From: Couchioplanes caeruleus
Lineage (GTDB): Bacteria > Actinomycetota > Actinomycetes > Mycobacteriales > Micromonosporaceae
Assembly: GCF_003751945.1 (NCBI RefSeq)
Contig: NZ_RJKL01000001.1
Span: forward strand, 4,464,001-4,528,000
Direction of reading: 5' to 3'
Length of the DNA stretch: 64,000 bases
Shown here one piece after another: positions 1 to 64,000 of this stretch. The notes under the pieces were generated by a model. That model was given only the letters and a program-made list of their open reading frames with translations. It was not told where the DNA came from and did not search any database. Position 1 is the first letter of the stretch, and each line of letters begins with the position of its first letter. The position numbers and the translations under genes are program-made.

Positions 1-1001
1 TCGCCGGCGAGGTAGAGGCTGCTCGCAGTGGCATAGACGGTGTCGCCGTCGGCGGCGACCGTGACCGCGTCGCCGCTGCCGAGGACGGGCTTGGTCAGGT
101 CGAACGTCAGCACACTGAGCAGCGAGCCGCCGGAGTAGTCCGACGGCCGGCTGACCCGCCCGCAGTCCGTGGCGCCCTTCGACGTCGTGCCGCCGGTGGT
201 GACTTCCCAGGACGGCAGCCAGGCCGCGACGGAGGCCCGGTCGATCACCTTCCGCTGGGCCTTGATCCGCTCGTCGTCGTCCCACGCGGCCGGCTGCTCC
301 GGGAACGTGATGCGCGGGTTCGAGCGCAGGACGATGCGGGCGGTGCTGCCGGTGAGGCGGGCGTCGACCAGATTGCCCTCGGTCCGGTACCGGCTGACGA
401 TCCGTGGTGGCCCGGAGATGTCGACGGAGATCAGCTCGGGCTTCGTAGCGGCTGGCATCATCCTGGAGTCGGGCGCATAGCCCATCCAGCCACCCGGGAC
501 CAGGACGAGTGCCACGTCGCCGGCGAGGAGCAGTTCGAGCGGGCCGCCGCCTTGCCGCAGTTGCAGGTCCAGCTTGCCGGTTTGCGTACGGGTGGCCGCG
601 TCCACCACGCGCAGGGCGCCCCGGTCGACCGTGACGATCCGGCGCCCGTCGGTCTTCACGATGTCCGGCTCGTCGGCGTCCCGTTCGTGGTTGTTCGTGC
701 CCGAGTATTCCGGTGGGGCGCCCGGAGCCTTGGCGGCCACACCGGCGCTGTCGGCCATGGTCCGGGAGCCGAACGGCATCGTCTCGGGCATCGCGGCGGA
801 ACCCGGCAGCCCGTACGGTCCGACGCTGGCCTTGGCCGCCCGCTTCAGATCCGCCTCGAGCTGTTCGCACGAGTCGAAGGCGACCAGCCGCATCGGCCCC
901 GGTACGGGCGGCGGCGGAGTGGGAGGCGACGATTTCGCCGTGCATCCGCTGAGCGGGAGCGCGAGGGCGACGGCGGCACAGAGCAGTGAGCGGCGCGACA
1001 T
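1..1001 (-). CDS. Secreted beta-propeller-domain lipoprotein (3' end beyond window)
   Basis: The reading frame opens with ATG at 1001 and is still open at position 1. The first 19 or so residues form a lipoprotein signal peptide with an Arg-Arg start and the lipobox LSGC, so the mature protein is probably lipid-anchored outside the membrane. A spacer rich in Pro follows, then a segment containing YSGTNNHERDADEPDIVKTD and a run of propeller-like strands (RIVTVDRGALRVVDAA). That pattern fits the family of secreted proteins with a C-terminal beta-propeller (Pfam Beta_propel). No enzymatic residues are recognisable; the family's role is unknown. The gene lies 36 bp downstream of the AsnC-type regulator on the same strand and could be co-transcribed with it. 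The family call rests on motif memory. Confidence 0.7.
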   Translation of the reverse strand, partial: MSRRSLLCAAVALALPLSGCTAKSSPPTPPPPVPGPMRLVAFDSCEQLEADLKRAAKASVGPYGLPGSAAMPETMPFGSRTMADSAGVAAKAPGAPPEYSGTNNHERDADEPDIVKTDGRRIVTVDRGALRVVDAATRTQTGKLDLQLRQGGGPLELLLAGDVALVLVPGGWMGYAPDSRMMPAATKPELISVDISGPPRIVSRYRTEGNLVDARLTGSTARIVLRSNPRITFPEQPAAWDDDERIKAQRKVIDRASVAAWLPSWEVTTGGTTSKGATDCGRVSRPSDYSGGSLLSVLTFDLTKPVLGSGDAVTVAADGDTVYATASSLYLAG

Positions 1002-1037
1002 GGGGGTGGGACGCAGCGTGACCGTCCCGGGTTCCGG

Positions 1038-1490
1038 CTAATTCGTCGTGGGCACCGGTGTCGGCGTCTCGACGAGCCGGGAGAGCACGACCATGCTGCG
1101 GGTCGAGGTGACGAACGGTTCGGCCCGCAGCCGTTCGAGGGCCTGCTCGAGGTGCCCGATGTCGGAGGCCCGCAGATGCACGAGCGCGTCGGCCTGCCCC
1201 GAGACCGTGTACGCGCCGACCACCTCGGGATGCCGCCGGGTGGCGACGGTGATCTGAGCGGGCGTGGTGCGGCCGGTGCAGAACAGCTCGACGAAGGCCT
1301 CGGTGGTCCATCCGACGGCGGCCGGTTCGATGACGGTCGTGAATCCCTTGATGACGCCGCTGGTGCGGAGCCGGTCGACCCGCCGCTTGACCGCCGGGGC
1401 GGACAGCGAGACCTTCGCACCGATCTCAGCATAGGAGGCGCGGGCGTCGGCGATGAGCAGCGCAATGATTCGCTTGTCAACGGCGTCCAT
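1038..1490 (-). CDS. Lrp/AsnC family transcriptional regulator
   Basis: About 150 residues, the usual length for the family. The N-terminal helix-turn-helix reads DARASYAEIGAKVSLSAPAV, followed by KRRVDRL. The C-terminal ligand-binding RAM/ACT-like domain covers roughly residues 65-140. Such proteins bind DNA as dimers or octamers and respond to amino acids. It is divergent from the DDAH-like gene, whose start is only 73 bp away, so it very likely controls that gene and itself, with an arginine-related effector as the best guess. I chose ATG 1490, whose product begins MDAVDKRI as in homologues. An upstream TTG at 1517 would add nine residues. A GGAGG lies 13 nt before ATG 1490, a little far. 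Confidence 0.85.
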   Translation of the reverse strand: MDAVDKRIIALLIADARASYAEIGAKVSLSAPAVKRRVDRLRTSGVIKGFTTVIEPAAVGWTTEAFVELFCTGRTTPAQITVATRRHPEVVGAYTVSGQADALVHLRASDIGHLEQALERLRAEPFVTSTRSMVVLSRLVETPTPVPTTN

Positions 1491-1550
1491 CTGCAACGAT
1501 TCGCCTCCGACGAGCAAGGGATTGAGCTTTTTCGGTCGTCCCAGGGTACC

Positions 1551-1556
1551 TACCCT
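1551..1556 (+). promoter_or_regulatory. Putative -10 box (TACCCT) for leaderless ddaH-like transcript
   Basis: TACCCT fits the actinobacterial TANNNT -10 consensus and ends 7 nt before the ATG at 1564. Transcription would therefore start at or next to the A of the start codon. No ribosome-binding site precedes the ATG, which agrees with a leaderless mRNA. Confidence 0.5.
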
Positions 1557-1563
1557 TTACTGC

Positions 1564-2391
1564 ATGAGCCACACGGAGCGCTTGCCGCGAATCAGGACAT
1601 ACCTCATGTGTCCCCCTGAGCACTTCACGGTCGAGTACGCGATCAATCCCTGGATGGACACGACTGTCCCGGTTGATCCCGCTCTCGCGCTCAAGCAGTG
1701 GCAGATGCTCAAGGACACCCTGACCGACCTCGGCCACACCGTGCACGTCCTCGACGCCGTACCGGCCCTGCCCGACATGGTGTACGCCGCCAACGGCGCC
1801 TTCTCGGTCGACGGCAAGGTCTACGGCGCGCGCTTCAAGTACCCGCAGCGCGCCGCGGAAGCCGCCGCCCACCGGCAGTTCTACGTCGGCGGGCCGTGGA
1901 CCTTCGCCGACCCGGAGCACGTCAACGAGGGCGAGGGCGACTTCGCCTACGTGCCGGAGGCGCACGGCGGCCTGATCCTGGCCGGCCACGGCTTCCGTAC
2001 GGACCCGGCCGCGCACACCGAGGCGCAGGAGGTCCTGGGCCGCCCGGTGATCTCCCTGAAGCTGGTCGACCCGGCGTACTACCACCTCGACGTGGCCCTC
2101 GCGGCGCTCGACGACCGCAACGTCACGTACTTCCCGGAGGCCTTCTCGGAGTCCTCGCAGCAGGTCCTCGCCCAGCTCTTCCCGGACGCGGTCATCGCCG
2201 ACCGGGCCGACGCCGAGGCCTTCGCCCTCAACCTCGTCAGTGACGGGCGCCACGTCATCCTCAACCACGAGTCGACGGCGCTGGGCGAGAAGGTGCGCGC
2301 GGCCGGCTACACCCCGGTCTACGTCGAGCTGAGCGAACTCAAGCGCGGCGGCGGCAGCATCAAGTGCGCGGTCGCCGAACTGCGCCCTTAG
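1564..2391 (+). CDS. ddaH: DDAH-like amidinohydrolase (dimethylargininase/arginine-processing)
   Basis: A 275-residue protein of the amidinotransferase/DDAH superfamily, close to the length of bacterial dimethylarginine dimethylaminohydrolases. These enzymes release citrulline and an amine from methylated arginine; relatives hydrolyse arginine or other guanidino compounds. Visible landmarks are AANGAF near the N-terminus, the acidic loop EGEGDF, the YYHLD histidine segment and the nucleophile in GGGSIKCAV (about Cys268, seven residues from the end). The start at ATG 1564 gives the family N-terminus; the upstream extension overlaps the divergent regulator gene and lacks support. The neighbouring AsnC-type gene is its probable regulator. 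Exact substrate cannot be read from sequence: methylarginine, arginine and ornithine-pathway variants are all possible. Confidence 0.75.
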   Translation: MSHTERLPRIRTYLMCPPEHFTVEYAINPWMDTTVPVDPALALKQWQMLKDTLTDLGHTVHVLDAVPALPDMVYAANGAFSVDGKVYGARFKYPQRAAEAAAHRQFYVGGPWTFADPEHVNEGEGDFAYVPEAHGGLILAGHGFRTDPAAHTEAQEVLGRPVISLKLVDPAYYHLDVALAALDDRNVTYFPEAFSESSQQVLAQLFPDAVIADRADAEAFALNLVSDGRHVILNHESTALGEKVRAAGYTPVYVELSELKRGGGSIKCAVAELRP

Positions 2392-2431
2392 GGCAGGGCC
2401 TGGTGCGGGCGGGTGGTTCCTGCGAGGCAAG

Positions 2432-3010
2432 ATGGATCGCATGAGCGACGACACCCACACCGCAGACAAGCAGGAAGACGGCTCCGTCATCGTGGTGGGC
2501 CCCGACGGCCGCCCCATGGGCACGGTGGAGTCCGACGGCACGATGAAGGCCGAGGAGCCGGGCAATCTGATCGAGCAGCCCGCCAAGGTCATGCGGATCG
2601 GCAGCATGATCAAGCAACTGCTCGAGGAGGTCCGGGCCGCCCCACTCGACGAGGCGAGCCGGGGCCGGCTGCGGGAGATCCACCAGCGCTCGATCAAGGA
2701 GCTGGAGGACGGCCTGGCGCCGGAGTTGCAGGAGGAGCTGGAGCGGCTGTCACTGCCGTTCGACTCCGAGACCCCGCCCAGCGAGGCGGAGCTGCGGATC
2801 GCCCAGGCTCAGCTCGTCGGCTGGCTGGAGGGTCTCTTCCACGGCATCCAGGCGGCGCTGGTCGCCCAGCAGATGGCGGCCCGGCTGCAGCTCGAGCAGA
2901 TGCGCGGCGGCCAGGGCCGTCCGGCGCTGCCCATGGGCCCGCACGGCGTCATCCCCGGCATGCCGGGTCAGGGCGGCGACGGCACCGGCCCGACCGGGCA
3001 GTACCTATAG
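2432..3010 (+). CDS. bpa: Bacterial proteasome activator Bpa/PafE
   Basis: A 192-residue protein that matches the ATP-independent activator of the 20S proteasome of actinobacteria (DUF2587 family). Known members form dodecameric rings that open the proteasome gate for unfolded substrates. The conserved core is obvious: EQPAKVMRIGSMIKQLLEEV, then the helical segment AELRIAQAQLVGWLEGLFHG and QQMAARLQL. The protein ends in GQYL, the hydrophobic-Tyr-X motif that docks into proteasome alpha-ring pockets. The N-terminus is acidic and variable. Start choice is uncertain: ATG 2432 has GAGG only 4 nt upstream, while ATG 2441 has it 13 nt away. The gene's stop overlaps the stop of the convergent HAD gene by a few bases. 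Confidence 0.9.
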   Translation: MDRMSDDTHTADKQEDGSVIVVGPDGRPMGTVESDGTMKAEEPGNLIEQPAKVMRIGSMIKQLLEEVRAAPLDEASRGRLREIHQRSIKELEDGLAPELQEELERLSLPFDSETPPSEAELRIAQAQLVGWLEGLFHGIQAALVAQQMAARLQLEQMRGGQGRPALPMGPHGVIPGMPGQGGDGTGPTGQYL

Positions 3011-3814
3011 CCCGTACAACCGCTCCAGGTACGCCGCGACCCCGTCCTCGTCGTTGGTGAGCGCCACCTCGTCGGCGACCTCCTTGACGGCGGGATGGGC
3101 GTTGCCCATCGCCACGGAACGGCCTGCCCATGCCAGCAGGGGCAGGTCGTTCGGCATGTCACCGAAGGCGACGACCTCCGCGGCGTCGATGCCCTCGCGC
3201 TCGCAGAGCCAGGCCAGGCCGGCGGCCTTGGTCACGCCCGCCGCCGAGATCTCCACCAGTGCGGACGAGGACGAGTGGGTCGCCTCGGCCAGCTCGCCCA
3301 GCGTGCGGCTGACCAGCTCGGCGAACTCGTCCGGTCCGTGCTGCGCGGAGCGGGCCAGCAGCTTCACCGCCGGTGCCGTGGTGAGCTCTTCGGGCGTGCT
3401 CAGCATCCGTACCGCCTGGTGCTCGACGTCCCAGCGCAGGGGCCAGTTTTCCTCGTACCAGAAGCTTCTGCCGTTTTCGACCTCGACGGCCAGGGCGACG
3501 TCGGGCACGGCCTCGCGCAGCCGCTTGGTCACGTCGAGCAGCAGCTCGACGGAGAGCGGGGCGGCCCGCAGGATCTCGTCGGTGTCGGGGTCGTAGACCA
3601 CGGCGCCGTTGGCGCAGATCGCCGGCAGCGGTTCGGCCATCTGGTCGTAAAGCTGGCGCAGCCAGCGCACCGGCCGGCCGGTGACGAGCACGGCCGGCAC
3701 GCCGCGGTCTCGGAGCCGGTCGAGAACGTCGATGGTACGGGAACTGAGCGTGCCGTCGTCACGGATCAGAGTGCCGTCGATGTCCGAGGCGACGAGGCGG
3801 AATGGGGAATGCAT
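3005..3814 (-). CDS. HAD-superfamily (Cof-type) phosphatase, downstream copy
   Basis: A 269-residue haloacid-dehalogenase hydrolase of the Cof/type IIB kind, which dephosphorylate sugar phosphates, nucleotides or flavin phosphates. Motif I is DIDGT (nucleophile Asp11, acid Asp13). Motif II is in LVTGRP, motif III includes the Lys in VTKAAGL, and motif IV is GDMPNDLPLL. The C2 cap lies between motifs II and III. Its ATG (3814) shares one base with the stop codon of the upstream HAD gene (TGATG), so the two are translationally coupled. Both end in very similar text (DEV-LTNDEDGVA-YL), so they are tandem paralogues. The precise substrate is unknown. Confidence 0.85.
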   Translation of the reverse strand: MHSPFRLVASDIDGTLIRDDGTLSSRTIDVLDRLRDRGVPAVLVTGRPVRWLRQLYDQMAEPLPAICANGAVVYDPDTDEILRAAPLSVELLLDVTKRLREAVPDVALAVEVENGRSFWYEENWPLRWDVEHQAVRMLSTPEELTTAPAVKLLARSAQHGPDEFAELVSRTLGELAEATHSSSSALVEISAAGVTKAAGLAWLCEREGIDAAEVVAFGDMPNDLPLLAWAGRSVAMGNAHPAVKEVADEVALTNDEDGVAAYLERLYGL

Positions 3815-4626
3815 CACTGCGACAGTAGCCGGTCGAGATAGACCGCCACCCCATCCTCGTCGTTGCTGAGGGTCACCTCGTCGGCCACCGCCAGCAGCGT
3901 GGGGTGGGCGTTGCTCACGGCGACCCGGCGCCAGCCGGCCCAGGCGAACATGGGCAGGTCGTTGGGCATGTCCCCGAAAACCAGCACGTCCGCCGGGTCG
4001 ACGCCGACGGCCTGCGCAACTACGGCCAGCCCGGTGCCCTTGTCCACCTCCGGCGGGCAGATCTCGAGGTAGTTCTGGCCGGCTTGGGTGACCGTCGCCA
4101 CGTGCGGCGCCACGATGCGCTGCGCCGCGGCGAGCAGGTCGTCGACGTGCCGGTCGAACGAGCGGGCGAACGCCTTGATCACGTCGCCGGTGAGGCACTC
4201 GTCCCGGGTCCGCGGCTCCACCGTGACGGGGAAGCGCCAGGTCGGGTCGTAGTCACCCCAGAGCGGGGCGTCGTCGTGCTCCAGGGCCTCCACCATGACG
4301 GAGAGCGGCCCGACCTCGGCCTCGAGATCCTGTAGGACGACCGCCAGGTCGCGGCCGGGCAGGCGGGCGTTCCTGAGCAGAGTCCCCTCGTTCTGGTCGA
4401 TGACCCAGCCGCCCTGCGCAAGCACGAGGAAGTCGGCGGCGCGGATGTCGTTGCGGGTGAGCTCGGTGAGCCGCGGCCCCCGGCCGGTGGCGCCGACGAT
4501 GCGGATACCCGCGGCCCGGACCCGGTCCAGGACCTCATGGGTGTACGCGGACACGGTGTCGTCGCTGCGGACGAGGGTGCCGTCGAGGTCGGTCGCGATG
4601 AGCTTCGGGAGACCGGGGTGGGCCAT
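3814..4626 (-). CDS. HAD-superfamily (Cof-type) phosphatase, upstream copy
   Basis: A 270-residue paralogue of the gene it overlaps. Motif I is DLDGT (Asp13 and Asp15), motif II is GATGRG, and motif IV is GDMPNDLPMF. A good ribosome-binding site, GGAGG, sits 5 nt before ATG 4626, and a TAACGT box at 4677-4672 could be its -10 element. The protein is cytosolic by appearance, without signal peptide. It is separated from the upstream serS gene by a hairpin, so the HAD pair probably has its own promoter. Cap sequences of the two copies have diverged much more than the catalytic motifs, suggesting different substrates. Confidence 0.85.
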   Translation of the reverse strand: MAHPGLPKLIATDLDGTLVRSDDTVSAYTHEVLDRVRAAGIRIVGATGRGPRLTELTRNDIRAADFLVLAQGGWVIDQNEGTLLRNARLPGRDLAVVLQDLEAEVGPLSVMVEALEHDDAPLWGDYDPTWRFPVTVEPRTRDECLTGDVIKAFARSFDRHVDDLLAAAQRIVAPHVATVTQAGQNYLEICPPEVDKGTGLAVVAQAVGVDPADVLVFGDMPNDLPMFAWAGWRRVAVSNAHPTLLAVADEVTLSNDEDGVAVYLDRLLSQ

Positions 4627-4685
4627 CTGAACCTCCGAGGGTGGCGAACCCCCGCGGAGGGCGGAAGGAAAACGTTACACCGGAC

Positions 4686-4717
4686 CGGCTACCAGCGGCC
4701 ATGACTTCTGGTAGCCG
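4686..4717 (-). terminator. Hairpin terminator downstream of serS
   Basis: A perfect 10-bp inverted repeat, CGGCTACCAG and CTGGTAGCCG, separated by 12 nt, sits 17 bp beyond the serS stop codon. There is no U tract, as is common for actinobacterial terminators. Confidence 0.6.
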
Positions 4718-4733
4718 ATCGGTGTATTGCCCC

Positions 4734-5996
4734 TTACCGGATGGGTTCGAGCACGTCCCGGCCGCCCAGATACGGCTGGAGCGCCTTGGGCACGCGGACG
4801 GATCCGTCCGGCTGTTGGTGGTTCTCCAGGATCGGAATCAGCCAGCGGGTCGTGGCGAGCGTGCCGTTGAGCGTCGCCGCGGTCTGCGGCCGGCCGTCGG
4901 CGTCGCGGTAGCGGATGTTCAGCCGCCGGGCCTGGAACGTGGTGCAGTTCGACGTCGACGTCACCTCGCGGTAGCGGCCCTGCGACGGCACCCAGGCCTC
5001 GCAGTCGAACTTGCGCGAGGCGCTCGACCCCAGGTCGCCGGCGGCCACGTCGATCACCCGGTAGGGGATCTCGACCTTGGCGAGCATCTCCTCCTCCATG
5101 GCGAGGAGCTTGCGGTGCTCCGCCTCGGCTTCCTCGGGCTTGCAGTAGGAGAACATCTCCACCTTGTCGAACTGGTGGACGCGCAGGATCCCGCGGACGT
5201 CCTTGCCGTGCGACCCGGCCTCCCGGCGGTAGCACGACGACCATCCCGCGAACCGCTTCGGGCCGCCGTCCAGGTCGAGGATCTCGCCTGCGTGGTATGC
5301 CGCCAGCGGCACCTCCGACGTACCCACGAGGTAGAGGTCGTCGGCCTCGAGCCGGTAGACCTCGCTCGCGTGGCTGCCGAGGAAGCCGGTGCCCTCCATC
5401 GCGTCGGGGCGGACCAGCGACGGCGTGATCGACGGGGTGAAGCCGTGCTCGACCGCCTGGGCGATGGCCATCTGCAGCATGCCGAGCTGGAGCAGGGCGC
5501 CGACGCCGGTGAGGAAGTAGAACCGCGAGCCCGACACCTTCGCTCCCCGCTCGGTGTCGATCGCACCGAGCGCCTCGCCGATCTCGAGATGGTCCCGCGG
5601 CTTGTCGATCGCCGGCAGGTCGCCGACCTCACGGAGCACGACGAAGTCGTCCTCGCCGCCCGCCGGTACGCCGTCCTGCACCAGGTTGGGCAGGGCCATC
5701 TGGGCGCGGCGCAGGGTCTCGTCGGCCTCGCCCGCGGCGGCCTCGGCCGCCTTCACCTCGGCGGCCAGCTCCTTGGTGCGCGTGAGCAGGGCAGCGCGTT
5801 CGTCGCCGGAGGCCTTCGCGACCTGCTTGCCGAGGGACTTCTGCTCGGCCCGGATCGACTCGAAGCGCTGGGTGGCCGCCCGCCGCTCCTCGTCGGCGCG
5901 CAGCAGCTCGTCCACCTTCTCGGTGGACTCGCCGCGCAGCCGCTGGCTGGCACGGAACGGCTCGGGATCTTCGCGCAGCAGTCGCAGGTCAATCAC
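4734..5996 (-). CDS. serS: Seryl-tRNA synthetase
   Basis: A 420-residue class II aminoacyl-tRNA synthetase that charges tRNA-Ser, and tRNA-Sec where present, with serine in the cytosol. The N-terminus MIDLRLLRE and the long charged helical hairpin (about residues 25-105) are the tRNA-binding arm. Motif 2 appears as [20 protein letters not shown] and motif 3 as [20 protein letters not shown]. Length and order match bacterial SerRS. The start is GTG 5996, preceded 8 nt upstream by TAGGCT and without a ribosome-binding site, so the message is probably leaderless. The gene is divergent from osmC across 74 bp. Confidence 0.97.
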
Positions 5997-6004
5997 GATT
6001 GACG

Positions 6005-6064
6005 AGCCTACCGGCGTCGCCGATCGGTTCTCACCCCGATATGCCGCCCGGTATGGACTAGCGT
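6005..6064. promoter_or_regulatory. Divergent promoters for serS (-) and osmC (+)
   Basis: On the minus strand TAGGCT (6010-6005) lies 8 nt before the serS GTG. On the plus strand TAGCGT (6059-6064) lies 6 nt before the osmC ATG. Both fit TANNNT boxes placed for transcription to begin at the start codon. No -35 element is convincing on either strand. Confidence 0.5.
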
Positions 6065-6070
6065 CAAGCC

Positions 6071-6499
6071 ATGCCTATTCGCACTGCTTCCGCCCGCTGG
6101 TCGGGCAACCTCACCGAGGGCTCGGGAACCGTCAAGACCGGCAAGGGCGGTTACGAGGGGAACTACTCCTTCAAGTCCCGCTTCGAAGAGGGCGAGGGAA
6201 CCAACCCCGAGGAGCTGATCGGCGCCGCGCACGCCGGCTGCTTCTCGATGGCGTTCTCGAAGGCTCTCGCCGACGAAGGCTTCACCCCCACCTCGGTCGA
6301 GACCACCGCCAAGGTCCACATGGACAAGACCGACGCCGGCTTCAGCGTCACCCGCATCGAGCTGGAGACGGTGGGCGACGTCCCCAACGTGGACGCCGGC
6401 ACCTTCTCCAAGATCGCCGAAGCCGCCAAGGAGAACTGCCCGATTTCCCGCCTGCTCTCCCCGGGCGCACAGATCACCCTGACCGCCACCCTGTCCTGA
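6071..6499 (+). CDS. osmC: OsmC/Ohr-family organic hydroperoxide reductase
   Basis: A 142-residue member of the OsmC family, thiol peroxidases that reduce organic hydroperoxides with two cysteines. Both are present: Cys57 in [12 protein letters not shown] and Cys123 in [10 protein letters not shown], the spacing typical of OsmC. The N-terminal [17 protein letters not shown] segment is also family-typical. There is no signal peptide, so it acts in the cytosol. It is monocistronic in appearance: a likely leaderless promoter upstream, and a 47-bp gap to the next gene. OsmC fits better than Ohr because of the VHMDK and ENCPISRLL segments, but the subfamily split is not certain. Confidence 0.92.
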
Positions 6500-6546
6500 G
6501 GCGGGGCTCCCGCGTGCTCCACCCGCTCCCGGGCGGGTGGAGCACA

Positions 6547-6909
6547 ATGGGCGGCGTGCCGGTCGAGATGAGCCGTGAACGCTTCGAAGAACTCGTCGGC
6601 GAGGCCCTCGACGAGGTCCCGCCCGAACTGCTCAGGATGATGAACAACGTGGTCATCCTGGTCGAGGACCTCCCGCCGGACGGCACCCTGGATCTGCTAG
6701 GCCTCTACGAGGGCACCGACCTCACGCGCCGCGGGTGGGACTACGCCGGTGTGCTGCCCGACCGGATCACCATTTATCGCCTCCCGACTCTCGACGTCTG
6801 CGACACCGAGGACGACGTCGTCGAGGAAGTCGCGATCACGGTGGTGCACGAGATCGCTCACCACTTCGGCATCGACGACGAGCGGCTACATGCGCTGGGC
6901 TGGGGATAA
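6547..6909 (+). CDS. Minimal zincin metallopeptidase (DUF1025-type)
   Basis: A compact protein of about 120 residues with the zinc motif HEIAHHFGIDDERLHALG near its C-terminus, an HExxHxxGxxD signature. This places it in the small 'zincin-like' metallopeptidase family (Pfam PF06262), common in actinobacteria and of unknown physiological substrate. Two His and the Asp would bind zinc and the Glu would act as base. Start choice is open: ATG 6547, GTG 6556 and ATG 6568 are in frame and none has a strong ribosome-binding site. It has no signal peptide and probably acts inside the cell. It follows osmC on the same strand, but no functional link is evident. Confidence 0.85.
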   Translation: MGGVPVEMSRERFEELVGEALDEVPPELLRMMNNVVILVEDLPPDGTLDLLGLYEGTDLTRRGWDYAGVLPDRITIYRLPTLDVCDTEDDVVEEVAITVVHEIAHHFGIDDERLHALGWG

Positions 6910-6962
6910 AGGTTGCCAACCGGCCTTACTCTCTGAGAGTCAACGCCTACAGGAGGACCTTC

Positions 6963-7697
6963 ATGCGCAGCGAACTGTTCTCGGCCGAAAACCTGGAGAA
7001 GGAGTCGGCGCAGCCGGGCCTGCGACTCCAGAACTCCAAGCTGCTCAAGGCGGAGCTGAACGGTGAGTTCATGGCCCGCGTCGGCTCGATGGTCGCTTAC
7101 CAGGGCCAGGTCCAGTTCGAAGCGCTCGGCTCGGGCGGCCTCGGCAAGTTCCTCAAGCAGAAGCTGACCGGCGAGGGCGTACCCCTGATGAAGGTCAGCG
7201 GCCACGGCGACGTCTTCCTGGCGGAGAACGCCGCCGACATCCACCTCATCGACCTCGAACCGGGCGACGGGCTGTCGATCAACGGGGCGAACGTCCTCGC
7301 CTTCGACTCGACCCTCAACTACGACATCAAGATGGTGCAGGGCGCCGGCGCGCTCTCCAACGCCGGCCTGTTCAACTGCGTCTTCTCCGGCTACGGCCGC
7401 ATCGCGGTGACCACCAAGGGCACGCCGGTGGTGCTGACCGTCGACCAGCCCACCTACGTCGACCCGCAGGCGGCGATCTGCTGGTCGGCCAACCTGCAGA
7501 CCGGCTACCACCGCGCCGAGCAGTTGGGCCTTGGCACGCTGCTGGGCCGCACCACCGGCGAGCGTTTCACGATGAGCTTCGCCGGCCAGGGGTTCGTCGT
7601 GGTCCAGCCGTCGGAGGAACCGCCGGGCGGCCTCGCCGGCGCGGCGCAGGGCCAGCAGCAGCAGGGCGGCATCATCGGCAACCTGCTGGGACACTGA
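6963..7697 (+). CDS. AIM24 family protein
   Basis: A 244-residue protein resembling the AIM24/DUF124 family, jelly-roll-like proteins named after a yeast mitochondrial biogenesis factor. Their bacterial role is unclear, though they are sometimes linked to stress responses. Supporting text includes LKAELNGEFMARVGSMVAYQG, LMKVSGHGDVFLAENAADI and the repeated beta-strand pattern through WSANLQTGY. The C-terminus is Gln/Gly-rich and ends IIGNLLGH, a possible membrane-binding tail. A strong AGGAGG lies 6 nt before ATG 6963. A long hairpin follows the stop, so the transcript ends here. Confidence 0.85.
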   Translation: MRSELFSAENLEKESAQPGLRLQNSKLLKAELNGEFMARVGSMVAYQGQVQFEALGSGGLGKFLKQKLTGEGVPLMKVSGHGDVFLAENAADIHLIDLEPGDGLSINGANVLAFDSTLNYDIKMVQGAGALSNAGLFNCVFSGYGRIAVTTKGTPVVLTVDQPTYVDPQAAICWSANLQTGYHRAEQLGLGTLLGRTTGERFTMSFAGQGFVVVQPSEEPPGGLAGAAQGQQQQGGIIGNLLGH

Positions 7698-7767
7698 TAA
7701 AGATCAAGTTCAACGGCTTCATGTCGTAGCTCGGTGGGTGGTGCAGGCCGTCGCTCACGCCGAGGCC

Positions 7768-7817
7768 GGGCCCGGAGATCCAATCGCCTAGCGGCTCATG
7801 AGCGGATCTCCGGACCC
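7768..7817. terminator. Bidirectional hairpin between aim24-like gene and pheA
   Basis: Two 14-base arms, 7768-7781 and 7804-7817, are complementary except at one position, with a 22-nt loop. The genes on either side converge, so one structure can stop transcription from both. The rest of the 195-bp gap shows nothing else. Confidence 0.65.
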
Positions 7818-7892
7818 TTCATTCTGCGTGAGTGGTCACCCTTCGAAGACCCACGAACAGTAGGGCTCGGCGGCTCGCCGTCGGCTCAGCGT

Positions 7893-8849
7893 CTAGTAGG
7901 GCTCGCCGGCGCGGAGGCGGGTCAGCCAGGCGGCGCTGTCGGCGAAGTCCTTGTTCGTCAGGCCCGGTTGTGACGGTGCCGGCTCTTCCTGGGCGCGCTT
8001 GGACCAGCGGTGGCGCGGGTAGGAGCCGAGGAACCGGACCTCCGCGCAGATCCGGCGCAGCCCCTGGAGCGCCTCGCCCAGGCGGGGCTCGGCGACGTGG
8101 CCGGTGCAGTCCAGGAAGAAGACGTAGACGCCGAGCTGTTCCCCGGTGGGCCGGGACTCGATCCGGGACAGGTTGATACCCCGGACGGCCAGCTCGGTGA
8201 GCACCGACAGCAGCGCGCCGACCCGGTCATGGGAGATCATCACGGCCAGCGAGGTCACATCGTCCCCACTGGGCGGCGCGGGCGGCGCGGGCCGGGATAG
8301 CAGAGCGAACCGCGTCACCGCATCCGCGTGGTCGGCGATCTTCTCGGCGAGTGTGGTCAGGCTGTTGCGCGGCACCCCGATCGGCGCACAGATCGCGGCG
8401 TCCACCTCCCCCTCCGCAGCGGCGATGGCGGCGGCGGCATTGGACAACACGTCCACGACGACGGCGTCGGTGAGATTCGCCCGCAGCCAACTGCGGCACT
8501 GCGCGGACGCCTGCGGGTGCGCGGCCACCGTACGGATCGCGGCCAGCGGTGTCAGCGACGCGGAGGCCAGCACGAACTCGACCGGCAGCACCACCTCCCG
8601 GGTGATGACCAGCGGGCTGCCGGTGCCCAGCTCGTCCAAGGTCACCGGAACGGCTCCGCCGACGGAATTCTCCAATGGCACCAGCGCGGCATCGGCCTCG
8701 CCGGCCCGTACGGCCTCGAGCGCCTCGGGAACACTGCGGGCCGGGGTCCGGATGCCGCGCTCAGCAGCGGGAATCGTCCGCAGCGCCTGCTCGGTGAAGG
8801 TCCCCTCGGGCCCCAGATACACGAATCGGGTGGGTGGCGTACCGGGCAT
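7893..8849 (-). CDS. pheA: Prephenate dehydratase
   Basis: A 318-residue monofunctional enzyme that turns prephenate into phenylpyruvate, the committed step to phenylalanine. The catalytic domain (about residues 8-190) shows YLGPEGTFTEQAL, LVPLENSVGG and the catalytic TRF in AVTRFALLSR. The ACT domain (about 205-285) with INLSRIESRPTG is the phenylalanine feedback site. There is no chorismate mutase domain, as usual in actinobacteria. ATG 8849 is preceded by TAGGGT 6 nt upstream and no clear ribosome-binding site, suggesting a leaderless mRNA. Unlike trpS in this window, it has no leader peptide or attenuator. Confidence 0.95.
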   Translation of the reverse strand: MPGTPPTRFVYLGPEGTFTEQALRTIPAAERGIRTPARSVPEALEAVRAGEADAALVPLENSVGGAVPVTLDELGTGSPLVITREVVLPVEFVLASASLTPLAAIRTVAAHPQASAQCRSWLRANLTDAVVVDVLSNAAAAIAAAEGEVDAAICAPIGVPRNSLTTLAEKIADHADAVTRFALLSRPAPPAPPSGDDVTSLAVMISHDRVGALLSVLTELAVRGINLSRIESRPTGEQLGVYVFFLDCTGHVAEPRLGEALQGLRRICAEVRFLGSYPRHRWSKRAQEEPAPSQPGLTNKDFADSAAWLTRLRAGEPY

Positions 8850-8928
8850 TCCCCCACCCTAAGGCCCCACGATCCCCGGCGGTTCATCCGTCGGGGGTGC
8901 GGCGCGCTGCGCCCGTCGGCGGCCCGCG

Positions 8929-9564
8929 TCAGACGCCGCAGGCGCGGACGCGGATCCCGGGGGGAGCGTCGCTTCGCACGCGCTTGGTACACACGTCGGT
9001 GCCGACCTCCACCAACTGCAGCGCGGAGGGCTTTCCGGTGGTCACCACGAACAGAGGTTCGGGCTTCTGCTCGCCGCTGCGAGGGACGATCTCGATCGTG
9101 GAGAATTGCCACTTCCCAGAGCAAAACGGCCCGTCGATCACCGTGAGCGCCCGATCGGGAATCCCGGCGGTCCCCCGCACCACGGCGACAATCTGCGCAG
9201 CGCTCGGCCCGGCAGTGCACTTGGGCGCAGGTGAGGGCGTGCCCGTCGCGGGCGTGGTGGTCGCGCCAGGGGCAGGAGGCGGGTACGGCCGCGGCGGCAC
9301 ACCGGCAGTGGGGTATCCCGCCGGCGGCGGTGCTCCGGTGGGCAATCCGGCAGGCGGTAGCCCGCCCGTGACCGGCGGGGACGGCATTGTCGGCAGCACG
9401 CCCGGAAGCGCGGAACTCGACGGGGCGACCCCGGCACCCGCCGTTCCTAAAGGAGGCGCGCTCACCGGAGGCGCGGGCGGCGCACCACACCCGCTCAGCA
9501 GCACCATCCCGCCCGCGACCGGCACCAGCAACGCCCGGGCCCGGCGGCGACCATCCTCCGGCAC
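8929..9564 (-). CDS. Proline-rich lipoprotein of unknown function
   Basis: About 211 residues from GTG 9564. An Arg-rich start is followed by a hydrophobic stretch and the lipobox LLSGC, so the product is probably a lipoprotein. Residues 30-120 are a Pro/Gly/Thr-rich low-complexity spacer with PPAGLPTGAPPPAGYPTAG, likely spanning the wall. The C-terminal 85 residues form a small globular domain with two to four Cys (KCTAG, GPFCSGKWQ, TDVCTKRV, RACGV) that could pair in disulfides. I do not recognise the domain. The gene lies upstream-adjacent to pheA on the same strand with a 79-bp gap. Longer starts up to 9651 would place the signal peptide unusually deep. Confidence 0.65.
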   Translation of the reverse strand: MPEDGRRRARALLVPVAGGMVLLSGCGAPPAPPVSAPPLGTAGAGVAPSSSALPGVLPTMPSPPVTGGLPPAGLPTGAPPPAGYPTAGVPPRPYPPPAPGATTTPATGTPSPAPKCTAGPSAAQIVAVVRGTAGIPDRALTVIDGPFCSGKWQFSTIEIVPRSGEQKPEPLFVVTTGKPSALQLVEVGTDVCTKRVRSDAPPGIRVRACGV

Positions 9565-9697
9565 CCGCCCATGGTAGGTCTTCCACCGCCGGAAAAGGGA
9601 TCTCGCCGCTTGTCGACCGCGTGGCGCCGCTGTGCACGGCGGCCGTGACACAAGCCGGTTCGCAAACCGTGGTCGGCGGGCGCTGTGGTGGTCTCCG

Positions 9698-9806
9698 GTC
9701 AGAGCGCGCGGTGGTCTTGGTCAGGGCGCGCGGTGGTCTTGGTCAGGGCGCGCGGTGGTCTTGGTCAGGGCGCGCGGTGGTCTTGGTCAGGGCGCGCGGG
9801 GTCTTG
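9698..9806. repeat. 22-bp tandem repeat array at a stop codon
   Basis: Five head-to-tail units of GTCAGGGCGCGCGGTGGTCTTG occupy 9698-9719, 9720-9741, 9742-9763, 9764-9785 and 9786-9806. The first has one substitution and the last lacks one base. The start of a sixth, diverging unit at 9807 contains the TGA stop (minus strand) of the ACT-domain gene. No gene covers the array. Confidence 0.9.
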
Positions 9807-9807
9807 G

Positions 9808-10197
9808 TCAGACCGCGACTCGGTGGCCCGCGGCGGTGAGGGTGTCCACGGCCTCGGTGAGGCGGACCCGGGGCACCAGCAGGTAGTCGGTGTCGAAGGT
9901 CGAGAAGGCGATGATGTTCACGCGGGCGTCGGCGAGCGGCCCGACCAGGGATGCGAGCACGCCGGTCAGGGCGAGGTCCAGGGGGCCCACGACGCGCAGG
10001 CATCGCCAGGCGGCCTCGACGGTTGCGGCCTCGGGGACGCGGGTGGCGGGGCAGATGATGGAGATCTCGTCCGGTGCCCAGGTCACCGAGATGACGCCCT
10101 TGTCGTCCGGACCGCTGCTCAGGGAGGCGGGCAGGGCGGTTCCGGCAGGCAGCCGGCACACTGCGTACTCCTCCGGGAGCAGGTCGAGATCGAGCAT
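9808..10197 (-). CDS. ACT-domain protein (putative amino-acid sensor)
   Basis: A 129-residue stand-alone regulator-like protein. The C-terminal half carries GPLDLALTGVLASLVGPLAD followed by NIIAFSTFDTDYLLV, which fits the CASTOR-type ACT domain found in small actinobacterial proteins (Pfam ACT_7). The N-terminal half (MLDLDLLPEEYAVCRL, then ISVTWAPDEISIIC) is typical of the same group. Such domains bind amino acids; no partner enzyme domain is attached. ATG 10197 has TAGTGT 6 nt upstream and no ribosome-binding site, so it is probably leaderless. The stop codon lies at the edge of the 22-bp repeat array. Confidence 0.75.
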   Translation of the reverse strand: MLDLDLLPEEYAVCRLPAGTALPASLSSGPDDKGVISVTWAPDEISIICPATRVPEAATVEAAWRCLRVVGPLDLALTGVLASLVGPLADARVNIIAFSTFDTDYLLVPRVRLTEAVDTLTAAGHRVAV

Positions 10198-10283
10198 AAG
10201 GGCACACTACGGTCAAGACCCCGGTCATCCCAATGGGTTACCGGTGCGTTAATTACCACACGAACGACCCCGTGACAGGGCGG

Positions 10284-10754
10284 TCAGTAGCGGATCGCGG
10301 AGAAGAAGGTCAGGGAGGCCACGACCCGGCCGTTCTCCAGGATCGGCGTGGCGATGGCGTCGACCGTGACGTGCCGGTCGTCGGCCGGTGGCTGGATGCG
10401 CATCAGGCCCCGGGTGAGTTGCTCCGACGTCAGCGCCAGCAGGGGCGGAATCTTCTCGATCTCCGGTTCGGCCAGGTCGCCGCCGCCGGCGGTGAAGTCG
10501 ATGAGGCGGAGGGCCCCCTCGCCGCCGAGCAGGGGGCGGCCGACCACGTCCGCGCCCTTGCCGAGGCCGAGCAGGTCACTCGCGGAGGGGGACACCGCGA
10601 CGACGGTGGCGCTGACGTCGATCACCAGGCAGGGCTCGACGGCCTGCCAGACCGTTGCCGCCCAGCGGTCGATGTTCGAGACGAACTCCGATTCGTCCGG
10701 CGTCCGTGCCTGGGGCACGAACGCTCCCGAGAGTGAGAGCTCGACGTGCGCCAC
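10284..10754 (-). CDS. Small PAS-domain protein
   Basis: About 156 residues that consist almost entirely of one PAS-like fold: WQAVEPCLVIDVSATVVAVS, DLLGLGKGADVVGRPLL, RLIDF and the C-terminal strand pair. No output domain is fused, so it may act as a ligand or partner module for another sensor. I place the start at GTG 10754, because GGGAGG lies 5 nt before it; the in-frame GTG at 10760 would overlap that site. It is followed after 86 bp by the ACT-domain gene on the same strand. The function is unknown. Confidence 0.65.
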   Translation of the reverse strand: MAHVELSLSGAFVPQARTPDESEFVSNIDRWAATVWQAVEPCLVIDVSATVVAVSPSASDLLGLGKGADVVGRPLLGGEGALRLIDFTAGGGDLAEPEIEKIPPLLALTSEQLTRGLMRIQPPADDRHVTVDAIATPILENGRVVASLTFFSAIRY

Positions 10755-10902
10755 CCGCACCTCCCTGATATCCGTGCCGTCCGGCGGACCTGACTCCGGC
10801 CGGATCGGCGAGGTCCGCCAGACCTATGGCCTCACACCTCGCGCGTCCGGCCGGCGTCGCTCGCGTCGACCCGCGACCGCGAGCTCTGCACTGGGAGGAA
10901 CG

Positions 10903-11664
10903 TTACCGGTGGGCTGACCGCTTGTCAGCGGCCGTTTGGTCGCCTGTGTACCAGCGATAGTCCCCCTCCGGGCGGTACGGAGCGTTCGTCCAGGTGGCCG
11001 GGTGTTGCGCCACCGCGGAGAGTTTGCCCGCGGTGGCCGGCGAGATGCGGGCACCGCCGGCGATCAGGAGACGGTCGAGCTCCTTGTGGGTGGCGACCAG
11101 GCAGTCCTTCGGCAGGCCGTGGACGCTGATCACGCCGGATCCGACGAAGGCCAGCACGGGCGTCACCGGCACGGGCAGGCCGACGGCGGAGCTCATGGCG
11201 CGTCCGGCGCGGCGGGCGTCTCGGCGCGCCTCCGCGACGTACCCGGGACGCTTGCCGTTGATCTGCACCACGTCGCCGGCGATGAGGACACGGGCGCGAC
11301 CGTGGTCGGCGACCGTCACGGCGTAGACGCCGCCCGGGCCGATGGCGAGGAAGCCGGCCCGGTCGTCGCTGGGGTCGTGCTCATAGCCCGGTGAGTCGGT
11401 ACGGGGCCAGTCGACGATGTGCCAGGCGGGCCCGAGGCGGTCGAGGCGGGTCAGCGCACGGGCGCCGGCGGCCTCGAGGCGTCGGGCCTCCCGTTCGGCA
11501 CGGCGGCGGCGGGCCCATTCGACGGGACTGGGGCGGACCGGCTCGAGAGCTGAGGGCGGGGCGGTGCGGCGAGGGTCGATGGCGGGGGGATGCGGGCGAT
11601 GGGGCACGGGCAGGGCGGGGCGTGCGGGGAAGACAGTCACTGCGACCTCCGGCAAAAGGTCCAT
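10903..11664 (-). CDS. NERD-like (nuclease-related domain) protein
   Basis: A 253-residue protein with a Pro-rich N-terminus (to about residue 50), a basic helical stretch (WARRRRAEREARRLE) and a C-terminal domain. That domain contains WHIVDWPRTDS, DRAGFLAIGPGGVYAVTVAD and a run of Arg/Ala. The sequence 'D-(H)-(I/L)-xIGPGGVY-V' and the following strands resemble the NERD domain, a nuclease-fold domain seen alone in many actinomycetes. Catalytic residues are not clear. ATG 11664 has a modest GAAAGAGAG upstream. The C-terminus (YRWYTGDQ) is not family-diagnostic. I am moderately sure of the fold and have no view on the role. Confidence 0.5.
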   Translation of the reverse strand: MDLLPEVAVTVFPARPALPVPHRPHPPAIDPRRTAPPSALEPVRPSPVEWARRRRAEREARRLEAAGARALTRLDRLGPAWHIVDWPRTDSPGYEHDPSDDRAGFLAIGPGGVYAVTVADHGRARVLIAGDVVQINGKRPGYVAEARRDARRAGRAMSSAVGLPVPVTPVLAFVGSGVISVHGLPKDCLVATHKELDRLLIAGGARISPATAGKLSAVAQHPATWTNAPYRPEGDYRWYTGDQTAADKRSAHR

Positions 11665-11859
11665 CGGGCTCTCTTTCCACTACGGTAAGTGTCTGACCCG
11701 GTACTCAAGCAAGCCATCGCACCGGAAAGAAAGCGGAATGAGTGGGGATGAATGCCGCATTCACGCACAAGCTCTTTTTCCGTATGGTGCATCACGCGAC
11801 CTAGGACTCCCCTGGGATCCGAAACGTCCTCACTCAAGTTAGCGTGGCCTTAGCAGTGG

Positions 11860-11905
11860 CGCATCCATGTCCCGGATCTTGGCGCAACGTCACAGCATGG
11901 ATGCG
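11860..11905. promoter_or_regulatory. 10-bp inverted repeat upstream of arcA
   Basis: CGCATCCATG (11860-11869) and CATGGATGCG (11896-11905) are perfect inverted copies 26 nt apart. They end about 50 bp before the putative -10 box of arcA, a position suited to an operator with two half-sites or to a looped activator site. The remainder of the 302-bp gap (11665-11966) shows no gene I can support. Confidence 0.4.
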
Positions 11906-11954
11906 GACAGTAAGGACAAAATGGTCTCGCCGCCCGCCCCGTGCCCGAAGGTCA

Positions 11955-11960
11955 TAGGCT
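11955..11960 (+). promoter_or_regulatory. Putative -10 box (TAGGCT) for leaderless arcA
   Basis: TAGGCT ends 6 nt before the GTG start at 11967. There is no ribosome-binding site in between, so the transcript likely begins at the start codon. Confidence 0.5.
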
Positions 11961-11966
11961 CGACCC

Positions 11967-13169
11967 GTGCCTCCTTATGTCGACAGTGAAGTCGCCCGGC
12001 TCGCCACCGTCATGCTGCACCGGCCCGGTGCGGAGCTGGCCCGGCTGACTCCGCGCAACAACGATTCCCTGCTCTTCGACGGCATCCCCTGGGTGGGACG
12101 GGCGCAGGAGGAGCACGACAAGTTCGCCCAGGCCTTGCGGGACCGCGGCGTCGAGGTGCTCTATCTCGGCAAGCTCCTGGAGGAGACCCTCGCGGTCGCC
12201 GAGGCGCGGGAAGAACTGACCCGGGGCGTCCTGGAGAGTCACCGGCTGGGCGACGCCCTCCGGGAACGCGTCACGGCGCATCTCGCCGACCTCGGCCCGG
12301 TGGAACTGGCCCACGTCCTCATGGCGGGACTGGCCCACGAGGAGGTCAAGCCCGGCCCGGGCCGGACCGGCGGCCTGGTCTACGAGCTCATGGACCGGCA
12401 CGACTTCGTCATCGACCCGCTACCCAACCTGCTCTTCACCCGCGACTCGTCGGTGTGGGTACGCGACCGAGTAGCCGTCACCAGCCTCGCCATGCCCGCG
12501 CGCGGGCGGGAGACCACGCTGACCCGAGCGATCTACACCCACCACCCCCGGTTCGCCGGCACGGAGCTGCTCTACACACCCGGCCTCGAGCACGTCGAGG
12601 GCGGCGACGTGCTGCTGCTGGCCCCGAACGTGCTGGCGATCGGGGTCGGCGAACGGACGACCCCGGCCGGCGCCGAACGGCTCGCCCGCCGGGTGTTCGG
12701 TGCCGGACTGGCCCACACCATCCTGGCGGTCCCGATCGCGCAGGAGCGCGCCACGATGCACCTCGACACCGTCTGCACGATGGTCGACGTGGATGCCGTC
12801 GTGATGTATCCGAACATCGCCGACACGCTGCAGGCGTACCCGGTGACCCTGGGTTCGGACGGTGAGCCGGTGGTGGGCGCGGCCCGTCCGTTCCTGGTCG
12901 CCGCCGCGGAGGCGATGGGCATCGACCGGCTGCGCATCATCGACACCGGCCTGGACCCGGTCACCGCCGAGCGCGAGCAGTGGGACGACGGCAACAACAC
13001 CCTGGCGCTCGCGCCGCGGCTGTGCGTCGCGTACGAGCGCAACGTCGAGACGAACGCCCAGCTCGAACGGGCCGGCATCGAGGTCATCGCGATCAGCGGC
13101 TCGGAGCTGGGCTCGGGCCGCGGCGGTCCCCGCTGCATGTCCTGCCCCGTGGAGCGCGCACGGAGCTGA
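11967..13169 (+). CDS. arcA: Arginine deiminase
   Basis: A 400-residue enzyme hydrolysing L-arginine to citrulline and ammonia. All landmarks of ADI are visible: [48 protein letters not shown] and the C-terminal nucleophile loop GGPRCMSCP, with the catalytic Cys at about 390. The length is standard. No ornithine carbamoyltransferase or carbamate kinase gene is nearby, so this is not a complete arginine-fermentation operon; in aerobic actinomycetes solitary ArcA may feed citrulline or provide ammonia. GTG 11967 matches the family N-terminus ([11 protein letters not shown]). Its stop codon lies in a 22-bp-period direct repeat. Confidence 0.95.
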
Positions 13170-13202
13170 TGGCCTCGCCGAGCTGAGCTGATGGCCTCGC
13201 CT
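13164..13202. repeat. Direct repeat spanning the arcA stop codon
   Basis: GAGCTGATGGCCTCGCC occurs at 13164-13180 and again at 13186-13202, a 22-bp period. The first copy contains the arcA TGA; the second repeats it outside the gene. Confidence 0.8.
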
Positions 13203-13267
13203 CCGGCTCGGCGGGCACTGCGCCCCTGGACGCGGTGGTGGAGGACACCGAAACGGACCACGGCTAA

Positions 13268-13292
13268 GGGCGCCTTGTCCGCTGCGGCGCCC
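13268..13292. terminator. Hairpin between arcA and the convergent DUF5926 gene
   Basis: GGGCGCC and GGCGCCC form a perfect 7-bp stem with an 11-nt loop in the convergent 164-bp gap. It probably serves both genes. Confidence 0.45.
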
Positions 13293-13333
13293 TCCACCAC
13301 GACGGGCGCAGTGCGACTCTGGTTACGGCCGGA

Positions 13334-14221
13334 TCATCTGAGCGTGAGCTGGCGGCCGACGAGGCCCTGCTTGGCGCGGCGGGCCGCACTGTCCAGCGGG
13401 CCGGTCTCGGCCAGCGTGTCCGTGTAGCGCTTGGCGAAGTCCGCGAGCGGGGCTTCCCAGTCGGCGCCCTCGGGCTCCCCGGGCACGTCCCAGACCGGCA
13501 CCAGCAGCCCGTGGGCACGGAACATTCCGGCGAACTTGGTGCCCTCGCCCAGCAGCAGATCACCCGCGGCGGAGAGTCGGGCGAGCGCGTCCAGGGCCGC
13601 GTCTTCCGCCTCCGGCAGGACCCAGCGGACATGTGCCTTGTCCGGCACCCGGCACCAGTACGCCGCGTGCGCCGCCGCCAGCCGTACGGTCGGGTAGATG
13701 GAGGCGTTCGCGCGCTCGAGGGATGCCTTCACGCCGGCGTCCTCGGCCTGCTCGGCGTCGAGCCAGTATTCGAAGCCCTCGTGCATCTCGATGTCGAGCG
13801 GCCCGTCCACGAGGATGTCCTGCAGGCGGGGACCCTCGCCGGGCAGGGCCGGCACGGCCACGGTCCCGCCCGGCGGGGTACGCAGCGCGCACAGGACCGC
13901 CTCGGCGATGTCGCGGGAGACGTCGCCGGACTGGATGTGGCGCTGGAGTCCGACGAAGACGCGGCCGTCCTGGCGGGTCATCGCGGGCCAGGCCATCGGC
14001 AGGACCGTGGAGAGGGTGACCGGGCGGTCGCCGTACTCCTCGATGATCTCGGGTTTGAGGGTCAGCGGCGCGGAGGCGGCCGGGACCAACTCGCGCAGGG
14101 CGATCCATTCGGTCTCGTCGGCCAGGCCCTCGAACGGCCGGGCGACGAAGATGTCACGCACCTTCTGGCGCTTGGGCGCCGCGTCGGCGGCGGCTCGGGG
14201 GTTCTTTCGACGCTTGCTCAC
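13334..14221 (-). CDS. DUF5926 family protein
   Basis: About 295 residues with the basic N-terminus VSKRRKNPRAA characteristic of this actinobacterial family. KRQKVRDIFVARPFEGLADE and ELVPAASAPLTL follow. The family is conserved across actinomycetes, has no assigned function and shows no signal peptide or membrane segment; its Lys/Arg-rich start could contact nucleic acid. The start is GTG 14221, with TAGGCT 8 nt upstream, consistent with leaderless transcription. The C-terminal half is Asp/Glu- and Ala-rich. It converges on arcA. No role can be inferred from neighbours. Confidence 0.8.
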   Translation of the reverse strand: MSKRRKNPRAAADAAPKRQKVRDIFVARPFEGLADETEWIALRELVPAASAPLTLKPEIIEEYGDRPVTLSTVLPMAWPAMTRQDGRVFVGLQRHIQSGDVSRDIAEAVLCALRTPPGGTVAVPALPGEGPRLQDILVDGPLDIEMHEGFEYWLDAEQAEDAGVKASLERANASIYPTVRLAAAHAAYWCRVPDKAHVRWVLPEAEDAALDALARLSAAGDLLLGEGTKFAGMFRAHGLLVPVWDVPGEPEGADWEAPLADFAKRYTDTLAETGPLDSAARRAKQGLVGRQLTLR

Positions 14222-14354
14222 GGCGACCCAGCCTAGGCGGTGCCCGGCGGATCCGGGGTACGCGGCCCGCCCGTGTTCACATCGATCATGGAAAGTCGGT
14301 GGCCAGGCGCGGGAAAGCGCACACCGCCGAAGATCGTCGACGGCCGTCGGAGGC

Positions 14355-15776
14355 TCAGGCGCGGGGGAAGCGCACCTCCGCGACGGTGCCGCCACCCTGG
14401 CGCGGGCGCAGCGACACCCAGCCGTGCTGCCGCTCGACGATCCGGCGGACGAGATAGAGCCCCAGCCCCGCACCCGCGCCGGCGGTCCCCTGCCAGTAGC
14501 GCTCGAACGCGCGCTCGACATGCTCGGGCCGGATGCCGATGCCCCGGTCCGCGACCCGGAACGTCACGGTGCTCTCGTCGCCCGCCGCGGTCACCGTCAC
14601 CTCGGTCTCGGCGGGCGAGTACTTGTCGGCGTTCGTGGCGAGCTCGGTGAGGATCGTGGCGAGCGAGTCGCGGTCGCCGAACGCCTTGGGGAGGTCGCCC
14701 GGCAGGTTCTCCAGGACCAGGCGGCGGCGCAGGCCGGCGGGGAGGGCGGCGGCCGCGGCGCGCAGCGCGTCCGCCAGGTCGAAGGGACCGGGTGGCGCGC
14801 CGCCCACCTCGCCGTCCTCGCTGGTGGCCGAGAGCAGCCGGTCCACCAGGCGGGCCAGTTCCCCGGCCCGGGCGCCGATCGCGCGGACGGCGTCCTGGCG
14901 CCCCTGGTCGCCGAGGGAGTCCCAGTGGTTCGTCAGCGTGTCGGCGTACCCCTTGATCACGGTGACCGGGGTGCGCAGCTCGTGGCTGGTGACCGCGACG
15001 AAGAGGTCGCGGTCCTCGTGCCGGCGGTCCTGGTCGGTGGAGTCTCGGAACGTCACGACGCGCATGGCCGGGGTGCGCGGGAGGTCGCCTGCGGTGACCT
15101 TGAGCCGGCGACCCGATGGGAGGTGATGGACCAGGACCTGGCCGGGCGGGGGCACCGGGAAGGGCAGCTCGTGGTGCAGCGCCTCGGCGGCCGTGCGCCC
15201 GGTGAGCCGTTCCGCGGCGGGGTTCCAGAGCTGGACGACGCGATCGCGGTCGACGACCGCGAGGCCGTCGGCGAGGGCGGCCACCACCGGGCCGTCGCCG
15301 TGCACGGGGAAGCCCGCCTGTCTGCCGTAGAGGTGGCCGGCGGTGGCGGCGAGGAGTTCGAGAACGGCGTGGTGCTCGGGGCCCGGTTCGCCGCCTTCGC
15401 CGTAGGAGACGTACAGCGCGCCGACGACCGCGTCGCCCACCGCGCACGGTGTGCCGAGCACGTACCGGATGTCCGTGCCGTCGCCTCGGCCGGCGATCGC
15501 GTCGTCGAGGGCGTCCAGCGGGAGGAACTGGGTCCGGTCGGCCTCCGGCACGGTGACCCGCCTGCCGAGGGCGCCGGCGCAGCGGCCGGCGCAGGCGATG
15601 ACCCGCCCGTGGCCGGGGCCGTACTCGGCGAAGCCGGCGCCGAGCGCGCCGAGGACGTCCTGGGCGAGCCGGACGAGCCGCCCGAGCATGGCGAGGCCGG
15701 TGTCACCCGTGCTGATCCGCTCGAGGAGCGCGATCTGCCCCCGCGTCAGCGCGGAATAGTCGGGTCGGTCCGGCAT
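14355..15776 (-). CDS. Soluble GAF/PAS sensor histidine kinase
   Basis: A 473-residue kinase without membrane segments. Residues about 20-150 look like a GAF sensor (GDAVVGALYVSYGEGG). Residues 165-240 form a PAS domain (ALADGLAVVDRDRVVQLWNP, then ERLTGRTAAEALHH). The dimerisation/phosphoacceptor helix has SHELRTPVTVIKGYADTL at about 265. The ATPase domain shows the N box ELATNADKYSP, G1 VADRGIGI and G2 GAGLGLYLVRRIVE. No response regulator gene is adjacent, so it is an orphan kinase, probably a cytosolic redox or ligand sensor. ATG 15776 has no strong ribosome-binding site. Confidence 0.9.
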   Translation of the reverse strand: MPDRPDYSALTRGQIALLERISTGDTGLAMLGRLVRLAQDVLGALGAGFAEYGPGHGRVIACAGRCAGALGRRVTVPEADRTQFLPLDALDDAIAGRGDGTDIRYVLGTPCAVGDAVVGALYVSYGEGGEPGPEHHAVLELLAATAGHLYGRQAGFPVHGDGPVVAALADGLAVVDRDRVVQLWNPAAERLTGRTAAEALHHELPFPVPPPGQVLVHHLPSGRRLKVTAGDLPRTPAMRVVTFRDSTDQDRRHEDRDLFVAVTSHELRTPVTVIKGYADTLTNHWDSLGDQGRQDAVRAIGARAGELARLVDRLLSATSEDGEVGGAPPGPFDLADALRAAAAALPAGLRRRLVLENLPGDLPKAFGDRDSLATILTELATNADKYSPAETEVTVTAAGDESTVTFRVADRGIGIRPEHVERAFERYWQGTAGAGAGLGLYLVRRIVERQHGWVSLRPRQGGGTVAEVRFPRA

Positions 15777-15860
15777 GTCTGCGAGTGTGCCTCGCTTACC
15801 GCCGTTTGGGCATACCGATACGCGTGGATCTTGCCGATTATCGGGCGACAGTGGCTGGCG

Positions 15861-16661
15861 TCACACCTCTGGTGCGTCGGCGAGCCGGTCGATCACGAAA
15901 CGCGGCCGGTCGGTGATGATCCCGTCCGCTCCCTGCGCCACCACGGCCTCGAGATCACGGTCGTCGTTGACGGTCCACACGTACGTCTGCAGACCCGCGG
16001 CCCGCAGCGCGGGTATCAGGCCCGGACGGGCCCGGACCAGACCGATGCCGGGTCCCGCGATACGGGCGCCGAACGGCAGCCGGCCCCGCCCCACGCCCGG
16101 GGGAAGGATCTCCAGCAAGTAGACGGTCGGAATGCGGGGCGTGAGGTTGCGGATCCGGCGCAGGGCCAGCGCGGCGAAAGACATGACCGTCACTTGTACG
16201 GGTGACGCCGGCGCCGGCTCCGCGAGCCCGTGCCGGTGCAGCGCCCGGACCAGCCGGCGCTCGACCTCGGCGCCGTACCGCGAGGGGTGTTTCGTCTCGA
16301 TCAGCAGCCGAACCTGGCGTCCGCAGCCGCGCAGCGCCTCCAGCAGCCCGTCGAGGGTGAGCAGCCGGGTGTGGTCCTCCAGGGGCTCCTCCAGCGTCGC
16401 CGCCGACGCGTGCCAGGAGCCGAAGTCGAGCGCGTCCAACTCGGCGAGCGTCTTGGCGCTGACCCGCCCGGTGCCGTTGCTGGTCCGGTCGAGCTTGCGG
16501 TCGTGGACGCAGACCAGATGCCCGTCGCGGGTCAGCCGCACGTCGCATTCCACGCCGTCGGCACCCTCGTCGAGTGCCCGCAGGTATGCGGCGAGCGTGT
16601 GCTCGGGGAGCGCGTCCGCGCCGCCCCGATGCGCGAAGACCAGCGGCCGCCCGGGTCTCAC
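15861..16661 (-). CDS. glpQ: Glycerophosphodiester phosphodiesterase
   Basis: About 266 residues of the GDPD TIM-barrel family, which hydrolyse glycerophosphodiesters to glycerol-3-phosphate and an alcohol. The metal/catalytic signature is clear: FAHRGGADALPEHTL with the paired His of HRG and the Glu, then ECDVRLTRDGHLVCVHD, and the strand LLIETKHP. There is no signal peptide, so it probably acts in the cytosol on lipid head-group turnover products. It starts at GTG 16661, which overlaps the stop of the rhodanese gene (GTGA); the two are coupled. An upstream extension would overlap that gene entirely and is not needed. Confidence 0.9.
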   Translation of the reverse strand: MRPGRPLVFAHRGGADALPEHTLAAYLRALDEGADGVECDVRLTRDGHLVCVHDRKLDRTSNGTGRVSAKTLAELDALDFGSWHASAATLEEPLEDHTRLLTLDGLLEALRGCGRQVRLLIETKHPSRYGAEVERRLVRALHRHGLAEPAPASPVQVTVMSFAALALRRIRNLTPRIPTVYLLEILPPGVGRGRLPFGARIAGPGIGLVRARPGLIPALRAAGLQTYVWTVNDDRDLEAVVAQGADGIITDRPRFVIDRLADAPEV

Positions 16662-16993
16662 AGCACGCGGGCCGGCTGACCGTTCTCGCTGACGACGTCG
16701 TGCCCGGCCGCGGCCCAGGCCTGCATGCCGCCGTCGAGGTTGCGGACGTTGTCCCAGCCGTTGCCCATGAGGTAGGAGACGACCTGACCGGAGCGCCCGC
16801 CGGAGCGGCAGACCACCACGACCTGGGTGTCGTTCGGGATCTCGGCGACCCGCGCCGGGACCTCCATCATCGGCATGTGGTGGGCGTCCGGCGCGTGGCC
16901 GGCCTGCCATTCGTCGGGTTCGCGCACGTCGAGCAGGAAGGCCTGGGGCTCGACCTGGGATGGCGTCACGCTGGGTACCTGTGGTCCGAACAC
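16658..16993 (-). CDS. Rhodanese-like domain protein
   Basis: A 111-residue single rhodanese domain, the class that transfers sulfane sulfur through an active-site cysteine. AFLLDVREPDEWQAGHAPDA marks the N-terminal half and VVVVCRSGGRSGQVVSYL contains the catalytic Cys within the CRSGGRS loop. The C-terminus DGGMQAWAAAGHDV is also typical. I chose GTG 16993, which follows GGGGATC closely and leaves the 3' neighbour LCP gene untouched (16-bp gap). Its 3' end overlaps the glycerophosphodiesterase start by 4 nt. Cytosolic thiosulfate sulfurtransferase or persulfide carrier roles are possible. Confidence 0.88.
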   Translation of the reverse strand: MFGPQVPSVTPSQVEPQAFLLDVREPDEWQAGHAPDAHHMPMMEVPARVAEIPNDTQVVVVCRSGGRSGQVVSYLMGNGWDNVRNLDGGMQAWAAAGHDVVSENGQPARVL

Positions 16994-17009
16994 GATCCCC
17001 AGGGTAGAA

Positions 17010-18203
17010 CTACTTCTCGTTCGCCACGACGTCCGGGTTGGCGAGGATGAATTCGGAGAGCTTGTCCCGGCGGACCGCCTCGTACATCTCCATGCTCTTG
17101 GGCTTGATCGTCTCGTAGCCGTTGCCGTCGCCCGCGAAGGTGCCGTTGTTGGTGCGCAGCAGCACCATGTCGTTCGCCGCCACACCCTTGAGGCCGAAGA
17201 TGAAGTCCGCGACCGGGACGTTGCCCGTGTCCAGGACGAACGCCTTGCCGGCCGCCTTGATCAGGCTGTTGACCTTGACCGGGTTGGTCAGGATGCCGCT
17301 GCTCGCCGCCTTCTTGGCCATCGCCTTGATGAGCTGCTGCTGGTGGCGCTGGCGGTCGTAGTCGCCGTGCTTGAGGCCGTACCGCTGGCGGGCGAAGTCC
17401 AGGGCCTCCCAGCCCTCCATCTCTCGGCAGCCCTTCTCGTGCCAGATCTCCTGCTTCGTGCCGCCGGCCTTGCGGGCCTCGGCGAGGTACATCGGCTTGC
17501 CGTCCACGAGCTTCATGTGGTGGGACTTCACCCGCTGGTCGACGCACATCTTCACGCCGTCGAGCGCGTCGATGACGCTCTTGAAGCCGTTGAAGTCGAT
17601 GATCGCCGCGCCGTCGAAGGTCATTCCGGTGTTCTCTTTGATGGTCTGCGCCAGCAACTGGGCGCCGCCGGTCCATCCTCCGCCGTTCTGCGCGCCGTGG
17701 AAGAACACCTCGGTGGCCTTGGCGGTGCCGCCCGGGTACCTCGACGGGGAGAACGCCGGCGCCTTCATCGCGGTGTCCCGCGGAATCGACACGAGATAGG
17801 CCTGGTCATGGCTGGCCGGGATGTGCAGCACGATGATCGTGTCGGCACGCAGGTCGTCGACGGCCCACCGCTTTCGGGCGTCGACGCCCATGAGCAGGAT
17901 GTCGATCGGGCCCTTGAGATCGCCGCCGCCGTCGACCTTCCTCTTCTCGTTGCCGCCGAGCAGGTTGCCCTTGGTCACGTTGCTGGTCGCACTCTTGACC
18001 AGCCAGTTGGTGCCTGCGATGCCGGCGCCGCCGGCCATCATCAGCACCGCGCCGAAGACGATCGTCATCTTGGCCCAGAGCGGATCCTTGCGCCCCTTGG
18101 TGGCCGGCAAGGCCGGGGCGAGCGGCCGCGGAGCGGTGCGCTGGATGCCACGGCCGCCATCCCGATCCGGCGGGGAAGGACGCCGGGTGGTCTGGACGGT
18201 CAT
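17010..18203 (-). CDS. LytR-CpsA-Psr (LCP) family wall-polymer ligase, copy 1
   Basis: A 397-residue membrane-anchored enzyme. A Pro-rich cytoplasmic tail (1-40) precedes one membrane helix (about 46-66). The extracellular LCP domain starts near ILLMGVDARK and contains RADTIIVLHIP, LVSIPRDT, DGVKMCVDQ and DFARQRYGLKHGDYDRQRHQ. These are the Asp/Arg residues that bind polyprenyl pyrophosphate and Mg. LCP enzymes move lipid-linked glycopolymers onto peptidoglycan. A TTGGAG site precedes ATG 18203. A strong terminator separates it from the second LCP gene, so the two paralogues are regulated separately; the rhodanese and GDPD genes may be read from its promoter. Confidence 0.92.
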   Translation of the reverse strand: MTVQTTRRPSPPDRDGGRGIQRTAPRPLAPALPATKGRKDPLWAKMTIVFGAVLMMAGGAGIAGTNWLVKSATSNVTKGNLLGGNEKRKVDGGGDLKGPIDILLMGVDARKRWAVDDLRADTIIVLHIPASHDQAYLVSIPRDTAMKAPAFSPSRYPGGTAKATEVFFHGAQNGGGWTGGAQLLAQTIKENTGMTFDGAAIIDFNGFKSVIDALDGVKMCVDQRVKSHHMKLVDGKPMYLAEARKAGGTKQEIWHEKGCREMEGWEALDFARQRYGLKHGDYDRQRHQQQLIKAMAKKAASSGILTNPVKVNSLIKAAGKAFVLDTGNVPVADFIFGLKGVAANDMVLLRTNNGTFAGDGNGYETIKPKSMEMYEAVRRDKLSEFILANPDVVANEK

Positions 18204-18310
18204 GCGTTCTCCAAGCGCTCGGGCCGACGGCGGAAGTCACTGTACGTTCAACTTCGATCTCGTGCGATACCTCGTTCGGTGCCGAGGAGATGCACGAACC
18301 GTCAGACAAC

Positions 18311-18349
18311 GACGGCGCGGGTGGCGAAATATCGCCGACCCGCGCCGTC
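18311..18349 (-). terminator. Strong hairpin terminator after the second LCP gene
   Basis: A 12-bp GC-rich stem (18311-18322 with 18338-18349) continues, after one bulged G, into a 5-bp stem closed by an AATA loop. It lies 17 bp beyond the stop codon of the upstream LCP gene and is among the most stable structures in the window. Confidence 0.8.
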
Positions 18350-18366
18350 TGACCGAATCGGAGGGT

Positions 18367-19710
18367 TCAGCCGCCCGCCTGGTTCGACGACTTCTTGCCG
18401 TTCGCCGCCATCCACTCATCCATCTTGTCGGCAGCCATCGCCTTGTACAAAGCGAGAGCATTCTCCCGGTCGGAAACCACCACGCTTTGTCCCTCGATGG
18501 TCTCGCTGCCCTTGTTGGGGCTGGTGAAGAACTTGAGGTTGTTGCCACGAAGGTTGCGGAACTGCAGCGCCATGTCGGTCAGCGAGAAGTCCTTGTCGGC
18601 GGTGATCGCGTTGGTGACCGCCTTGAGGAAGCTGTTCAGCTTCGCCGGGTTCGTCAGCGTCCCGCTGCTGGCGGCCTTGTCCATCAGCGCCTTGAGGAAC
18701 TCCTGCTGGTGCTGCATCCGGGCGAAGTCACCGCGGGGGAACTGCTTGCGCTGACGGATCCAGTCGAGGGCCTGGGCGCCGTCCATGTGCATCGTTCCCT
18801 TGGTGAACTTCCGGTACGGCTTGTGGATCGACGTGATGCTCTGCTCGACCTTGAGGTCGACGCCGCCGAGCGCGTCGGTAACCTCCTTGAAACCGCCGAA
18901 GTCGATCGCGAGCACGTGGTCCAGATGCACGTCGGTGAGGCACTCGACGGTCCGGACCGCCCGGGGCAGCCCGCCGAAGGCGAAGGCTGCGTTGATCTTG
19001 GCGCGGCTGCCGGTGTTGCAGTCGGCGTTGTTGGACTCGGGCACCTGCACCCACAGGTCCCGGGGAATCGAGACGAGCTGCGCCGACTTATGGTTCGCCG
19101 GGATGTGCATGATGATCATCGTGTCCGCGCGCCAGGCGCTGGACGACTCCTTGATGGCGTCCGGGTCCCGCGAGTCGCTGCCGACCAGCAGGAGGTTGAG
19201 CGCGCCGTCGACCGTCTTGGCGGGCCGACCGTTGGTGAGCTCGGAGAACGCATCCGTGCGCTTGAGGTCTTTGTTCAGCCCGTTGGCGTAGCCGTAGAGC
19301 GAGATGCCCGCGAACAGGCCGATCACGATGATCGCCGCACCCGCCACCATGGCGATACGGCCCCAGCGTGGCTTTCGCCTGCCCTTGTACGGCCGCCCGC
19401 CCGGCCGGCCACCCGGTCCCCGCGGCGGTCCGCCCGGTCCGCCGCCGGCGCCGCCCGGATAGTCGTCGAGGCCGTCGCCGTACGTCCGGCCGCCGGACCG
19501 GGCGCCGCCGCCGTAGCTGCGACCGCCCTCGGACCACGGGTCTCCGGCGGGCCGCTCGCCATAGGCGCGGCCGGTCCCGGGACGGCTGGTGCCCACGCGG
19601 CCGGAGGAGCCGGGTACCGAGGCTCGGTTCATGGCGCCCGGCATGCCCGCCGGACCCGGTGACCAAGCCCGGCCGGCGGGGTTACCCCAAGGGGACGAGA
19701 TCGCAGACAT
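18367..19710 (-). CDS. LytR-CpsA-Psr (LCP) family wall-polymer ligase, copy 2
   Basis: A 447-residue LCP protein with a 110-residue Gly/Pro/Arg/Tyr-rich cytoplasmic tail (SYGGGARSGGRTYGDG), one membrane helix at about 117-140 (IAMVAGAAIIVIGLFAGISL) and the LCP domain. Its core shows LLLVGSDSRDP, RADTMIIMHIP, LVSIPRDLWV, INAAFAFGG, DFGGFKEVTDALGGVDL and DWIRQRKQFPRGDFARMQHQ. Compared with copy 1 it keeps the full AFxxGG segment. The disordered tail may be a phosphorylation or protein-binding site. TAACCT lies 6 nt before ATG 19710 together with GAAGG, so initiation could be leaderless or Shine-Dalgarno driven. Confidence 0.93.
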   Translation of the reverse strand: MSAISSPWGNPAGRAWSPGPAGMPGAMNRASVPGSSGRVGTSRPGTGRAYGERPAGDPWSEGGRSYGGGARSGGRTYGDGLDDYPGGAGGGPGGPPRGPGGRPGGRPYKGRRKPRWGRIAMVAGAAIIVIGLFAGISLYGYANGLNKDLKRTDAFSELTNGRPAKTVDGALNLLLVGSDSRDPDAIKESSSAWRADTMIIMHIPANHKSAQLVSIPRDLWVQVPESNNADCNTGSRAKINAAFAFGGLPRAVRTVECLTDVHLDHVLAIDFGGFKEVTDALGGVDLKVEQSITSIHKPYRKFTKGTMHMDGAQALDWIRQRKQFPRGDFARMQHQQEFLKALMDKAASSGTLTNPAKLNSFLKAVTNAITADKDFSLTDMALQFRNLRGNNLKFFTSPNKGSETIEGQSVVVSDRENALALYKAMAADKMDEWMAANGKKSSNQAGG

Positions 19711-19819
19711 GCCTTCAGGTTACGTAACCGCATCCAGGCAAAGCGCGCATCGACACCGGCTCGGCACGAACGGAGGAGACATTACCGTTCGTAAAACGTT
19801 CACTACTGCGACTAATTGC

Positions 19820-20785
19820 TCATTGTCCGAAGAACTCGATCGTGCGGCGGAGCCCCTCCTCCGGCGCGATCCGCGGCTCGTAGCCGAGCAGAGTGCGGGC
19901 CAGCGTGAGGTCGGGTCGGCGCTTCTCCGGATCGTCGGCCGTGCGCTCGACCAGCTCGATCCGGGACTCGCTGCCGGCCAGCTTCACGATCAGCTCGGCC
20001 AGCTCCAGCATGGTCACCTCGTGCTCGGTGCCACAGTTGATCGGGCCGGTCTCGCGCGAGTCGAGCAGCAGCAGGATCCCGCGGACCAGGTCGTCGACGT
20101 AGGTGATGGACCGGGTCTGCGCGCCGGTGCCGTGCACGGTGATCGGCGCGCCGCGCAGGGCCTGCGAGATGAAGGTCGGGATGGCCCGGCCGTCGTCCGG
20201 CCGCATGCGGGGACCGTACGTGTTGAAGATCCGCACGATGGCCGTGTCGAGGCCGTGGAACCGGTGGTACGCCATCGTGGCGGCCTCGGAGAAGCGCTTC
20301 GCCTCGTCGTAGACGGCGCGGACGCCGATCGGGTTGACGTTGCCCCAGTAGCTCTCCGGCTGCGGGTGCACGGCAGGGTCGCCGTACGCCTCGGAGGTGG
20401 AGGCCATCAGGAAGCGGGCCGAGTCGGCGACCGCGCGGTCGAGCAGCGCCAGCGTGCCGGCCGAACCGACCTTCAGGATCTCCACCGGCAGCTTGGCGAA
20501 GTCGGTGGGGCTCGCCGGCGACGCCATGTGCAGGATCGCGTCGAAGCGCTCGACCAGCGCCGGATGGGCCGGCAGGCCCTCGGCGACGTCCGCCTCGATG
20601 AGGGTGAACCGCGGCTCGGCGGCGAGGTGGGCGACGTTGTCCTTCGTGCCGGTGACGAAGTTGTCGAGGGCGACGATGGTGCAGCCGCGGGCGAGGAGGG
20701 CGTCCACGACGTGCGACGGCACGAAGCCCGCCCCGCCGCTGACCAGAATCCGGTGTCCTTCGCCAAACCGCTGCTGCACTGACAT
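19820..20785 (-). CDS. UDP-glucuronate decarboxylase (UDP-xylose synthase) type SDR
   Basis: A 321-residue extended short-chain dehydrogenase. The Rossmann motif is SGGAGFVPSHVVDALL, the acidic NAD ribose site is LDNFVTGT, and the catalytic triad appears as STSEAYGDP plus YDEAKRFSEA (YxxxK). The stretch HPQPESYWGNVNPIGVR and the NTYGPRMRPDDGR loop are those of UDP-xylose synthases, which decarboxylate UDP-glucuronate for wall or glycoconjugate sugars. An epimerase or dehydratase is the alternative. TAGAGT stands 6 nt before ATG 20785 with no ribosome-binding site. The next genes upstream and downstream are unrelated, so it looks monocistronic. FVPSH instead of FIGSH is a mild oddity. Confidence 0.85.
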   Translation of the reverse strand: MSVQQRFGEGHRILVSGGAGFVPSHVVDALLARGCTIVALDNFVTGTKDNVAHLAAEPRFTLIEADVAEGLPAHPALVERFDAILHMASPASPTDFAKLPVEILKVGSAGTLALLDRAVADSARFLMASTSEAYGDPAVHPQPESYWGNVNPIGVRAVYDEAKRFSEAATMAYHRFHGLDTAIVRIFNTYGPRMRPDDGRAIPTFISQALRGAPITVHGTGAQTRSITYVDDLVRGILLLLDSRETGPINCGTEHEVTMLELAELIVKLAGSESRIELVERTADDPEKRRPDLTLARTLLGYEPRIAPEEGLRRTIEFFGQ

Positions 20786-20805
20786 GAGGCCACTCTAGGC
20801 GAAAG

Positions 20806-20833
20806 GGGCCGGCACGCTTTCGCGCGCCGGCCC
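20806..20833 (-). terminator. Hairpin terminator downstream of actP
   Basis: GGGCCGGC (20806-20813) and GCCGGCCC (20826-20833) form an 8-bp perfect stem 19 bp after the symporter stop codon. Confidence 0.6.
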
Positions 20834-20852
20834 GGTTTCGTTCGTGCTGTCG

Positions 20853-22532
20853 TCAGTGCGCGCCGTGTCCGGTCAGCGACCGGACCTCGAGCTCGGCGTA
20901 CTTGTCGGCGTCACTCTCCTTCGAGATCACCGTGCCGATCCAGCCGCACAGGAAGCCGAACGGGATCGAGATGATGCCCGGGTTGGAGAGCGGGAACCAC
21001 TTCCAGTCCGAGGCAGGGAACATGGCCGTCTGCGAGCCGGAGACCACCGGTGAGAAGAACACCAGCACCACCGCGGCACCCAGGCCGCCGTAGATCGACC
21101 ACAGCGCCCCGGACGTGTTGAACCGCTTCCAGAAGAGGCTGTAGAGGATCGCCGGCAGGTTGGCCGACGCCGCCACCGCGAAGGCCAGCGCCACGAGGAA
21201 CGCCACGTTGAGACTCTGCGCGAAGATCGACAACACGATCGAGATCGCGCCGATCACGAAGGCGGAGATGCGGGCCACCCGCACCTCGTCGCGCTCTCCC
21301 GCCTGGCCGCGCTTGATCACGCTGGCGTAGAAGTCGTGCGCCACGCTCGACGACGACGCCAGGGTCAGGCCGGCCACCACCGCCAGGATCGTGGCGAAGG
21401 CGACCGCCGCGATGATCGCGAGCAGTACCGCGCCGCCGGTCTCGCCGCCGAGGTAGTCGATGCCGAGCGCCTGAGCGAGCTGCGGCGCGGCCGTGTTGCC
21501 CGCCTTGTCCTGCGCGGTGATCGCCGTGCCGCCGACGAGGGCCGCCGCGCCGAAGCCCAGCGCCAGGGTGAACAGGTAGAAGGTGCCGATGATGCCGATC
21601 GCCCAGAGCACGCTCTTGCGGGCGATACGGCTGGTCGGCACCGTGTAGAAGCGGGTGAGGATGTGCGGCAGGCCGGCCGTGCCCAGCACCAGCGCGATAC
21701 CCAGCGAGAGCAGGTCCATCTTGCTGTAGAAGGTCGTCGAGGCACTGGCCGTCTCGACGCCGTACCGCAGGCCGGGCTCCAGGAACGCCGCGCCCTTGCC
21801 GGAGCGTTCGGCGGCATCACCGAGCAGCGCCGACAGGTTGAACTTGTAGTGCGCCAGCACCAGCAGGGTCATCACGAGGGCGCCGGTCATCAGCATGAAC
21901 GCCTTGACGATCTGCACGTACGTGGTGCCCTTCATGCCGCCGACCACCACGTACACGATCATCAGCGCGCCCACGAGGATGATCGTGGCCACCTTGGCGG
22001 TGCCGGCGTCCATGCCGAGGAAGGTGGTGTCGTCCTTGATGCCCAGCAGCAGGCTCACCAGCGCACCCGCGCCGACCATCTGCGCGATCAGATAGAAGAT
22101 CGACACGACGATGGTGGAGACGGACGCGGCCGTGCGGACCGGGCGCTGGCGCATCCGGAACGCCAGTACGTCGGCCATCGTGTACCGGCCCGAGTTGCGC
22201 AGGAACTCCGCGACCAGCAGCAACGCGACCAGCCACGCCACGAGGAAGCCGATCGAGTAGAGGAAGCCGTCGTAGCCGTACAGGGCGATGAGGCCCGCGA
22301 TGCCCAGGAAGGACGCGGCCGACATGTAGTCGCCGCCGATCGCCATGCCGTTCTGGAAGCCGGAGAACTGGCGTCCGCCGGCGTAGAAGTCGGTGGCCGT
22401 CTTGGTCTGGCGGCTGGCCCAGACGGTGATGCCCAGGGTGATCGCGACGAAGACCAGGAAGAGCGTGATGGTCAGGGTGCGGCTCGTCGAGGTCGACGCC
22501 TCGGCCGCGTGCAGGACGTGGGACCCGATCAC
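20853..22532 (-). CDS. actP: Cation/acetate symporter (SSS family)
   Basis: A 559-residue integral membrane protein of the solute:sodium symporter family with about 13 hydrophobic segments. The ActP-specific cues are FYAGGRQFSGFQNGMAIGGD and YMSAASFLGIAGLI, plus GLPHILTRFYTVP, GVVAGLTLASSSSVAHDFYA-like text in TM8-9 and a conserved DUF485 partner immediately upstream. ActP imports acetate, pyruvate or similar short carboxylates with a cation. The start codon overlaps the stop of the DUF485 gene (4 nt), a classic translational coupling. A hairpin follows the stop. Substrate is inferred from the family. Confidence 0.9.
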   Translation of the reverse strand: MIGSHVLHAAEASTSTSRTLTITLFLVFVAITLGITVWASRQTKTATDFYAGGRQFSGFQNGMAIGGDYMSAASFLGIAGLIALYGYDGFLYSIGFLVAWLVALLLVAEFLRNSGRYTMADVLAFRMRQRPVRTAASVSTIVVSIFYLIAQMVGAGALVSLLLGIKDDTTFLGMDAGTAKVATIILVGALMIVYVVVGGMKGTTYVQIVKAFMLMTGALVMTLLVLAHYKFNLSALLGDAAERSGKGAAFLEPGLRYGVETASASTTFYSKMDLLSLGIALVLGTAGLPHILTRFYTVPTSRIARKSVLWAIGIIGTFYLFTLALGFGAAALVGGTAITAQDKAGNTAAPQLAQALGIDYLGGETGGAVLLAIIAAVAFATILAVVAGLTLASSSSVAHDFYASVIKRGQAGERDEVRVARISAFVIGAISIVLSIFAQSLNVAFLVALAFAVAASANLPAILYSLFWKRFNTSGALWSIYGGLGAAVVLVFFSPVVSGSQTAMFPASDWKWFPLSNPGIISIPFGFLCGWIGTVISKESDADKYAELEVRSLTGHGAH

Positions 22533-22921
22533 TTCGTCGCCTCCGTGTCCGTGGTGGTGTCATCCGGCTCACGGGCGGGGGAAATGGTCGTGCCGGCGAG
22601 CTCGTTGCCGATCCGGTCGGCGATCGGGTCGAGTTCCCGAGCGGCGTAGCGCGAGTAGTACCAGGCGATCAGGAACGTCGAGACGAACTGCAGCAGGCCG
22701 AACAGCAGCGCGACGTTGATGTTGCCGACGAGCTTGACGGACATGAAACCGCGGGCGTACGCGGACAACAGCACGTACAGCGCGTACCAGAGAAAGAACG
22801 CGATCGTCATCGGGAAGATGAAGGTGCGCAGTTTCCGGCGCAGCGCGGAGAACTCGGCGGAGCGCTGGACCTCCAGGTATCTCTCGGCCGGGGTCGCATC
22901 GGTCGTCAACGGGCTCACCAC
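22529..22921 (-). CDS. DUF485 membrane protein, symporter partner
   Basis: A 130-residue protein with two membrane helices (TIAFFLWYALYVLLSAYA and VALLFGLLQFVSTFLIAWYY) and a conserved YSRYA segment, the DUF485/YjcH fold. Genes for this family almost always precede an ActP-type symporter, as here, with a 4-nt overlap. Its role is probably to stabilise or modulate the transporter. The N-terminal 30 residues form a charged cytosolic helix (RSAEFSALRRKLRTFI) and the C-terminus is Asp/Thr-rich. GTG 22921 is the start used here. No convincing promoter box was found in the 100-bp gap upstream. Confidence 0.88.
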   Translation of the reverse strand: MVSPLTTDATPAERYLEVQRSAEFSALRRKLRTFIFPMTIAFFLWYALYVLLSAYARGFMSVKLVGNINVALLFGLLQFVSTFLIAWYYSRYAARELDPIADRIGNELAGTTISPAREPDDTTTDTEATK

Positions 22922-23021
22922 CTTGTATGTGGGGGAACAGGTCTCCGAGCACCGTACGAACGGGAAGCGAGAGGAAAAGGGCGCCGGTCGGCGGGTGCGC
23001 CGAGCGGCTGCCGGGATGCGC

Positions 23022-23561
23022 CTATCGGTCGAGCCGCCGGTAACGGCCGCGGAAGTGCAGCAACGGCTCCGGGCCGGCAGCGTCGCCGAAGACCACGCTC
23101 TCGATGGTGGCCTCGACTAGCATCGCCCATCCGTACGGGCGTTCCGCGTCGAAAAGGCAACCCGCCCAGGTCCCGGCCCGTGCGGGAACCGGGCCGAAGG
23201 AGGTGTCGACCCAGTCGCCGCTCGCGAAGAGCCCACCGGGTGCCGGCATGAGCCCGGCGAACTTGTCGGCGAGCTGCTGGTCGCCGGGGCCGAGCGGGGT
23301 GACGGCGAACCGCTTGGCGGCCCGGACCGCGTCGAAGAAGTCGCTCTCCTCGTCGACCAGGCCGAGCACCCGTCCGGGATCGCCGTCGGCGACGACCATG
23401 GAGGAAACGGTGAGCCCGGCCGGCCCGGGAGCCGTCCAGAGCGTGACGGGGGCGGCCAACCGGCCCCGCAGCCGTCGTATCGGTGACTTGTCCTGATCCG
23501 GGGTGGCGAAGGGATCGGTGGAGTGGATGCGGCCTCCGGGTTCAGGATTCACGTGAAACAT
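23022..23561 (-). CDS. Flavin reductase-like domain protein
   Basis: About 179 residues resembling the FMN-binding split-barrel of short-chain flavin reductases. Segments SPIRRLRGRLAAPVTLWTA, GLTVSSMVVADGDPGRVLGLV, FAVTPLGPGDQQLADKFAG and the His-Phe-Arg-Gly-Arg-Tyr end fit that fold. The enzyme would use FMN with NAD(P)H, or merely bind flavin. Its 5' end is close to the trpS leader on the other strand, so the promoters of the two genes share the same 30 bp. A later GTG at 23552 is an alternative start. I cannot link it to a pathway. Confidence 0.7.
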   Translation of the reverse strand: MFHVNPEPGGRIHSTDPFATPDQDKSPIRRLRGRLAAPVTLWTAPGPAGLTVSSMVVADGDPGRVLGLVDEESDFFDAVRAAKRFAVTPLGPGDQQLADKFAGLMPAPGGLFASGDWVDTSFGPVPARAGTWAGCLFDAERPYGWAMLVEATIESVVFGDAAGPEPLLHFRGRYRRLDR

Positions 23562-23573
23562 TCTGCCGCGGGG

Positions 23574-23579
23574 TACGCT
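23574..23579 (+). promoter_or_regulatory. Putative -10 box (TACGCT) of the trpS attenuator transcript
   Basis: TACGCT matches TANNNT and ends 7 nt before the GTG of the Trp-rich leader peptide. Transcription would therefore begin at the GTG, making the leader peptide itself a leaderless reading frame. Confidence 0.5.
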
Positions 23580-23586
23580 GGCCGAC

Positions 23587-23625
23587 GTGAATACCGCGCG
23601 CGTACAGAGCTGGTGGTCGTCCTAG
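23587..23625 (+). CDS. trpS leader peptide with tandem Trp codons
   Basis: A 12-residue reading frame from GTG 23587 to TAG 23623-23625 reads MNTARVQSWWSS. Codons 9 and 10 are consecutive TGG. It sits directly before an intrinsic terminator and 91 bp before trpS. Ribosome stalling at the two Trp codons under low charged tRNA-Trp would decide which RNA hairpin forms downstream. Such a peptide has no function other than its translation. This is too short for automatic gene calls and is recognised by its codons and surrounding RNA structures. Confidence 0.85.
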   Translation: MNTARVQSWWSS

Positions 23626-23680
23626 GGACGGCTACCCCATCGCGCTCGGGCCGTCCGTTCGGACGGCCCGTTCTTTGTTT
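23612..23680 (+). promoter_or_regulatory. Ribosome-mediated transcription attenuator of trpS
   Basis: Three mutually exclusive pairings can be drawn. Segment 1 (23612-23622, containing the Trp codons) pairs with segment 2 (23626-23636) over 11 positions including two G-U pairs, a pause hairpin. Segment 2 (GGACGGC, 23626-23632) can instead pair with segment 3 (GCCGTCC, 23650-23656) as antiterminator. Segment 3 (23648-23656) otherwise pairs with segment 4 (23661-23669) as the terminator, followed by a U-rich run. A ribosome stalled on TGG TGG covers segment 1 and frees segment 2, so transcription continues into trpS. The logic equals that of the E. coli trp leader. Confidence 0.85.
23648..23680 (+). 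terminator. Intrinsic terminator of the trpS leader
   Basis: GGGCCGTCC and GGACGGCCC form a perfect 9-bp stem with a GTTC loop, followed at once by GTTCTTTGTTT. A true U-rich tail is rare in this genome, which supports a regulated premature stop. A second copy of GGGCCGTCCG at 23686-23695 could compete for segment 4. Confidence 0.85.
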
Positions 23681-23715
23681 CCGCGGGGCCGTCCGGCGTC
23701 CCTGAGGAGACAGAG

Positions 23716-24741
23716 ATGATCACCATGACCGCCCCGCTCGAGGACCGGATCGCCGCGGCCCCGGGCGAATTCCGTGTGCTCACCGGCGACCGGCCCACCG
23801 GCCCACTGCACCTCGGCCACTACTTCGGCACCCTGCGCAACCGGATCGAGCTGCAGCGAAGCGGTGTCGACATGTTCGTGATCGTCGCGGACTACCAGGT
23901 GCTGACCGACCGGGACGTGGCGGACCGGCTCGTGGAGACCGTCGACGCTCTGGTGCTGGACTATCTGGCCGCCGGGCTGGACCCGGAGCGGGCCACGGTC
24001 TTCGCGCACAGCGCCGTGCCCGCCCTCAACCAGTTGCTGCTGCCTTTCCTGAGCCTGGTCACCGTGCCCGAGCTGCAGCGGAACCCCACCGTCAAGGACG
24101 AGATCCTGCACGCGCGGCAGCGCTCGGTCAGCGGGTTGATGTTCACCTACCCGGTGAATCAGGCCGCGGACATCCTCTTCTGCAAGGGGAATCTCGTGCC
24201 GGTCGGGCAGGACCAGTTGCCGCACGTCGAGGTCACGCGGACGGTCGCCCGGCGCTTCAACGAGCGCTATGGACAGGTCTTCCCGGTGCCGGAGGGGTTG
24301 CTCAGCACGGCCCCGGTGCTGGCCGGCACCGACGGCTGGAAGATGAGTAAGAGTCGTGACAACGCGATCGCGCTGTCCGCCACCCCGGACGAGACCGCGC
24401 GGCTGGTCAGGGCGGCGACCACCGACGCCGACCGGCACATCACGTACGACCCGGAGCGCCGGCCGGGCGTCTCCGGGCTCGTGCACCTCGCCGCCCTCTG
24501 CCTGGGCCGGGATCCGCACGACGTCGCCGCCGAGATCGGAGGTGCAGGGGCTGCCGCGCTCAAGCGCATGGTCACCGAGGCGGTGAACGAGTTCCTGGCT
24601 CCGCTGCGGGAGCGGCGGGCGGCGTACGCGAAGGATCCGGGTTTAGTCCGCTCCGTGCTCCGCACGGGCAACGCCCGCGCGAACGCGATCGCGGATCAGA
24701 CCCTGGGGGAGGTGCGGGAGGCGATGAGCACGGTCTACTGA
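23716..24741 (+). CDS. trpS: Tryptophanyl-tRNA synthetase, auxiliary-type
   Basis: A 341-residue class I synthetase that charges tRNA-Trp. The HIGH-equivalent motif is in TGDRPTGPLHLGHYFG and the second signature is GWKMSKSRDN. The usual bacterial form has G(I/V)QPSG...LGNYLGA at the first site; this one has the divergent GDRPTG...HYFGTLRNR, as in the second TrpRS that some actinomycetes carry (the indolmycin-resistant type known in Streptomyces). The ribosome-binding site GAGGAG lies 8 nt before ATG 23716; ATG 23725 is an alternative. Expression appears controlled by the upstream attenuator. Its stop overlaps the stop of the convergent ABC permease gene by 7 nt. Confidence 0.95.
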   Translation: MITMTAPLEDRIAAAPGEFRVLTGDRPTGPLHLGHYFGTLRNRIELQRSGVDMFVIVADYQVLTDRDVADRLVETVDALVLDYLAAGLDPERATVFAHSAVPALNQLLLPFLSLVTVPELQRNPTVKDEILHARQRSVSGLMFTYPVNQAADILFCKGNLVPVGQDQLPHVEVTRTVARRFNERYGQVFPVPEGLLSTAPVLAGTDGWKMSKSRDNAIALSATPDETARLVRAATTDADRHITYDPERRPGVSGLVHLAALCLGRDPHDVAAEIGGAGAAALKRMVTEAVNEFLAPLRERRAAYAKDPGLVRSVLRTGNARANAIADQTLGEVREAMSTVY

Positions 24742-26327
24742 GCGGCGCTCACCGTGGCCAGCAGTTCGGGCGCCCGCCTGTCCAGCAGGGGGCCGGCCAG
24801 GCGGAGCCCGATCATGTACGCCGCCGCGCCGTACGCCACTCCCACCGGGAGCCCTAGCCAGAGCCAGGCGTCGCCGATCAGCCCCGGGCCCAGATGCAGC
24901 GGCGCGGTGGCGAGCGCCGCGCCGACCAGCGCTGCGAGGCTCAGCAGTCCCTTCGCCATGCCGCCGCCGGAGGACATGGCGAACGGGTTGGTGGTGTCGG
25001 GCAGTGGGAACGCCGCGCGTACCGACATGGGCAGGACGATCGCGAGCCCGACCCCGTAGGCGGCCGCGACGGTGCCGAGCAGGGCGGGGATCTCCGCCGG
25101 CCGGCCCGTCAGCACGCCCACCAGCACGGTGATCGTCAGCAGGGACGGCCCGGCGTACACGGAGAACCCGGCGGCCCGCGACGCCAGCTCGACGCGCCCC
25201 GGGACGCCGGCCACGACGTTGGCCGCGTAGGCGCTGCCCTCGAAGCCGAACTGGTTGGCCAGGGTGACCGCCGCGAGCGCGCTGACGAAGGCCAGCGTGC
25301 CGGTCGGCGCGGTGGTGGAATCGCCGGCCACCGTCACGAACACGGGCAGGAAGACGCCGACCTCGGCGAAGATGATCAGGCTCGTGCGCCGCCGGGTCTC
25401 GCGCCACCAGTAGCGCATCTCGCGCGCGGTCAGCGCGCCGAAGCGGGTGGCGGGCAGCCAGCGCGGGACGAGTTCGGCCACCGGGCCGCGCCGCGACGCC
25501 ACCCGTTGCCGTCCGCTGCCCGCCGCGCCCAGCATGGCCCGCTCCGCCGTCGCGGACCACCACCACAGCAGCAGGCCGATCGATGCCGCCACCACGACGA
25601 ACTTGACGGGTACGGCCCAGGCGCGGCCCGCCGCCACGTCGATGCCCAGGCTGTACGGCGCGCCCAGCGGCGTCCATCCGACCACGTCGGCGACCGTGCC
25701 GACCAGGCCCCAGTCGGCGCATTCTGCCGCGGCGATCGCGGCGAACTGGAGCGGTCCGATCAGCGCCGCGGTGGCGGCGAGTAGCACCGTCGCCAGGTCC
25801 CTGGCCCGGCGGCTGCGCAACGCGGTGGAGAAGGCGCTGGTCACCGCCCGGCTGATCGCCGCGCAGAGGAGCAGTCCGGTCGCCACCCCGACCAGTTCGG
25901 TCAGCGCCGCGGCCGGGCCGCCGAGCCGGGCCGCCGTGTGCACCATGCCGAGGGTGCCGGCGAACGTGGCCAGGGCAGGCAGGCCGACCAGCGACGCCAC
26001 CAGCAGACCCTTGATCAACGCGGTGCGGCGCAGCGGCAGGAGCGCGAACCGGGCCGGGTCGAGCGACTCGTCCACGCCGAAGAACAGCAGCGGCAGGAAC
26101 ATCCAGCCCAGGACGATCAGCGCACCGCCGAGCGGCATGACGATCTCGGCCGCGCGTTGCTCCTCGATCATCCCCGGCAGGCTGAAGGCGGCGTATCCGG
26201 CGACTGCCCCGAAGACGGCGAACACCACGCCGAGCACGAACAGAACCATGCGCCAGCTCTGCGCGCGCAGGCCGTTGGCGGTCAGTCGCAGCTTCAGCCG
26301 GACGAAGTGGCGAACCCTCACAGCCAC
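24735..26327 (-). CDS. ABC transporter permease (large exporter type)
   Basis: A 530-residue polytopic membrane protein with about 12 hydrophobic segments, arranged as two halves. The start LKLRLTANGLR and the internal FGALTAREMRYWWRETRRRT are typical of actinobacterial ABC-2-like permeases paired with a single ATPase. It would form the membrane channel of an exporter whose cargo is unknown; antibiotics, lipids or peptides are all possible. The gene starts 10 bp inside the upstream ATPase gene, so the two are translated together. The 3' end converges on trpS with a 7-bp overlap. Confidence 0.85.
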   Translation of the reverse strand: MAVRVRHFVRLKLRLTANGLRAQSWRMVLFVLGVVFAVFGAVAGYAAFSLPGMIEEQRAAEIVMPLGGALIVLGWMFLPLLFFGVDESLDPARFALLPLRRTALIKGLLVASLVGLPALATFAGTLGMVHTAARLGGPAAALTELVGVATGLLLCAAISRAVTSAFSTALRSRRARDLATVLLAATAALIGPLQFAAIAAAECADWGLVGTVADVVGWTPLGAPYSLGIDVAAGRAWAVPVKFVVVAASIGLLLWWWSATAERAMLGAAGSGRQRVASRRGPVAELVPRWLPATRFGALTAREMRYWWRETRRRTSLIIFAEVGVFLPVFVTVAGDSTTAPTGTLAFVSALAAVTLANQFGFEGSAYAANVVAGVPGRVELASRAAGFSVYAGPSLLTITVLVGVLTGRPAEIPALLGTVAAAYGVGLAIVLPMSVRAAFPLPDTTNPFAMSSGGGMAKGLLSLAALVGAALATAPLHLGPGLIGDAWLWLGLPVGVAYGAAAYMIGLRLAGPLLDRRAPELLATVSAAQ

Positions 26328-27094
26328 GCGAGTTCCGAGCCGGTCGCGGTACGCCCGCCGACCACCTCGACGAACACGTCTTCCAGCGAGCGCTCGCCGC
26401 GGACCTCGGCCAGGATGCCGCGCACCCGGATGGCGCCGTCCGCCATGATCGCGACGTGGCTGCAGAGCCGCTCGACGACCGCCATGACGTGGCTCGAGAA
26501 GACCACGGTGCCGCCGCCGGTCACGTACCGGTGCAGGATGTCGCGGATCAGGGCGGCGGAGACCGGGTCGACGGCCTCGAACGGCTCGTCCAGCACCAGC
26601 AGCCGCGGCGCGTGCAGCAGCGCGCAGGCGAGGCCGATCTTCTTCTTCATGCCGGCGGAGTAGTCGACCACCAGCGTGCGGTTGCCGGTGCCCAGCTCCA
26701 GCACGTCCATCAGCTCGTTGCTACGCCGGTCGACCTCGCCGGCGTCCATGCCGCGCAGCAGCCCGTGGTACGCGAGCAGTTCGGTGCCGGTCAGCCGGTC
26801 GAAGAGGCGTACGCCGTCGGGCAGGACGCCGATCCGGGCCTTGGCCGCGACCGGGTCGGTCCACACGTCGGCCCCGAGGATCCGGGCCTGTCCCGCGTCG
26901 GGCCGCAGTAGGCCGACCGCCATGGACAGTGTCGTGGTCTTGCCGGCGCCGTTCGGGCCGAGCAGGCCGAAGAAGGATCCCGCCGGGACTTCCAGATCAA
27001 TTCCGGCAACCGCGACCTTTGTATCGAATCGCTTTACCAGCCCGTGCAACGCCAGCGCGGGTTCGGCATGCGAGCGCTGGTGGGGGACGGACAT
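26318..27094 (-). CDS. ABC transporter ATP-binding protein
   Basis: A 258-residue ATPase subunit. Walker A is GPNGAGKTTT, the signature motif is DYSAGMKKKIGLA, Walker B is LLVLDEPFEAVDP, and the switch His is in VFSSHVM. It resembles CcmA-type ATPases of drug and lipid exporters. It overlaps the permease gene by 10 bp and would energise it. The signature has S-A-G-M instead of LSGGQ, which is common in this exporter class. TAGGTT lies 8 nt before ATG 27094, and no ribosome-binding site is obvious. A large hairpin separates it from the upstream secreted-protein gene. Confidence 0.93.
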   Translation of the reverse strand: MSVPHQRSHAEPALALHGLVKRFDTKVAVAGIDLEVPAGSFFGLLGPNGAGKTTTLSMAVGLLRPDAGQARILGADVWTDPVAAKARIGVLPDGVRLFDRLTGTELLAYHGLLRGMDAGEVDRRSNELMDVLELGTGNRTLVVDYSAGMKKKIGLACALLHAPRLLVLDEPFEAVDPVSAALIRDILHRYVTGGGTVVFSSHVMAVVERLCSHVAIMADGAIRVRGILAEVRGERSLEDVFVEVVGGRTATGSELAWL

Positions 27095-27115
27095 AACCGC
27101 AGAACCTAGTGGTAC

Positions 27116-27157
27116 GAAGCGGCCCGGGCCACCCCCATGGATGGTCCGGGCCGCTTC
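27116..27157 (-). terminator. 16-bp hairpin terminator after the Gly-Gln protein gene
   Basis: Arms 27116-27131 and 27142-27157 pair over 16 positions with a single G-U, closed by a 10-nt loop. It begins 19 bp after the stop of the secreted-protein gene and ends 22 bp before the ABC ATPase start. Confidence 0.8.
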
Positions 27158-27176
27158 ATCGCAGCGTTACGGGGTC

Positions 27177-28178
27177 CTAACCGACGCGTTCGATCACGGC
27201 GCGGCGAATGAGGAATTTGCCCGCCTCGCGTACCTGCTCGAAGGCGGCGTTGTTCAGCAGGACGCAGCTCCCGGACGTGCTCGCCACCTTGACGGTGGTG
27301 CTCTTGTTGTTGTCCAGGTTGGTCACCTTGAGGGTGGTGCCGATCGGGAAGTCACCGCTCGACGCCGCCGGGGCGCCGCCCTCGCCGGACACGGTCACCG
27401 TCGAGCCCTTGCAGACGACCTCGCCGGCGCCGCCCTGCTGTCCCTGACCGTTGCCCTGAGCTTGTCCGTTGCCCTGGCCCTGGTTCTGACCCTGACCCTG
27501 CTGGTTCTGACCCTGACCCTGACCCTGACCCTGGCCCTGGTCGTTGCCGCCCACGCGCTCGATCACGGCGCGGCGAATGAGGTTCTTGCCCTGCTCGCGT
27601 ACCTGCTCGAAGGCGGCGTTGTTCAGCAGGACGCAGCTCCCGGACGTGCTCGCCACCTTGACGGTGGTGCTCTTGTTGTTGTCCAGGTTGGTCACCTTGA
27701 GGGTGGTGCCGATCGGGAAGTCACCGCTCGACGCCGCCGGGGCGCCGCCCTCGCCGGACAGGGTCACCGTCGAGCCCTTGCAGACGACCTCGCCGGCGCC
27801 GCCCTGCTGTCCCTGGCCTTGGTCTTGGCCCTGCCCTTGACCTTGGCCTTGGCCCTGGCCCTGGCCCTGGCCGTTGCCCTGGGCCGGCGGCTGAGCCTGG
27901 ACGTCGCCGGTGCAGCCCGCGGCCTGGCGACGCTGGTTGATCAGGTCGACCACGGCCTGCCGGTTCGCGATCCGCCCCTCGGACTGAGCGTCCGGATTGG
28001 CCTGCTGCCCGGCGATGAAGTTGAGGTTGTTCTGCAGGGCAGTGTCGAGTCCGGCGCAGCTCTCGCCCGCGCTACTCAATCCCGTGCTGACAGCGAAGGC
28101 GCCGCCGGCGAGGGCCGCGGCGGTGACACCGATCAGCACCTTGCGGGTCCGGCCGGTTATTCTGCTTCTCCGGTACAT
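27177..28178 (-). CDS. Secreted protein with two near-identical barrel-like domains and Gly-Gln linkers
   Basis: About 333 residues from ATG 28178, which follows AAGGAG. A basic N-terminus and hydrophobic stretch (LIGVTAAALAGGAFAVSTGL) form a signal peptide. Residues 39-95 are a helical Cys-containing region. Residues about 98-122 and 211-247 are almost pure Gln-Gly repeats. Two 85-residue domains follow them (about 125-209 and 248-333) with the same text: VVCKGSTVT, SGDFPIGTTLKVTNLDNNKS, SGSCVLLNNAAFEQV and RRAVIERV. The pattern FPIGT-LKVTNL-(N)-K-TTVKV recalls the double-psi barrel of RlpA/expansin proteins, but the catalytic Asp-Arg loop is replaced by SGSC. A wall- or polysaccharide-binding role is a guess. 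Confidence 0.7.
   Translation of the reverse strand: MYRRSRITGRTRKVLIGVTAAALAGGAFAVSTGLSSAGESCAGLDTALQNNLNFIAGQQANPDAQSEGRIANRQAVVDLINQRRQAAGCTGDVQAQPPAQGNGQGQGQGQGQGQGQGQDQGQGQQGGAGEVVCKGSTVTLSGEGGAPAASSGDFPIGTTLKVTNLDNNKSTTVKVASTSGSCVLLNNAAFEQVREQGKNLIRRAVIERVGGNDQGQGQGQGQGQNQQGQGQNQGQGNGQAQGNGQGQQGGAGEVVCKGSTVTVSGEGGAPAASSGDFPIGTTLKVTNLDNNKSTTVKVASTSGSCVLLNNAAFEQVREAGKFLIRRAVIERVG
27180..27806. repeat. Two nearly identical ~258-bp direct copies, 369 bp apart
   Basis: Bases 27180-27437 and 27549-27806 match except for a short stretch near the domain's C-terminal end and scattered single changes. Both lie within the secreted-protein gene and keep its reading frame (369 bp is 123 codons). 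The intervening 110 bp encode the second Gly-Gln linker, itself a run of CAGGGT-type hexamers. Confidence 0.9.
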
Positions 28179-28272
28179 GCACCGCTCCTTCTCGTTCGAC
28201 GAGCTGCCCCGTAGCAGCATCGGTATGTACGGAGGGTCGGCACCGAACGGTTCAGAAAACTTTCCTAAAAAA

Positions 28273-29898
28273 TCAGAGCCGCAGCGATTCGGGTGCGTGG
28301 AGGCGGAGCATGGTGGCGCCGACGCCCTGCGGTATGCGGCGTTTTGTCAGCAAAGATCCGCCCACCATGACAGTAAATGCCAGCGGCACGGTCCAGGCGG
28401 CGGGCTGCCCGATCAATTCGCCCGACCAGCCGCTCAGCGGCGGCCCCATCACTGTCAGTAGCACCGCCGCCATCGCCGCGCCGCCGCCGATCACGATCCC
28501 GGCCGCCGCGCCGACGTCGGTCAACCCGCGCCACCAGATGCCCAGCACCAACAGCGGGCAGAAGCTCGAGGCGGCCACCGCGAACGCCAACCCCACGACC
28601 CGCGACACGTCCATGTCGGCCACATGGACCGACAAGGCCAGCGGTACGACGGCCGCCAGCACCGTGGCAACGCGGAAGTCCCGCACCGACCCGCCCCGAT
28701 CGGCGTGCAGGATGTCGGTGAAGACCACCCCGGCGACGCTGGTCAGCAGGCCCGACGACGTGGACAGGAACGCCGCCAGGGCACCCGCGGTCACCAGGGC
28801 GCCGAGGAATTGGCCCAGGTGTCCCCCGCCCAGCGCGGCCTCCGGCAGCAGCAGCACCACGGCATCCGTGCGCCCGGTCATGAGCAACTGCGGCGTGTAG
28901 ATGCGTCCGAGGACGCCGTACACGGTCGGCAGCAGATAGAAGAGGCCGACCAGGGCCAGCACGACCAGGGTCGTACGGCGGGCCGATGCACCGTCCGGAT
29001 TGGTGTAGAAACGCACCAATACGTGCGGCAATCCCATGGTGCCCAGGAACGTCGCCAGGATCAGCGAATACGTCGCGAAGAGACCGGCGTCGCCGCCCGG
29101 CAGCAGCCAGGCCGCGCCGCGGTTGTCGTCGACCGAGCTGACCCGGGGCACCGGATCGCCCGGGGCGAAGGTCAGCTCGTCGCCCTTGTGCACCCGGACC
29201 ACGCCGTCCAGCAGGGCGTCCTGCTCGATCACGACGGTCGTCGCCGCCGAGAAGACCGGACCGGCCGGCGGCGTGACCGTTGGGCGGCCGTCCGACTGCC
29301 ACTGCAATGCCAGGAAGATGACGGGTACGGCCAGAGCCGTGAGCTTGAGCCAGTACTGAAATGCCTGCACGAAGGTGATGGCCCGCATCCCGCCGAGGGC
29401 GACGTTGGCGGTGACGACGAGTCCGACCAGTAGCGCCCCCCACTCGTACCGGCCGCCGGTGACCGTCGTGAACGTGAGGCCCGCACCCTGGAGCTGCGGC
29501 ACCAGGTAGAGGCAGCCGATGAAGACGACGAAGACGGTCGCCAGGCGGCGCAGCAGCGGCGAACGCAGCCGGACCTGGCAGAAGTCGGGCAGCGTGAAGG
29601 CGCCGGAGCGGCGCAGCGGGGCCGCGACGAACAACAGCAGGGCCAGGTAGCCGGCCGCGAAGCCGACCGGATACCAGAGGACGTCGACGCCGTACCGCAG
29701 GACGAGCCCGGCGACCCCGAGGAAAGAGGCGGCGGAGAGGTACTCGCCACCGATCGCGGCGGCGTTCCAGGCCGGGCTCACCGACCGGGAGGCGACGAGG
29801 AAGTCCGAGGTGGTCCGGGCGAACCGCAGCCCGTACGCGCCAATGCCGACCGTGACCAGGACGACCACGACCAGGCCGGGCACGACGTACGGGTTCAC
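28273..29898 (-). CDS. Second solute:sodium symporter (SSS family)
   Basis: A 541-residue polytopic protein related to the ActP-like gene at 20.9-22.5 kb. Shared cues are ASRSVSPAWNAAAIGGEY, SAASFLGVAGL, GLPHVLVRFYTNPDG and FLSTSSGLLTSVAGVVFTD. An insertion with a soluble segment (about 240-300: VIEQDALLDGVVRVHKGDEL) distinguishes it from the first. It probably carries a different short carboxylate or another solute. The start is GTG 29898, overlapping the stop of the upstream small membrane protein (GTGA). A poly-A-rich patch follows its stop at 28255-28270, unusual for this genome. Confidence 0.88.
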   Translation of the reverse strand: MNPYVVPGLVVVVLVTVGIGAYGLRFARTTSDFLVASRSVSPAWNAAAIGGEYLSAASFLGVAGLVLRYGVDVLWYPVGFAAGYLALLLFVAAPLRRSGAFTLPDFCQVRLRSPLLRRLATVFVVFIGCLYLVPQLQGAGLTFTTVTGGRYEWGALLVGLVVTANVALGGMRAITFVQAFQYWLKLTALAVPVIFLALQWQSDGRPTVTPPAGPVFSAATTVVIEQDALLDGVVRVHKGDELTFAPGDPVPRVSSVDDNRGAAWLLPGGDAGLFATYSLILATFLGTMGLPHVLVRFYTNPDGASARRTTLVVLALVGLFYLLPTVYGVLGRIYTPQLLMTGRTDAVVLLLPEAALGGGHLGQFLGALVTAGALAAFLSTSSGLLTSVAGVVFTDILHADRGGSVRDFRVATVLAAVVPLALSVHVADMDVSRVVGLAFAVAASSFCPLLVLGIWWRGLTDVGAAAGIVIGGGAAMAAVLLTVMGPPLSGWSGELIGQPAAWTVPLAFTVMVGGSLLTKRRIPQGVGATMLRLHAPESLRL

Positions 29899-30635
29899 GC
29901 CTCGGGCCTGCGGATGACGGCGGTGAAGTCCTGCTCGTTGCGTTCGGCCCAGCGCACGTACGCCCAGCCCACCGCGACCAGGAACGGGAAGGAGAGGAAC
30001 CCGAGCAGCAGCCACGGCAGGTTCACGCCCAGAAGCTTGACCTGTCCGACGGCGGGAGCCACCGCGAAGAGCAGCGGCAACGCACCCAGCCCGGCCGCGA
30101 CGACCAGGCTCAGCCGGATCGCCAGCGCGAGCTGGGCCCGGACCAGGCCCTTCACCAGCGCCTCGCCGACAGGCGTCTGCTCAGCCAGATCGGCCCGAGC
30201 CGGATCATAGGCCGTCCGCCAAGCCGGGTCTGCCGCCCCGAGCCGGCCCGGATCCGCTCTCCTGCGCCAGCCCGGGTCCGCGCCCCAGCCCTGGCCTGCA
30301 TCCGTTCCCGCGAGCCGGTCTGCGTCCGTTCCCCCGGGCCGGTCTGCGTCCGCTCCCCCGGGCCGGCCCGGATCTGCTTCCGTGAGCCGGCCTGGATCCG
30401 CTCCACCAGGCCGGTCCGAATCGGTGAGCGGCCGCCGGGCGTGGTCACCCACGTGCTTCGCGTTGGCGGCCGACGATTCCCTGCGTCCGCCCCGGTCCGG
30501 TTCCGGGATGGCGTTTCGGCCCGGGTCGGGGGTTGCGCGACGGACGGGAATGGAACGTTTGCGGCGGGCCGCGGCCTCGCCGAGCACGACCCGGGTGCGG
30601 GGCGGTTTGCCCGCTGCTCCCGGGTCGTCGTTCAT
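29895..30635 (-). CDS. DUF485-like membrane protein with repeat-expanded tail
   Basis: A 246-residue protein whose last 90 residues hold two membrane helices (LALAIRLSLVVAAGLGALPL and LPWLLLGFLSFPFLVAVGWA) and a WAERNEQDF end, the size and position of a DUF485 partner. It precedes and overlaps the second symporter gene, as the first DUF485 gene precedes actP. The N-terminal 150 residues are low-complexity, Asp/Gly/Arg/Ala-rich with about ten degenerate repeats of a GADxxRPGG kind, predicted disordered and cytosolic. The DNA there is a degenerate tandem repeat. I infer a symporter accessory role from context and topology, less surely than for the first pair. Confidence 0.65.
   Translation of the reverse strand: MNDDPGAAGKPPRTRVVLGEAAARRKRSIPVRRATPDPGRNAIPEPDRGGRRESSAANAKHVGDHARRPLTDSDRPGGADPGRLTEADPGRPGGADADRPGGTDADRLAGTDAGQGWGADPGWRRRADPGRLGAADPAWRTAYDPARADLAEQTPVGEALVKGLVRAQLALAIRLSLVVAAGLGALPLLFAVAPAVGQVKLLGVNLPWLLLGFLSFPFLVAVGWAYVRWAERNEQDFTAVIRRPEA
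30180..30425. repeat. Degenerate ~30-bp tandem repeat in the DUF485-like gene
   Basis: Roughly eight imperfect units with the shared core CGGGCCGG(T/C)CTG or GGATCCG run across 30180-30425. They encode the Asp/Gly/Arg-rich tail and stay in frame. Confidence 0.55.
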
Positions 30636-30677
30636 GACCGGCAGTCTTGCCGCTCCGGCGGCAAAGTCAAGACAATC

Positions 30678-32387
30678 TCACCGGTTCGTCGGTACGGAGC
30701 CCGTGCACCCACGGTTGACCACGACCGGCTTCTTCGCCAGCAGGTCGCGAGCCTGATGGCGGCCGAGGTTCCAGCCTCGCCAGTCGTCCGAGTCGATGTT
30801 CAGGTCCAGGGCGATCGGACCCAGTGCACAGTCGCGCGAGGACGCGGGGAGACGGTCGAGCGCCGGCACCGCGTCCGCGGAGAGTTGTGACAGGTATGAG
30901 GTGTCGATCTTTCCGGTCTTCTCGTACCGGGTGACGTTGTGGTCGGCGATGACCCGGTCGGGGTTGGCGGCGGCGAGGCCGAGCAGGGCCAGGACACCCG
31001 CGGCCACCACGGTGCGGGGCAACCATGCCGCCCGCAGGCGCACGCCCGCACCGAGAATGAGCAGGAAGACGGCGCCCAGCCAGAGCTCGCAGAGGGCCAC
31101 CAGGACGCGCAGGCGCGTGAGCCCGTACGTGTCGGCGTAGAGGTCCATGCGGTGCAGCGCCGACGCCACGATGACGAGGGTGAGCACGGCCAGCGTGCCG
31201 AGGACCGCGCGGATCAGCACCCGGTCGGCATGCGTGTCGCGCGGCGCCCACCGGGCCGCGCCGGCCAGCACGGGCAGGGTCAGGCCGGTCACGACGAGCA
31301 ACTGCCAGAAGCCACTGCGGGCGTATTCGGCGTAGGTGAGGCCCTCGGCGACAACGTGGCGCGAGCCTCCGAAGAGGACGGTCAGTTGCACCCCGACGAA
31401 GAGCGCGAAGAGCAGGACGAGCAGGGACAACGGGATCGCCCATTCGAGGCGGGTCACGCGGCGGCGGGCCCCCTCGGACGATCCGAGGTCGGGCGGTGCG
31501 GCCCGCAGGAACGCGGCGCCGCCGAGGGCGAAGGTCGTTACCGCGAATACGAAGATCCACCGGGTGACCGTCTCGGCGTCGATGTCGGGAACGACCGCGG
31601 TGACGATGCGGGCGAATGCCGCATCCGCGGAGGCGAACAGCGAGCCGAAGACGATGAGCAGGAGCACCGACACCGCGATGGTCGCGACGAGCCGCGACCG
31701 GCCCGCACCGCGCCGTTGTGTGGTCAGGCCGTGGGTGAGCCAGGGCAGCGCCCGCAATCCGGCAACCGGAGCGAGGAGCACCGCCAGCACCATGCCCCGT
31801 GCCGACCGGCCGCCCGTGACGGCGAGGATGCCGGTGACGGCCGCCGTGACGAGGCAGAGCAGGAACAGCCATCCCGCGGCGCGGAAGGTGCCGACGGCGA
31901 GCAGCGCGACCGTCGCCGCCGACCAGAGGAAGCGGGCGTTGCCCAGGGTCCGGGGATGCCAGGTCACCAGCGGCTGGGGTGCGGTGGGTCCAGGCCTCGC
32001 CGACAGGACCCGCGCGACGATCAGGGCGGCGACCCCCGCGATGGCGGCGACCGACCACCCGACGCCGGGACGGTCCAGCGGCACGGCGAGCGCCGCGACG
32101 ACGGCGGCCGCCAGGATGGCGGCGCCGGCCGCGGTGGAAGCGGGGCGGCCGGGACCCGGCCAGCGCCTGCCGAAGAGGGAGGCGTCGGCCCACGGCCCGA
32201 AGAGCGGCGCCACGACCGGACCCGGCCGCACAGCCCCGGCCGGGAGCGCGGACTGCTCGGCGCCGGTCGGACGGGACTGAGCAGGCGGCCCCGAAGGCGT
32301 CGCCGGACGAGCTCGAGCCGGCTGGTCCGCCGGGGTTCTCGCGCTGGGTTGAGCCGGCTGCTTCGGGGGTGGGGTGTTCGTGGGCAT
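30678..32387 (-). CDS. DUF4153/DUF4173 polytopic membrane protein
   Basis: A 569-residue protein with a Pro-rich cytosolic tail (1-60), about 11 hydrophobic segments and an extracellular-looking C-terminal domain from about residue 475. The segment VAEGLTYAEYARSGFWQLLVV is the hallmark of the DUF4153/DUF4173 family. A Cys pair in the C-terminal domain (SRDCALGPI, NRGCTGS) could form a disulfide. The family is of unknown function and often sits beside two-component genes; here a histidine kinase lies upstream on the same strand with an 18-bp gap. Together they may form one transcription unit (regulator, kinase, this protein). Confidence 0.85.
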   Translation of the reverse strand: MPTNTPPPKQPAQPSARTPADQPARARPATPSGPPAQSRPTGAEQSALPAGAVRPGPVVAPLFGPWADASLFGRRWPGPGRPASTAAGAAILAAAVVAALAVPLDRPGVGWSVAAIAGVAALIVARVLSARPGPTAPQPLVTWHPRTLGNARFLWSAATVALLAVGTFRAAGWLFLLCLVTAAVTGILAVTGGRSARGMVLAVLLAPVAGLRALPWLTHGLTTQRRGAGRSRLVATIAVSVLLLIVFGSLFASADAAFARIVTAVVPDIDAETVTRWIFVFAVTTFALGGAAFLRAAPPDLGSSEGARRRVTRLEWAIPLSLLVLLFALFVGVQLTVLFGGSRHVVAEGLTYAEYARSGFWQLLVVTGLTLPVLAGAARWAPRDTHADRVLIRAVLGTLAVLTLVIVASALHRMDLYADTYGLTRLRVLVALCELWLGAVFLLILGAGVRLRAAWLPRTVVAAGVLALLGLAAANPDRVIADHNVTRYEKTGKIDTSYLSQLSADAVPALDRLPASSRDCALGPIALDLNIDSDDWRGWNLGRHQARDLLAKKPVVVNRGCTGSVPTNR

Positions 32388-32404
32388 GCGTCGTCTCCTG
32401 CGGA

Positions 32405-33448
32405 TCAGGCCGGGTGAAGGGGAAGCGAAACGTGGATGTGGCAGCCGGGGTGTGCTCTCCCGGCCGGGGGGTCCGTGACGGCGATCGTGCCCCGGTGTAG
32501 CTGGACCACCCAGTGGGCGATGGCCAGCCCCAGGCCGGTGCCGCCGTCCTGGGCCCGAACACCGCGGGTGAAGCGTTCGAAGACCCGTTCCCGGTCGGCG
32601 GGCGGGATGCCCTCCCCCTCGTCGGTCACGGCGATCAGGACGTGGTCGTCCTGGCGCTCCGCGTGGACCGTCACCGTGCCGCCCGGCGGGCTGTGCCGGG
32701 TGGCGTTGTCGAGCAGATTGGCGAAGACCTGGTGGAGTCGCTCGCGGTCGCCGGTGAGGCTGATCCGCGGGACGGTCAGCTCGAACCGCACGTCGTGGCC
32801 GGCCCCGTCGGCGTTCACCCGGGCCTCGCGGACCACGCCGTCGAGGAACTCCCGCAACTCGATCGGGTCGTGGGCCATCGGCACCACGCCCGCGTCCAGG
32901 CGGGACAGGTCGAGTAGCTCGGCGACGAGGCGACCCAGGCGCTCGGTCTGGGTGAGCGCCGTTCGCATCGTTTCCGGCTCGGCGCGGGAGACGCCGTCGA
33001 CGATGTTCTCCAGCAGGCCGCGCAGCGCGGTGATCGGCGTCCGCAGCTCGTGGGAGACGTTGGCGATCAGTTCGCGCCGCTGCTGGTCGGCGGCGGCCAG
33101 GTCGGCGGCCATCTGGTTGAACGCCGCGGCGAGCTCACCGACCTCGTCGCGCGACGTCGCGCGCACCCGGCGGGTGTAGTCGCCGCGGGCCATCGCTCTG
33201 GCGGCGGCGGTCATCTCCCGCAGCGGCACCGTCGCGCCGTGGGCCATGACCTGGAGCGTCACCAGGCCGAGCGCGACCGCGATCGCGAACCAGGAGAGCT
33301 CGACCGGCATCCAGTCGATGCTCCACCAGAAGATCAGCAGGCCCACCCCGCCGGCGAGGCCCAGCGCCAGGGACAGCTTCGCCTTGATCGAACGCACCGG
33401 GTCGAGCGGTCGGGGCAGCCAGCCGAGCATCCGCCTCAGCAGGTTCAT
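32405..33448 (-). CDS. HAMP-type sensor histidine kinase
   Basis: A 347-residue membrane kinase. A short cytosolic start is followed by two closely spaced helices (about 25-43 and 52-68) with almost no extracellular loop. The HAMP linker (VPLREMTAAARAMARGDYTRR), the phosphoacceptor box NVSHELRTPITALRGLLENI, the N box LLDNATRHSPP, G1 VTDEGEGIP and G2 GGTGLGLAIAHWVVQLH follow. The near absence of a sensor loop suggests intramembrane sensing. Its ATG (33448) overlaps the response regulator stop (ATGA). It ends 18 bp before the DUF4153 gene, its likely partner or target. Confidence 0.92.
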   Translation of the reverse strand: MNLLRRMLGWLPRPLDPVRSIKAKLSLALGLAGGVGLLIFWWSIDWMPVELSWFAIAVALGLVTLQVMAHGATVPLREMTAAARAMARGDYTRRVRATSRDEVGELAAAFNQMAADLAAADQQRRELIANVSHELRTPITALRGLLENIVDGVSRAEPETMRTALTQTERLGRLVAELLDLSRLDAGVVPMAHDPIELREFLDGVVREARVNADGAGHDVRFELTVPRISLTGDRERLHQVFANLLDNATRHSPPGGTVTVHAERQDDHVLIAVTDEGEGIPPADRERVFERFTRGVRAQDGGTGLGLAIAHWVVQLHRGTIAVTDPPAGRAHPGCHIHVSLPLHPA

Positions 33449-34146
33449 CGGTCGATCTCCAGGGCGTACCCGACACCGTGCACGGTGCGGATGAGGTCGG
33501 CGCCGAGCTTGCGGCGCAGACCTTTGACGTGACTGTCCACGGTCCTCGTTCCGGAGGCGTCCGCCCAGCCCCAGACGTCGGCGAGCAGGCGCTCGCGGGG
33601 CAGGACCGTCCGCGGCCGGCCGGCCAGATGGACCAGCAGATCGAACTCGGTCGGGGTGAGGTGGGCCTCGGCGCCGCCCCGATGCACGCGACGCTCGGCG
33701 AGATTGATCTCCAGATCGCCGACGCGCAGCATCTCGGGCTCGGGTGCCGGCGCGGCCGCCCGGGTCGCCCGGCGCACGAGGGCGTGCACCCGGGCGGTCA
33801 GCTCCCGCATGGAGAACGGCTTGGTCAGGTAGTCGTCGGCGCCGACCGCGAGGCCGACCAGCAGGTCCGTCTCGTCGTCGCGGGCCGTCAGCATCAGGAT
33901 GGGCACGGGCTGCTCGGCCTGGATGCGGCGGCACACCTCGAGACCGTCGAATCCCGGCAGCATGACGTCGAGGACGATGGCGTCGGGCCGGATCCGGCGG
34001 GCGGCCTCGACGGCGCCGGGGCCGTCGCCGGCGAGATGAACGACGAACCCCTCGGCGCGCAGCCGGGCGGCGACGGCCTCGGCGATCGTCGGCTCGTCCT
34101 CGACGACGAGCACCCGGCGCTCGGTCTGCCTCGCCGTGCTCTCCAT
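33445..34146 (-). CDS. OmpR/PhoB-type response regulator
   Basis: A 233-residue regulator. The receiver domain (VLVVEDEPTIAEAVA) has the phosphorylation Asp in IVLDVMLPGFDG and the conserved Lys in YLTKPFSMREL. The C-terminal winged helix shows LTPTEFDLLVHLAGRP and GTRTVDSHVKGLRRKLG, ending in RTVHGVGYALE. I start at ATG 34146, where GGGGGGTCGGG gives the ribosome-binding site; the upstream extension is not conserved-looking. It is coupled to the histidine kinase by an ATGA overlap. The regulon is unknown but the DUF4153 gene behind the kinase is the nearest candidate. Confidence 0.93.
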   Translation of the reverse strand: MESTARQTERRVLVVEDEPTIAEAVAARLRAEGFVVHLAGDGPGAVEAARRIRPDAIVLDVMLPGFDGLEVCRRIQAEQPVPILMLTARDDETDLLVGLAVGADDYLTKPFSMRELTARVHALVRRATRAAAPAPEPEMLRVGDLEINLAERRVHRGGAEAHLTPTEFDLLVHLAGRPRTVLPRERLLADVWGWADASGTRTVDSHVKGLRRKLGADLIRTVHGVGYALEIDR

Positions 34147-34275
34147 CCCGACCCCCCTGAACCTGGCCTGCCATGCCCGTGCTGATCGGGGCAGGCCCGG
34201 TGCATCCCCGTGGCGCACCGGACCGACCCGCGCTCAGCAGCCTATTGACCAGCCGTGCAGGGAGGGGGGTGGAGT

Positions 34276-34357
34276 TGTGGATACCTTGTGAAGATCGGAT
34301 GCCTGTGGATAACTCTGGGGACAACGCGGCGGGGTCTGTGGATAACGCTGTGGATTC
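34276..34357 (+). promoter_or_regulatory. Cluster of four DnaA-box-like sites
   Basis: TGTGGATAA, the reverse complement of the DnaA box TTATCCACA, occurs perfectly at 34304-34312 and 34337-34345. Near-matches stand at 34276-34284 (TGTGGATAC) and 34349-34357 (TGTGGATTC). All four are in the same orientation within 82 bp. The gap between the response regulator start and the LytTR stop (34147-34355) holds no gene. No dnaA or dnaN gene is in the window, so this is not oriC. Confidence 0.65.
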
Positions 34358-35096
34358 AGCGGGTCCAGTCGTTCTTCGCGGCGCGGATGAGCTTGTCCTT
34401 GAGCTCGCGCGTGTGACGGCGGCTCACCGGCAGCTCCGCGCCGTCGACGATCACCACATAGCCCGACGGGGTGAGCCGCAGCTCGGCGACCAGCCGCAAC
34501 TGCACCAGGTACGACCTGTGGATACGCACGAATCCGGCATCCGCCCAGCGCTCGGCGAGCGTCGCCAGAGAGACCCGGACCAGGTGGGAGGCGTCGGCGG
34601 TGTGCAGCCGGGCGTAGTCGCCCTGCGCCTCCACCCAGCGCACCGACGACCGCGGCAGCATGCGGGTGGTGCCGGCCAGCTCGATCGGGATGCTCGGCTC
34701 CTCATGCCGCTGCGTGGGTACGGGCCGGGCCGCGCGCAGGCCGGCGACCCGGCGCAGCGACTCACCGAGGCGTTCGGCACGCACCGGCTTGCGGACGTAG
34801 TCGGTGACGCCCAGGGCGAAGGCGTCCACCGCGCCGTCGTCGTACGCCGTCACGAACACGATCGCCGGCGGACGGGCGAAGCGGCGCAAGACCCTGGCGA
34901 GCTCCATGCCGTCCAGGCCGGGCATGCGGATGTCCAGGAAGACGGCGTCGACCTCGACATCCCGCAGGACCCGCAGAGCCTCGGTGGCGTCCCCGGCGCG
35001 GTGCACATACGCCACCCGGCCGTCGGCATTGAGCAGATACGCGAGCTCATCCAGCGCGGGCGGCTCGTCATCCACGGCCAGCACGACGAGACTCAT
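34356..35096 (-). CDS. LytTR-family response regulator
   Basis: A 246-residue regulator. The receiver domain begins MSLVVLAVDDEPPALDELAY, with the phosphorylation Asp in VFLDIRMPGLDG and Lys in YVRKPVRAE. The C-terminal LytTR DNA-binding domain includes VRWVEAQGDYARLHT, FVRIHRSYLVQLR and LPVSRRHTRELKDKL. Such regulators control wall, virulence or metabolite genes from tandem direct repeats. It follows the LytS-type kinase with a tiny 21-codon reading frame in between. Its stop codon overlaps the last DnaA-like box. Confidence 0.93.
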   Translation of the reverse strand: MSLVVLAVDDEPPALDELAYLLNADGRVAYVHRAGDATEALRVLRDVEVDAVFLDIRMPGLDGMELARVLRRFARPPAIVFVTAYDDGAVDAFALGVTDYVRKPVRAERLGESLRRVAGLRAARPVPTQRHEEPSIPIELAGTTRMLPRSSVRWVEAQGDYARLHTADASHLVRVSLATLAERWADAGFVRIHRSYLVQLRLVAELRLTPSGYVVIVDGAELPVSRRHTRELKDKLIRAAKNDWTR

Positions 35097-35158
35097 GCCC
35101 GGACCTCCCGAGGCCGGCGCCTCAGGCGGGTCGCGACGGCCGGCACGACGAGACTCAT
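35093..35158 (-). CDS. 21-codon ORF formed by duplication of the lytTR start
   Basis: A short frame from ATG 35158 to TGA 35093 encodes MSLVVPAVATRLRRRPREVR plus Ala. Its ATG overlaps the kinase stop (ATGA) and its TGA overlaps the lytTR ATG (ATGA). About 30 bp around each of the two ATG codons are nearly identical (two differences), so the first is a copy of the second, 62 bp apart. It is probably a by-product of a tandem duplication, yet it preserves coupled reinitiation between kinase and regulator. A stable peptide is unlikely. Confidence 0.5.
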   Translation of the reverse strand: MSLVVPAVATRLRRRPREVRA

Positions 35159-36366
35159 GCCCGAACCCCTGGATGGAATTTCGGCACCCGCATGCTCACC
35201 TTCGTCCCCGCGCCCGGCGCCGTCTCCACCACCAGGCCGAAATGGTCGCCGAAGACCGAGCGCAGCCGCTCGTCCACGTTGGAGAGACCCACGTGCCGGC
35301 CCGCGTCGTCGCCGTCGCCGTTCGCGGCCTCGGCCACCCCCTCGGCCAGCGCCGCCGGATCCATGCCGACGCCGTCGTCCTCCACCGTGATGTGGCACTC
35401 GGCCCCGGCGTCCCGCGCCTCGATGCTCACCATACCGACGCCCGGCTTGCGCGACAGGCCGTGCCGTACGGCGTTCTCCACCAGGGGTTGCAGGCACAGG
35501 AACGGCAGCCCGACGGGCAGCACCTCCGGCGCGATCTGGAGCCGGACCTGCAGCCGGTCGCCGAAGCGGGCGCGCTCGATGGTCAGGTAGCGGTCGATCG
35601 ACCGCAGCTCCTCGGCGAGCGTGGTGAACTCCCCGTGCGCCCGGAACGAGTAGCGGGTGAACTCGGCGAACTCCAGGATCAACTCCCGGGCCCGCTCGGG
35701 ATCCGTACGTACGAACGACGCGATCGCGGTCAGCGCGTTGTAGATGAAGTGCGGGCTGATCTGGGCGCGCAGCGCGCGTACCTCGGCGCGGGCCAGTCGT
35801 TCCCGGGACGAGTCCAGCTCCGCCAGGGCGACCTGCGAGCCGGCCCACCGTGCGGTCTCCATGGTCGCCTGCACGAGTCCCGGCGCCGGCTGGTCGTCGG
35901 CCACCGCCACCAGCGCGCCGAGCGCCTGCCCGTCGGTGCCGGTCAGCGGTGTCACGACGGCGCCGCGCACGACGCAGTCGATCCGGTCGCAGGGCAGGTC
36001 CTTGGTCCCCAGTACGATCGACCGGTTGCCGGTGACCGCGCGCCCGGCCGCGGCCACGAACTGGTCGGTGTGGTGGCTTCCCCGGCCGTCGGAGGCCAGG
36101 CAGCCCTCGCCGTCGCTGACGATCAGCCCGGGTGCGCCGACCAGCCGGCGCAGGTGCCGCACGGCCTTGCCGGCCGACGCGGAGGTGAGGCCGCTGCGCA
36201 GGGGTTCGGCGGCGAGGGATGCGGCGTGGAGCACCTCGTACGTGGCCCGCTGACCAGGCGTGGCGATCCCCCGCCGAGCCCGCAGGCGGAGCACCGCCAC
36301 GACGGCCCCGGTCAGGGCCGCGAGCACGACGACGACCGCGAGGACGCTTCCGGCCTGACCGCTCAC
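35155..36366 (-). CDS. LytS-type sensor histidine kinase
   Basis: A 403-residue kinase with one N-terminal membrane helix (VLAVVVVLAALTGAVVAVLRL), a GAF-like sensor region (about 75-165, IVSDGEGCLASDG through ALVAVADDQ) and the His_kinase core of the LytS class. The phosphoacceptor box is ALRAQISPHFIYNALTAIAS, and the ATPase domain has LQPLVENAVRHG, EDDGVGMD and GLSNVDERLRSVFG. Cys residues in the sensor (PCDRIDCVV) could make it redox- or metal-responsive, a guess. It is upstream of and coupled to the LytTR regulator, with which it forms a two-component system. Confidence 0.92.
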   Translation of the reverse strand: MSGQAGSVLAVVVVLAALTGAVVAVLRLRARRGIATPGQRATYEVLHAASLAAEPLRSGLTSASAGKAVRHLRRLVGAPGLIVSDGEGCLASDGRGSHHTDQFVAAAGRAVTGNRSIVLGTKDLPCDRIDCVVRGAVVTPLTGTDGQALGALVAVADDQPAPGLVQATMETARWAGSQVALAELDSSRERLARAEVRALRAQISPHFIYNALTAIASFVRTDPERARELILEFAEFTRYSFRAHGEFTTLAEELRSIDRYLTIERARFGDRLQVRLQIAPEVLPVGLPFLCLQPLVENAVRHGLSRKPGVGMVSIEARDAGAECHITVEDDGVGMDPAALAEGVAEAANGDGDDAGRHVGLSNVDERLRSVFGDHFGLVVETAPGAGTKVSMRVPKFHPGVRA

Positions 36367-36414
36367 GCACGCATCCTGACCGCAACACCCGCGGAGCGCC
36401 AGGTGGGGCCGTGA

Positions 36415-37986
36415 CTAATAGGCACCCTTGCGCTTGAGGACCACGCCGATCGTGCGCCACAGGATGCTCAGGTCGTAGGTCAGCGACCAGTTGTCGACGT
36501 AGTACAGGTCGAGGCGGACCGCCTCGTCCCACGACAGGTCGGAGCGCCCCGACACCTGCCACAGACCTGTTATTCCGGGCCGGACCAGCAGCCGGCGGCG
36601 CACGTCGCCGAGGTAGTCGCCGTCGTCGGCGGGCAGCGGGCGCGGCCCGACCAGCGACATCTCGCCCTTCAGCACGTTGATGAGCTGCGGCAGCTCGTCC
36701 AGCGAGGTCGCCCGCAGCTTGTTGCCGAAGGAGAAGATGCGCGGGTCGTTCTTCATCTTGAAGAGCATGCCGTCGGAGTCGTTGAGCTCCTCCAGGCTGG
36801 CCTTGCGCTCCTCGGCGTCGACGTACATGGTGCGGAACTTCCAGACCCGGAACGTCCGGCCCTCGTGGCCGACCCGCGGCTGCCGGAAGAACACCGGACC
36901 GGGGTCGGACAGCCGGATGCCGAGCGCGATCAGGGCCAGCACCGGGGAGAGCGCGAGTAGGCCGAAGAAGGCGGCCACCCGGTCCAGCAGGTTCTTCGCC
37001 AGCCAGCCCGGCCCGGAGAGGGTGGGCTCCTCCACGTGCAGCAGCGGCAGGCCCTCGATCGGGCGGATGTGCACTCGCGGGCCGGCGATGTCGGTGAGCT
37101 GCGGCGCGACCACCAGGTCGACGCCGGTGCCCTCGAGCTGCCAGGCCAGGCGGCGCAGCTCGCCCGGCTCCGCGCTGGCCGAGCCGCAGACCGCGATCGT
37201 GTCGGCGCCGACCTCCCGCACGAGGGCGAGCACGTCGCGGGCGGCGTACACGGGAACCGGGGTCTCGATGCCTCGGGTGGCCGCGAAGCCGTCGGTGATG
37301 TGGATGGCGACGGGGATCAGGCCGGCGGCGGGGCTGCGGGTGACCGCGGTGTAGACCTCGAGGGCCTCGGGCAGCGTGCCCATCAGGATCATCCGGTGCG
37401 CGCCGTGGCCGGTCTTGCGGCGCGCCACGTGCAGGATCTGCCGGGCCGAGTAGCGGCAGAACAGGATGAAGACCAGGGCGGCCACCGAGACGTACGCGAT
37501 CGTGACCCGCGACAGCTCGGTCTTCGTGCCGAAGGCCAGCAGTGACACGCTGGCCACCACCGTGACGAAGGCGCGGACGACCCGCTTGAACTCCTCGCTG
37601 CCCAGCCCGAGATAGCGGCGGTCGTAGCTGCCGTGGCCCCAGAGGATGATCAACCACCCGAGCGGCAGGGCGGCGAACGCGAACGCGTAGAAGGCACCCT
37701 CGTGGCCCTGGAAGCCCGAGCCGGCCTGCTCGATGAAGGTGACGGCGAGCGCGCTCGCGAGCACCGCGGAGAGAAGATCGAGAACGACCAGGATCGCCGT
37801 GTACGGCCGATGCCAGCGCGACAGTCTGCGGTGCGACCGCGTCCACACGGACCGGGGCACGCCGTTGTTCGGCGGCTCCTGCTGCCACTCAAAGCTGTCG
37901 TACGGCATGCCGCTCCGGCTCTTGCTGGGGCTCGTCGCCGGGCGTTGGAGGCTCGTGGTCACCTCGCTTTTGTCCTCCCGCATCAC
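36415..37986 (-). CDS. Undecaprenyl-phosphate sugar phosphotransferase (WbaP/EpsL class)
   Basis: A 523-residue polyisoprenyl-phosphate hexose-1-phosphate transferase. A disordered start leads to four membrane helices (about 62-180), a Rossmann-like CoA-binding-type domain (HRMILMGTLPEALEVYTAV) and the C-terminal bacterial sugar-transferase domain. That domain has KNLLDRVAAFFGLLALSPVL, VFFRQPRVGHEGRTFRVWKF, TSLDELPQLINVLKGEMSLV, GPRPLP and LVRPGITGLWQVSGRSDLSW. It starts a lipid-linked glycan by moving a sugar phosphate onto undecaprenyl phosphate. The start is GTG 37986 or the adjacent ATG 37983. The 179 bp before it hold no gene I can support. Confidence 0.93.
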   Translation of the reverse strand: MMREDKSEVTTSLQRPATSPSKSRSGMPYDSFEWQQEPPNNGVPRSVWTRSHRRLSRWHRPYTAILVVLDLLSAVLASALAVTFIEQAGSGFQGHEGAFYAFAFAALPLGWLIILWGHGSYDRRYLGLGSEEFKRVVRAFVTVVASVSLLAFGTKTELSRVTIAYVSVAALVFILFCRYSARQILHVARRKTGHGAHRMILMGTLPEALEVYTAVTRSPAAGLIPVAIHITDGFAATRGIETPVPVYAARDVLALVREVGADTIAVCGSASAEPGELRRLAWQLEGTGVDLVVAPQLTDIAGPRVHIRPIEGLPLLHVEEPTLSGPGWLAKNLLDRVAAFFGLLALSPVLALIALGIRLSDPGPVFFRQPRVGHEGRTFRVWKFRTMYVDAEERKASLEELNDSDGMLFKMKNDPRIFSFGNKLRATSLDELPQLINVLKGEMSLVGPRPLPADDGDYLGDVRRRLLVRPGITGLWQVSGRSDLSWDEAVRLDLYYVDNWSLTYDLSILWRTIGVVLKRKGAY

Positions 37987-38165
37987 GTACCGCCCACACC
38001 GAGAACATTACGCACCGCCACGGCCCCGTGGGGTTCCGGCGGGGCCGGTCCCCTCTGCATCGCGGACGAAGCGTGGGACCGGGCCACTATACCGATGGAA
38101 CGACGTAGTAGAAGGGGACGTTGTGGTCGCTTTCCCCCCGGAAACCACCCGCTTACGCTGTGTTA

Positions 38166-39026
38166 CTACCGAATTAACTTGGAGAGCCGTCGATCGGCCA
38201 GTGGCTTACCACCCGTCTGGCAGGTGGGGCAGTACTGAAGGCTCTTGTCCGCGAACGAGACCTCTCGGACTGTGTCGCCGCACACCGGGCAGGGCAGGCC
38301 GGTGCGCGCGTGCACCCGCATCCCGGCCCGCTTCTCGCCCTTGAGCTCGGCCGCCTTCTGCCCCACCGACCGGGCCACCGCGTCGGTCTCGACCTGCCGG
38401 GTGGCCTCGTACAGCGTGGTGATCTGCTCGTCGGTCAGCTTGCCGGTCAGCGCGAACGGCGACATCTTCGCGACGTGCAGGATCTCGTCGGAGTAGGCGT
38501 TGCCGATCCCGGCGAGCACCTCCTGGTCGGTGAGCACGCCCTTGATCTGCCCGTTGCGGCCGCGGATGCGCTCGGCGAACTCGTCGCGGCTCACCGCCAG
38601 CGCGTCCGGGCCCAGCCGCGACACGCCCGGCACCTCGGCCGGGTCGCGCACGAGATAGGCGGCCAGCGACTTCTGCGTGCCGGCTTCCGTCAGGTCGAAG
38701 CCGGAGCCGTCGTCGAGGCGCACCCGCAGCGCGATCGGCCCGCTGCCGGGCTTGAGTGGCGCGGGCGACTTGAAGGAGTCGCGATAGTGCAGCCACCCCG
38801 CCCGGGCGAGGTGCACCACCAGATGCAGATCGTCCCCGAGCGACACGTCGAGGAACTTGCCGTGCCGGCCGGCGCCGGTGACCGGCAGACCCGCGACCGT
38901 GCTCGGCGCCGGGTCGTACGTTTTCAGGGCGCTGAACGAGGACACCTCGAAGCGCTCCACGACATGGCCGACCGCACGCTCCCGCAGATATGCGGCGAGC
39001 GCCTCGACCTCGGGCAACTCAGGCAC
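38166..39026 (-). CDS. Formamidopyrimidine-DNA glycosylase/endonuclease VIII family
   Basis: About 286 residues of the Fpg/Nei base-excision repair family. The catalytic N-terminus is PELPEVEALAAYL, with Pro2 as nucleophile after Met removal and Glu3. The H2TH region reads EVLAGIGNAYSDEILHVAKM and the C-terminal zinc finger has CPVCGDTVREV and QYCPTCQTGG. The GNAYSDE stretch and short middle favour an actinobacterial Nei2/Fpg2-like protein rather than classical MutM. GTG 39026 has TACCGT 6 nt upstream, overlapping the -10 box of the divergent glycosyltransferase. It probably acts on oxidised bases. Confidence 0.9.
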   Translation of the reverse strand: MPELPEVEALAAYLRERAVGHVVERFEVSSFSALKTYDPAPSTVAGLPVTGAGRHGKFLDVSLGDDLHLVVHLARAGWLHYRDSFKSPAPLKPGSGPIALRVRLDDGSGFDLTEAGTQKSLAAYLVRDPAEVPGVSRLGPDALAVSRDEFAERIRGRNGQIKGVLTDQEVLAGIGNAYSDEILHVAKMSPFALTGKLTDEQITTLYEATRQVETDAVARSVGQKAAELKGEKRAGMRVHARTGLPCPVCGDTVREVSFADKSLQYCPTCQTGGKPLADRRLSKLIR

Positions 39027-39032
39027 GTCACC

Positions 39033-39042
39033 ACGGTAGCGT
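39033..39042. promoter_or_regulatory. Overlapping divergent -10 boxes
   Basis: Minus-strand TACCGT occupies 39038-39033 and plus-strand TAGCGT occupies 39037-39042; they share two bases. Each ends 6 or 8 nt before its start codon. The two polymerase footprints cannot be occupied together. Confidence 0.5.
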
Positions 39043-39050
39043 TTGTCGCC

Positions 39051-40307
39051 GTGAAGGTCGTCGTTGCGCACAACCGGTATCGCGAGGCCATCCCCTCGGG
39101 GGAGAACGTCATCGTCGACACGGAGATCGCCCAGCTCACCGCGGCGGGCGTCGACGTGCTGCCGTTCCAGCGCGCCTCCGACTCGATCGGCGACCTGCCG
39201 GCCGTCCAGAAGGCGCTGCTGCCGGTGTCGCCCATCTACGGCCGGGCGGCGCAACGGGACCTCGCCGAACTGTTGCGGCGGGAGAAGCCGGACCTGATCC
39301 ATTTGCACAACCCGTACCCGCTGCTGTCGCCCTGGGTGGTGCGCACCGCGCACGCGCACGGCGTGCCGGTCGTCCAAACCGTCCACAACTACCGGCAGGT
39401 CTGCGCCTCGGGGCTGTACTTCCGCGACGGGCACAACTGCACCGACTGCCGGGGCAAGGCGCTCGGGTGGCCGGCGATCCGGCACAGGTGCTACCGCGGG
39501 TCGGCGGCACAGAGCGCGCTGATGGCGACCACGCTGGCCGTGCACCGCTCGACGTGGAAGTCCGTGGACCGCTACATCGCGCTCACCGGGCAGATCGCCG
39601 CGCACCTCGCCGACTACGGCATTCCGGACGACCGCATCGTGGTCAAACCCAACGGGCTGCCGGACCCCGGAGAGCCGGCACCGCTGGGAGACGGTTTCCT
39701 GTACGCCGCCCGCCTGTCCCCGGAGAAGGGTCTCGCCCTGCTCCTCGACGCCTGGCGGCGGCACCCCGACGGCGCCCTCGGGCCGCTCCGCATCGCCGGC
39801 GACGGCGATCTGCGCCCGCTGGCCGAGCGCGCCGCCGCCGAGCGCGACGACGTGACCTACCTCGGCGCCCTCGACGCCGGAGGCATGGCGGCGGCCCGGC
39901 GCGACGCCGCGGTGATCGTGGCCGTACCGACCTGGAACGACGTGCTGCCCACGGTCATCCTCGAGGCGATGGCCGCCGGTCGCCCGGTGCTCGGCACCGA
40001 CGTCGGCGGCATCCCCTATCTGCTCGGCCTCGCCGGCGAGGAAGATCTGCGCGGCCCGGCCGGCGGAAGAGACCTCCGCGGCCCCGCCGGCGAGAGCGAT
40101 CTGCCCGGCCCCGCCGGCGAGAGCGCGACGGCTCCTGCCGGGTGGGCGGTGCGGCCGGAGCCCGAGGCGCTGGCCGCAGCGCTGCCGGTCGCGCGCGCGG
40201 AGGCGGGGAGCTTCGCCGCGGCGGCCCGGGACCGCTACCTGCGGGCCTTCCACCCCGACGTGGTCACCAAGCAGCTCATCGACGTCTACAACGGCCTCAG
40301 CCGGTAG
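39051..40307 (+). CDS. GT4-type glycosyltransferase
   Basis: About 418 residues with the GT-B fold. Recognisable pieces are the N-terminal VVVAHNRYREAIPSGENVIV, PDLIHLHNPYPLLSPWV, the Cys-rich loop ASGLYFRDGHNCTDCRGKAL, RIVVKPNGLPDPG, FLYAARLSPEKGLALLLDAW and PTVILEAMAAGRPVLGTDVG with its E-(x7)-E-like donor site. It transfers an unknown sugar, plausibly for surface glycans given the neighbouring genes. The stretch at about residues 330-360 is a short in-frame repeat (LRGPAGx three to four times) that replaces the usual loop before the last helix. GTG 39051 is probably leaderless. Confidence 0.9.
   Translation: MKVVVAHNRYREAIPSGENVIVDTEIAQLTAAGVDVLPFQRASDSIGDLPAVQKALLPVSPIYGRAAQRDLAELLRREKPDLIHLHNPYPLLSPWVVRTAHAHGVPVVQTVHNYRQVCASGLYFRDGHNCTDCRGKALGWPAIRHRCYRGSAAQSALMATTLAVHRSTWKSVDRYIALTGQIAAHLADYGIPDDRIVVKPNGLPDPGEPAPLGDGFLYAARLSPEKGLALLLDAWRRHPDGALGPLRIAGDGDLRPLAERAAAERDDVTYLGALDAGGMAAARRDAAVIVAVPTWNDVLPTVILEAMAAGRPVLGTDVGGIPYLLGLAGEEDLRGPAGGRDLRGPAGESDLPGPAGESATAPAGWAVRPEPEALAAALPVARAEAGSFAAAARDRYLRAFHPDVVTKQLIDVYNGLSR
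40041..40126 (+). repeat. In-frame ~30-bp tandem repeat in the glycosyltransferase
   Basis: Three degenerate units of a GAnGATCTGCGCGGCCCCGCCGGCGAGA type encode repeated D-L-x-G-P-A-G-(E/G). The expansion adds about 30 residues in a surface loop. Confidence 0.6.
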
Positions 40308-40360
40308 CGGATCACTCCGCTCACGAGTTTGCCACCGCGATCAACCTGGCGCGCGTGCGG

Positions 40361-41287
40361 TCAGCCGCGGAGGGACTCGCGGCCCGAGAAGGCGATGCTG
40401 GCCGCCAGGAACGCCCCGTTGACCAGGGTGAACGCGCCGATGACCCAGATGCTTGCCTGCGGTGCGACGGTGAGGACCACCCCGGCCAGCGCGATCACGG
40501 CGCCGTAGTCGCGAACCAGCTTGACCAGGCGGACCGGCAGCGACCGGCTGGTGACCATGCTGGCCGCCTGCGACCCGGTCTGCATGACCGAGGTGACCAG
40601 GTTGACCATCCAGGTGCCCGCGAACGCGGCGAGAAGCCAGGCCGGGGTCGCCGGAACCTGCGCCTCGGCGGTCGCGGCCAGGGCCGCCACCAGGGCGACC
40701 TGCGCCGCCACGTCGCAGAGGACGTCGACCCTGCCACCGGCCGGGCTGGTCTGCCCGGTGACGCGGGCAAGCTGGCCGTCCGCGCAGTCCAGGGCGTACG
40801 CGAACTGCCAGCCGACCAGGGCGAGCAGGCCGACCGGCCAGGCCCACACGTGGTCCTCGGCCACCGGGCCCGCCGCCGCGACGACGACGAACGACACGAG
40901 GCAGCTCAGCCCCAGGTTGGCCACCGTGAGCACGGTGGGCGCGAGGCGGCGCTTATGGGCGAACACCGCGATCCGGGCGCCGATGCGCTGGCTGATCGCC
41001 TCACTGAACAGCCCGCCGCCGCGGTTGACGGCGTAGTAGTCGGCGGCGGTCGGCGCCGCTCCCGGAGCCGTCGTCGCATGCGGTCCGCCCGACGGCGGGG
41101 CGCCGCCCGCCACCCGGGTCGGGTCCGGGCCTCCCGGTGGTGCGGCGCCCCCGGCGCCGGCGGGTCCGCCGGCGTCTCCGGGTTGACCGGCGTTCTGACG
41201 GCTGACTCCGGACCCGCCCGCGGCCTGGCCGCGGCCGGGGATCGGGGCGGAGCCTCGGGGGTCAGCGGTCGGCGACGGCGTCGACAT
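40361..41287 (-). CDS. CDP-alcohol phosphatidyltransferase
   Basis: About 308 residues. A 90-residue Gly/Pro-rich tail precedes a membrane domain of six or so helices. The full family signature is present: DCADGQLARVTGQT followed by SPAGGRVDVLCD, that is D-x2-D-G-x2-A-R-x8-G-x3-D-x3-D. Such enzymes move a phosphoalcohol from CDP-alcohol to another alcohol, making phospholipids or phosphodiester-linked headgroups. The start ATG 41287 lies 26 bp inside the upstream dehydrogenase gene; a later GTG near 41206 would omit much of the tail. The gene is the last of a three-gene unit with a dehydrogenase and a nucleotidyltransferase. Confidence 0.88.
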   Translation of the reverse strand: MSTPSPTADPRGSAPIPGRGQAAGGSGVSRQNAGQPGDAGGPAGAGGAAPPGGPDPTRVAGGAPPSGGPHATTAPGAAPTAADYYAVNRGGGLFSEAISQRIGARIAVFAHKRRLAPTVLTVANLGLSCLVSFVVVAAAGPVAEDHVWAWPVGLLALVGWQFAYALDCADGQLARVTGQTSPAGGRVDVLCDVAAQVALVAALAATAEAQVPATPAWLLAAFAGTWMVNLVTSVMQTGSQAASMVTSRSLPVRLVKLVRDYGAVIALAGVVLTVAPQASIWVIGAFTLVNGAFLAASIAFSGRESLRG

Positions 41288-42323
41288 ATTCGGCCAGCTT
41301 CCTGCTGATCTCGTCCCGGGACAGGGCGAGGTGCTCGAGAATCGTGTAGCGGTCCGGCCTGGTCCTCGGGGCGAACTGCACCACCTCGACGAACTGCTGC
41401 GGCTCCAGGCCGACGTCGGCCGGTGTCCGCGGGAGCTGATGGCGGGCCAGGCAGTCCGACATCTGCGCGAAACGCCGCTCGTCCCCCCGCAGGAACGTGC
41501 AGAACAACGCCCCCAACCCCGCCAGCTCCCCATGCGAGCCGGTGCCTGGGAACAGGGTGTCGGTGGCGTGGATGATCTCGTGGCACCCGCCGCTGCACGG
41601 CCGGCTGCTGCCGCACACCGCCATGGCCAGGCCGCTCGAGATCAGGGTTTCGGCGAGGACCGTGACGAAGGCGTCGTCGTGCATGTCGCCCGGCATGGTC
41701 AGCATCGCCTCGGCGCCGACGCGCGACAGCGAGGCGGCCAGGCCGTCGACCGGCTCGCCGCGCACCTCGCGGCCCAGGTCCCAGTCGGCCAGGGCGCTGA
41801 TGTTGCTGATCACGTCGCCGATGCCGGCGCGGTTGACCCGTTCCGGGCCGTTTTCGACGAAGTCCAGGTCGACGATGACGGCGTAGGGGATGTGCACCCC
41901 GTAGGAGCCCTTGATGCCGTCGTTGATCAGGCTCGCGACCGGGGAGGCGATGCCGTCGTGAGCGAGGCTGGTCGCCACCGAGACCATCGGCATGCCCCAG
42001 CGGTTCGCCGCATACTTCGCCGCGTCGATGGTCTTGCCGCCGCCGACGCCGACGACCGCGTCGTAGGTGCGGGTGCGCAACTTGGCGCTCAGCTCCAGCG
42101 CAGCGTCCAGCGTGCCGCCGCTGGTGGTGAAGACGTCGGCAGAGTCCAGCGTCGGCCGGATCAGCTCGGCGATCTTCTCGCCCTGGCCGGGCCCCACCAC
42201 CACCGCGACATCGCCGCCGGAGGAGATGCGCCCGTCGGCCAGGATGGTGCCCAGATCCGCGACCGCCCCCCGGCGTACGTCGATGTGCAGGGGGGTCTGG
42301 ACGCTGCGGGCTAGTAACGGCAT
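41262..42323 (-). CDS. Glycerol-1-phosphate-dehydrogenase-like iron-containing alcohol dehydrogenase
   Basis: A 353-residue member of the iron/zinc alcohol-dehydrogenase fold related to archaeal EgsA and bacterial AraM. The NAD site is VVGVGGGKTIDAAKYAA, and SLAHDGIASPVASL follows. The metal-binding stretch shows GSSRPCSGGCHEIIHATD and GTGSHGELAGLG, with the His residues expected for G1PDH-like enzymes. A close relative would reduce dihydroxyacetone phosphate to sn-glycerol-1-phosphate; other polyols are possible. ATG 42323 overlaps the end of the nucleotidyltransferase gene by 13 nt. Its place between a cytidylyltransferase-like gene and a CDP-alcohol transferase suggests it makes the alcohol to be activated. 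Confidence 0.8.
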   Translation of the reverse strand: MPLLARSVQTPLHIDVRRGAVADLGTILADGRISSGGDVAVVVGPGQGEKIAELIRPTLDSADVFTTSGGTLDAALELSAKLRTRTYDAVVGVGGGKTIDAAKYAANRWGMPMVSVATSLAHDGIASPVASLINDGIKGSYGVHIPYAVIVDLDFVENGPERVNRAGIGDVISNISALADWDLGREVRGEPVDGLAASLSRVGAEAMLTMPGDMHDDAFVTVLAETLISSGLAMAVCGSSRPCSGGCHEIIHATDTLFPGTGSHGELAGLGALFCTFLRGDERRFAQMSDCLARHQLPRTPADVGLEPQQFVEVVQFAPRTRPDRYTILEHLALSRDEISRKLAEYVDAVADR

Positions 42324-43042
42324 GCGATGTCCCGGGCCTTGGCCAGGTCCTCGTGGTTGTCCACCTCGACCCACGGGACGTCGCCGATGGTCGCCGCGCG
42401 GATCTCGCCGCCGCGGTTGGCGTACTCCTGGTAGCCGTCCTCGTAGTACAGGTCGGGGTTGCGCTCCCAGGTGGTCTTGAGCGAGTCGGCCAGCTCGGCG
42501 GCCGCGGAGGCCTCGATGACCGTGGCGCCGATGTATTCGCCGAAGGCGTCGGCCGGATCCATCAGCTTCGTGATCTTCGTGAGCCGGCCGTCGGCCGAGA
42601 AGACCGTCTTCATCTCCTCGTCGGCCAGCTTCTTGACGTTGTCGACGGCCAGCAGGATGCCGGGCCCCCGCTGGGCCAGCAGGGTGTGCTCGATGCTGAC
42701 CGGGTGCACGGTGTCGCCGTTGACCAGCAGTGCACCCTGGGCGAAGTGGTCACGCGCCAGCCACAGCGAGTACGCGTTGTTCCACTCCTCGGCCTTGTCG
42801 TTGTGCACGAGGCTGATCTTCACGCCGTACTTGCGCTCGAAGGCGTCCTTGCGCTCCTCGACCGCGCCGGCGCAGTAGCCGACGACGACCGTCACGTCGG
42901 TGAGCCCCGCGGCCGCGAGGTTGCGCAGCGAGATGTCCATGATCGTGGTCTCCCCGTCCACGGGGACGAGCGCCTTCGGCAGCGTGTCCGTGTACGGACG
43001 CAGCCTGCGTCCGGCGCCGGCGGCGAGTACCAGACCGATCAT
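42311..43042 (-). CDS. Nucleotidyltransferase (CTP:phosphoalcohol type)
   Basis: A 243-residue NTP-transferase-fold enzyme. The signature is VLAAGAGRRLRPYTDTLPKA and LVPVDGETTIMD; further support comes from VVVGYCAGAVEER, NNAYSLWLAR, LLVNGDTVHP and EYIGATVIE. The NAYSLWLA stretch is typical of LicC-like phosphocholine cytidylyltransferases and related sugar/alditol-phosphate enzymes. It would form a CDP- or NDP-alcohol. It is first in an overlapping run of three genes (dehydrogenase and CDP-alcohol transferase follow). A Nudix gene lies 49 bp upstream on the same strand. The nucleotide (CTP versus another) cannot be read directly. Confidence 0.85.
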   Translation of the reverse strand: MIGLVLAAGAGRRLRPYTDTLPKALVPVDGETTIMDISLRNLAAAGLTDVTVVVGYCAGAVEERKDAFERKYGVKISLVHNDKAEEWNNAYSLWLARDHFAQGALLVNGDTVHPVSIEHTLLAQRGPGILLAVDNVKKLADEEMKTVFSADGRLTKITKLMDPADAFGEYIGATVIEASAAAELADSLKTTWERNPDLYYEDGYQEYANRGGEIRAATIGDVPWVEVDNHEDLAKARDIACRY

Positions 43043-43091
43043 GGTGGTCCTTCCGGGTCGAGGAGGGTGCCTGCCGAGGATAACCGTGCGC

Positions 43092-43541
43092 TCATACACC
43101 GAGAGTGCGCAGGACCGCGAAGCCCTCCTCGGCGATCCGGCGGATGATCCCGTCGTCCAGCTCCCGATTCTCGTCCAGCACCGCCAGTTCGTCCGGGCCG
43201 AGCCAGCGGCACTCCGTGTGCTTGCCCTCCTCCAGTCTGGGCCGGGACAGGTCGCCCTCGACGCGGACGAGGAAATCCGTTTCACGGCGGTCGACTCCGT
43301 CGTCGCCGGTCCACGTGTGCTCGCCGGCGATCCCCAGGACGGCGGCGAGGCGCCAGCCGGTTTCCTCGAACAACTCCCGCGCCAGCGCCTCGGTGACCGT
43401 TTCGCCGGGTTCCACGTGGCCGCCCACGATGTCCCAGGTGTTCGGGAAAAGCTTGCGTTCGGCGGAGCGTCGCTGAAAGAACATGCGGCCCTCGTCGTCC
43501 ACGACGAGAGCACCGGCGACGCGCAAGGGGTCAAGGCACAC
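43092..43541 (-). CDS. Nudix hydrolase
   Basis: About 149 residues with the full Nudix box GGHVEPGETVTEALARELFE followed by ETGW, which binds Mg and attacks a nucleoside-diphosphate-X. The N-terminal AGALVVDDEGRMFFQRRSAE and the later RWLGPDELAVLDENRELDDG are usual. It may clean up oxidised nucleotides or, by context, hydrolyse CDP-alcohols made by the downstream enzymes. I chose GTG 43541, with TATCAT 8 nt upstream (leaderless); a longer start would run into the divergent aminotransferase gene. The two divergent genes share a 40-bp control region. Confidence 0.88.
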   Translation of the reverse strand: MCLDPLRVAGALVVDDEGRMFFQRRSAERKLFPNTWDIVGGHVEPGETVTEALARELFEETGWRLAAVLGIAGEHTWTGDDGVDRRETDFLVRVEGDLSRPRLEEGKHTECRWLGPDELAVLDENRELDDGIIRRIAEEGFAVLRTLGV

Positions 43542-43581
43542 GCCGAAAAATGATATAGAGCCTGCTCGTAAGCTTGTGCGC

Positions 43582-44676
43582 ATGACCGCTGAGCAGCTGA
43601 TCTCATTCGCCCGGGGCGCCCCGTCCCTGGACATCGTCGACGTGGCGGGCCTGAAGGCCGCCGCCGCGCGGGCCTTCGACGCCGACCCGGCCGGGGTGAC
43701 CGCCTACGGCACGTCCGTCGGTTACGTTCCGCTGCGGAAGTGGATCGCGGAGAAGCACGGGGTCGCCCCGGAGCAGGTCATCGTCACCAACGGCTCGTTG
43801 CAGGCGGACGCGTTCCTCTTCAACCACCTGGTCCAGGCCGGTGACGACGTGATCGTCGAGAAGCCGACGTACGACCGCACCCTGCTGAACCTGCAGAACC
43901 TCGGCGGCAAGGTGCACCAGGTCACCATCCAGCCGAACGGCATAGACGTCGACGAGCTGCGCGGCCTGCTGGAGAACGGCCTGCGCCCGAAGCTCGCGCA
44001 CATCATTCCGAACTACCAGAACCCGGCGGGTGTCACCCTTTCGCTGGAAAAGCGGCGGGCACTGCTCGCCCTCGCCGCCGAGTACGGCTTCGTGATCTTC
44101 GAGGACGACCCGTACGTGGACATCCGGTTCCGCGGCGAGGCGCTGCCCTCGATGCTCTCGATGGACGAGAACAACTCGGTCGTGCACGCGTCGAGCTTCA
44201 CCAAGACCGTGTGCCCGGGTGTCCGCGTCGGCTATCTCGTCGGCCCGGCCGCGCTCATCGACGCGATCGCCAAGAAGGCCACCAACCTCTACATCTCGCC
44301 CGGCATGGTGTCCGAGGCGATCGTGCACCAGTTCTGCGTCTCCGGCGACATCGACCGCTCGATCCGAACGGTGAGCGCGGCCCTGGCGGAGCGGGCGCAG
44401 GTGCTGGCCGCCTCGATCCGTACGCACATCCCGGGTGCGACCTTCACCGAGCCGGACGGCGGCTACTTCCTCTGGGTGGACCTGCCGGACGACGTGGACG
44501 TGGACGCGCTGTTCCCTGCGGCCATGAAGAAGGGTGTGGCCATCGTCAAGGGCAGCGACTTCCTGCTCGATGGCGGCAAGCACTCCGTCCGTCTGGCCTT
44601 CTCCGCGGTGACCGTCGACCAGATCGACGAGGGCGTCCGACGGCTGGCCGAGGCGATCGCCGAGGTCCGCGCCTGA
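43582..44676 (+). CDS. PLP-dependent aminotransferase (2-aminoadipate/MocR-type fold I)
   Basis: A 364-residue class I/II aminotransferase like LysN and the catalytic half of MocR proteins, without the GntR domain. Seen are ISFARGAPSLDIVD, YGTSVGYVPLRKWIAEKHGV, the cofactor Asn in HIIPNYQNPAGVTLS, Asp in FVIFEDDPYVDIRF and the Schiff-base Lys in HASSFTKTVCPGVRVGYLVG. The last Arg in KHSVRLAFS would hold the carboxylate. It moves amino groups from an unknown amino acid to 2-oxoglutarate. TAAGCT 7 nt before ATG 43582 suggests leaderless transcription. A large terminator follows. Confidence 0.9.
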   Translation: MTAEQLISFARGAPSLDIVDVAGLKAAAARAFDADPAGVTAYGTSVGYVPLRKWIAEKHGVAPEQVIVTNGSLQADAFLFNHLVQAGDDVIVEKPTYDRTLLNLQNLGGKVHQVTIQPNGIDVDELRGLLENGLRPKLAHIIPNYQNPAGVTLSLEKRRALLALAAEYGFVIFEDDPYVDIRFRGEALPSMLSMDENNSVVHASSFTKTVCPGVRVGYLVGPAALIDAIAKKATNLYISPGMVSEAIVHQFCVSGDIDRSIRTVSAALAERAQVLAASIRTHIPGATFTEPDGGYFLWVDLPDDVDVDALFPAAMKKGVAIVKGSDFLLDGGKHSVRLAFSAVTVDQIDEGVRRLAEAIAEVRA

Positions 44677-44707
44677 TACCTGCCCGACTGTCGGATTTCT
44701 GACAGTT

Positions 44708-44755
44708 GGGCCGTCCTGCCGGTTCCGGGTTTCCCCCGGGACCGGCATTCGGCCC
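44708..44755 (+). terminator. Double-stem terminator after the aminotransferase gene
   Basis: An inner 12-bp stem (44718-44729 with 44735-44746, one G-U) is enclosed by GGGCCG (44708-44713) and CGGCCC (44750-44755). It begins 31 bp after the stop codon. The following 240 bp to corA show no gene I can support. Confidence 0.7.
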
Positions 44756-44993
44756 ACAATGCTTGCGGCGTCAAGCGCGCGAGCATGCGGTGTGACGCGA
44801 TGACCTTTACCCCGCCCCCGGCGCCGGGCGGGCCGCTCGCACCCTCACCCCCCGGAATGCGGCCGGTCCGCCCGGCGCCACCCTCCACCTACCCGTGCGG
44901 CGTAAGTGGGCTGCGAACGGGGCACCTTCGCGGGCGTAACCTCGGGCAGGCCCGTCGCCGAGGTTCGGGCGGATCACCCTGGGGGAGGCAGTC

Positions 44994-46136
44994 ATGAGCG
45001 AGAGCAGCCTGCGCCGCATTCGGACGACCGGCGTGAACAGGTCGCTGTCGCGGGCGTGGACCGCACCCGTCAGGGCGATGAACCGGTTCCTCGGCACCAC
45101 CGACGAGCCGGTTCCCGCGCCGAGCGAGCAATTCCTCGGCAGCGCGGTCGTCGACTGCGGCGTCTACGTCGACGGCAAGCGGGAGCCCGGCGAGTTCTCC
45201 CCGGACGAGGCCCTGCACGAGGCCTGCAACCGGGACAACGCCTTCGTCTGGCTCGGGCTGCACGAGCCGTCGCAGGACGAGATGTCCGCGATCGCCCGCA
45301 TCTACAACCTGCACGAGCTCGCCGTCGAGGACGCGGTCAAGGCCGAGCAGCGGCCCAAGCTCGAGCAGTTCGGCGCTGTGCACTTCCTGGTGTTGCGCAC
45401 CGCCCGCTACGTGCCGCACGGCGAACTCACCGAGACGTCGCAGGTCGTCGAGACCGGCCAGGTGATGATCTTCGTCGGCGACCGGTTCGTGATCACCGTC
45501 CGGCATGGGGACGCCACCCGGCTCGCGCCGGTCCGGGCCGACATGGAGGCGCGGGGAGACCTGCTGGCGCAGGGGCCGTGGGCGGTCGCGTACGCGGTCA
45601 CCGACCGGGTCGTGGACGCGTACGTCGAGGTGGCCGACCAGGTCGAGGCGGACCTCGACATCCTCGAGGAGGGCGCCTTCTCGCGGGACACCGGCAGCCC
45701 GGTGCAGGCGATCTACCAGATGAAGCGCGAGATCGTGGAGTTCCGCCGGGCGGTCGTCCCGCTGCAGCGCCCGCTCGCGACCATCACCGCACCGCAGAGC
45801 CGGCTGGTGCCCAAGGAGATGCGGCGCTACTTCCGGGACGTGCAGGACCATTTGACGCGTACGGTCGAACAAGTCTCCTCCTACGACGACCTGCTGAACT
45901 CGATCCTGCAGGCGCGCCTGGCGCAGGTGACCGTCGACCAGAACAACGACATGCGCAAGATCGCCGCCTGGGCCGGCATCTCGGCCATCTGGACCGCGTT
46001 CGCCGGCGTCTACGGGATGAACTTCGAGCACATGCCGGAGCTCGGCTGGCAGTACGGCTATCCGGGCGTGATCACGGTGATGCTGCTGATCTCCGTGCTG
46101 CTCTACCGTGCCTTCCGCCGCAACGGTTGGTTGTAG
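44994..46136 (+). CDS. corA: CorA-family magnesium/cobalt transporter
   Basis: A 380-residue pentameric channel protein. The large cytosolic domain (LHEACNRDNAFVWLGLHEPS, ELAVEDAVKAEQRPKLEQFG) leads to two C-terminal membrane helices. Between them is the YGMNFEHMPE selectivity motif (GMN), required for Mg transport. The basic C-terminus RRNGWL is normal. The 40-residue N-terminal extension is Arg-rich. A strong GGGGGAGG lies 7 nt before ATG 44994. No Mg-riboswitch-like structure is evident in the upstream 240 bp, though only hairpins can be judged by eye. Confidence 0.95.
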   Translation: MSESSLRRIRTTGVNRSLSRAWTAPVRAMNRFLGTTDEPVPAPSEQFLGSAVVDCGVYVDGKREPGEFSPDEALHEACNRDNAFVWLGLHEPSQDEMSAIARIYNLHELAVEDAVKAEQRPKLEQFGAVHFLVLRTARYVPHGELTETSQVVETGQVMIFVGDRFVITVRHGDATRLAPVRADMEARGDLLAQGPWAVAYAVTDRVVDAYVEVADQVEADLDILEEGAFSRDTGSPVQAIYQMKREIVEFRRAVVPLQRPLATITAPQSRLVPKEMRRYFRDVQDHLTRTVEQVSSYDDLLNSILQARLAQVTVDQNNDMRKIAAWAGISAIWTAFAGVYGMNFEHMPELGWQYGYPGVITVMLLISVLLYRAFRRNGWL

Positions 46137-46151
46137 CGGGTGCCCGGCCTC

Positions 46152-46157
46152 TAGAGT
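46152..46157 (+). promoter_or_regulatory. Putative -10 box (TAGAGT) of eccB
   Basis: TAGAGT lies 29 nt before the GTG start at 46187. Between them is GGGGAGGGAAG, an ordinary ribosome-binding site, so eccB has a short leader unlike many neighbours. Confidence 0.4.
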
Positions 46158-46186
46158 GGCGAGGTCATCGCGGGGAGGGAAGTCGC

Positions 46187-47647
46187 GTGCCGTCTCGGCA
46201 GGATCAGCTGCACTCGTACCAGTACGCGCAGCAGCGAGTGGTGGCCGCACTCGTCACCCATGACCCCGATCCCCACCGCTCCCCGCTGCGCAAGGCCGGC
46301 ACCACGGTGCTGGTCGGCGTCGTCGTGGCCGCGCTCGCGGTCGGTGGCGCCGCTCTCTACGGCCTGCTCACGGGCCGCAGCACGGTCGACCCGAGAAACG
46401 ACGCGGTGGTCTTCCTCGAGAAGGGCACCGGCGCGCGCTACGTCTACCTGAAGTCCGACGAGAAGATGCACCCGGTGCTCAACTACGTCTCCGGGATGCT
46501 GATCGCCAACTCCCCCACCCCCGAGCTGAAGAACGCCTCCCGCGAGAGCCTCGCCAAGGTCCCGCTCGGCGAGCCGCTGGGCATTCCGGACGCGCCCGAC
46601 TCGCTGCCGCCGGCCAAGGGCGGCCTGCTCAAGAACGTCTGGACGGTGTGCTCGCAGGCACCGCAGGCGCAGGGCGGCTCCGACGCGCCGCAGAGCGTGC
46701 TGTCGATCGGCGACGGCGTCGGCGGCGGCACCGAGCTGCCCGTGCCGCGCGCGGACACCCCGCCCGACCAGCTCCGGGGCCTGCTGGTCACCGACACCTC
46801 CGACCGGACTTTCCTGGTCTACAACAACAAGCGCTTCCGCGTCCCTCCCGAGCGCCTCCAGCAGATCCGGGTCCGGTTCCGGTGGAACCAGGAAGCCCTG
46901 CCGGTCGCCGCGGCCTGGATCAACGCGGTCCCGATCGGTCCCGACCTCGGACCGCCCTCGCTCGGCGACCTCGGCGCGCGCTCCGAGGCCGGGCCCGATC
47001 TCGACGTGGGGCAGCTCCTGCGTGTCGAGAGCGAGGGCAACACGCCCGACCAGTGGGGTGTCGTGCTCGAGGACGGCGTGGCCGACCTCACCGAGGTGCA
47101 GGCCAGCCTGATGCAGGCCGAGCCGGGGGCGTCGGCCCCCACCGCGATCTCGACCACCACCTACGGCAACATGCCCCGCTCCGGCCCGGGGACGCAGCTC
47201 GTCGCCGACGCGAACGCGGCCGGCCTGCCGCCCGCCGTGCCCGTACTGCTCAACGGCCCGGACAGCGTCTGCCTGACCTACGACGGTGCCGCGAACGGCG
47301 GCGTCGTCGTCCGGATCGGCCCGGTCCTGCCCGAGGGCGCCGCGGTGGCGGGTGAGCCGGCCGTGCCGGGCGGCGTCCGCGCCGACCGGGTGCACGTGCC
47401 GCGGGGCAAGGGCGCCGTGGTGGTCTCCGTCGCCTCGCCGAACGCTCCCGCCGGCAGCGGCACGGTCAGCATCGTCACCGACACCGGGCGCCGTTACCCC
47501 CTGGCCGGCCGCGACGTGCTGGCCAAGCTCGGCTACGGCGGCGTCGAACCCCAGGCCGTCCCGGGCCAGTTGGCCGCCCTGCTGCCGCAGGGACCCTCCC
47601 TCGATCCGGTACGCGCCGGCGAGGCCAACGCCGCGCGCAACGACTGA
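46187..47647 (+). CDS. eccB: Type VII secretion protein EccB (orphan)
   Basis: A 486-residue ESX core-complex subunit. The N-terminal cytosolic SRQDQLHSYQYAQQRVVAAL is diagnostic, followed by PHRSPLRKAGTTVLVGVVVA and one membrane helix (about 38-60). A large extracytoplasmic domain of repeated beta-rich segments follows (DAVVFLEKGTGARYVYLKSD, LHPVLNYVSGMLI-like text, VCLTYDGA). EccB sits in the membrane complex that exports WXG100 proteins. Here the usual partners (eccC, eccD, mycP, esx) are absent; neighbours are corA and unrelated genes. It may serve an ESX locus elsewhere or be a stand-alone paralogue. GTG 46187 has a good ribosome-binding site. Confidence 0.92.
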   Translation: MPSRQDQLHSYQYAQQRVVAALVTHDPDPHRSPLRKAGTTVLVGVVVAALAVGGAALYGLLTGRSTVDPRNDAVVFLEKGTGARYVYLKSDEKMHPVLNYVSGMLIANSPTPELKNASRESLAKVPLGEPLGIPDAPDSLPPAKGGLLKNVWTVCSQAPQAQGGSDAPQSVLSIGDGVGGGTELPVPRADTPPDQLRGLLVTDTSDRTFLVYNNKRFRVPPERLQQIRVRFRWNQEALPVAAAWINAVPIGPDLGPPSLGDLGARSEAGPDLDVGQLLRVESEGNTPDQWGVVLEDGVADLTEVQASLMQAEPGASAPTAISTTTYGNMPRSGPGTQLVADANAAGLPPAVPVLLNGPDSVCLTYDGAANGGVVVRIGPVLPEGAAVAGEPAVPGGVRADRVHVPRGKGAVVVSVASPNAPAGSGTVSIVTDTGRRYPLAGRDVLAKLGYGGVEPQAVPGQLAALLPQGPSLDPVRAGEANAARND

Positions 47648-47659
47648 CGGACACGCACG

Positions 47660-47699
47660 ACGGCGGGCGAACTCCCGTGCCGGGGAGCCCGCCCGCCGT
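47660..47699. terminator. Bidirectional terminator between eccB and DUF5324-like gene
   Basis: ACGGCGGGCG (47660-47669) and CGCCCGCCGT (47690-47699) form a perfect 10-bp stem, with a further inner CTCCC/GGGAG pairing. The flanking genes converge. Confidence 0.75.
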
Positions 47700-47718
47700 A
47701 CGGTGGCGAACCGAGGGG

Positions 47719-48351
47719 TCAGATCTTCTTGCTGTCGGGCATCAACGCAGGGTCGGAACCGACCGCGCCGACGGCCGGTTCGGAGCTGCCGGCCGGCGTG
47801 ACGAAGCCCGACTGGCCGGACAGGTCGCCGGGCTCGAACGCCGCGTCGTCGGCTCCGGTGGTGCTGCTCAGCGGGCGGGTCGGGTCGTACTCGTCCCACT
47901 GGTCGGCGCGCCGCTTGCGCATCACGTAGGCTCCCGCCGCGCCGATCGCGGCGCCGGCGAGCGCGAGCTTCACCAGCCTGCCGCCGCTGCTCTTCCTGCC
48001 GGTCGCCTTGCTGGCCTTCTTCTCCAGCTTCTTGGCGTTCTTCCTGCTCGACTTGGCGGCCTTCTGGTTGGCCTTCGCCGTCTTCCTGCCGGTCTGCTTG
48101 GCGTTGTCGCTCGCCGCGGCCATCAGGGGCCCGAGCGTCGCGATGGCGCTGTCCCAGCCGCTGGTCGCCGCGCCCTTCGCCTTGCTGGCCGCCGGCTGGA
48201 CGCGGTCACGCGCGGCGGCGATCTTGGGCCCCACGGTGGCGCTGGTCTCCTGGGCGGCGAGCGAGGCCGCACGCTTGAAGTGATCAACGCTCTGGCCGAG
48301 CTCGCTCTTCATCTTCGCGTTGCGGTTCTTACGTCGCATAGTTGCGAACAC
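47719..48351 (-). CDS. Lys/Ala-rich single-pass membrane protein (DUF5324-like)
   Basis: About 210 residues. The first 120 form Ala/Lys-rich helices (ASLAAQETSATVGPKIAAAR, then NAKQTGRKTAKANQKAAKSS), likely coiled-coil and positively charged. One membrane helix follows (LVKLALAGAAIGAAGAYVM) and an acidic Gly/Ser/Pro tail ends the protein. Layout and composition fit the actinobacterial DUF5324 family, whose function is unknown. GTG 48351 is preceded by AGGAGG at 7 nt, which fixes the start over the later ATG. The basic stretch could bind DNA or acidic wall polymers at the membrane, a guess. Confidence 0.65.
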   Translation of the reverse strand: MFATMRRKNRNAKMKSELGQSVDHFKRAASLAAQETSATVGPKIAAARDRVQPAASKAKGAATSGWDSAIATLGPLMAAASDNAKQTGRKTAKANQKAAKSSRKNAKKLEKKASKATGRKSSGGRLVKLALAGAAIGAAGAYVMRKRRADQWDEYDPTRPLSSTTGADDAAFEPGDLSGQSGFVTPAGSSEPAVGAVGSDPALMPDSKKI

Positions 48352-48513
48352 CAGTGCACCTCCTGTGGTTCTCTCCCGGGTCCATGCTGCCCTCTTGGGT
48401 ACCCCCGCGTACCCGGTTCTGACACATGGGGCAGGATCCGAACTGCAAAGAACTGTCCAGCGCCGGTCCCTACGCCAGCGGACCGGCGACCGCGACACCC
48501 GTTAGGAGTACCC

Positions 48514-49044
48514 GTGGCTGAGAAGCTTTACGCCACCCTGCACACCAACCACGGTCCGATCCGGCTCCAGCTCTTCCCGGACCACGCGCCGGCCACCGTG
48601 CGCAACTTCGTGGAGCTTGCGGAGGGCACCAAGGACTACACCGACCCGCGGACCGGCCAGAAGGGCAGCGGCCCGTACTACGACGGGACCATCTCGCACC
48701 GGGTCATCGCCAACTTCATGATCCAGATGGGTGACCCGACGGGCACCGGCCGCGGCGGCCCGGGCTTCCAGTTCGCCGACGAGTTCCACCCGGAGCTGCA
48801 GTTCGACCGTCCGTACCTGCTCGCCATGGCGAACGCCGGCCCGGGTACGAACGGCTCGCAGTTCTTCATCACGGTCAGCCCGACCCCCCACCTCAACCGG
48901 CGGCACACCATCTTCGGCCAGGTCGCCGACGAGCAGTCCGCCAAGGTCGTGGACTCGATCGCCACCACGCCGACGGGCCCCGGCGACCGTCCGCGCGAGG
49001 ACGTCGTCATCGAGCGCGTCGAGATCGATCGGGTCGCCGGTTAG
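48514..49044 (+). CDS. ppiA: Cyclophilin-type peptidyl-prolyl isomerase
   Basis: A 176-residue cyclophilin catalysing cis-trans isomerisation of prolyl bonds. The active-site stretch FHRVI appears as YDGTISHRVIANFMIQMGDP with the catalytic Arg. Other fixed segments are GTGRGGPGFQFADEFHPELQ, LAMANAGPGTNGSQFFIT and LNRRHTIFGQV. There is no signal peptide, so it is the cytosolic form. TAGGAG lies 6 nt before GTG 48514. The stop codon TAG is part of the putative -10 box of the downstream rhomboid gene. Confidence 0.96.
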   Translation: MAEKLYATLHTNHGPIRLQLFPDHAPATVRNFVELAEGTKDYTDPRTGQKGSGPYYDGTISHRVIANFMIQMGDPTGTGRGGPGFQFADEFHPELQFDRPYLLAMANAGPGTNGSQFFITVSPTPHLNRRHTIFGQVADEQSAKVVDSIATTPTGPGDRPREDVVIERVEIDRVAG

Positions 49045-49047
49045 TCT
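49042..49047 (+). promoter_or_regulatory. -10 box (TAGTCT) overlapping the ppiA stop codon
   Basis: TAGTCT begins with the ppiA stop codon and ends 7 nt before the rhomboid ATG at 49055, so the rhomboid gene can be transcribed separately as a leaderless message. Confidence 0.45.
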
Positions 49048-49054
49048 CTGACAC

Positions 49055-49969
49055 ATGAGTGAGTCTCCGGTGACGGTTCCGGTCTGTTACCGACACCCGT
49101 CGAAGGAGACCTATGTCCGGTGCGCCCGCTGTGAGCGGCCGATCTGCCCGGACTGCATGAACGAGGCCTCGGTCGGCCACCAGTGCCCGGAATGCGTCGC
49201 CGAGGGGCGGCGCACTCAGCGGTCGGCCCGCACCGCCTTCGGCGGGAGCGCGGCCGGCCGTTCCGGCACGGCCACGAAGGTCCTCGTCGGCATCAATGTG
49301 TTCGTCATGATCGCCTCCATCATGTCCGGAGGCGCGAACGCCGTCGCCGGCGGCGGCTGGGGCGGCCTCCTCGGCAGCGACACCCCGCTGACTCGGTGGG
49401 GCGCCGTCCTCGGCGGCGCGGTCTACGGCCCGGCCGGCGACGTCGACGTGCACGGCATCGCCGGCAACGGCGAGTGGTATCGCCTGATCACGGCCATGTT
49501 CCTGCACTACGGCGTGCTGCATCTGCTGATGAACATGTACGCACTGTGGATCCTCGGCCGCGACCTCGAACGGGCGCTCGGACCGCTGCGCTTCGTCGGC
49601 CTCTACGCGCTCGCCGGGCTCGGCGGCAACGTCGCGGCGTACGTCTTCTCGCCGCCCAACCAGAGCACGGCCGGCGCCTCCACCGCGGTCTTCGGCCTGA
49701 TGGCGGCCATCTTCGTGCTGCTCAAGCGCCTCAAGCTGAGCGTCGCCCCGATCCTCCCCGTGATCGTCATCAACGTGATCTTCACCTTCGCGGTCACCGG
49801 CGTCTCGATCGCGGGCCACCTCGGCGGCCTCCTCACCGGCGCCGTCGTCGCGGCGATCCTGGCGTACGCGCCGCGGGCGAAGCGCAACCTCGTGCAGGGC
49901 GCCGGGCTGGCGACGGTGTTCGTCCTCCTACTGATGATCGCGATCTACCGCACCTTGGCTCTGCTCTGA
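49055..49969 (+). CDS. Rhomboid intramembrane serine protease with zinc-finger N-terminus
   Basis: A 304-residue protease. A cytosolic B-box-like zinc finger comes first (CYRHPSKETYVRCARCERPI, CPDCMNEASVGHQCPEC), followed by six or seven membrane helices. The rhomboid core has LITAMFLHYGVLHLLMNMYA, YALAGLGGN, the catalytic Ser in STAGASTAVFGLMAAI and the catalytic His in SIAGHLGGLLTG. It cleaves unknown membrane proteins within the lipid bilayer. The finger-rhomboid fusion is common in actinomycetes. Its last 42 bp overlap the 3' end of the convergent PH-domain gene. Confidence 0.93.
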   Translation: MSESPVTVPVCYRHPSKETYVRCARCERPICPDCMNEASVGHQCPECVAEGRRTQRSARTAFGGSAAGRSGTATKVLVGINVFVMIASIMSGGANAVAGGGWGGLLGSDTPLTRWGAVLGGAVYGPAGDVDVHGIAGNGEWYRLITAMFLHYGVLHLLMNMYALWILGRDLERALGPLRFVGLYALAGLGGNVAAYVFSPPNQSTAGASTAVFGLMAAIFVLLKRLKLSVAPILPVIVINVIFTFAVTGVSIAGHLGGLLTGAVVAAILAYAPRAKRNLVQGAGLATVFVLLLMIAIYRTLALL

Positions 49970-50371
49970 GAGCTGCTGGAGGGCCCGCGCCACGTCCTCC
50001 GGTGCCGCGCCCAGCTCGGGAGCGCCGAAAAGATGCAGGCTCTCCCCCGCGTCGATCTCCAGCAGTTCGCTGCGGATCCCGCGGCGGGCGCGGCGGTCGA
50101 CCCTGATCCGCTCGATCCGCGACCACGGCAGGTGACGTCGCCCGGCGAAGCCCACGGCCACGGTGACGCCGGTGATGTCCGCCGCCAGCCGGACGGGGTG
50201 AATCAGGTCACGGAACCCCCAGGCGGCCAGGCCGAGACCGGCCACGACTACCAGCACCCACTGCACAGGATCCCGTCTTCCGAACGCCGCCACCAGGGCG
50301 ATCAGGGCCGCCGCGCCGAGGAGTTTGACCGCGGGCAGGGCGGGCTTCACGCGCCACTGGTGAGGTGCCAT
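49928..50371 (-). CDS. Small membrane protein with bacterial PH domain
   Basis: About 147 residues. Two membrane helices (AVKLLGAAALIALVAAFG and VQWVLVVVAGLGLAAWGF) are followed by a PH-like domain: ITGVTVAVGFAGRRHLPWSR, IERIRVDRRARRGIRSELLE, and a short C-terminal helix rich in Gln. The family (bPH type) is widespread in actinomycetes and of unknown function, perhaps binding lipids or peptidoglycan proteins. ATG 50371 is the best start. It converges on the rhomboid gene with a 42-bp overlap of the coding ends and is divergent from the thiolase gene. Confidence 0.75.
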   Translation of the reverse strand: MAPHQWRVKPALPAVKLLGAAALIALVAAFGRRDPVQWVLVVVAGLGLAAWGFRDLIHPVRLAADITGVTVAVGFAGRRHLPWSRIERIRVDRRARRGIRSELLEIDAGESLHLFGAPELGAAPEDVARALQQLSEQSQGAVDRDHQ

Positions 50372-50395
50372 GGTCACAACTATCGCAGTCTCGCG

Positions 50396-50401
50396 TAACG
50401 T
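50396..50401 (+). promoter_or_regulatory. Putative -10 box (TAACGT) for leaderless thiolase gene
   Basis: TAACGT ends 7 nt before ATG 50409; no ribosome-binding site is present in the gap. Confidence 0.45.
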
Positions 50402-50408
50402 CGGCGGT

Positions 50409-51539
50409 ATGCGAGATGCGGTGATCGTCGGGGCGGTGCGGACCCCCGTGGGACGGCGAAACGGCGGGCTTGCGGGCGTGCACCCGGTCGATCTTTCGGC
50501 CGGAGTGCTGCGCGCCCTGGCGGAGCGGTCGGGGCTCGACCCGGCCGATGTCGAGGACGTGTTCTGGGGATGCGTCTCCCAGGTCGGCGAGCAGTCGTGG
50601 AACATCGGTCGCCACGCCGTGCTCGGGGCCGGCTGGCCCGAAGCGGTGCCGGCCACGACCATGGACCGGCAGTGCGGCTCCAGCCAGCAGGCCCTGCACT
50701 TCGCGGCCGCGACCGTGCTCTCCGGGCAGGCCGACCTGGTGGTCGCCGGCGGCGTCGAGTCGATGAGCCGGGTGCCGATGGGTTCCAGCGCCGCCGGTGC
50801 GGATCCCTACGGCGACACGGTCAAGCAGCGATACGGCAACGCCGTCTTCAACCAGGGCGTCGGCGCCGAGATGATCGCCGAGCGCTGGGGCTTCTCCCGC
50901 CAGCAGCTCGACGAGTACGCGCTGGCCAGCCACGCCGCGGCGGGCAAGGCGCAGGACGCGGGCGAGTTCGACGCCGAGATCGCGCCGGTCGGCGACATCG
51001 GGCGCGACGAGGGCATCCGCCGCGACACCACGCTCGAGAAGCTGGCCGAGCTGAAGACCCCGTTCAAGCCCGACGGCGTCGTCACGGCGGGCTCCGCCTC
51101 GCAGATCTCCGACGGCGCCGCCGCGCTCGCCGTCACCACGTCACGCTGGGCGGCCGCCCACGGCCTGCGGCCGCTGGCGCGGATCCACACCGCCGTCGTC
51201 GCCGCCGACGATCCGGTGATCATGCTGACCGCGCCCATCCCGGCCACCGCGAAGGCGCTCGCCAAGTCGGGTCTCACCCTCGGCGACATCGGCGTGTACG
51301 AGGTGAACGAGGCGTTCGCACCCGTACCGCTGGCCTGGCTGGCGGAGACCGGCGCCGACCCGTCCCGGCTCAACCCGCGCGGCGGCGCGATCGCCCTCGG
51401 TCACCCGCTCGGCGCATCCGGCGCCCGCATCATGACCACGATGCTGCACCACATGAGGCAGAACGACATCCGCTACGGCCTGCAGACCATGTGCGAGGGA
51501 GGCGGAATGGCGAACGCCACGGTGGTCGAGATTCTGTAA
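50409..51539 (+). CDS. Acetyl-CoA acyltransferase (thiolase)
   Basis: A 376-residue thiolase-fold enzyme that joins or cleaves acyl-CoA chains. The nucleophilic Cys is in TTMDRQCGSSQQALHFAA, the second catalytic Cys in QTMCEGGGMANATVVE, and the His in ALGHPLGASGARIM; NEAFAPVPLAW completes the site. It belongs to the degradative FadA-like or steroid type as likely as the biosynthetic type. There are no fatty-acid oxidation partners next to it. A perfect 8-bp hairpin follows the stop. Confidence 0.93.
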   Translation: MRDAVIVGAVRTPVGRRNGGLAGVHPVDLSAGVLRALAERSGLDPADVEDVFWGCVSQVGEQSWNIGRHAVLGAGWPEAVPATTMDRQCGSSQQALHFAAATVLSGQADLVVAGGVESMSRVPMGSSAAGADPYGDTVKQRYGNAVFNQGVGAEMIAERWGFSRQQLDEYALASHAAAGKAQDAGEFDAEIAPVGDIGRDEGIRRDTTLEKLAELKTPFKPDGVVTAGSASQISDGAAALAVTTSRWAAAHGLRPLARIHTAVVAADDPVIMLTAPIPATAKALAKSGLTLGDIGVYEVNEAFAPVPLAWLAETGADPSRLNPRGGAIALGHPLGASGARIMTTMLHHMRQNDIRYGLQTMCEGGGMANATVVEIL

Positions 51540-51551
51540 TTCGATATTCAT

Positions 51552-51585
51552 CGTGACGGCCCCGCGCCTTTCCCTTTCCGTCACG
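51552..51585 (+). terminator. Hairpin after the thiolase gene
   Basis: CGTGACGG (51552-51559) and CCGTCACG (51578-51585) form a perfect 8-bp stem with an 18-nt pyrimidine-rich loop, 13 bp after the stop codon. Confidence 0.45.
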
Positions 51586-51597
51586 CGTTGAACGCAC

Positions 51598-52041
51598 ATG
51601 GACGTGTTCTCCCGTACGTTCCTTCCCGCCGCGGCCGAGGCCGGGGTCGCCATCCCCACCGTGAGCCGGCACATGCCGATCTTCCGCCGCTGCGTGGAGC
51701 CGGACGACACGACGGTGCTCGTCACCCGGTGCGTCAACCCGGATCGTCCGCTGGCCGGCGACTTCCTGCTGCTGCTGACGTACCGCCGGCTGGTGATCAC
51801 CCAGGAGACCCGGGTGCTGCACCGGCTGCGGCTGCACCTCAACGCGAACCTGCGCCACCTGAGCGACGTGACCTGGAACCCGGACCTGCGCCAGTCCGCC
51901 GTCGAGGTCGCGGCCACCGCCGTGGACGGCGTCCGCGAGCGCTTCCGCATGCGTGTCGGCGAGCCGGACCGCGTCTGGCACTTCGACGCCCTGCTCAGGC
52001 ACGTCTTCCGCGACCGCCGCAGTCTGAGCATCGCCGCCTAG
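51598..52041 (+). CDS. Conserved hypothetical protein, possibly PH-like
   Basis: A 147-residue protein without signal peptide or membrane helix. Segments FSRTFLPAAAEAGVAIPTVS, RHMPIFRRCVEPDD and DFLLLLTYRRLVITQETRV are rich in beta-strand pattern, with 'LLLLTYRRLVIT' reminiscent of bacterial PH-like (YokE-type) domains. The C-terminal part is helical and Arg-rich. I do not recognise a catalytic motif. ATG 51598 is the likely start; no ribosome-binding site or clear -10 box is visible. It converges with the transketolase C gene, sharing 4 bp. Confidence 0.6.
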   Translation: MDVFSRTFLPAAAEAGVAIPTVSRHMPIFRRCVEPDDTTVLVTRCVNPDRPLAGDFLLLLTYRRLVITQETRVLHRLRLHLNANLRHLSDVTWNPDLRQSAVEVAATAVDGVRERFRMRVGEPDRVWHFDALLRHVFRDRRSLSIAA

Positions 52042-52913
52042 TCCCGGCTTGTGAAGGCGCTGATGGAGGCGCGCAAGCCGGCCGGGTCGAGACCGTGCCA
52101 GCGGGCGTGGTCGGCCGGTGAGCCGTAGCGCCGCTGCTCGGCCCGGCCCACCCCGAGGTGCAACTCCCGGTGGGGTACGGCCGACAGCGCCGCGGAGACG
52201 ATCCGGCTGGACGTTCCCTCAAGGTACGGCTCCACGACGACGATCTCGGCGGTGACCAGTTCGCGCAGTCGTGCGGTGTCGAGCGGCCGTGGCGTGTTGG
52301 TGTAGGCCACCGTGACGTCCAGGCCGGTGGCGAGGACGGCGTCGAGCATCGGTCCGACGGCCAGCACGACCGCCCCGCCGACCGGACCGCGGCGGATCAC
52401 CTTAAGGTCCACGCCCGGATAGGCATGCCGGTTCTGCTGCGTGGACAGGCGGACGTATACCCGGTCGTCGTGCCGCGCGGCCGCACGGAGCAGGTCCGGC
52501 ACCTCGTCCGGATGACCGGGTACGTGCACCGTCCAGCCCTCGAGGGTGTCGAGCAGCGCGACGTCTCCCGGCGACTGGTGCGTGTAGCCCTCGGCCGACG
52601 CGTCGTACGAGGCGCCGATGCTCACCAGCACGGCGCCGGCGTCCTGGTGGCCGAGGTCGAGCTTGATCTGCTCGTACGCCCGGTCCACGACGAACGGCGC
52701 GTACGAATGCACGTACGGTCGCATCCCGGTGAGCGCGAGCCCGCCCGCGACGCCCGTCATGAGCTGCTCGCGGATCCCGACGTTGATCACCCGGTCGGGG
52801 TGGCGCCGCAGCGCCGGCGCGAAGGCGGCGGCCGAGATGTCGGCGAGGACGAGGGCGGTCCGCGGGTCCTCCTGCAGGAGGGCGGTCGTGGTGGCGACGA
52901 ACGTCTCTCGCAT
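52038..52913 (-). CDS. Split transketolase, C-terminal subunit
   Basis: A 291-residue subunit with the pyrimidine-binding and C-terminal domains of transketolase-like enzymes. Seen are the catalytic Glu region INVGIREQLMTGVAGGLALT, YVHSYAPFVVDRAYEQIKLD, VLVSIGASYDASAEGYTHQS, and the swivelling domain EIVVVEPYLEGTSS. It pairs with the N-terminal subunit encoded just upstream with one base between them. Split transketolases of this kind occur in some actinobacterial and archaeal pathways and often act on unusual sugars or in secondary metabolism. The substrate is unknown. Confidence 0.85.
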   Translation of the reverse strand: MRETFVATTTALLQEDPRTALVLADISAAAFAPALRRHPDRVINVGIREQLMTGVAGGLALTGMRPYVHSYAPFVVDRAYEQIKLDLGHQDAGAVLVSIGASYDASAEGYTHQSPGDVALLDTLEGWTVHVPGHPDEVPDLLRAAARHDDRVYVRLSTQQNRHAYPGVDLKVIRRGPVGGAVVLAVGPMLDAVLATGLDVTVAYTNTPRPLDTARLRELVTAEIVVVEPYLEGTSSRIVSAALSAVPHRELHLGVGRAEQRRYGSPADHARWHGLDPAGLRASISAFTSRD

Positions 52914-52914
52914 G

Positions 52915-53601
52915 TCAGTGTCCCTTCGGTGCGACGGTGGCGATGACGACGTGCGGCCGGCGCGGCCGTACGTCCGGCCTCAACGCGACCTCCAGCGCGT
53001 CGCGGTCGTGCCCATCCACCGAGGACACCGTCCAGCCGACGAAGTGGCTCGCGATCCCGCCCGGCCGGCCGTGGGTGGCGGACCGGTTGTCGATGACGAT
53101 CGCGGTCAGGGGCAGCCCGGTCGCCGCCGCGTACGCGATGGCCTCGTGGTTCGATCCCTCGTCCAGCTCGGCGTCGCCGAGGAGCACGAACGTGTGCGCT
53201 TCGTCGTACCCCTGTGCTCGCAGGCCCATCGCGGTGCCGACGGCGAGTCCGAGACCGTGACCCAGCGATCCGGTCCCGATCTCCACCCCCGGGATCAGCA
53301 CGCGGTCGGGGTGATGGCCGAGGTGGCTGGTGCTGCTGCCGAGGTCGTCGAGCCATTCCTCGGGAATGAAACCCTTGGCCGCGAGGACGGCGTAGTAGGC
53401 GGCGGGACCGTGTCCCTTGGAGAGCAGGAAGCGGTCGCGGTCGGGCTCGTCGGCGGTCCCGGGCGAGACGCGCAGGATGCGGTCGTAGAGCACCCACAAC
53501 ACGTCGAGCGTCGAGTACGCGCTGGGCGCGTGCTTGTGGTCGCCGGTGATCCTGGTCAGCAGCAGTCCGAGGGGATCTGATCTGATGGCTGTCGCGGTCA
53601 T
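52915..53601 (-). CDS. Split transketolase, N-terminal (TPP-binding) subunit
   Basis: About 228 residues from ATG 53601. The thiamine-diphosphate site is LLGDAELDEGSNHEAIAYAA with Asn-His later in the motif; earlier segments are RFLLSKGHGPAAYYAVLAAK, GSLGHGLGLAVGTAMG and HLGHHPDR. The Gly-Asp-Ala-Glu start (rather than GDGE) is a mild change. It needs the adjacent C-terminal subunit to complete the active site. A start at 53628 would extend into the soxR control region and is less likely. Co-orientation and a one-base gap indicate an operon of two. Divergent soxR may influence it. Confidence 0.85.
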   Translation of the reverse strand: MTATAIRSDPLGLLLTRITGDHKHAPSAYSTLDVLWVLYDRILRVSPGTADEPDRDRFLLSKGHGPAAYYAVLAAKGFIPEEWLDDLGSSTSHLGHHPDRVLIPGVEIGTGSLGHGLGLAVGTAMGLRAQGYDEAHTFVLLGDAELDEGSNHEAIAYAAATGLPLTAIVIDNRSATHGRPGGIASHFVGWTVSSVDGHDRDALEVALRPDVRPRRPHVVIATVAPKGH

Positions 53602-53616
53602 GTCCGTAGCCTGCAA

Positions 53617-53640
53617 CCTAAACTTCACTTCAACTCAAGG
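53617..53640. promoter_or_regulatory. Candidate SoxR operator
   Basis: CCTAAACTT (53617-53625) and AACTCAAGG (53632-53640) each match 7 of 9 positions of the SoxR half-sites CCTCAAGTT and AACTTGAGG, but are spaced by 6 bp instead of being adjacent. The site ends 9 bp before the soxR GTG. The match is suggestive only. Confidence 0.35.
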
Positions 53641-53649
53641 AAGGCGCCT

Positions 53650-54087
53650 GTGGAGCTTCTCACCATCGGCGACATGGCGGCCCGCAGCGGCGTGGCCCCG
53701 TCGGCGCTGCGCTACTACGAGCGCGAGGGCCTGATCCGCTCGACCCGTACGGGCGGCAACCAGCGCCGATACGAGCGCCACGAACTGCGCCGGGTGGCGT
53801 TCATCAAGATCGCGCAGCAGGTCGGGGTGTCCCTGCAGGAGATCCGGGTGGCGCTCGCCGCGCTGCCGGAGAACCGGACGCCCACCAAGGCGGACTGGGC
53901 CCGGCTGTCCGCGCGGTGGCGACGCAAGCTCGAAGAACGCATCGCCGTCATGGAACGGCTGCGCGACGAGCTGACCGGGTGCATCGGATGCGGCTGTCTG
54001 TCGCTGCAGCGCTGCAAACTGATCAACCCGCGGGACCAGCTCGCCGAGCGTGGCGAAGGACCCCAAATGATCATCAACCCGCCCTGA
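53650..54087 (+). CDS. soxR: Redox-sensing transcriptional regulator SoxR
   Basis: A 145-residue MerR-family protein. The N-terminal winged helix has TIGDMAARSGVAPSALRYYE, with EREGLIRSTRTGGNQRRYER typical of SoxR. A long dimer helix precedes the 2Fe-2S cluster motif CIGCGCLSLQRC, giving Cys111, 114, 116 and 122, spacing identical to E. coli SoxR. In actinomycetes SoxR senses redox-active small molecules made by the cell, such as quinones or phenazines, rather than general superoxide. GTG 53650 has GGAAGG upstream. Divergent split-transketolase genes are possible targets. Confidence 0.95.
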   Translation: MELLTIGDMAARSGVAPSALRYYEREGLIRSTRTGGNQRRYERHELRRVAFIKIAQQVGVSLQEIRVALAALPENRTPTKADWARLSARWRRKLEERIAVMERLRDELTGCIGCGCLSLQRCKLINPRDQLAERGEGPQMIINPP

Positions 54088-54234
54088 ACCGGAGAGCCCG
54101 GACGTCTGCCTCGCCGGTCTTGCCCATGCCGTCTCTTTCGGGCACCCCTGGCCGGCATCAGGACCTTTTCCCACCACGCATCGACCAAGGCGGCAGATCA
54201 TGCAGTCCGGGGGCCGTGGTCGAGGGAGGCGCCT

Positions 54235-54804
54235 GTGCACGACACCGGAGGCATGGCACGCGTTTGTGCGGCACTCCTGGGCATCCTGCTCACCCAGCAA
54301 GCCTGTGACGCGCGGAAGCCCGCGCCTTCACCGACCTCGTCCGCGGCGGCGTCACCGTCACCGTCCGCCCAGGATGTCTTCCGCGGCGACCGGGAAGTGC
54401 TGTTGCTTCCCGTCGGCAGCGCGGCGACGCTGGCGGTGGGCGAGACCGGCTGGATCGAGCTCACCGACGACTTCGGCGACCGCGCCCTCTTCGTCCTCAC
54501 CAAGGCCGACGGCGACCGCTACCGCATCCGCACGGCCCGCCTGCGCACCGGCGGCAAGGCGTCCTGCATCGAGGTGGGTAAGGCCGGCGCCGTCACCGCG
54601 GCGCCCTGCGACGCCGCAAAGAACGGTCAGGTGTTCCGCATCCGCCGGTCGGGCACGGCCTACACGCTCTGTACGGGCAAAGACACGTGCCTGGTGCAGA
54701 GCCCGGCGAGCGGGGTGCGGGCGGTACCCCTGGCCGCCGGCACACCCGGAAAAGACGCGCTGTTCTTCGTGCCAGACCGTGGCCGCGCGTCGATCGGGAT
54801 GTGA
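54235..54804 (+). CDS. Secreted or lipid-anchored protein of unknown function
   Basis: A 189-residue protein. A hydrophobic N-terminus (ARVCAALLGILLTQQAC) may be a signal peptide, with a poor lipobox (TQQAC). A Pro/Ser/Ala linker follows, then a compact domain with beta-trefoil-like repeats (GKASCIEVGKAGAVTAAPCD, YTLCTGKDTCLVQSPASG), possibly disulfide-bonded. The fold may be ricin-type but is not certain. GTG 54235 is favoured because GGGAGG lies 6 nt before it; the in-frame ATG 54253 sits too close to GGAGG. The next gene on the same strand starts within 60 bp. Confidence 0.55.
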   Translation: MHDTGGMARVCAALLGILLTQQACDARKPAPSPTSSAAASPSPSAQDVFRGDREVLLLPVGSAATLAVGETGWIELTDDFGDRALFVLTKADGDRYRIRTARLRTGGKASCIEVGKAGAVTAAPCDAAKNGQVFRIRRSGTAYTLCTGKDTCLVQSPASGVRAVPLAAGTPGKDALFFVPDRGRASIGM

Positions 54805-54859
54805 TACTCGCCGGTAGCAACCGAGGGCCGCGGTGGCGCGGCCGGAAGGCTGGTGGCTC

Positions 54860-57064
54860 GTGACGGACGACACGACGCGTACGGCGTACCGGACCTGCCC
54901 GCTGTGCGAGGCCGCCTGCGGCCTCGAACTCACCGTGACCGGCGACCGGATCGTCTCCGCCCGCGGCGACCAGCGGCACGTCTTCAGCGGCGGCTTCATC
55001 TGCCCGAAGGGCGCCACCCTCGGACAGTTGACCGCCGACCCGGACCGGCTGCGCCGCCCGCTCGTGCGGCGCGGCGACCGCCACGAGGAGGTCGGCTGGG
55101 ACGAGGCGTTCGAGGCCGTCGAGGCGGGGCTGCGCCCGATCCTCGAACGTCATGGCCCCGACGCCGTCGCGCTGTATCTCGGCAATCCCAACGTGCACAC
55201 CATGGCGGGCGGTCTCTACGTATCGCCGCTGCTGCGTGCCGTCGGCAGCCGCAACATCTTCAGCGCCAGCACCGTCGACCAGATGCCCAAGCACGTTGCA
55301 TGCGGCTACCTCTACGGCAATCCGCTGGCCATTCCGGTGCCCGATGTGGACCGTACCGATCTTCTTCTGGTACTCGGCGCCAATCCGTGGGAGTCCAACG
55401 GCAGCCTCGCCACCGCGGCCGACTTCCCTGGCCGGCTCAAGGCGATCCAGGCCCGCGGCGGCCGGTTCGTGGTGGTCGACCCGCGACGCACCCGCACCGC
55501 CGAGCACGCCGACGAGCACCTCTTCATCCGGCCGGGCACCGACGCGTACCTGCTCTTCGGGATCGTCCACACGCTGTTCGAGGAGGGGCTGACCGATCTC
55601 GGGCGGCTCGCCGGCCACGTGACGGGCGTCGAGGCGGTGCGCGAGCTGGCCCGCGCCTTCGCGCCCGAGGTGGTGACCGCCGCCTGCGCCGTACCGGCGG
55701 ATCGCATCCGCGGGCTCGCGCGGGAGCTCGCGGCCGCACCCACGGCGGCCGTGTACGGACGGATCGGCACCTGCACGGTCGAGTTCGGCACGCTGACCAA
55801 CTGGCTCGTCGACGTCGTCAACGTGCTCACCGGCAACCTCGACCGCCCCGGTGGGGCCATGTTCCCGCTCGCGGCGCACCTGCGTACGCGGCCGCAGCCG
55901 GGTGGGAAGGGCTTCCGCGTCGGCCGGTGGCAGAGTCGGGTCCGCGGGCTGCCCGAGGTCAGGGGCGAGCTGCCGGTCGCCACTCTCGCGGACGAGATGG
56001 AGACGCCGGGCGACGGGCAGGTGCGTGCGTTCGTCACGGTGGCCGGCAACCCCGTGCTCTCGACACCGAACAGCGGGCGGCTGGACCGGGCACTCGGCGG
56101 GCTCGAGTTCATGGTGAGCGTCGACCCGTACCTCAATGAGACGACCCGGCATGCCGACGTCGTCCTGCCGCCCTCCGACGCCACCCGCAAGGGACACTAC
56201 GACTTCTCGTTCCTGGGGCTCGCGGTGCGCAACTTCGCGGCGTACTCGCCACCGGTGCTTCCGCCGGACCCGGCGGAGATGGACGAGTGCGACATCCTCG
56301 CGCGGCTCACGCTCATCGTCACCGGCAAGGGCGCCGATGCCGACCCCGCGGAGCTGCACGAGCACATGCTGCAGGAGATGCTGCAGAAGGCCGCGTCCGC
56401 AGACCTCCGGAAGCTGGTCGACGGAGACCATCCGGCCGAGCGCCTGCTCGACGTCGCATTGCGCACCGGCGCGTACGGGGACCAGTTCGGTGCCCGGCCC
56501 GACGGCCTCTCCCTGGCCCGCCTCCTGGCCAACCCGCATGGCATCGACCTCGGACCGCTGCAGCCGAGGATCCCGGAGATCCTCCAGACCCCGAGCGGCA
56601 CGATCGAGCTGTGCCACCCAGCGATCGCCGCCGACGTGTCCCGGCTGAGCGAGGCTCTCCCGCGGCGGCGCGACGACCTCGTCCTGGTCGGCCGACGCCA
56701 CCTGCGCTCCAACAACAGCTGGATGCACAACGTTCCGGCGCTCGTGAAGGGCCGGGACCGGTGCACCCTCCACATGCACCCGAAGGACGCGGAACGGTTC
56801 GCCCTCACCGACGGCGACGAGGCCGAGGTGATGTCACGAGCGGGCACGGTGGCGGTGCGGGTCGAGGTCACCGACAAGGTGATGCCCGGCGTCGTGAGCC
56901 TGCCGCACGGCTGGGGCCACGGCCTGCCGGGCACCCGCATGTCGGTCGCCGCGGAGCGGCCGGGGGTGAACAGCAACGTGCTGACCGACGAGTACGCGAC
57001 CGATCCGCTTTCGGGGAACAGCGTGCTGAACGGCATCCCGGTCGAGATCAAGGCGCTCGCCTGA
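54860..57064 (+). CDS. Molybdopterin-dependent oxidoreductase
   Basis: About 734 residues from GTG 54860 (an upstream GTG 54833 is possible). The N-terminal 4Fe-4S motif is CPLCEAACG and ICPKGATLG. Molybdopterin domains show ALYLGNPNVHTMAGGLYVSP, IFSASTVDQMPKHVACGYLY, LLLVLGANPWESNGSL and VVVDPRRTRTAEHADEHLFI. The C-terminal dinucleotide-binding domain has LVGRRHLRSNNSWMHNVPAL and SLPHGWGHG. No signal peptide is present, so it is cytosolic, unlike respiratory enzymes. No FeS or NADH partner genes adjoin. Family members include assimilatory or formate-type enzymes; the substrate cannot be set. Confidence 0.88.
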   Translation: MTDDTTRTAYRTCPLCEAACGLELTVTGDRIVSARGDQRHVFSGGFICPKGATLGQLTADPDRLRRPLVRRGDRHEEVGWDEAFEAVEAGLRPILERHGPDAVALYLGNPNVHTMAGGLYVSPLLRAVGSRNIFSASTVDQMPKHVACGYLYGNPLAIPVPDVDRTDLLLVLGANPWESNGSLATAADFPGRLKAIQARGGRFVVVDPRRTRTAEHADEHLFIRPGTDAYLLFGIVHTLFEEGLTDLGRLAGHVTGVEAVRELARAFAPEVVTAACAVPADRIRGLARELAAAPTAAVYGRIGTCTVEFGTLTNWLVDVVNVLTGNLDRPGGAMFPLAAHLRTRPQPGGKGFRVGRWQSRVRGLPEVRGELPVATLADEMETPGDGQVRAFVTVAGNPVLSTPNSGRLDRALGGLEFMVSVDPYLNETTRHADVVLPPSDATRKGHYDFSFLGLAVRNFAAYSPPVLPPDPAEMDECDILARLTLIVTGKGADADPAELHEHMLQEMLQKAASADLRKLVDGDHPAERLLDVALRTGAYGDQFGARPDGLSLARLLANPHGIDLGPLQPRIPEILQTPSGTIELCHPAIAADVSRLSEALPRRRDDLVLVGRRHLRSNNSWMHNVPALVKGRDRCTLHMHPKDAERFALTDGDEAEVMSRAGTVAVRVEVTDKVMPGVVSLPHGWGHGLPGTRMSVAAERPGVNSNVLTDEYATDPLSGNSVLNGIPVEIKALA

Positions 57065-57095
57065 CAACCTCGAACCTTCCAGGTTGTTCTTCCTT
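57064..57095 (+). terminator. Hairpin after the molybdopterin oxidoreductase gene
   Basis: ACAACCT (57064-57070) and AGGTTGT (57081-57087) form a 7-bp stem directly at the stop codon, followed by the T-rich TCTTCCTTG. Confidence 0.55.
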
Positions 57096-57154
57096 GTCTG
57101 CTTGCGCAGGCTCCAAGCCGGTCGACAAGCAAGTCTTTCAGCAAGGGAGTGACC

Positions 57155-57544
57155 ATGAACCTCAAGCGCGTCGCAATCGCTGTTGCCGCCCTGGCGACGG
57201 CGCTCGTCGTCACGCCGGGCGCTGCCATCGCCGGTCCCCACGACAATGCGAATGCCACCGTGAGCGGCGTGTCGGGTGTCGACGCCAACGACGCCGGCTG
57301 CGCGACGGGCTTCTTCTGCCTGTACACCCAAGGGTGGCAGAACGGCATCAAGTTCAACCTGTACCACTGCCGGACCTACAGCCTGAACAACTGGAACGGC
57401 GTCGGCTCCTTCAAGAACAACAACACGGGCGGGGCGCAGGCCCAGTTCCTCGACCGCAACTACCGGGTGATTCGCACCAGCACCCCGGTCGAGTCCGTCG
57501 ACAACTTCGACTTCTCCCCGGTGTGGTACGTCCGAGCATGCTGA
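57155..57544 (+). CDS. Secreted peptidase-inhibitor-like protein (I36 family)
   Basis: A 129-residue secreted protein. A Sec signal peptide (VAIAVAALATALVVTPGAAI, cleaved near AIAGP) precedes a small Cys-rich domain with GCATGFFCLYTQGWQNG, YHCRTYSLNNWNGVGSF and VRAC at the end. The spacing and aromatic pattern match actinobacterial I36 proteins, homologues of the Streptomyces metalloproteinase inhibitor. Two disulfides are likely. Whether it inhibits a peptidase here is untested. ATG 57155 has AAGGGAG at proper distance; GTG 57149 would add two residues. Monocistronic by context. Confidence 0.85.
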   Translation: MNLKRVAIAVAALATALVVTPGAAIAGPHDNANATVSGVSGVDANDAGCATGFFCLYTQGWQNGIKFNLYHCRTYSLNNWNGVGSFKNNNTGGAQAQFLDRNYRVIRTSTPVESVDNFDFSPVWYVRAC

Positions 57545-57562
57545 TGGATCGCCGTGGGGCGT

Positions 57563-60226
57563 TCAGGCGACGACCATGTTCGACCTGATCGTCAGGCCGG
57601 TCAGCTCGCCGACGGTACGGGCCATCTCCGCGAGGCCCTCGGCGGTGTCGGTCTTGCCGGCGATGGCGATGACCTTTCCGCTGAGGCGGTTCCTGTCGGC
57701 CTCGCTGAGGATGTGCGCGGTGAGCACGACCACGGGGATGCCTCGGGTTGCCGGGTCCTCGTGCAGAGCAGCGATGACATCGAAGCCGTCCAGGCCCGGC
57801 ATGATCAGGTCGCAGATGATCAGGTCGAAGGGGCGGCTCCGGGCCGCCGCGAGACCGTCGACGCCGCTGGCGGCGGTGGTGACCTGGATGCCTTCGGCGC
57901 TGAGTGTGGCGTCGATGAGCTCCAGGCCCTGCGCGTCGTCGTCGATCGCCAGGACCTGCAGACGCTCGTCGCCGCCCGGCGGGACGAGACCGTGGCGCGC
58001 CATCCAGGTCAGCAAGGTGGTGCGGTCGACGGGTTTGACGAAGTAGTCGACGGCTCCGAGCGCCACTCCGACGGCAGCGTCGTCGTGAACGCTCACGATG
58101 AGTACGGGAACGTGCCGGAGCCGCTCGTCGCGCTTGAGGCCGGCCAGGACCTGCCAGCCGTCGATGTCGGGCAACTCGATGTCGAGCAGGATGGCCTCGG
58201 GATCGTTCGCGCGGGCGGTGGCCAGTCCCTGTTCGCCGCTGGCCGCGACGGTGACGTGGTAGCCGGCCCGCCGCAGGGGAGTGGAGAGCAGTTCCGCCGC
58301 GGCCGGATCATCCTCGATGACCAGTACCCCGCCGCGGGCGCCGCCGGCCTCGACGGCGGCGGGAGTGCCGGCGGTCGGCAGATAGACGGTGAACTTCGCG
58401 CCGTGGCCCGCTTGCGAGACCAGCTCGATGCGTCCGCCGTGCGCGTGCACGAGGCGGCGGGTCAGCGCGAGTCCCAGGCCGGTCCCGCCGGCGCGGTGGT
58501 GCTCCCCGCCGACCTGCTGGAATTCCTCGAAGGCGCGCTGCTGGTCCTCGGCGGCGATGCCGGGTCCGGTGTCGGCCACGCTGATCGCGACGTCATGGCC
58601 GACGCGGCGCGCCGCGACGAAGATCTTGCCCTGCTCGGGGGTGAACTTGATCGCGTTGGACAGCAGGTTCGTCACGATCTGGCGCAGTCGCGTCCGGTCC
58701 GCGTGGGCGCGCAGCGGTGACACGGCCACGGTGATGTCCAGTTGCTTGCGCTGAGAGAGCGCCTCCAGGGTCGTGATGACCTCATTGATCGCCTCCTGCA
58801 CGTCCACCGGCTGGCACCGGAGCTGGACGTTGCCGGATTCAATCTTGGCTAGGTCGAGGACCTCGTTGATGAGGTTGAGCAGATGCTTGCCGCTGGAATG
58901 GATGTGGCCGATCCACTCCGTGGGCACGCTCGTCTGTCCGTCCGCGGCCGGTTCGGTGCGCATCAGGTCGCTGAAACCGATGATCGCGTTCAGTGGGGTC
59001 CGCAGTTCGTGGCTCATGTTCGCCATGAAGTCGCTCTTGGCCTTGCTCGCGACCGTCAGGGCGGAGACCGAGGCGGACAGTTCGCCGGTGAGCCGTTCAC
59101 GGTCGGTGAGCAGTTCCGCGCGCTGCCCCAGCGCGGCAGCCTGGCCGGCGAGCTCCCCGAGCAGTTGCACGTCGTCGTCGGTGAACAGGTTGCGGTGGGT
59201 GTTGAGCAGCAGCAGGACCGCGGCGCCGGTCGGCAGCCGCAGCGGTGCCACGGTGACGAAGTGCAGTCCGCCGGCTCGCGCATATTCCAGCGCCTCCGCC
59301 GGGGGCGGTCGTCGACGGTCGTCGACGCTGGCGCTGCCGCTGAACCCGAGCAGCTCGGCGCGGGCGGCCGTCGTGTGGGCCCCGTCCGGCCGGCCGGGCA
59401 CACCGACCCGTGCGACCTCCTCGAGAGGCCCATCGCCGGCGGAGATGAGCACGACCACGCCGCCCGAGGACGTGGCCCGGCGTACCGCCTCGGCATAGCA
59501 CTGCCAGATTTGTGACGCGGGAGCGTCCGGCGGCGCCTGCAACAGTTGACGCACCACGTCGTAGGCGGCCCGGTTCGACCACGCTCGCCGTGCCCACGCC
59601 GGGGGCGCGAACGCCATCAGGTAGCCGGCCGCGGACACCACGGCGATCAGCCGCGCGGCCTGCCGCGCGCGCTGCGCGGCCTCCGGGTCGCCGGAGCCGG
59701 CCCCGGCAAGCAGGATCGCCACCGCGAACAACGCGGTGGCCGCCGCCGCCAGCCACAACCGGGTCCGCGCCGCTCCGGCGCGTGCCATGGCCAGACGGGT
59801 CAGGAACCACGCGGCGACGATCTCCGTAACCACGAACACGGCCACCACGAGCAGCACGGCCGAGGAACTCAGGGCCTCGCCTCCGATGGCGAGCAGTACG
59901 GCACTGACGAGCCATCCCGCAAATGCCGACCAGTACACCGCGGCCGGAACCGGCCCGACCCGCCGCGCCACGCGCAGGGTCAGGAACGGCTGTCCGAGCA
60001 GCAGTACGGATGCCGCCACCTCGACCGGCCGCGGAGGCTCGCCGACCACCTGGCTCAGCACGGCGAGAACGAACAGCACCGCCATGGCGGAGAACATCAC
60101 CACCACGTCGCGGTGCAACCCGTCGCGTCTGCGCAGGTAGCCGACCAGCAGGCGGAGGAACACGGCGGTGAACAGCGCCTCCGCCACCAGCGTCAACCAC
60201 AGGGCTCCGACGCTTTCCTCTTCCAT
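57563..60226 (-). CDS. Seven-helix hybrid histidine kinase with two receiver domains
   Basis: An 887-residue sensor. Six or seven membrane helices fill residues 1-215, then a GAF-like domain (about 235-390), the phosphoacceptor box NMSHELRTPLNAIIGFSDLM (His near 430), the ATPase domain with LLSNAIKFTPEQG, VADTGPGI and GGTGLGLALTRRLVHAHGG. Two receiver domains follow, with Asp682 in LLDIELPDIDG and Asp806 in ICDLIMPGLDG. No output domain is attached, so a phosphotransfer partner must exist elsewhere. ATG 60226 is supported by TACCTT 6 nt upstream (leaderless). It converges with the I36-like gene. Confidence 0.93.
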   Translation of the reverse strand: MEEESVGALWLTLVAEALFTAVFLRLLVGYLRRRDGLHRDVVVMFSAMAVLFVLAVLSQVVGEPPRPVEVAASVLLLGQPFLTLRVARRVGPVPAAVYWSAFAGWLVSAVLLAIGGEALSSSAVLLVVAVFVVTEIVAAWFLTRLAMARAGAARTRLWLAAAATALFAVAILLAGAGSGDPEAAQRARQAARLIAVVSAAGYLMAFAPPAWARRAWSNRAAYDVVRQLLQAPPDAPASQIWQCYAEAVRRATSSGGVVVLISAGDGPLEEVARVGVPGRPDGAHTTAARAELLGFSGSASVDDRRRPPPAEALEYARAGGLHFVTVAPLRLPTGAAVLLLLNTHRNLFTDDDVQLLGELAGQAAALGQRAELLTDRERLTGELSASVSALTVASKAKSDFMANMSHELRTPLNAIIGFSDLMRTEPAADGQTSVPTEWIGHIHSSGKHLLNLINEVLDLAKIESGNVQLRCQPVDVQEAINEVITTLEALSQRKQLDITVAVSPLRAHADRTRLRQIVTNLLSNAIKFTPEQGKIFVAARRVGHDVAISVADTGPGIAAEDQQRAFEEFQQVGGEHHRAGGTGLGLALTRRLVHAHGGRIELVSQAGHGAKFTVYLPTAGTPAAVEAGGARGGVLVIEDDPAAAELLSTPLRRAGYHVTVAASGEQGLATARANDPEAILLDIELPDIDGWQVLAGLKRDERLRHVPVLIVSVHDDAAVGVALGAVDYFVKPVDRTTLLTWMARHGLVPPGGDERLQVLAIDDDAQGLELIDATLSAEGIQVTTAASGVDGLAAARSRPFDLIICDLIMPGLDGFDVIAALHEDPATRGIPVVVLTAHILSEADRNRLSGKVIAIAGKTDTAEGLAEMARTVGELTGLTIRSNMVVA

Positions 60227-60354
60227 AGGAAAAAGGTACAACTCGGTGGTATTGCCTAAACGACGAACGCGCCTTTCGGGCTCGGCGCTGTGCGGGTCGG
60301 CCGGCGTGAGCGCTTCGGGTCCGACCGGGATATGCAAGCCTGCCGGGCCCGACA

Positions 60355-61537
60355 TTGATCAAGATCACGTCGACGCTTGAAGATCTTGACGCGTCCGTGA
60401 CGGCCGCGTACGCCCAGACCTCGACCGCTCTGAACGGTGCCCGCGTGCTGGCCGCCGAGACCGGCGCCAGCCAGGCCGGCTATGACGAGAAACTGGCCGT
60501 CGCCATCAAGTTCGGCCGCGGCGACGACTCCGCCCTCGTCGAGCTCGCCGACCGGGACTTCGTCATCGCGATCTGGAACCACGTCAAGAACAAGCCTGAC
60601 CACCTCGAGGTACGCACCGCCGCCGAACAGGCCTTCAGCAGCGCACCGCAGGAAGCCGACCAGGCCTGCTATGAGTTCATCGTGACCGGCGTATTCGCCG
60701 CGTTCGACCGCGACACCGCGCGGGAGAAGCGCGAAGCCGACGCCAAACGCCACAGCGACCTGGCCCGCACCACGGCCGCCGCCGCGATCGACATCGTCGC
60801 CGACGCTGAGCTGCTGAACGGCACCGACGCCACCTTCATCCGGCTGATCTGGGAACGCGTCACCGACGATCCCAAGTGGCCGAAGGTGAAGGCCGCCGCC
60901 AGCGCCGCCCGCGGCGGCACCCCGGAACAGCAGCAACAGTTCATCGCTACCGGCCTCGCCGCGGCGGCCAAAGAGGACACCGACGACCGCATCGCCGCCG
61001 ACACGAAGAAGACCGAAGAGGAGAAGGCAGCCGCCCCGGGGCCAAGGCCGCCAGGCAATTCGCCGCGAACCGCGTCGGCCTGCCGGTCACCGAGCAGTTG
61101 CTGACTCCATCATCAACGCCGAAGACCGCACCAAGTGCGTCAGCCCGGGAAGCGACAGCACGTTCGTACTGCGCACCTGCGATGGCCGGCCGGATCAGCA
61201 CTTCTCCCACCGTAAGGCCGGCAGCAACTACATCTGGGTCAACGAGCACAGCAACCAGGCCATCACAGTCCGAGACGGCAGTCGTGACAACGGCGCCGCC
61301 GCCGTCGCGGGGCAGCTCACCAACGCTGATAGCCAGCAGTGGTCCGCGATCCGCAACAAATGGCCGCTGAACCAGGGTGCCGACCCCGAAACCGCCACTG
61401 TCCGGTGGGCGGACTTCGATGGTGACGGCAAGGACGACTACCTGGCCGTCGACGCCAACGGCGCGGTGCAGGCCTGGCTGAACCGCGGTGGCGACGGCCA
61501 GGGCGGCTGGCACGGCGGGGGCATCGTCGCTTCGTAA
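60355..61537 (+). pseudogene. Frameshifted ALF-repeat / FG-GAP protein remnant
   Basis: Three consecutive frames together read as one protein. Frame 0 (60355 to about 61038) is Ala-rich helical ALF-type repeats (KFGRGDDSALVELADRDFVI, later ARGGTPEQQQQFIATGLAAA). Frame 2 (about 61041-61102) gives AKAARQFAANRVGLPVTEQL, the expected continuation. Frame 1 (about 61103-61537) gives DSIINAEDRTKCVSPGSDST, a trefoil-like stretch, then VRWADFDGDGKDDYLAVDAN and AWLNRGGDGQGG, an FG-GAP/VCBS end. Each change equals loss of one base, so two lesions break the gene. There is no signal peptide and only a TTG start, so the 5' end also looks truncated. Confidence 0.7.
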
Positions 61538-61550
61538 CGATGGACGTCCG

Positions 61551-61588
61551 GGCCCCGTTGCTCTGCGTTCGCGCAGGTCAGCGGGGCC
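61551..61588 (+). terminator. Hairpin terminator after the ALF remnant
   Basis: Outer arms GGCCCCG and CGGGGCC enclose an inner CTGCG/CGCAG stem with a TTCG loop, then TTCTCC. It remains intact behind the decayed gene. Confidence 0.75.
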
Positions 61589-61700
61589 TTCTCCATAGTC
61601 AGGAGCGGAGGGCGTGGACCCGAACCCGCGGCGACGCGCATTGAACCAGAAGTCCTGCCGGTTCGTATCCCCCTCGGGACCTTCCTATATGGAGGACGGC

Positions 61701-62420
61701 GTGGTGGCAGAGCAGGACCGACTGACGGAGAGCCGCGGCGAGACGGACGCGTCCGCAACACGACGTCGCCGCCTGGAGAAAATGGCATTGGTACTGACGG
61801 CCGTCGGCACCATCGCCGCAGTTCTTGGCCTCGGCCGCGACTTGACCGACAGTACTGTCACCTACGACGACATCAAGCGCGCCGCGTGTGTGGTTCTGAG
61901 TTGCTCACCCGCGGAACCGATTCCTTCGCCCGTCAACTCCGCTCCGCCCCCGTCCGTGTCTCCGGAGCCGACGACGAAACCGTCCCAGCCAACCGTAAAG
62001 GCAACGACACCTCCCGCCGGCGAAGCGGCCGGAAAGCCGACGGCAAGGATCGTCGTTCCGGACGGTGGTGACACTCCCCTGTGTACCCCGATCAGCGGGA
62101 CCGTGTCCGGTCTCGAAGGCGACCGGGCCGCCTGGCTTCTTGTGAAGGGTCCGGCCACAGGCGAGCTCTATTACCTCCTCGGCGAGATCGCCCTCAGATC
62201 ACCCGACGCTACCGACTGGAATTTCAGAGCACAGCAAATTGGCGATCCGGGAGCCAAGGGAAAGACATTCCAATTGCGGGTCATCGGCACCGAAGGCGAT
62301 GCCACGGCCGAATACCATCGCGCATCCGCGGAACTGAAAAGCTATGTCCACCTGCCGGCGAAGTACGAACTCTTGGACGAGGCAGCCGTCACCATCGTCG
62401 ACGACATCCCGTGCAGATAG
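61701..62420 (+). CDS. Membrane-anchored protein of unknown function
   Basis: About 239 residues from GTG 61701, which has GGAGG 5 nt upstream. A charged cytosolic start (TRRRRLEKM) precedes one membrane helix (ALVLTAVGTIAAVLGLG). A Pro/Ser/Thr-rich linker (PPPSVSPEPTTKPSQPTVKA) and an extracytoplasmic domain follow, with LCTPISGTVSGLEGDRAAWL, LVKGPATGELYYLLGEIALR and FRAQQIGDPGAKGKTFQLRV. The domain is beta-rich, in the manner of exported actinobacterial proteins of unknown role. Codon use is a little less G+C-biased than elsewhere in the window, which may mean transfer. I do not recognise a catalytic motif. Confidence 0.6.
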   Translation: MVAEQDRLTESRGETDASATRRRRLEKMALVLTAVGTIAAVLGLGRDLTDSTVTYDDIKRAACVVLSCSPAEPIPSPVNSAPPPSVSPEPTTKPSQPTVKATTPPAGEAAGKPTARIVVPDGGDTPLCTPISGTVSGLEGDRAAWLLVKGPATGELYYLLGEIALRSPDATDWNFRAQQIGDPGAKGKTFQLRVIGTEGDATAEYHRASAELKSYVHLPAKYELLDEAAVTIVDDIPCR

Positions 62421-62867
62421 CTGATCGTCCGCCCACAAGCTCGTACGGCTTCCACGGCCGAAACCGGGCGTGTACCGGGCCCGGTGCTGCGCGCATGACC
62501 TGTAGCGCGGCCACGACCTCGACACCGCGCCGTCCGGCATCCGCTCGACCACTGGCCCAAGGGCGAGCTTGGCCGCTGGGAGCGGATGTTGAGCGGTGCA
62601 CCATCCGCCCTGCCCCCGGATAGCTCGACCTGGTAATGCTCCGTCACGTCCGGGTGGGTGACGGTGACAGGCAGATGCTGATGTTGGTGTCGTGGGTTGA
62701 TGGACACCGCCGAGGCGCGACAGCACACCGATGACCTGGACGAGAACGCGAAGGATGTATTCGCGTCGTTGACCGTGAGGAACGGCGAGACACAGCACTA
62801 CTAGTGAGGGTCAGCTCGATCCGCTCCCCAACTTGACCATCCCGTGCACCACCCTTGGGAGCATCCG
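62421..62867. other. Gene-poor stretch with one possible 34-codon ORF
   Basis: No reading frame on either strand has convincing codon use and start signals. A short plus-strand frame, ATG 62700 to TAG 62804, encodes MDTAEARQHTDDLDENAKDV plus 14 residues. It looks like the tail of a lost gene rather than a complete one. The area follows the unknown membrane protein and precedes DUF981. Confidence 0.4.
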
Positions 62868-63575
62868 ATGCGACTGATCATGTTCAACACGACCATGGGC
62901 GTTGCCGCCGGGATCGCCCTCATGCTCGTCCCTCGCTTCTGGGCAGTCGTCCGCGGCGACCACCCACCGCTGCTCCTCGTCAGCCCGCAGCGGGCCGCCG
63001 GAGGATGGGCCGCGACCTTCGGCGCCCTCGGTGCCATCCTCACCAGCCTGGGCTTCGTCATGACGGTGTGGCATCCCCTGGCCCCGGCCAAGGACTACAT
63101 CGACACGATCTTCGGCGAGCCGACGCTGATCCTGGGCGTGCTGCTGCTCACCGCGGCCTGGCACCTCGCCCGCTCCGGCGACCCCCTCGACCCGGAGCGG
63201 CTGCGGACCGCACTGTCGCCGGCGAGCTGGGTGGTCTTCTGGCTCGGCATCGTCCTCGCCTGGTGCGCCGCCGCGATCGTCCGCTTCGACGCGGTCTCCT
63301 CAGCACCGGCCGAAGAGCCCATCACCGGCCTGCTGCACGACTGGCCGATGGTCGAGAACCTGTTCTTCGCCATCGTCCTGTACGGCCTCGCCGCGGTCGG
63401 CTGCCTCGCCTTCCCGTTCGCGATCCGCCCCACCAGCCGCGTCGCCTGGCCGATCATGTACTGGGCATGGACCGTGTCCGGTGTCGCGTTCGCGCTGTTC
63501 TCGGCGATGAATTTCTACACGCACACCGGCCTCCTGATCAACCTGGGAACAGACGGAGTCGACTTCCGTTGGTGA
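62868..63575 (+). CDS. DUF981 family membrane protein
   Basis: A 235-residue polytopic protein with about six hydrophobic segments. The N-terminus MRLIMFNTTMGVAAGIALML, the loop GWAATFGALGAILTSLGF, HPLAPAKDYIDTIFGEPTLI and the C-terminal YWAWTVSGVAFALFSAMNFY followed by THTGLLIN match the DUF981 family. Members are predicted membrane proteins without known function in actinobacteria and archaea. GGGAG lies 8 nt before ATG 62868; GTG 62844 is less likely. It stands alone, with about 200 bp of empty sequence behind it. Confidence 0.85.
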   Translation: MRLIMFNTTMGVAAGIALMLVPRFWAVVRGDHPPLLLVSPQRAAGGWAATFGALGAILTSLGFVMTVWHPLAPAKDYIDTIFGEPTLILGVLLLTAAWHLARSGDPLDPERLRTALSPASWVVFWLGIVLAWCAAAIVRFDAVSSAPAEEPITGLLHDWPMVENLFFAIVLYGLAAVGCLAFPFAIRPTSRVAWPIMYWAWTVSGVAFALFSAMNFYTHTGLLINLGTDGVDFRW

Positions 63576-63777
63576 TTTCCCGGTCCCGCACCGAACGGCT
63601 CGCCCAGTCCATTTCATCGCCGAAGAATTCCCATTTTCCGACGAATCTTTGCTCTGACCCGAAGGATCCCGCTTGTGCGAACTGCCGGTTTGCTTTCCCT
63701 CCGTTTGAACCTTGCGAGGTTGGCAAACGTGTTGGTGGAGGGCGACACCCAGGTGTGAGCAGGCTTCAGGAGGAAAG

Positions 63778-64000
63778 ATGACGGTTCTCGCACGACGCGA
63801 GACAAGTTGGCGTGTTCACCCGCCAACGCTGGGTGCCATCGTGCAGGTGGCGCTGCTCGTGTCGCTGTGGGTGACCGTCGGGCTCGGCCTGATCGGATCA
63901 CTCGTTGGTCTAGGGTTCACGGCCTGCACGTGGGTGCTGCTCAACCGCGCACTGAACCAGCCCGATGTCCGTCGCTGGGGACCGGCGGACAGCATCACGT
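63778..64000 (+). CDS. Probable CDP-alcohol phosphatidyltransferase (5' part)
   Basis: The frame opens at ATG 63778 after a strong AGGAGG and runs off the window. About 74 residues are seen: a basic start, two hydrophobic segments (LGAIVQVALLVSLWVTVGLG and LIGSLVGLGFTACTWVLLNR) and RWGPADSIT at the edge. The latter resembles the 'GPADxVTLxRA' segment that precedes the catalytic motif of actinobacterial CDP-alcohol phosphatidyltransferases. The catalytic D-G-A-R motif itself lies beyond the window, so the call is weak. The 202 bp upstream hold nothing clear. Confidence 0.35.
   Translation, partial: MTVLARRETSWRVHPPTLGAIVQVALLVSLWVTVGLGLIGSLVGLGFTACTWVLLNRALNQPDVRRWGPADSIT

Follow-up and report, generated by a model that had tools for sequence, protein, structure and literature searches.

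The leader in front of trpS in the window (the whole stretch of Couchioplanes caeruleus DNA analysed here, 64,000 nucleotides) is, with a probability that we put at about 0.93, a ribosome-mediated attenuator of transcription like that of the E. coli trp leader, placed before the gene for an auxiliary, probably tryptophan-analogue-tolerant tryptophanyl-tRNA synthetase (TrpRS). Direct support comes from the elements themselves, from their conservation in related loci, from the covariation of two mutually exclusive helices (2:3 and 3:4) and from the presence of a second TrpRS in the same genome. A sequence-only reading had placed the parts of such an attenuator, tandem Trp codons in a leader peptide among them, at 23574-23716; all of them were found there (Table 1), which confirms the observation, and the interpretation then given to them is supported as well.

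The E. coli trp leader combines a four-segment logic and tandem Trp codons with a ribosome-binding site and a 5' UTR, and controls a biosynthetic operon. The window has the first two features in common with it, whereas its leader controls a synthetase and its start is predicted to lie at the 5' end. Transcription would begin at or beside the leader GTG, so that the ribosome would engage the 5' end without a Shine-Dalgarno (SD) site. When Trp-tRNA is ample, this ribosome would run as far as the TAG stop, which lies in the 1:2 loop, and cover segment 2, and hairpin 3:4 would end transcription. By contrast, when charged tRNA-Trp is scarce, owing to starvation or to inhibition of the housekeeping TrpRS, the ribosome would stall at the two TGG codons of segment 1, leaving segment 2 to pair with segment 3; the terminator would be blocked, and trpS would be induced by read-through.

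Table 1. Elements of the trpS leader and the gene downstream (window positions).
Feature	Positions	Strand	Remarks
-10 box TACGCT	23574..23579	+	7 nt 5' of the leader GTG; leaderless transcript predicted
Leader peptide ORF	23587..23625	+	(V/M)NTARVQSWWSS, then stop; 12 codons, GTG 23587 to TAG 23625
Leader translation	23587-23625	+	VNTARVQSWWSS, then stop; tandem TGG TGG at 23611-23616; homologous leaders in relatives
Segment 1	23612..23622	+	holds most of both Trp codons; MFE and centroid folds pair it with segment 2
Segment 2	23626..23636	+	able to form the antiterminator with segment 3 (nt 23626-23633 with 23649-23656)
Segment 3	23647..23656	+	5' arm of terminator; fold, covariation, terminator scan
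Segment 4	23661..23670	+	3' arm of terminator; fold, covariation, terminator scan
U-rich tail	23671..23680	+	TTCTTTGTTT; directly 3' of terminator 23647-23670
Segment 5	23686..23695	+	GGGCCGTCCG; exact copy of 23648-23657 (segment-3 sequence); can pair with segment 4
Hairpin over the trpS SD GAGGAGA (23704-23710)	23672..23716	+	MFE and centroid folds; predicted
trpS	23716..24741	+	auxiliary tryptophanyl-tRNA synthetase, 341 aa, controlled gene; TIGR00233, PF00579

Both hairpins of the terminating state, 1:2 and 3:4, are present in the MFE and the centroid fold. Segments 1 and 2 close on the TAG stop, which forms the loop, and in these two folds, which are the basis of the statement, hairpin 1:2 overlaps the regulatory Trp codons, in agreement with what had been claimed from the sequence. 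The fold of 23574-23730 is more stable than its composition would give (energy z = -4.04; 0 of 200 shuffles equally stable). A terminator scan of 23400-23760 returned a 10-bp hairpin with a T-tail, together with an overlapping 5-bp version, against a shuffle mean of 0.1 sites, and the claimed 3:4 terminator with its U-rich tail is thus recovered. The box TACGCT is the sole TANNNT on the plus strand within 23500-23760, so that none lies on that strand between the leader and trpS; a promoter scan with an E. coli-type model found no promoter of that type. With up to 3 mismatches allowed, the 8.43-Mb genome has a single occurrence of the 22-nt core from TGG TGG to GGACGGC, while a search of the window with a 14-nt core and 2 mismatches gave 1 match against 1.31 expected, a figure that is by itself not significant. 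Sixteen nt 5' of the leader -10 box, at 23548-23557, lies a perfect palindrome, TTCACGTGAA, within the first codons of a divergent flavin-reductase-like gene (23022-23561, minus strand, PF01613); some relatives, L003, L004 and L005 among them, have it in the corresponding position.

Related loci were drawn from three sources, namely 200 genomes drawn from the family (59 gave hits at E<=1e-60, and 27 of these, besides the window's own, carry a TrpRS at least 60% identical), 67 genomes of the window's genus, and a named collection (best 80 of 573 confirmed stretches), in which the nearest among the matches listed is Couchioplanes caeruleus subsp. azureus (93%). The 111 loci analysed are the closest relatives found and not a random sample; left out were L002 and L119-L128 (other TrpRS), L030, L031 and L118 (more distant) and L032-L034 (duplicates). 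A short Trp-containing ORF of 9-16 codons is present upstream in 104 of the 111 loci, no promoter being demanded in this count, and in 102 of the 104 its start codon follows a TANNNT box at a distance of 6-7 nt, the spacing seen in the window, where a leaderless-type start had been predicted from TACGCT 7 nt before the GTG. The same box stands at that spacing from only 53 of the 15204 other ATG or GTG triplets that these loci have on that strand (0.35%), a comparison that gives no independent-sample probability, the loci being mutually related. SD-like sequences precede the leader start in only 3 of the 104, and 94 leaders terminate in TAG. The leader was not found in seven loci (L015, L028, L117, L075, L093, L100, a locus with only 288 nt upstream, and L101).

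The Trp motif of these 104 leaders is WW in 89, WWW in 2, WR in 11 and other in 2. Two of the 104 are poor picks: the ORF taken for L014 is spurious (the real leader, MMSTRSWRPS, is of the WR kind), and L029, counted as WR, reads W-R-W and has CACGAT instead of TANNNT. As TGG is followed by Arg in 11 leaders, a pair of neighbouring Trp codons can be dispensed with. Within the genus, WR leaders are seen in L009-L014, L112 and L113, and resemble the published trpL2 of S. lividans. Among the matches listed, leaders of this type occur in Streptomyces, Kitasatospora, Actinomadura, Streptosporangium, Nonomuraea, Saccharopolyspora and Nocardioides. Because the leader, the -10 spacing and the covariation of 2:3 and 3:4 are conserved in relatives, a chance origin of the window elements is untenable.

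The covariation comparison upstream of trpS homologues that the sequence-only reading had proposed was run for 2:3 and 3:4 on 54 of 97 usable leaders, hand-picked for spread and with near-duplicates omitted. Paired cells make up 96.1% in 3:4, where 5 of 10 pairs have changed on both sides, and 97.4% in 2:3, where 20 cells have, percentages that are flattered by the omission of the most divergent forms (e.g. L018, L019, L020, L022, L024, L026, L027 and L110); slid controls pair in 22-60% of cells. At one column pair of 2:3, 35 of the 54 sequences have G-C and 18 have A-U. For either helix, no shuffle out of 500 reaches the observed number of paired cells, the number of cells changed on both sides or the covariation score, and 14 of 500 match 2:3 in its number of pairs with both sides changed. 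Further pair types are reached by 3 of 500 shuffles in 3:4 and by 478 of 500 in 2:3, so that this last measure lends 2:3 no support. Hairpin 1:2 differs by a bulge between the two main leader subfamilies. The two mutually exclusive helices claimed for the window are therefore both kept, and covary, across the auxiliary trpS relatives; as segments 2 and 4 compete for segment 3 and both pairings have been retained through changes, an attenuator switch under selection is the most likely explanation of these alignments.

Taken alone, hairpin 3:4 resembles an intrinsic terminator, and one might suppose that it simply ends an upstream or read-through transcript, the Trp codons being accidental. We regard this as very improbable, because it would give the 2:3 covariation no role, because a Trp leader with its -10 box is kept in 102 of 104 cases, and because the adjoining upstream gene is divergent. 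Equally slight is the chance that the region is a T-box, a riboswitch or a TRAP-like protein-binding leader that senses tRNA or tryptophan directly: such devices need no conserved translated leader with Trp codons, and the window holds no Rfam match at gathering score. An Rfam search of 23400-23900 up to E=10 returned just three matches, to the unrelated families wcaG, suhB and sR32 (E 0.28-1.3); each falls short of its gathering score, and they are taken as chance.

The gene behind the attenuator is one of two TrpRS genes, the other lying elsewhere in the genome and encoding a protein 39% identical to the window TrpRS. A WW or WR leader was not found upstream of this second gene, and on these grounds the trpS of the window is the auxiliary copy. 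By sequence, the closest solved relatives of its product are chains 1yi8 and 2a4m, named TrpRS and TrpRS II (the latter being 2a4m), which we take to be Deinococcus chains, in keeping with the titles of their papers. All 111 window-type proteins, the window's included, have Gln at a position that is presumably that of Bacillus His43, and the second copy of the genome has His there, the His of the D-x-H motif. Sensitivity of Bacillus TrpRS to indolmycin has been linked to H43, and H43N gives resistance (PMC4899734); the window TrpRS, with Gln at this position, is probably tolerant of tryptophan analogues and may be resistant to indolmycin. Beyond trpS, on the minus strand, a 530-aa ORF (24735-26327), which has no Pfam or NCBIfam match, stands beside an ABC ATPase gene (26318-27094); judged by eye, an ORF resembling it appears to end just past trpS in several relatives.

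Downstream of the terminator, the repeat of the segment-3 sequence (segment 5) and the hairpin over the SD of trpS suggest a second, translational layer of control, which is only partly supported. Segment 5 lies in the 5' part of this hairpin, which would hide the SD; once 2:3 is formed, segment 4, left free, could pair with segment 5 and open it. Put more generally, the leader might be a ladder of six segments, with 1:2, 3:4 and 5:6 formed in one state and 2:3 and 4:5 in the other, so that transcription and translation would be switched together. Both formulations are improbable in our estimate, and a little more doubtful still is the idea that in the window's genus the trp attenuator grew from four to six segments, a stalled ribosome controlling both steps. 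If it were true, one ribosome stalled on a leaderless leader peptide would govern transcription as well as translation initiation of a resistance-type synthetase. The post-terminator repeat is the most testable new point of the analysis.

The loci for this question were required to have the -10 box (103 of 111); a hairpin core was obtained for 98 of them and a start codon for 95, and 93 entered the tests of SD accessibility and 4:5 pairing, 16 being of the same genus (without L007, whose terminator is mismatched, L116 and L117). In favour of the two-layer scheme, the repeat in the window is exact over 10 nt, the block GGG-N-(C/T)-G-(T/C)-CC is retained in 14 of 14 aligned same-genus rows while its flanks vary, and contiguous 4:5 pairing is longer than in shuffles (p<=0.05) in 11 of the 16 same-genus loci; in L008, L009, L012, L114 and L115, however, 4:5 pairing falls short of significance, and of the 77 loci outside the genus only 15 show it. 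The SD is less accessible than in shuffles (0.18 against 0.32 in the 16 same-genus loci and 0.18 against 0.35 in the 77 others), but much of its pairing is due to the pyrimidine-rich tail, and with the first 12 nt fixed the null values are 0.23 and 0.29. Enforcing 2:3 lifts SD accessibility by at least 0.2 in L001, L004, L006, L013 and L114, yet shifts it by at most 0.1 in the other 11 of the 16. All figures for the 77 other loci are approximate, since this set includes some misplaced terminators and several automatic terminator calls look wrong or doubtful (e.g. L019, L020, L026, L027, L038, L049, L084, L106 and L110), and all loci are related, so that the tests are not independent. In L112 and L113 the post-terminator element near the SD is apparently tandemly duplicated, in copies GGGCCGTCC and GGGCTGTCC.

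The Streptomyces precedent that the sequence-only reading had invoked for the attenuation of a TrpRS gene agrees with published work, and the leaderless ribosome-mediated control of an auxiliary trpS is of a kind already known from that genus. The gene studied by Vecchione and Sello is reportedly S. coelicolor trpRS1. By its title, their paper concerns the ribosome-mediated attenuation of the gene for an auxiliary, antibiotic-resistant TrpRS, as proposed here but in another genus, the comparison being by title only (Vecchione and Sello, 2010, J Bacteriol 192:3565, cited in PMC4787780). Classical attenuators have been predicted before trp operons and, likewise in front of a second trpS, before trpS2 of S. 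avermitilis (Seliverstov, 2005, PMC1262725); this is a computational prediction, and the available text carries no discussion of a 1:2 hairpin or a leaderless start. In S. lividans, an RNA-seq and transcription-start study describes trpL2, a leaderless trp leader of 13 residues (MMTRTCTQLWRAA) before the trpS gene SLIV_21110; a leaderless leader is likewise predicted before trpS in the window. According to that study, trpL2 lacks a U-rich stretch, and it has one Trp codon (WR), whereas TGG TGG and a U-rich tail are present here (PMC8079986). SGR_3809 of S. griseus, an indolmycin-resistant auxiliary TrpRS, is again a second actinomycete synthetase, a likeness drawn from a description of the enzyme in which its regulation does not figure (PMC6804068). 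Trp attenuators in Actinobacteria were also the subject of a 2015 conference paper (cited in PMC4833913). A literature search by titles and abstract openings returned no report of cross-genus leader conservation or of a two-type pattern.

Less documented than the Streptomyces examples is the occurrence in one genus of two diverged auxiliary TrpRS types with such leaders. Sorting the 67 genomes of the window's genus at E<=1e-40 gave 19 with the window type, about 44 with a different type, 1 with a third type and 3 with a single housekeeping-like hit; at this threshold none of the 67 carries both main auxiliary types. The second type is about 37-42% identical to the window TrpRS and, unlike the window type, has kept the His at the H43 position in all 15 of the loci inspected (L133-L147, out of about 44). 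Each of these 15 loci has a leaderless-type leader, (M/V)R...WW(L/S)P followed by a stop, with a TANNNT 6-7 nt upstream; a GC-rich inverted repeat follows the leader and is formed, as a hairpin of the terminator type, in the minimum-energy fold in 13 of them (not in L144 and L147). No such leader was found within 400 nt of the third type or of its relatives in another genus (L118, L030, L031).

The predicted ribosome-mediated attenuation of the leaderless type in front of an auxiliary TrpRS, known from Streptomyces, is thereby extended to a genus resembling Actinoplanes and to further genera of actinobacteria, and the two diverged auxiliary types found within a single genus share the same kind of switch. 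Given this cross-genus spread and the common switch of the two types, the leader could serve to mark synthetase genes with a possible response to tryptophan-analogue antibiotics, and it offers a natural system in which to see how leaderless initiation affects attenuation. The genome of the window contains four hits of the trpE family (chorismate-binding), and a WW leader is absent from three of them. About 447 nt upstream of the start of the match in the remaining one (L132) lies a WW leader, MYAQPSMWWPADPAATPSRA, ending in a stop codon, with TAAGCT 8 nt upstream and with 1:2-type and terminator-type hairpins, which is probably a second trp attenuator in this genome.
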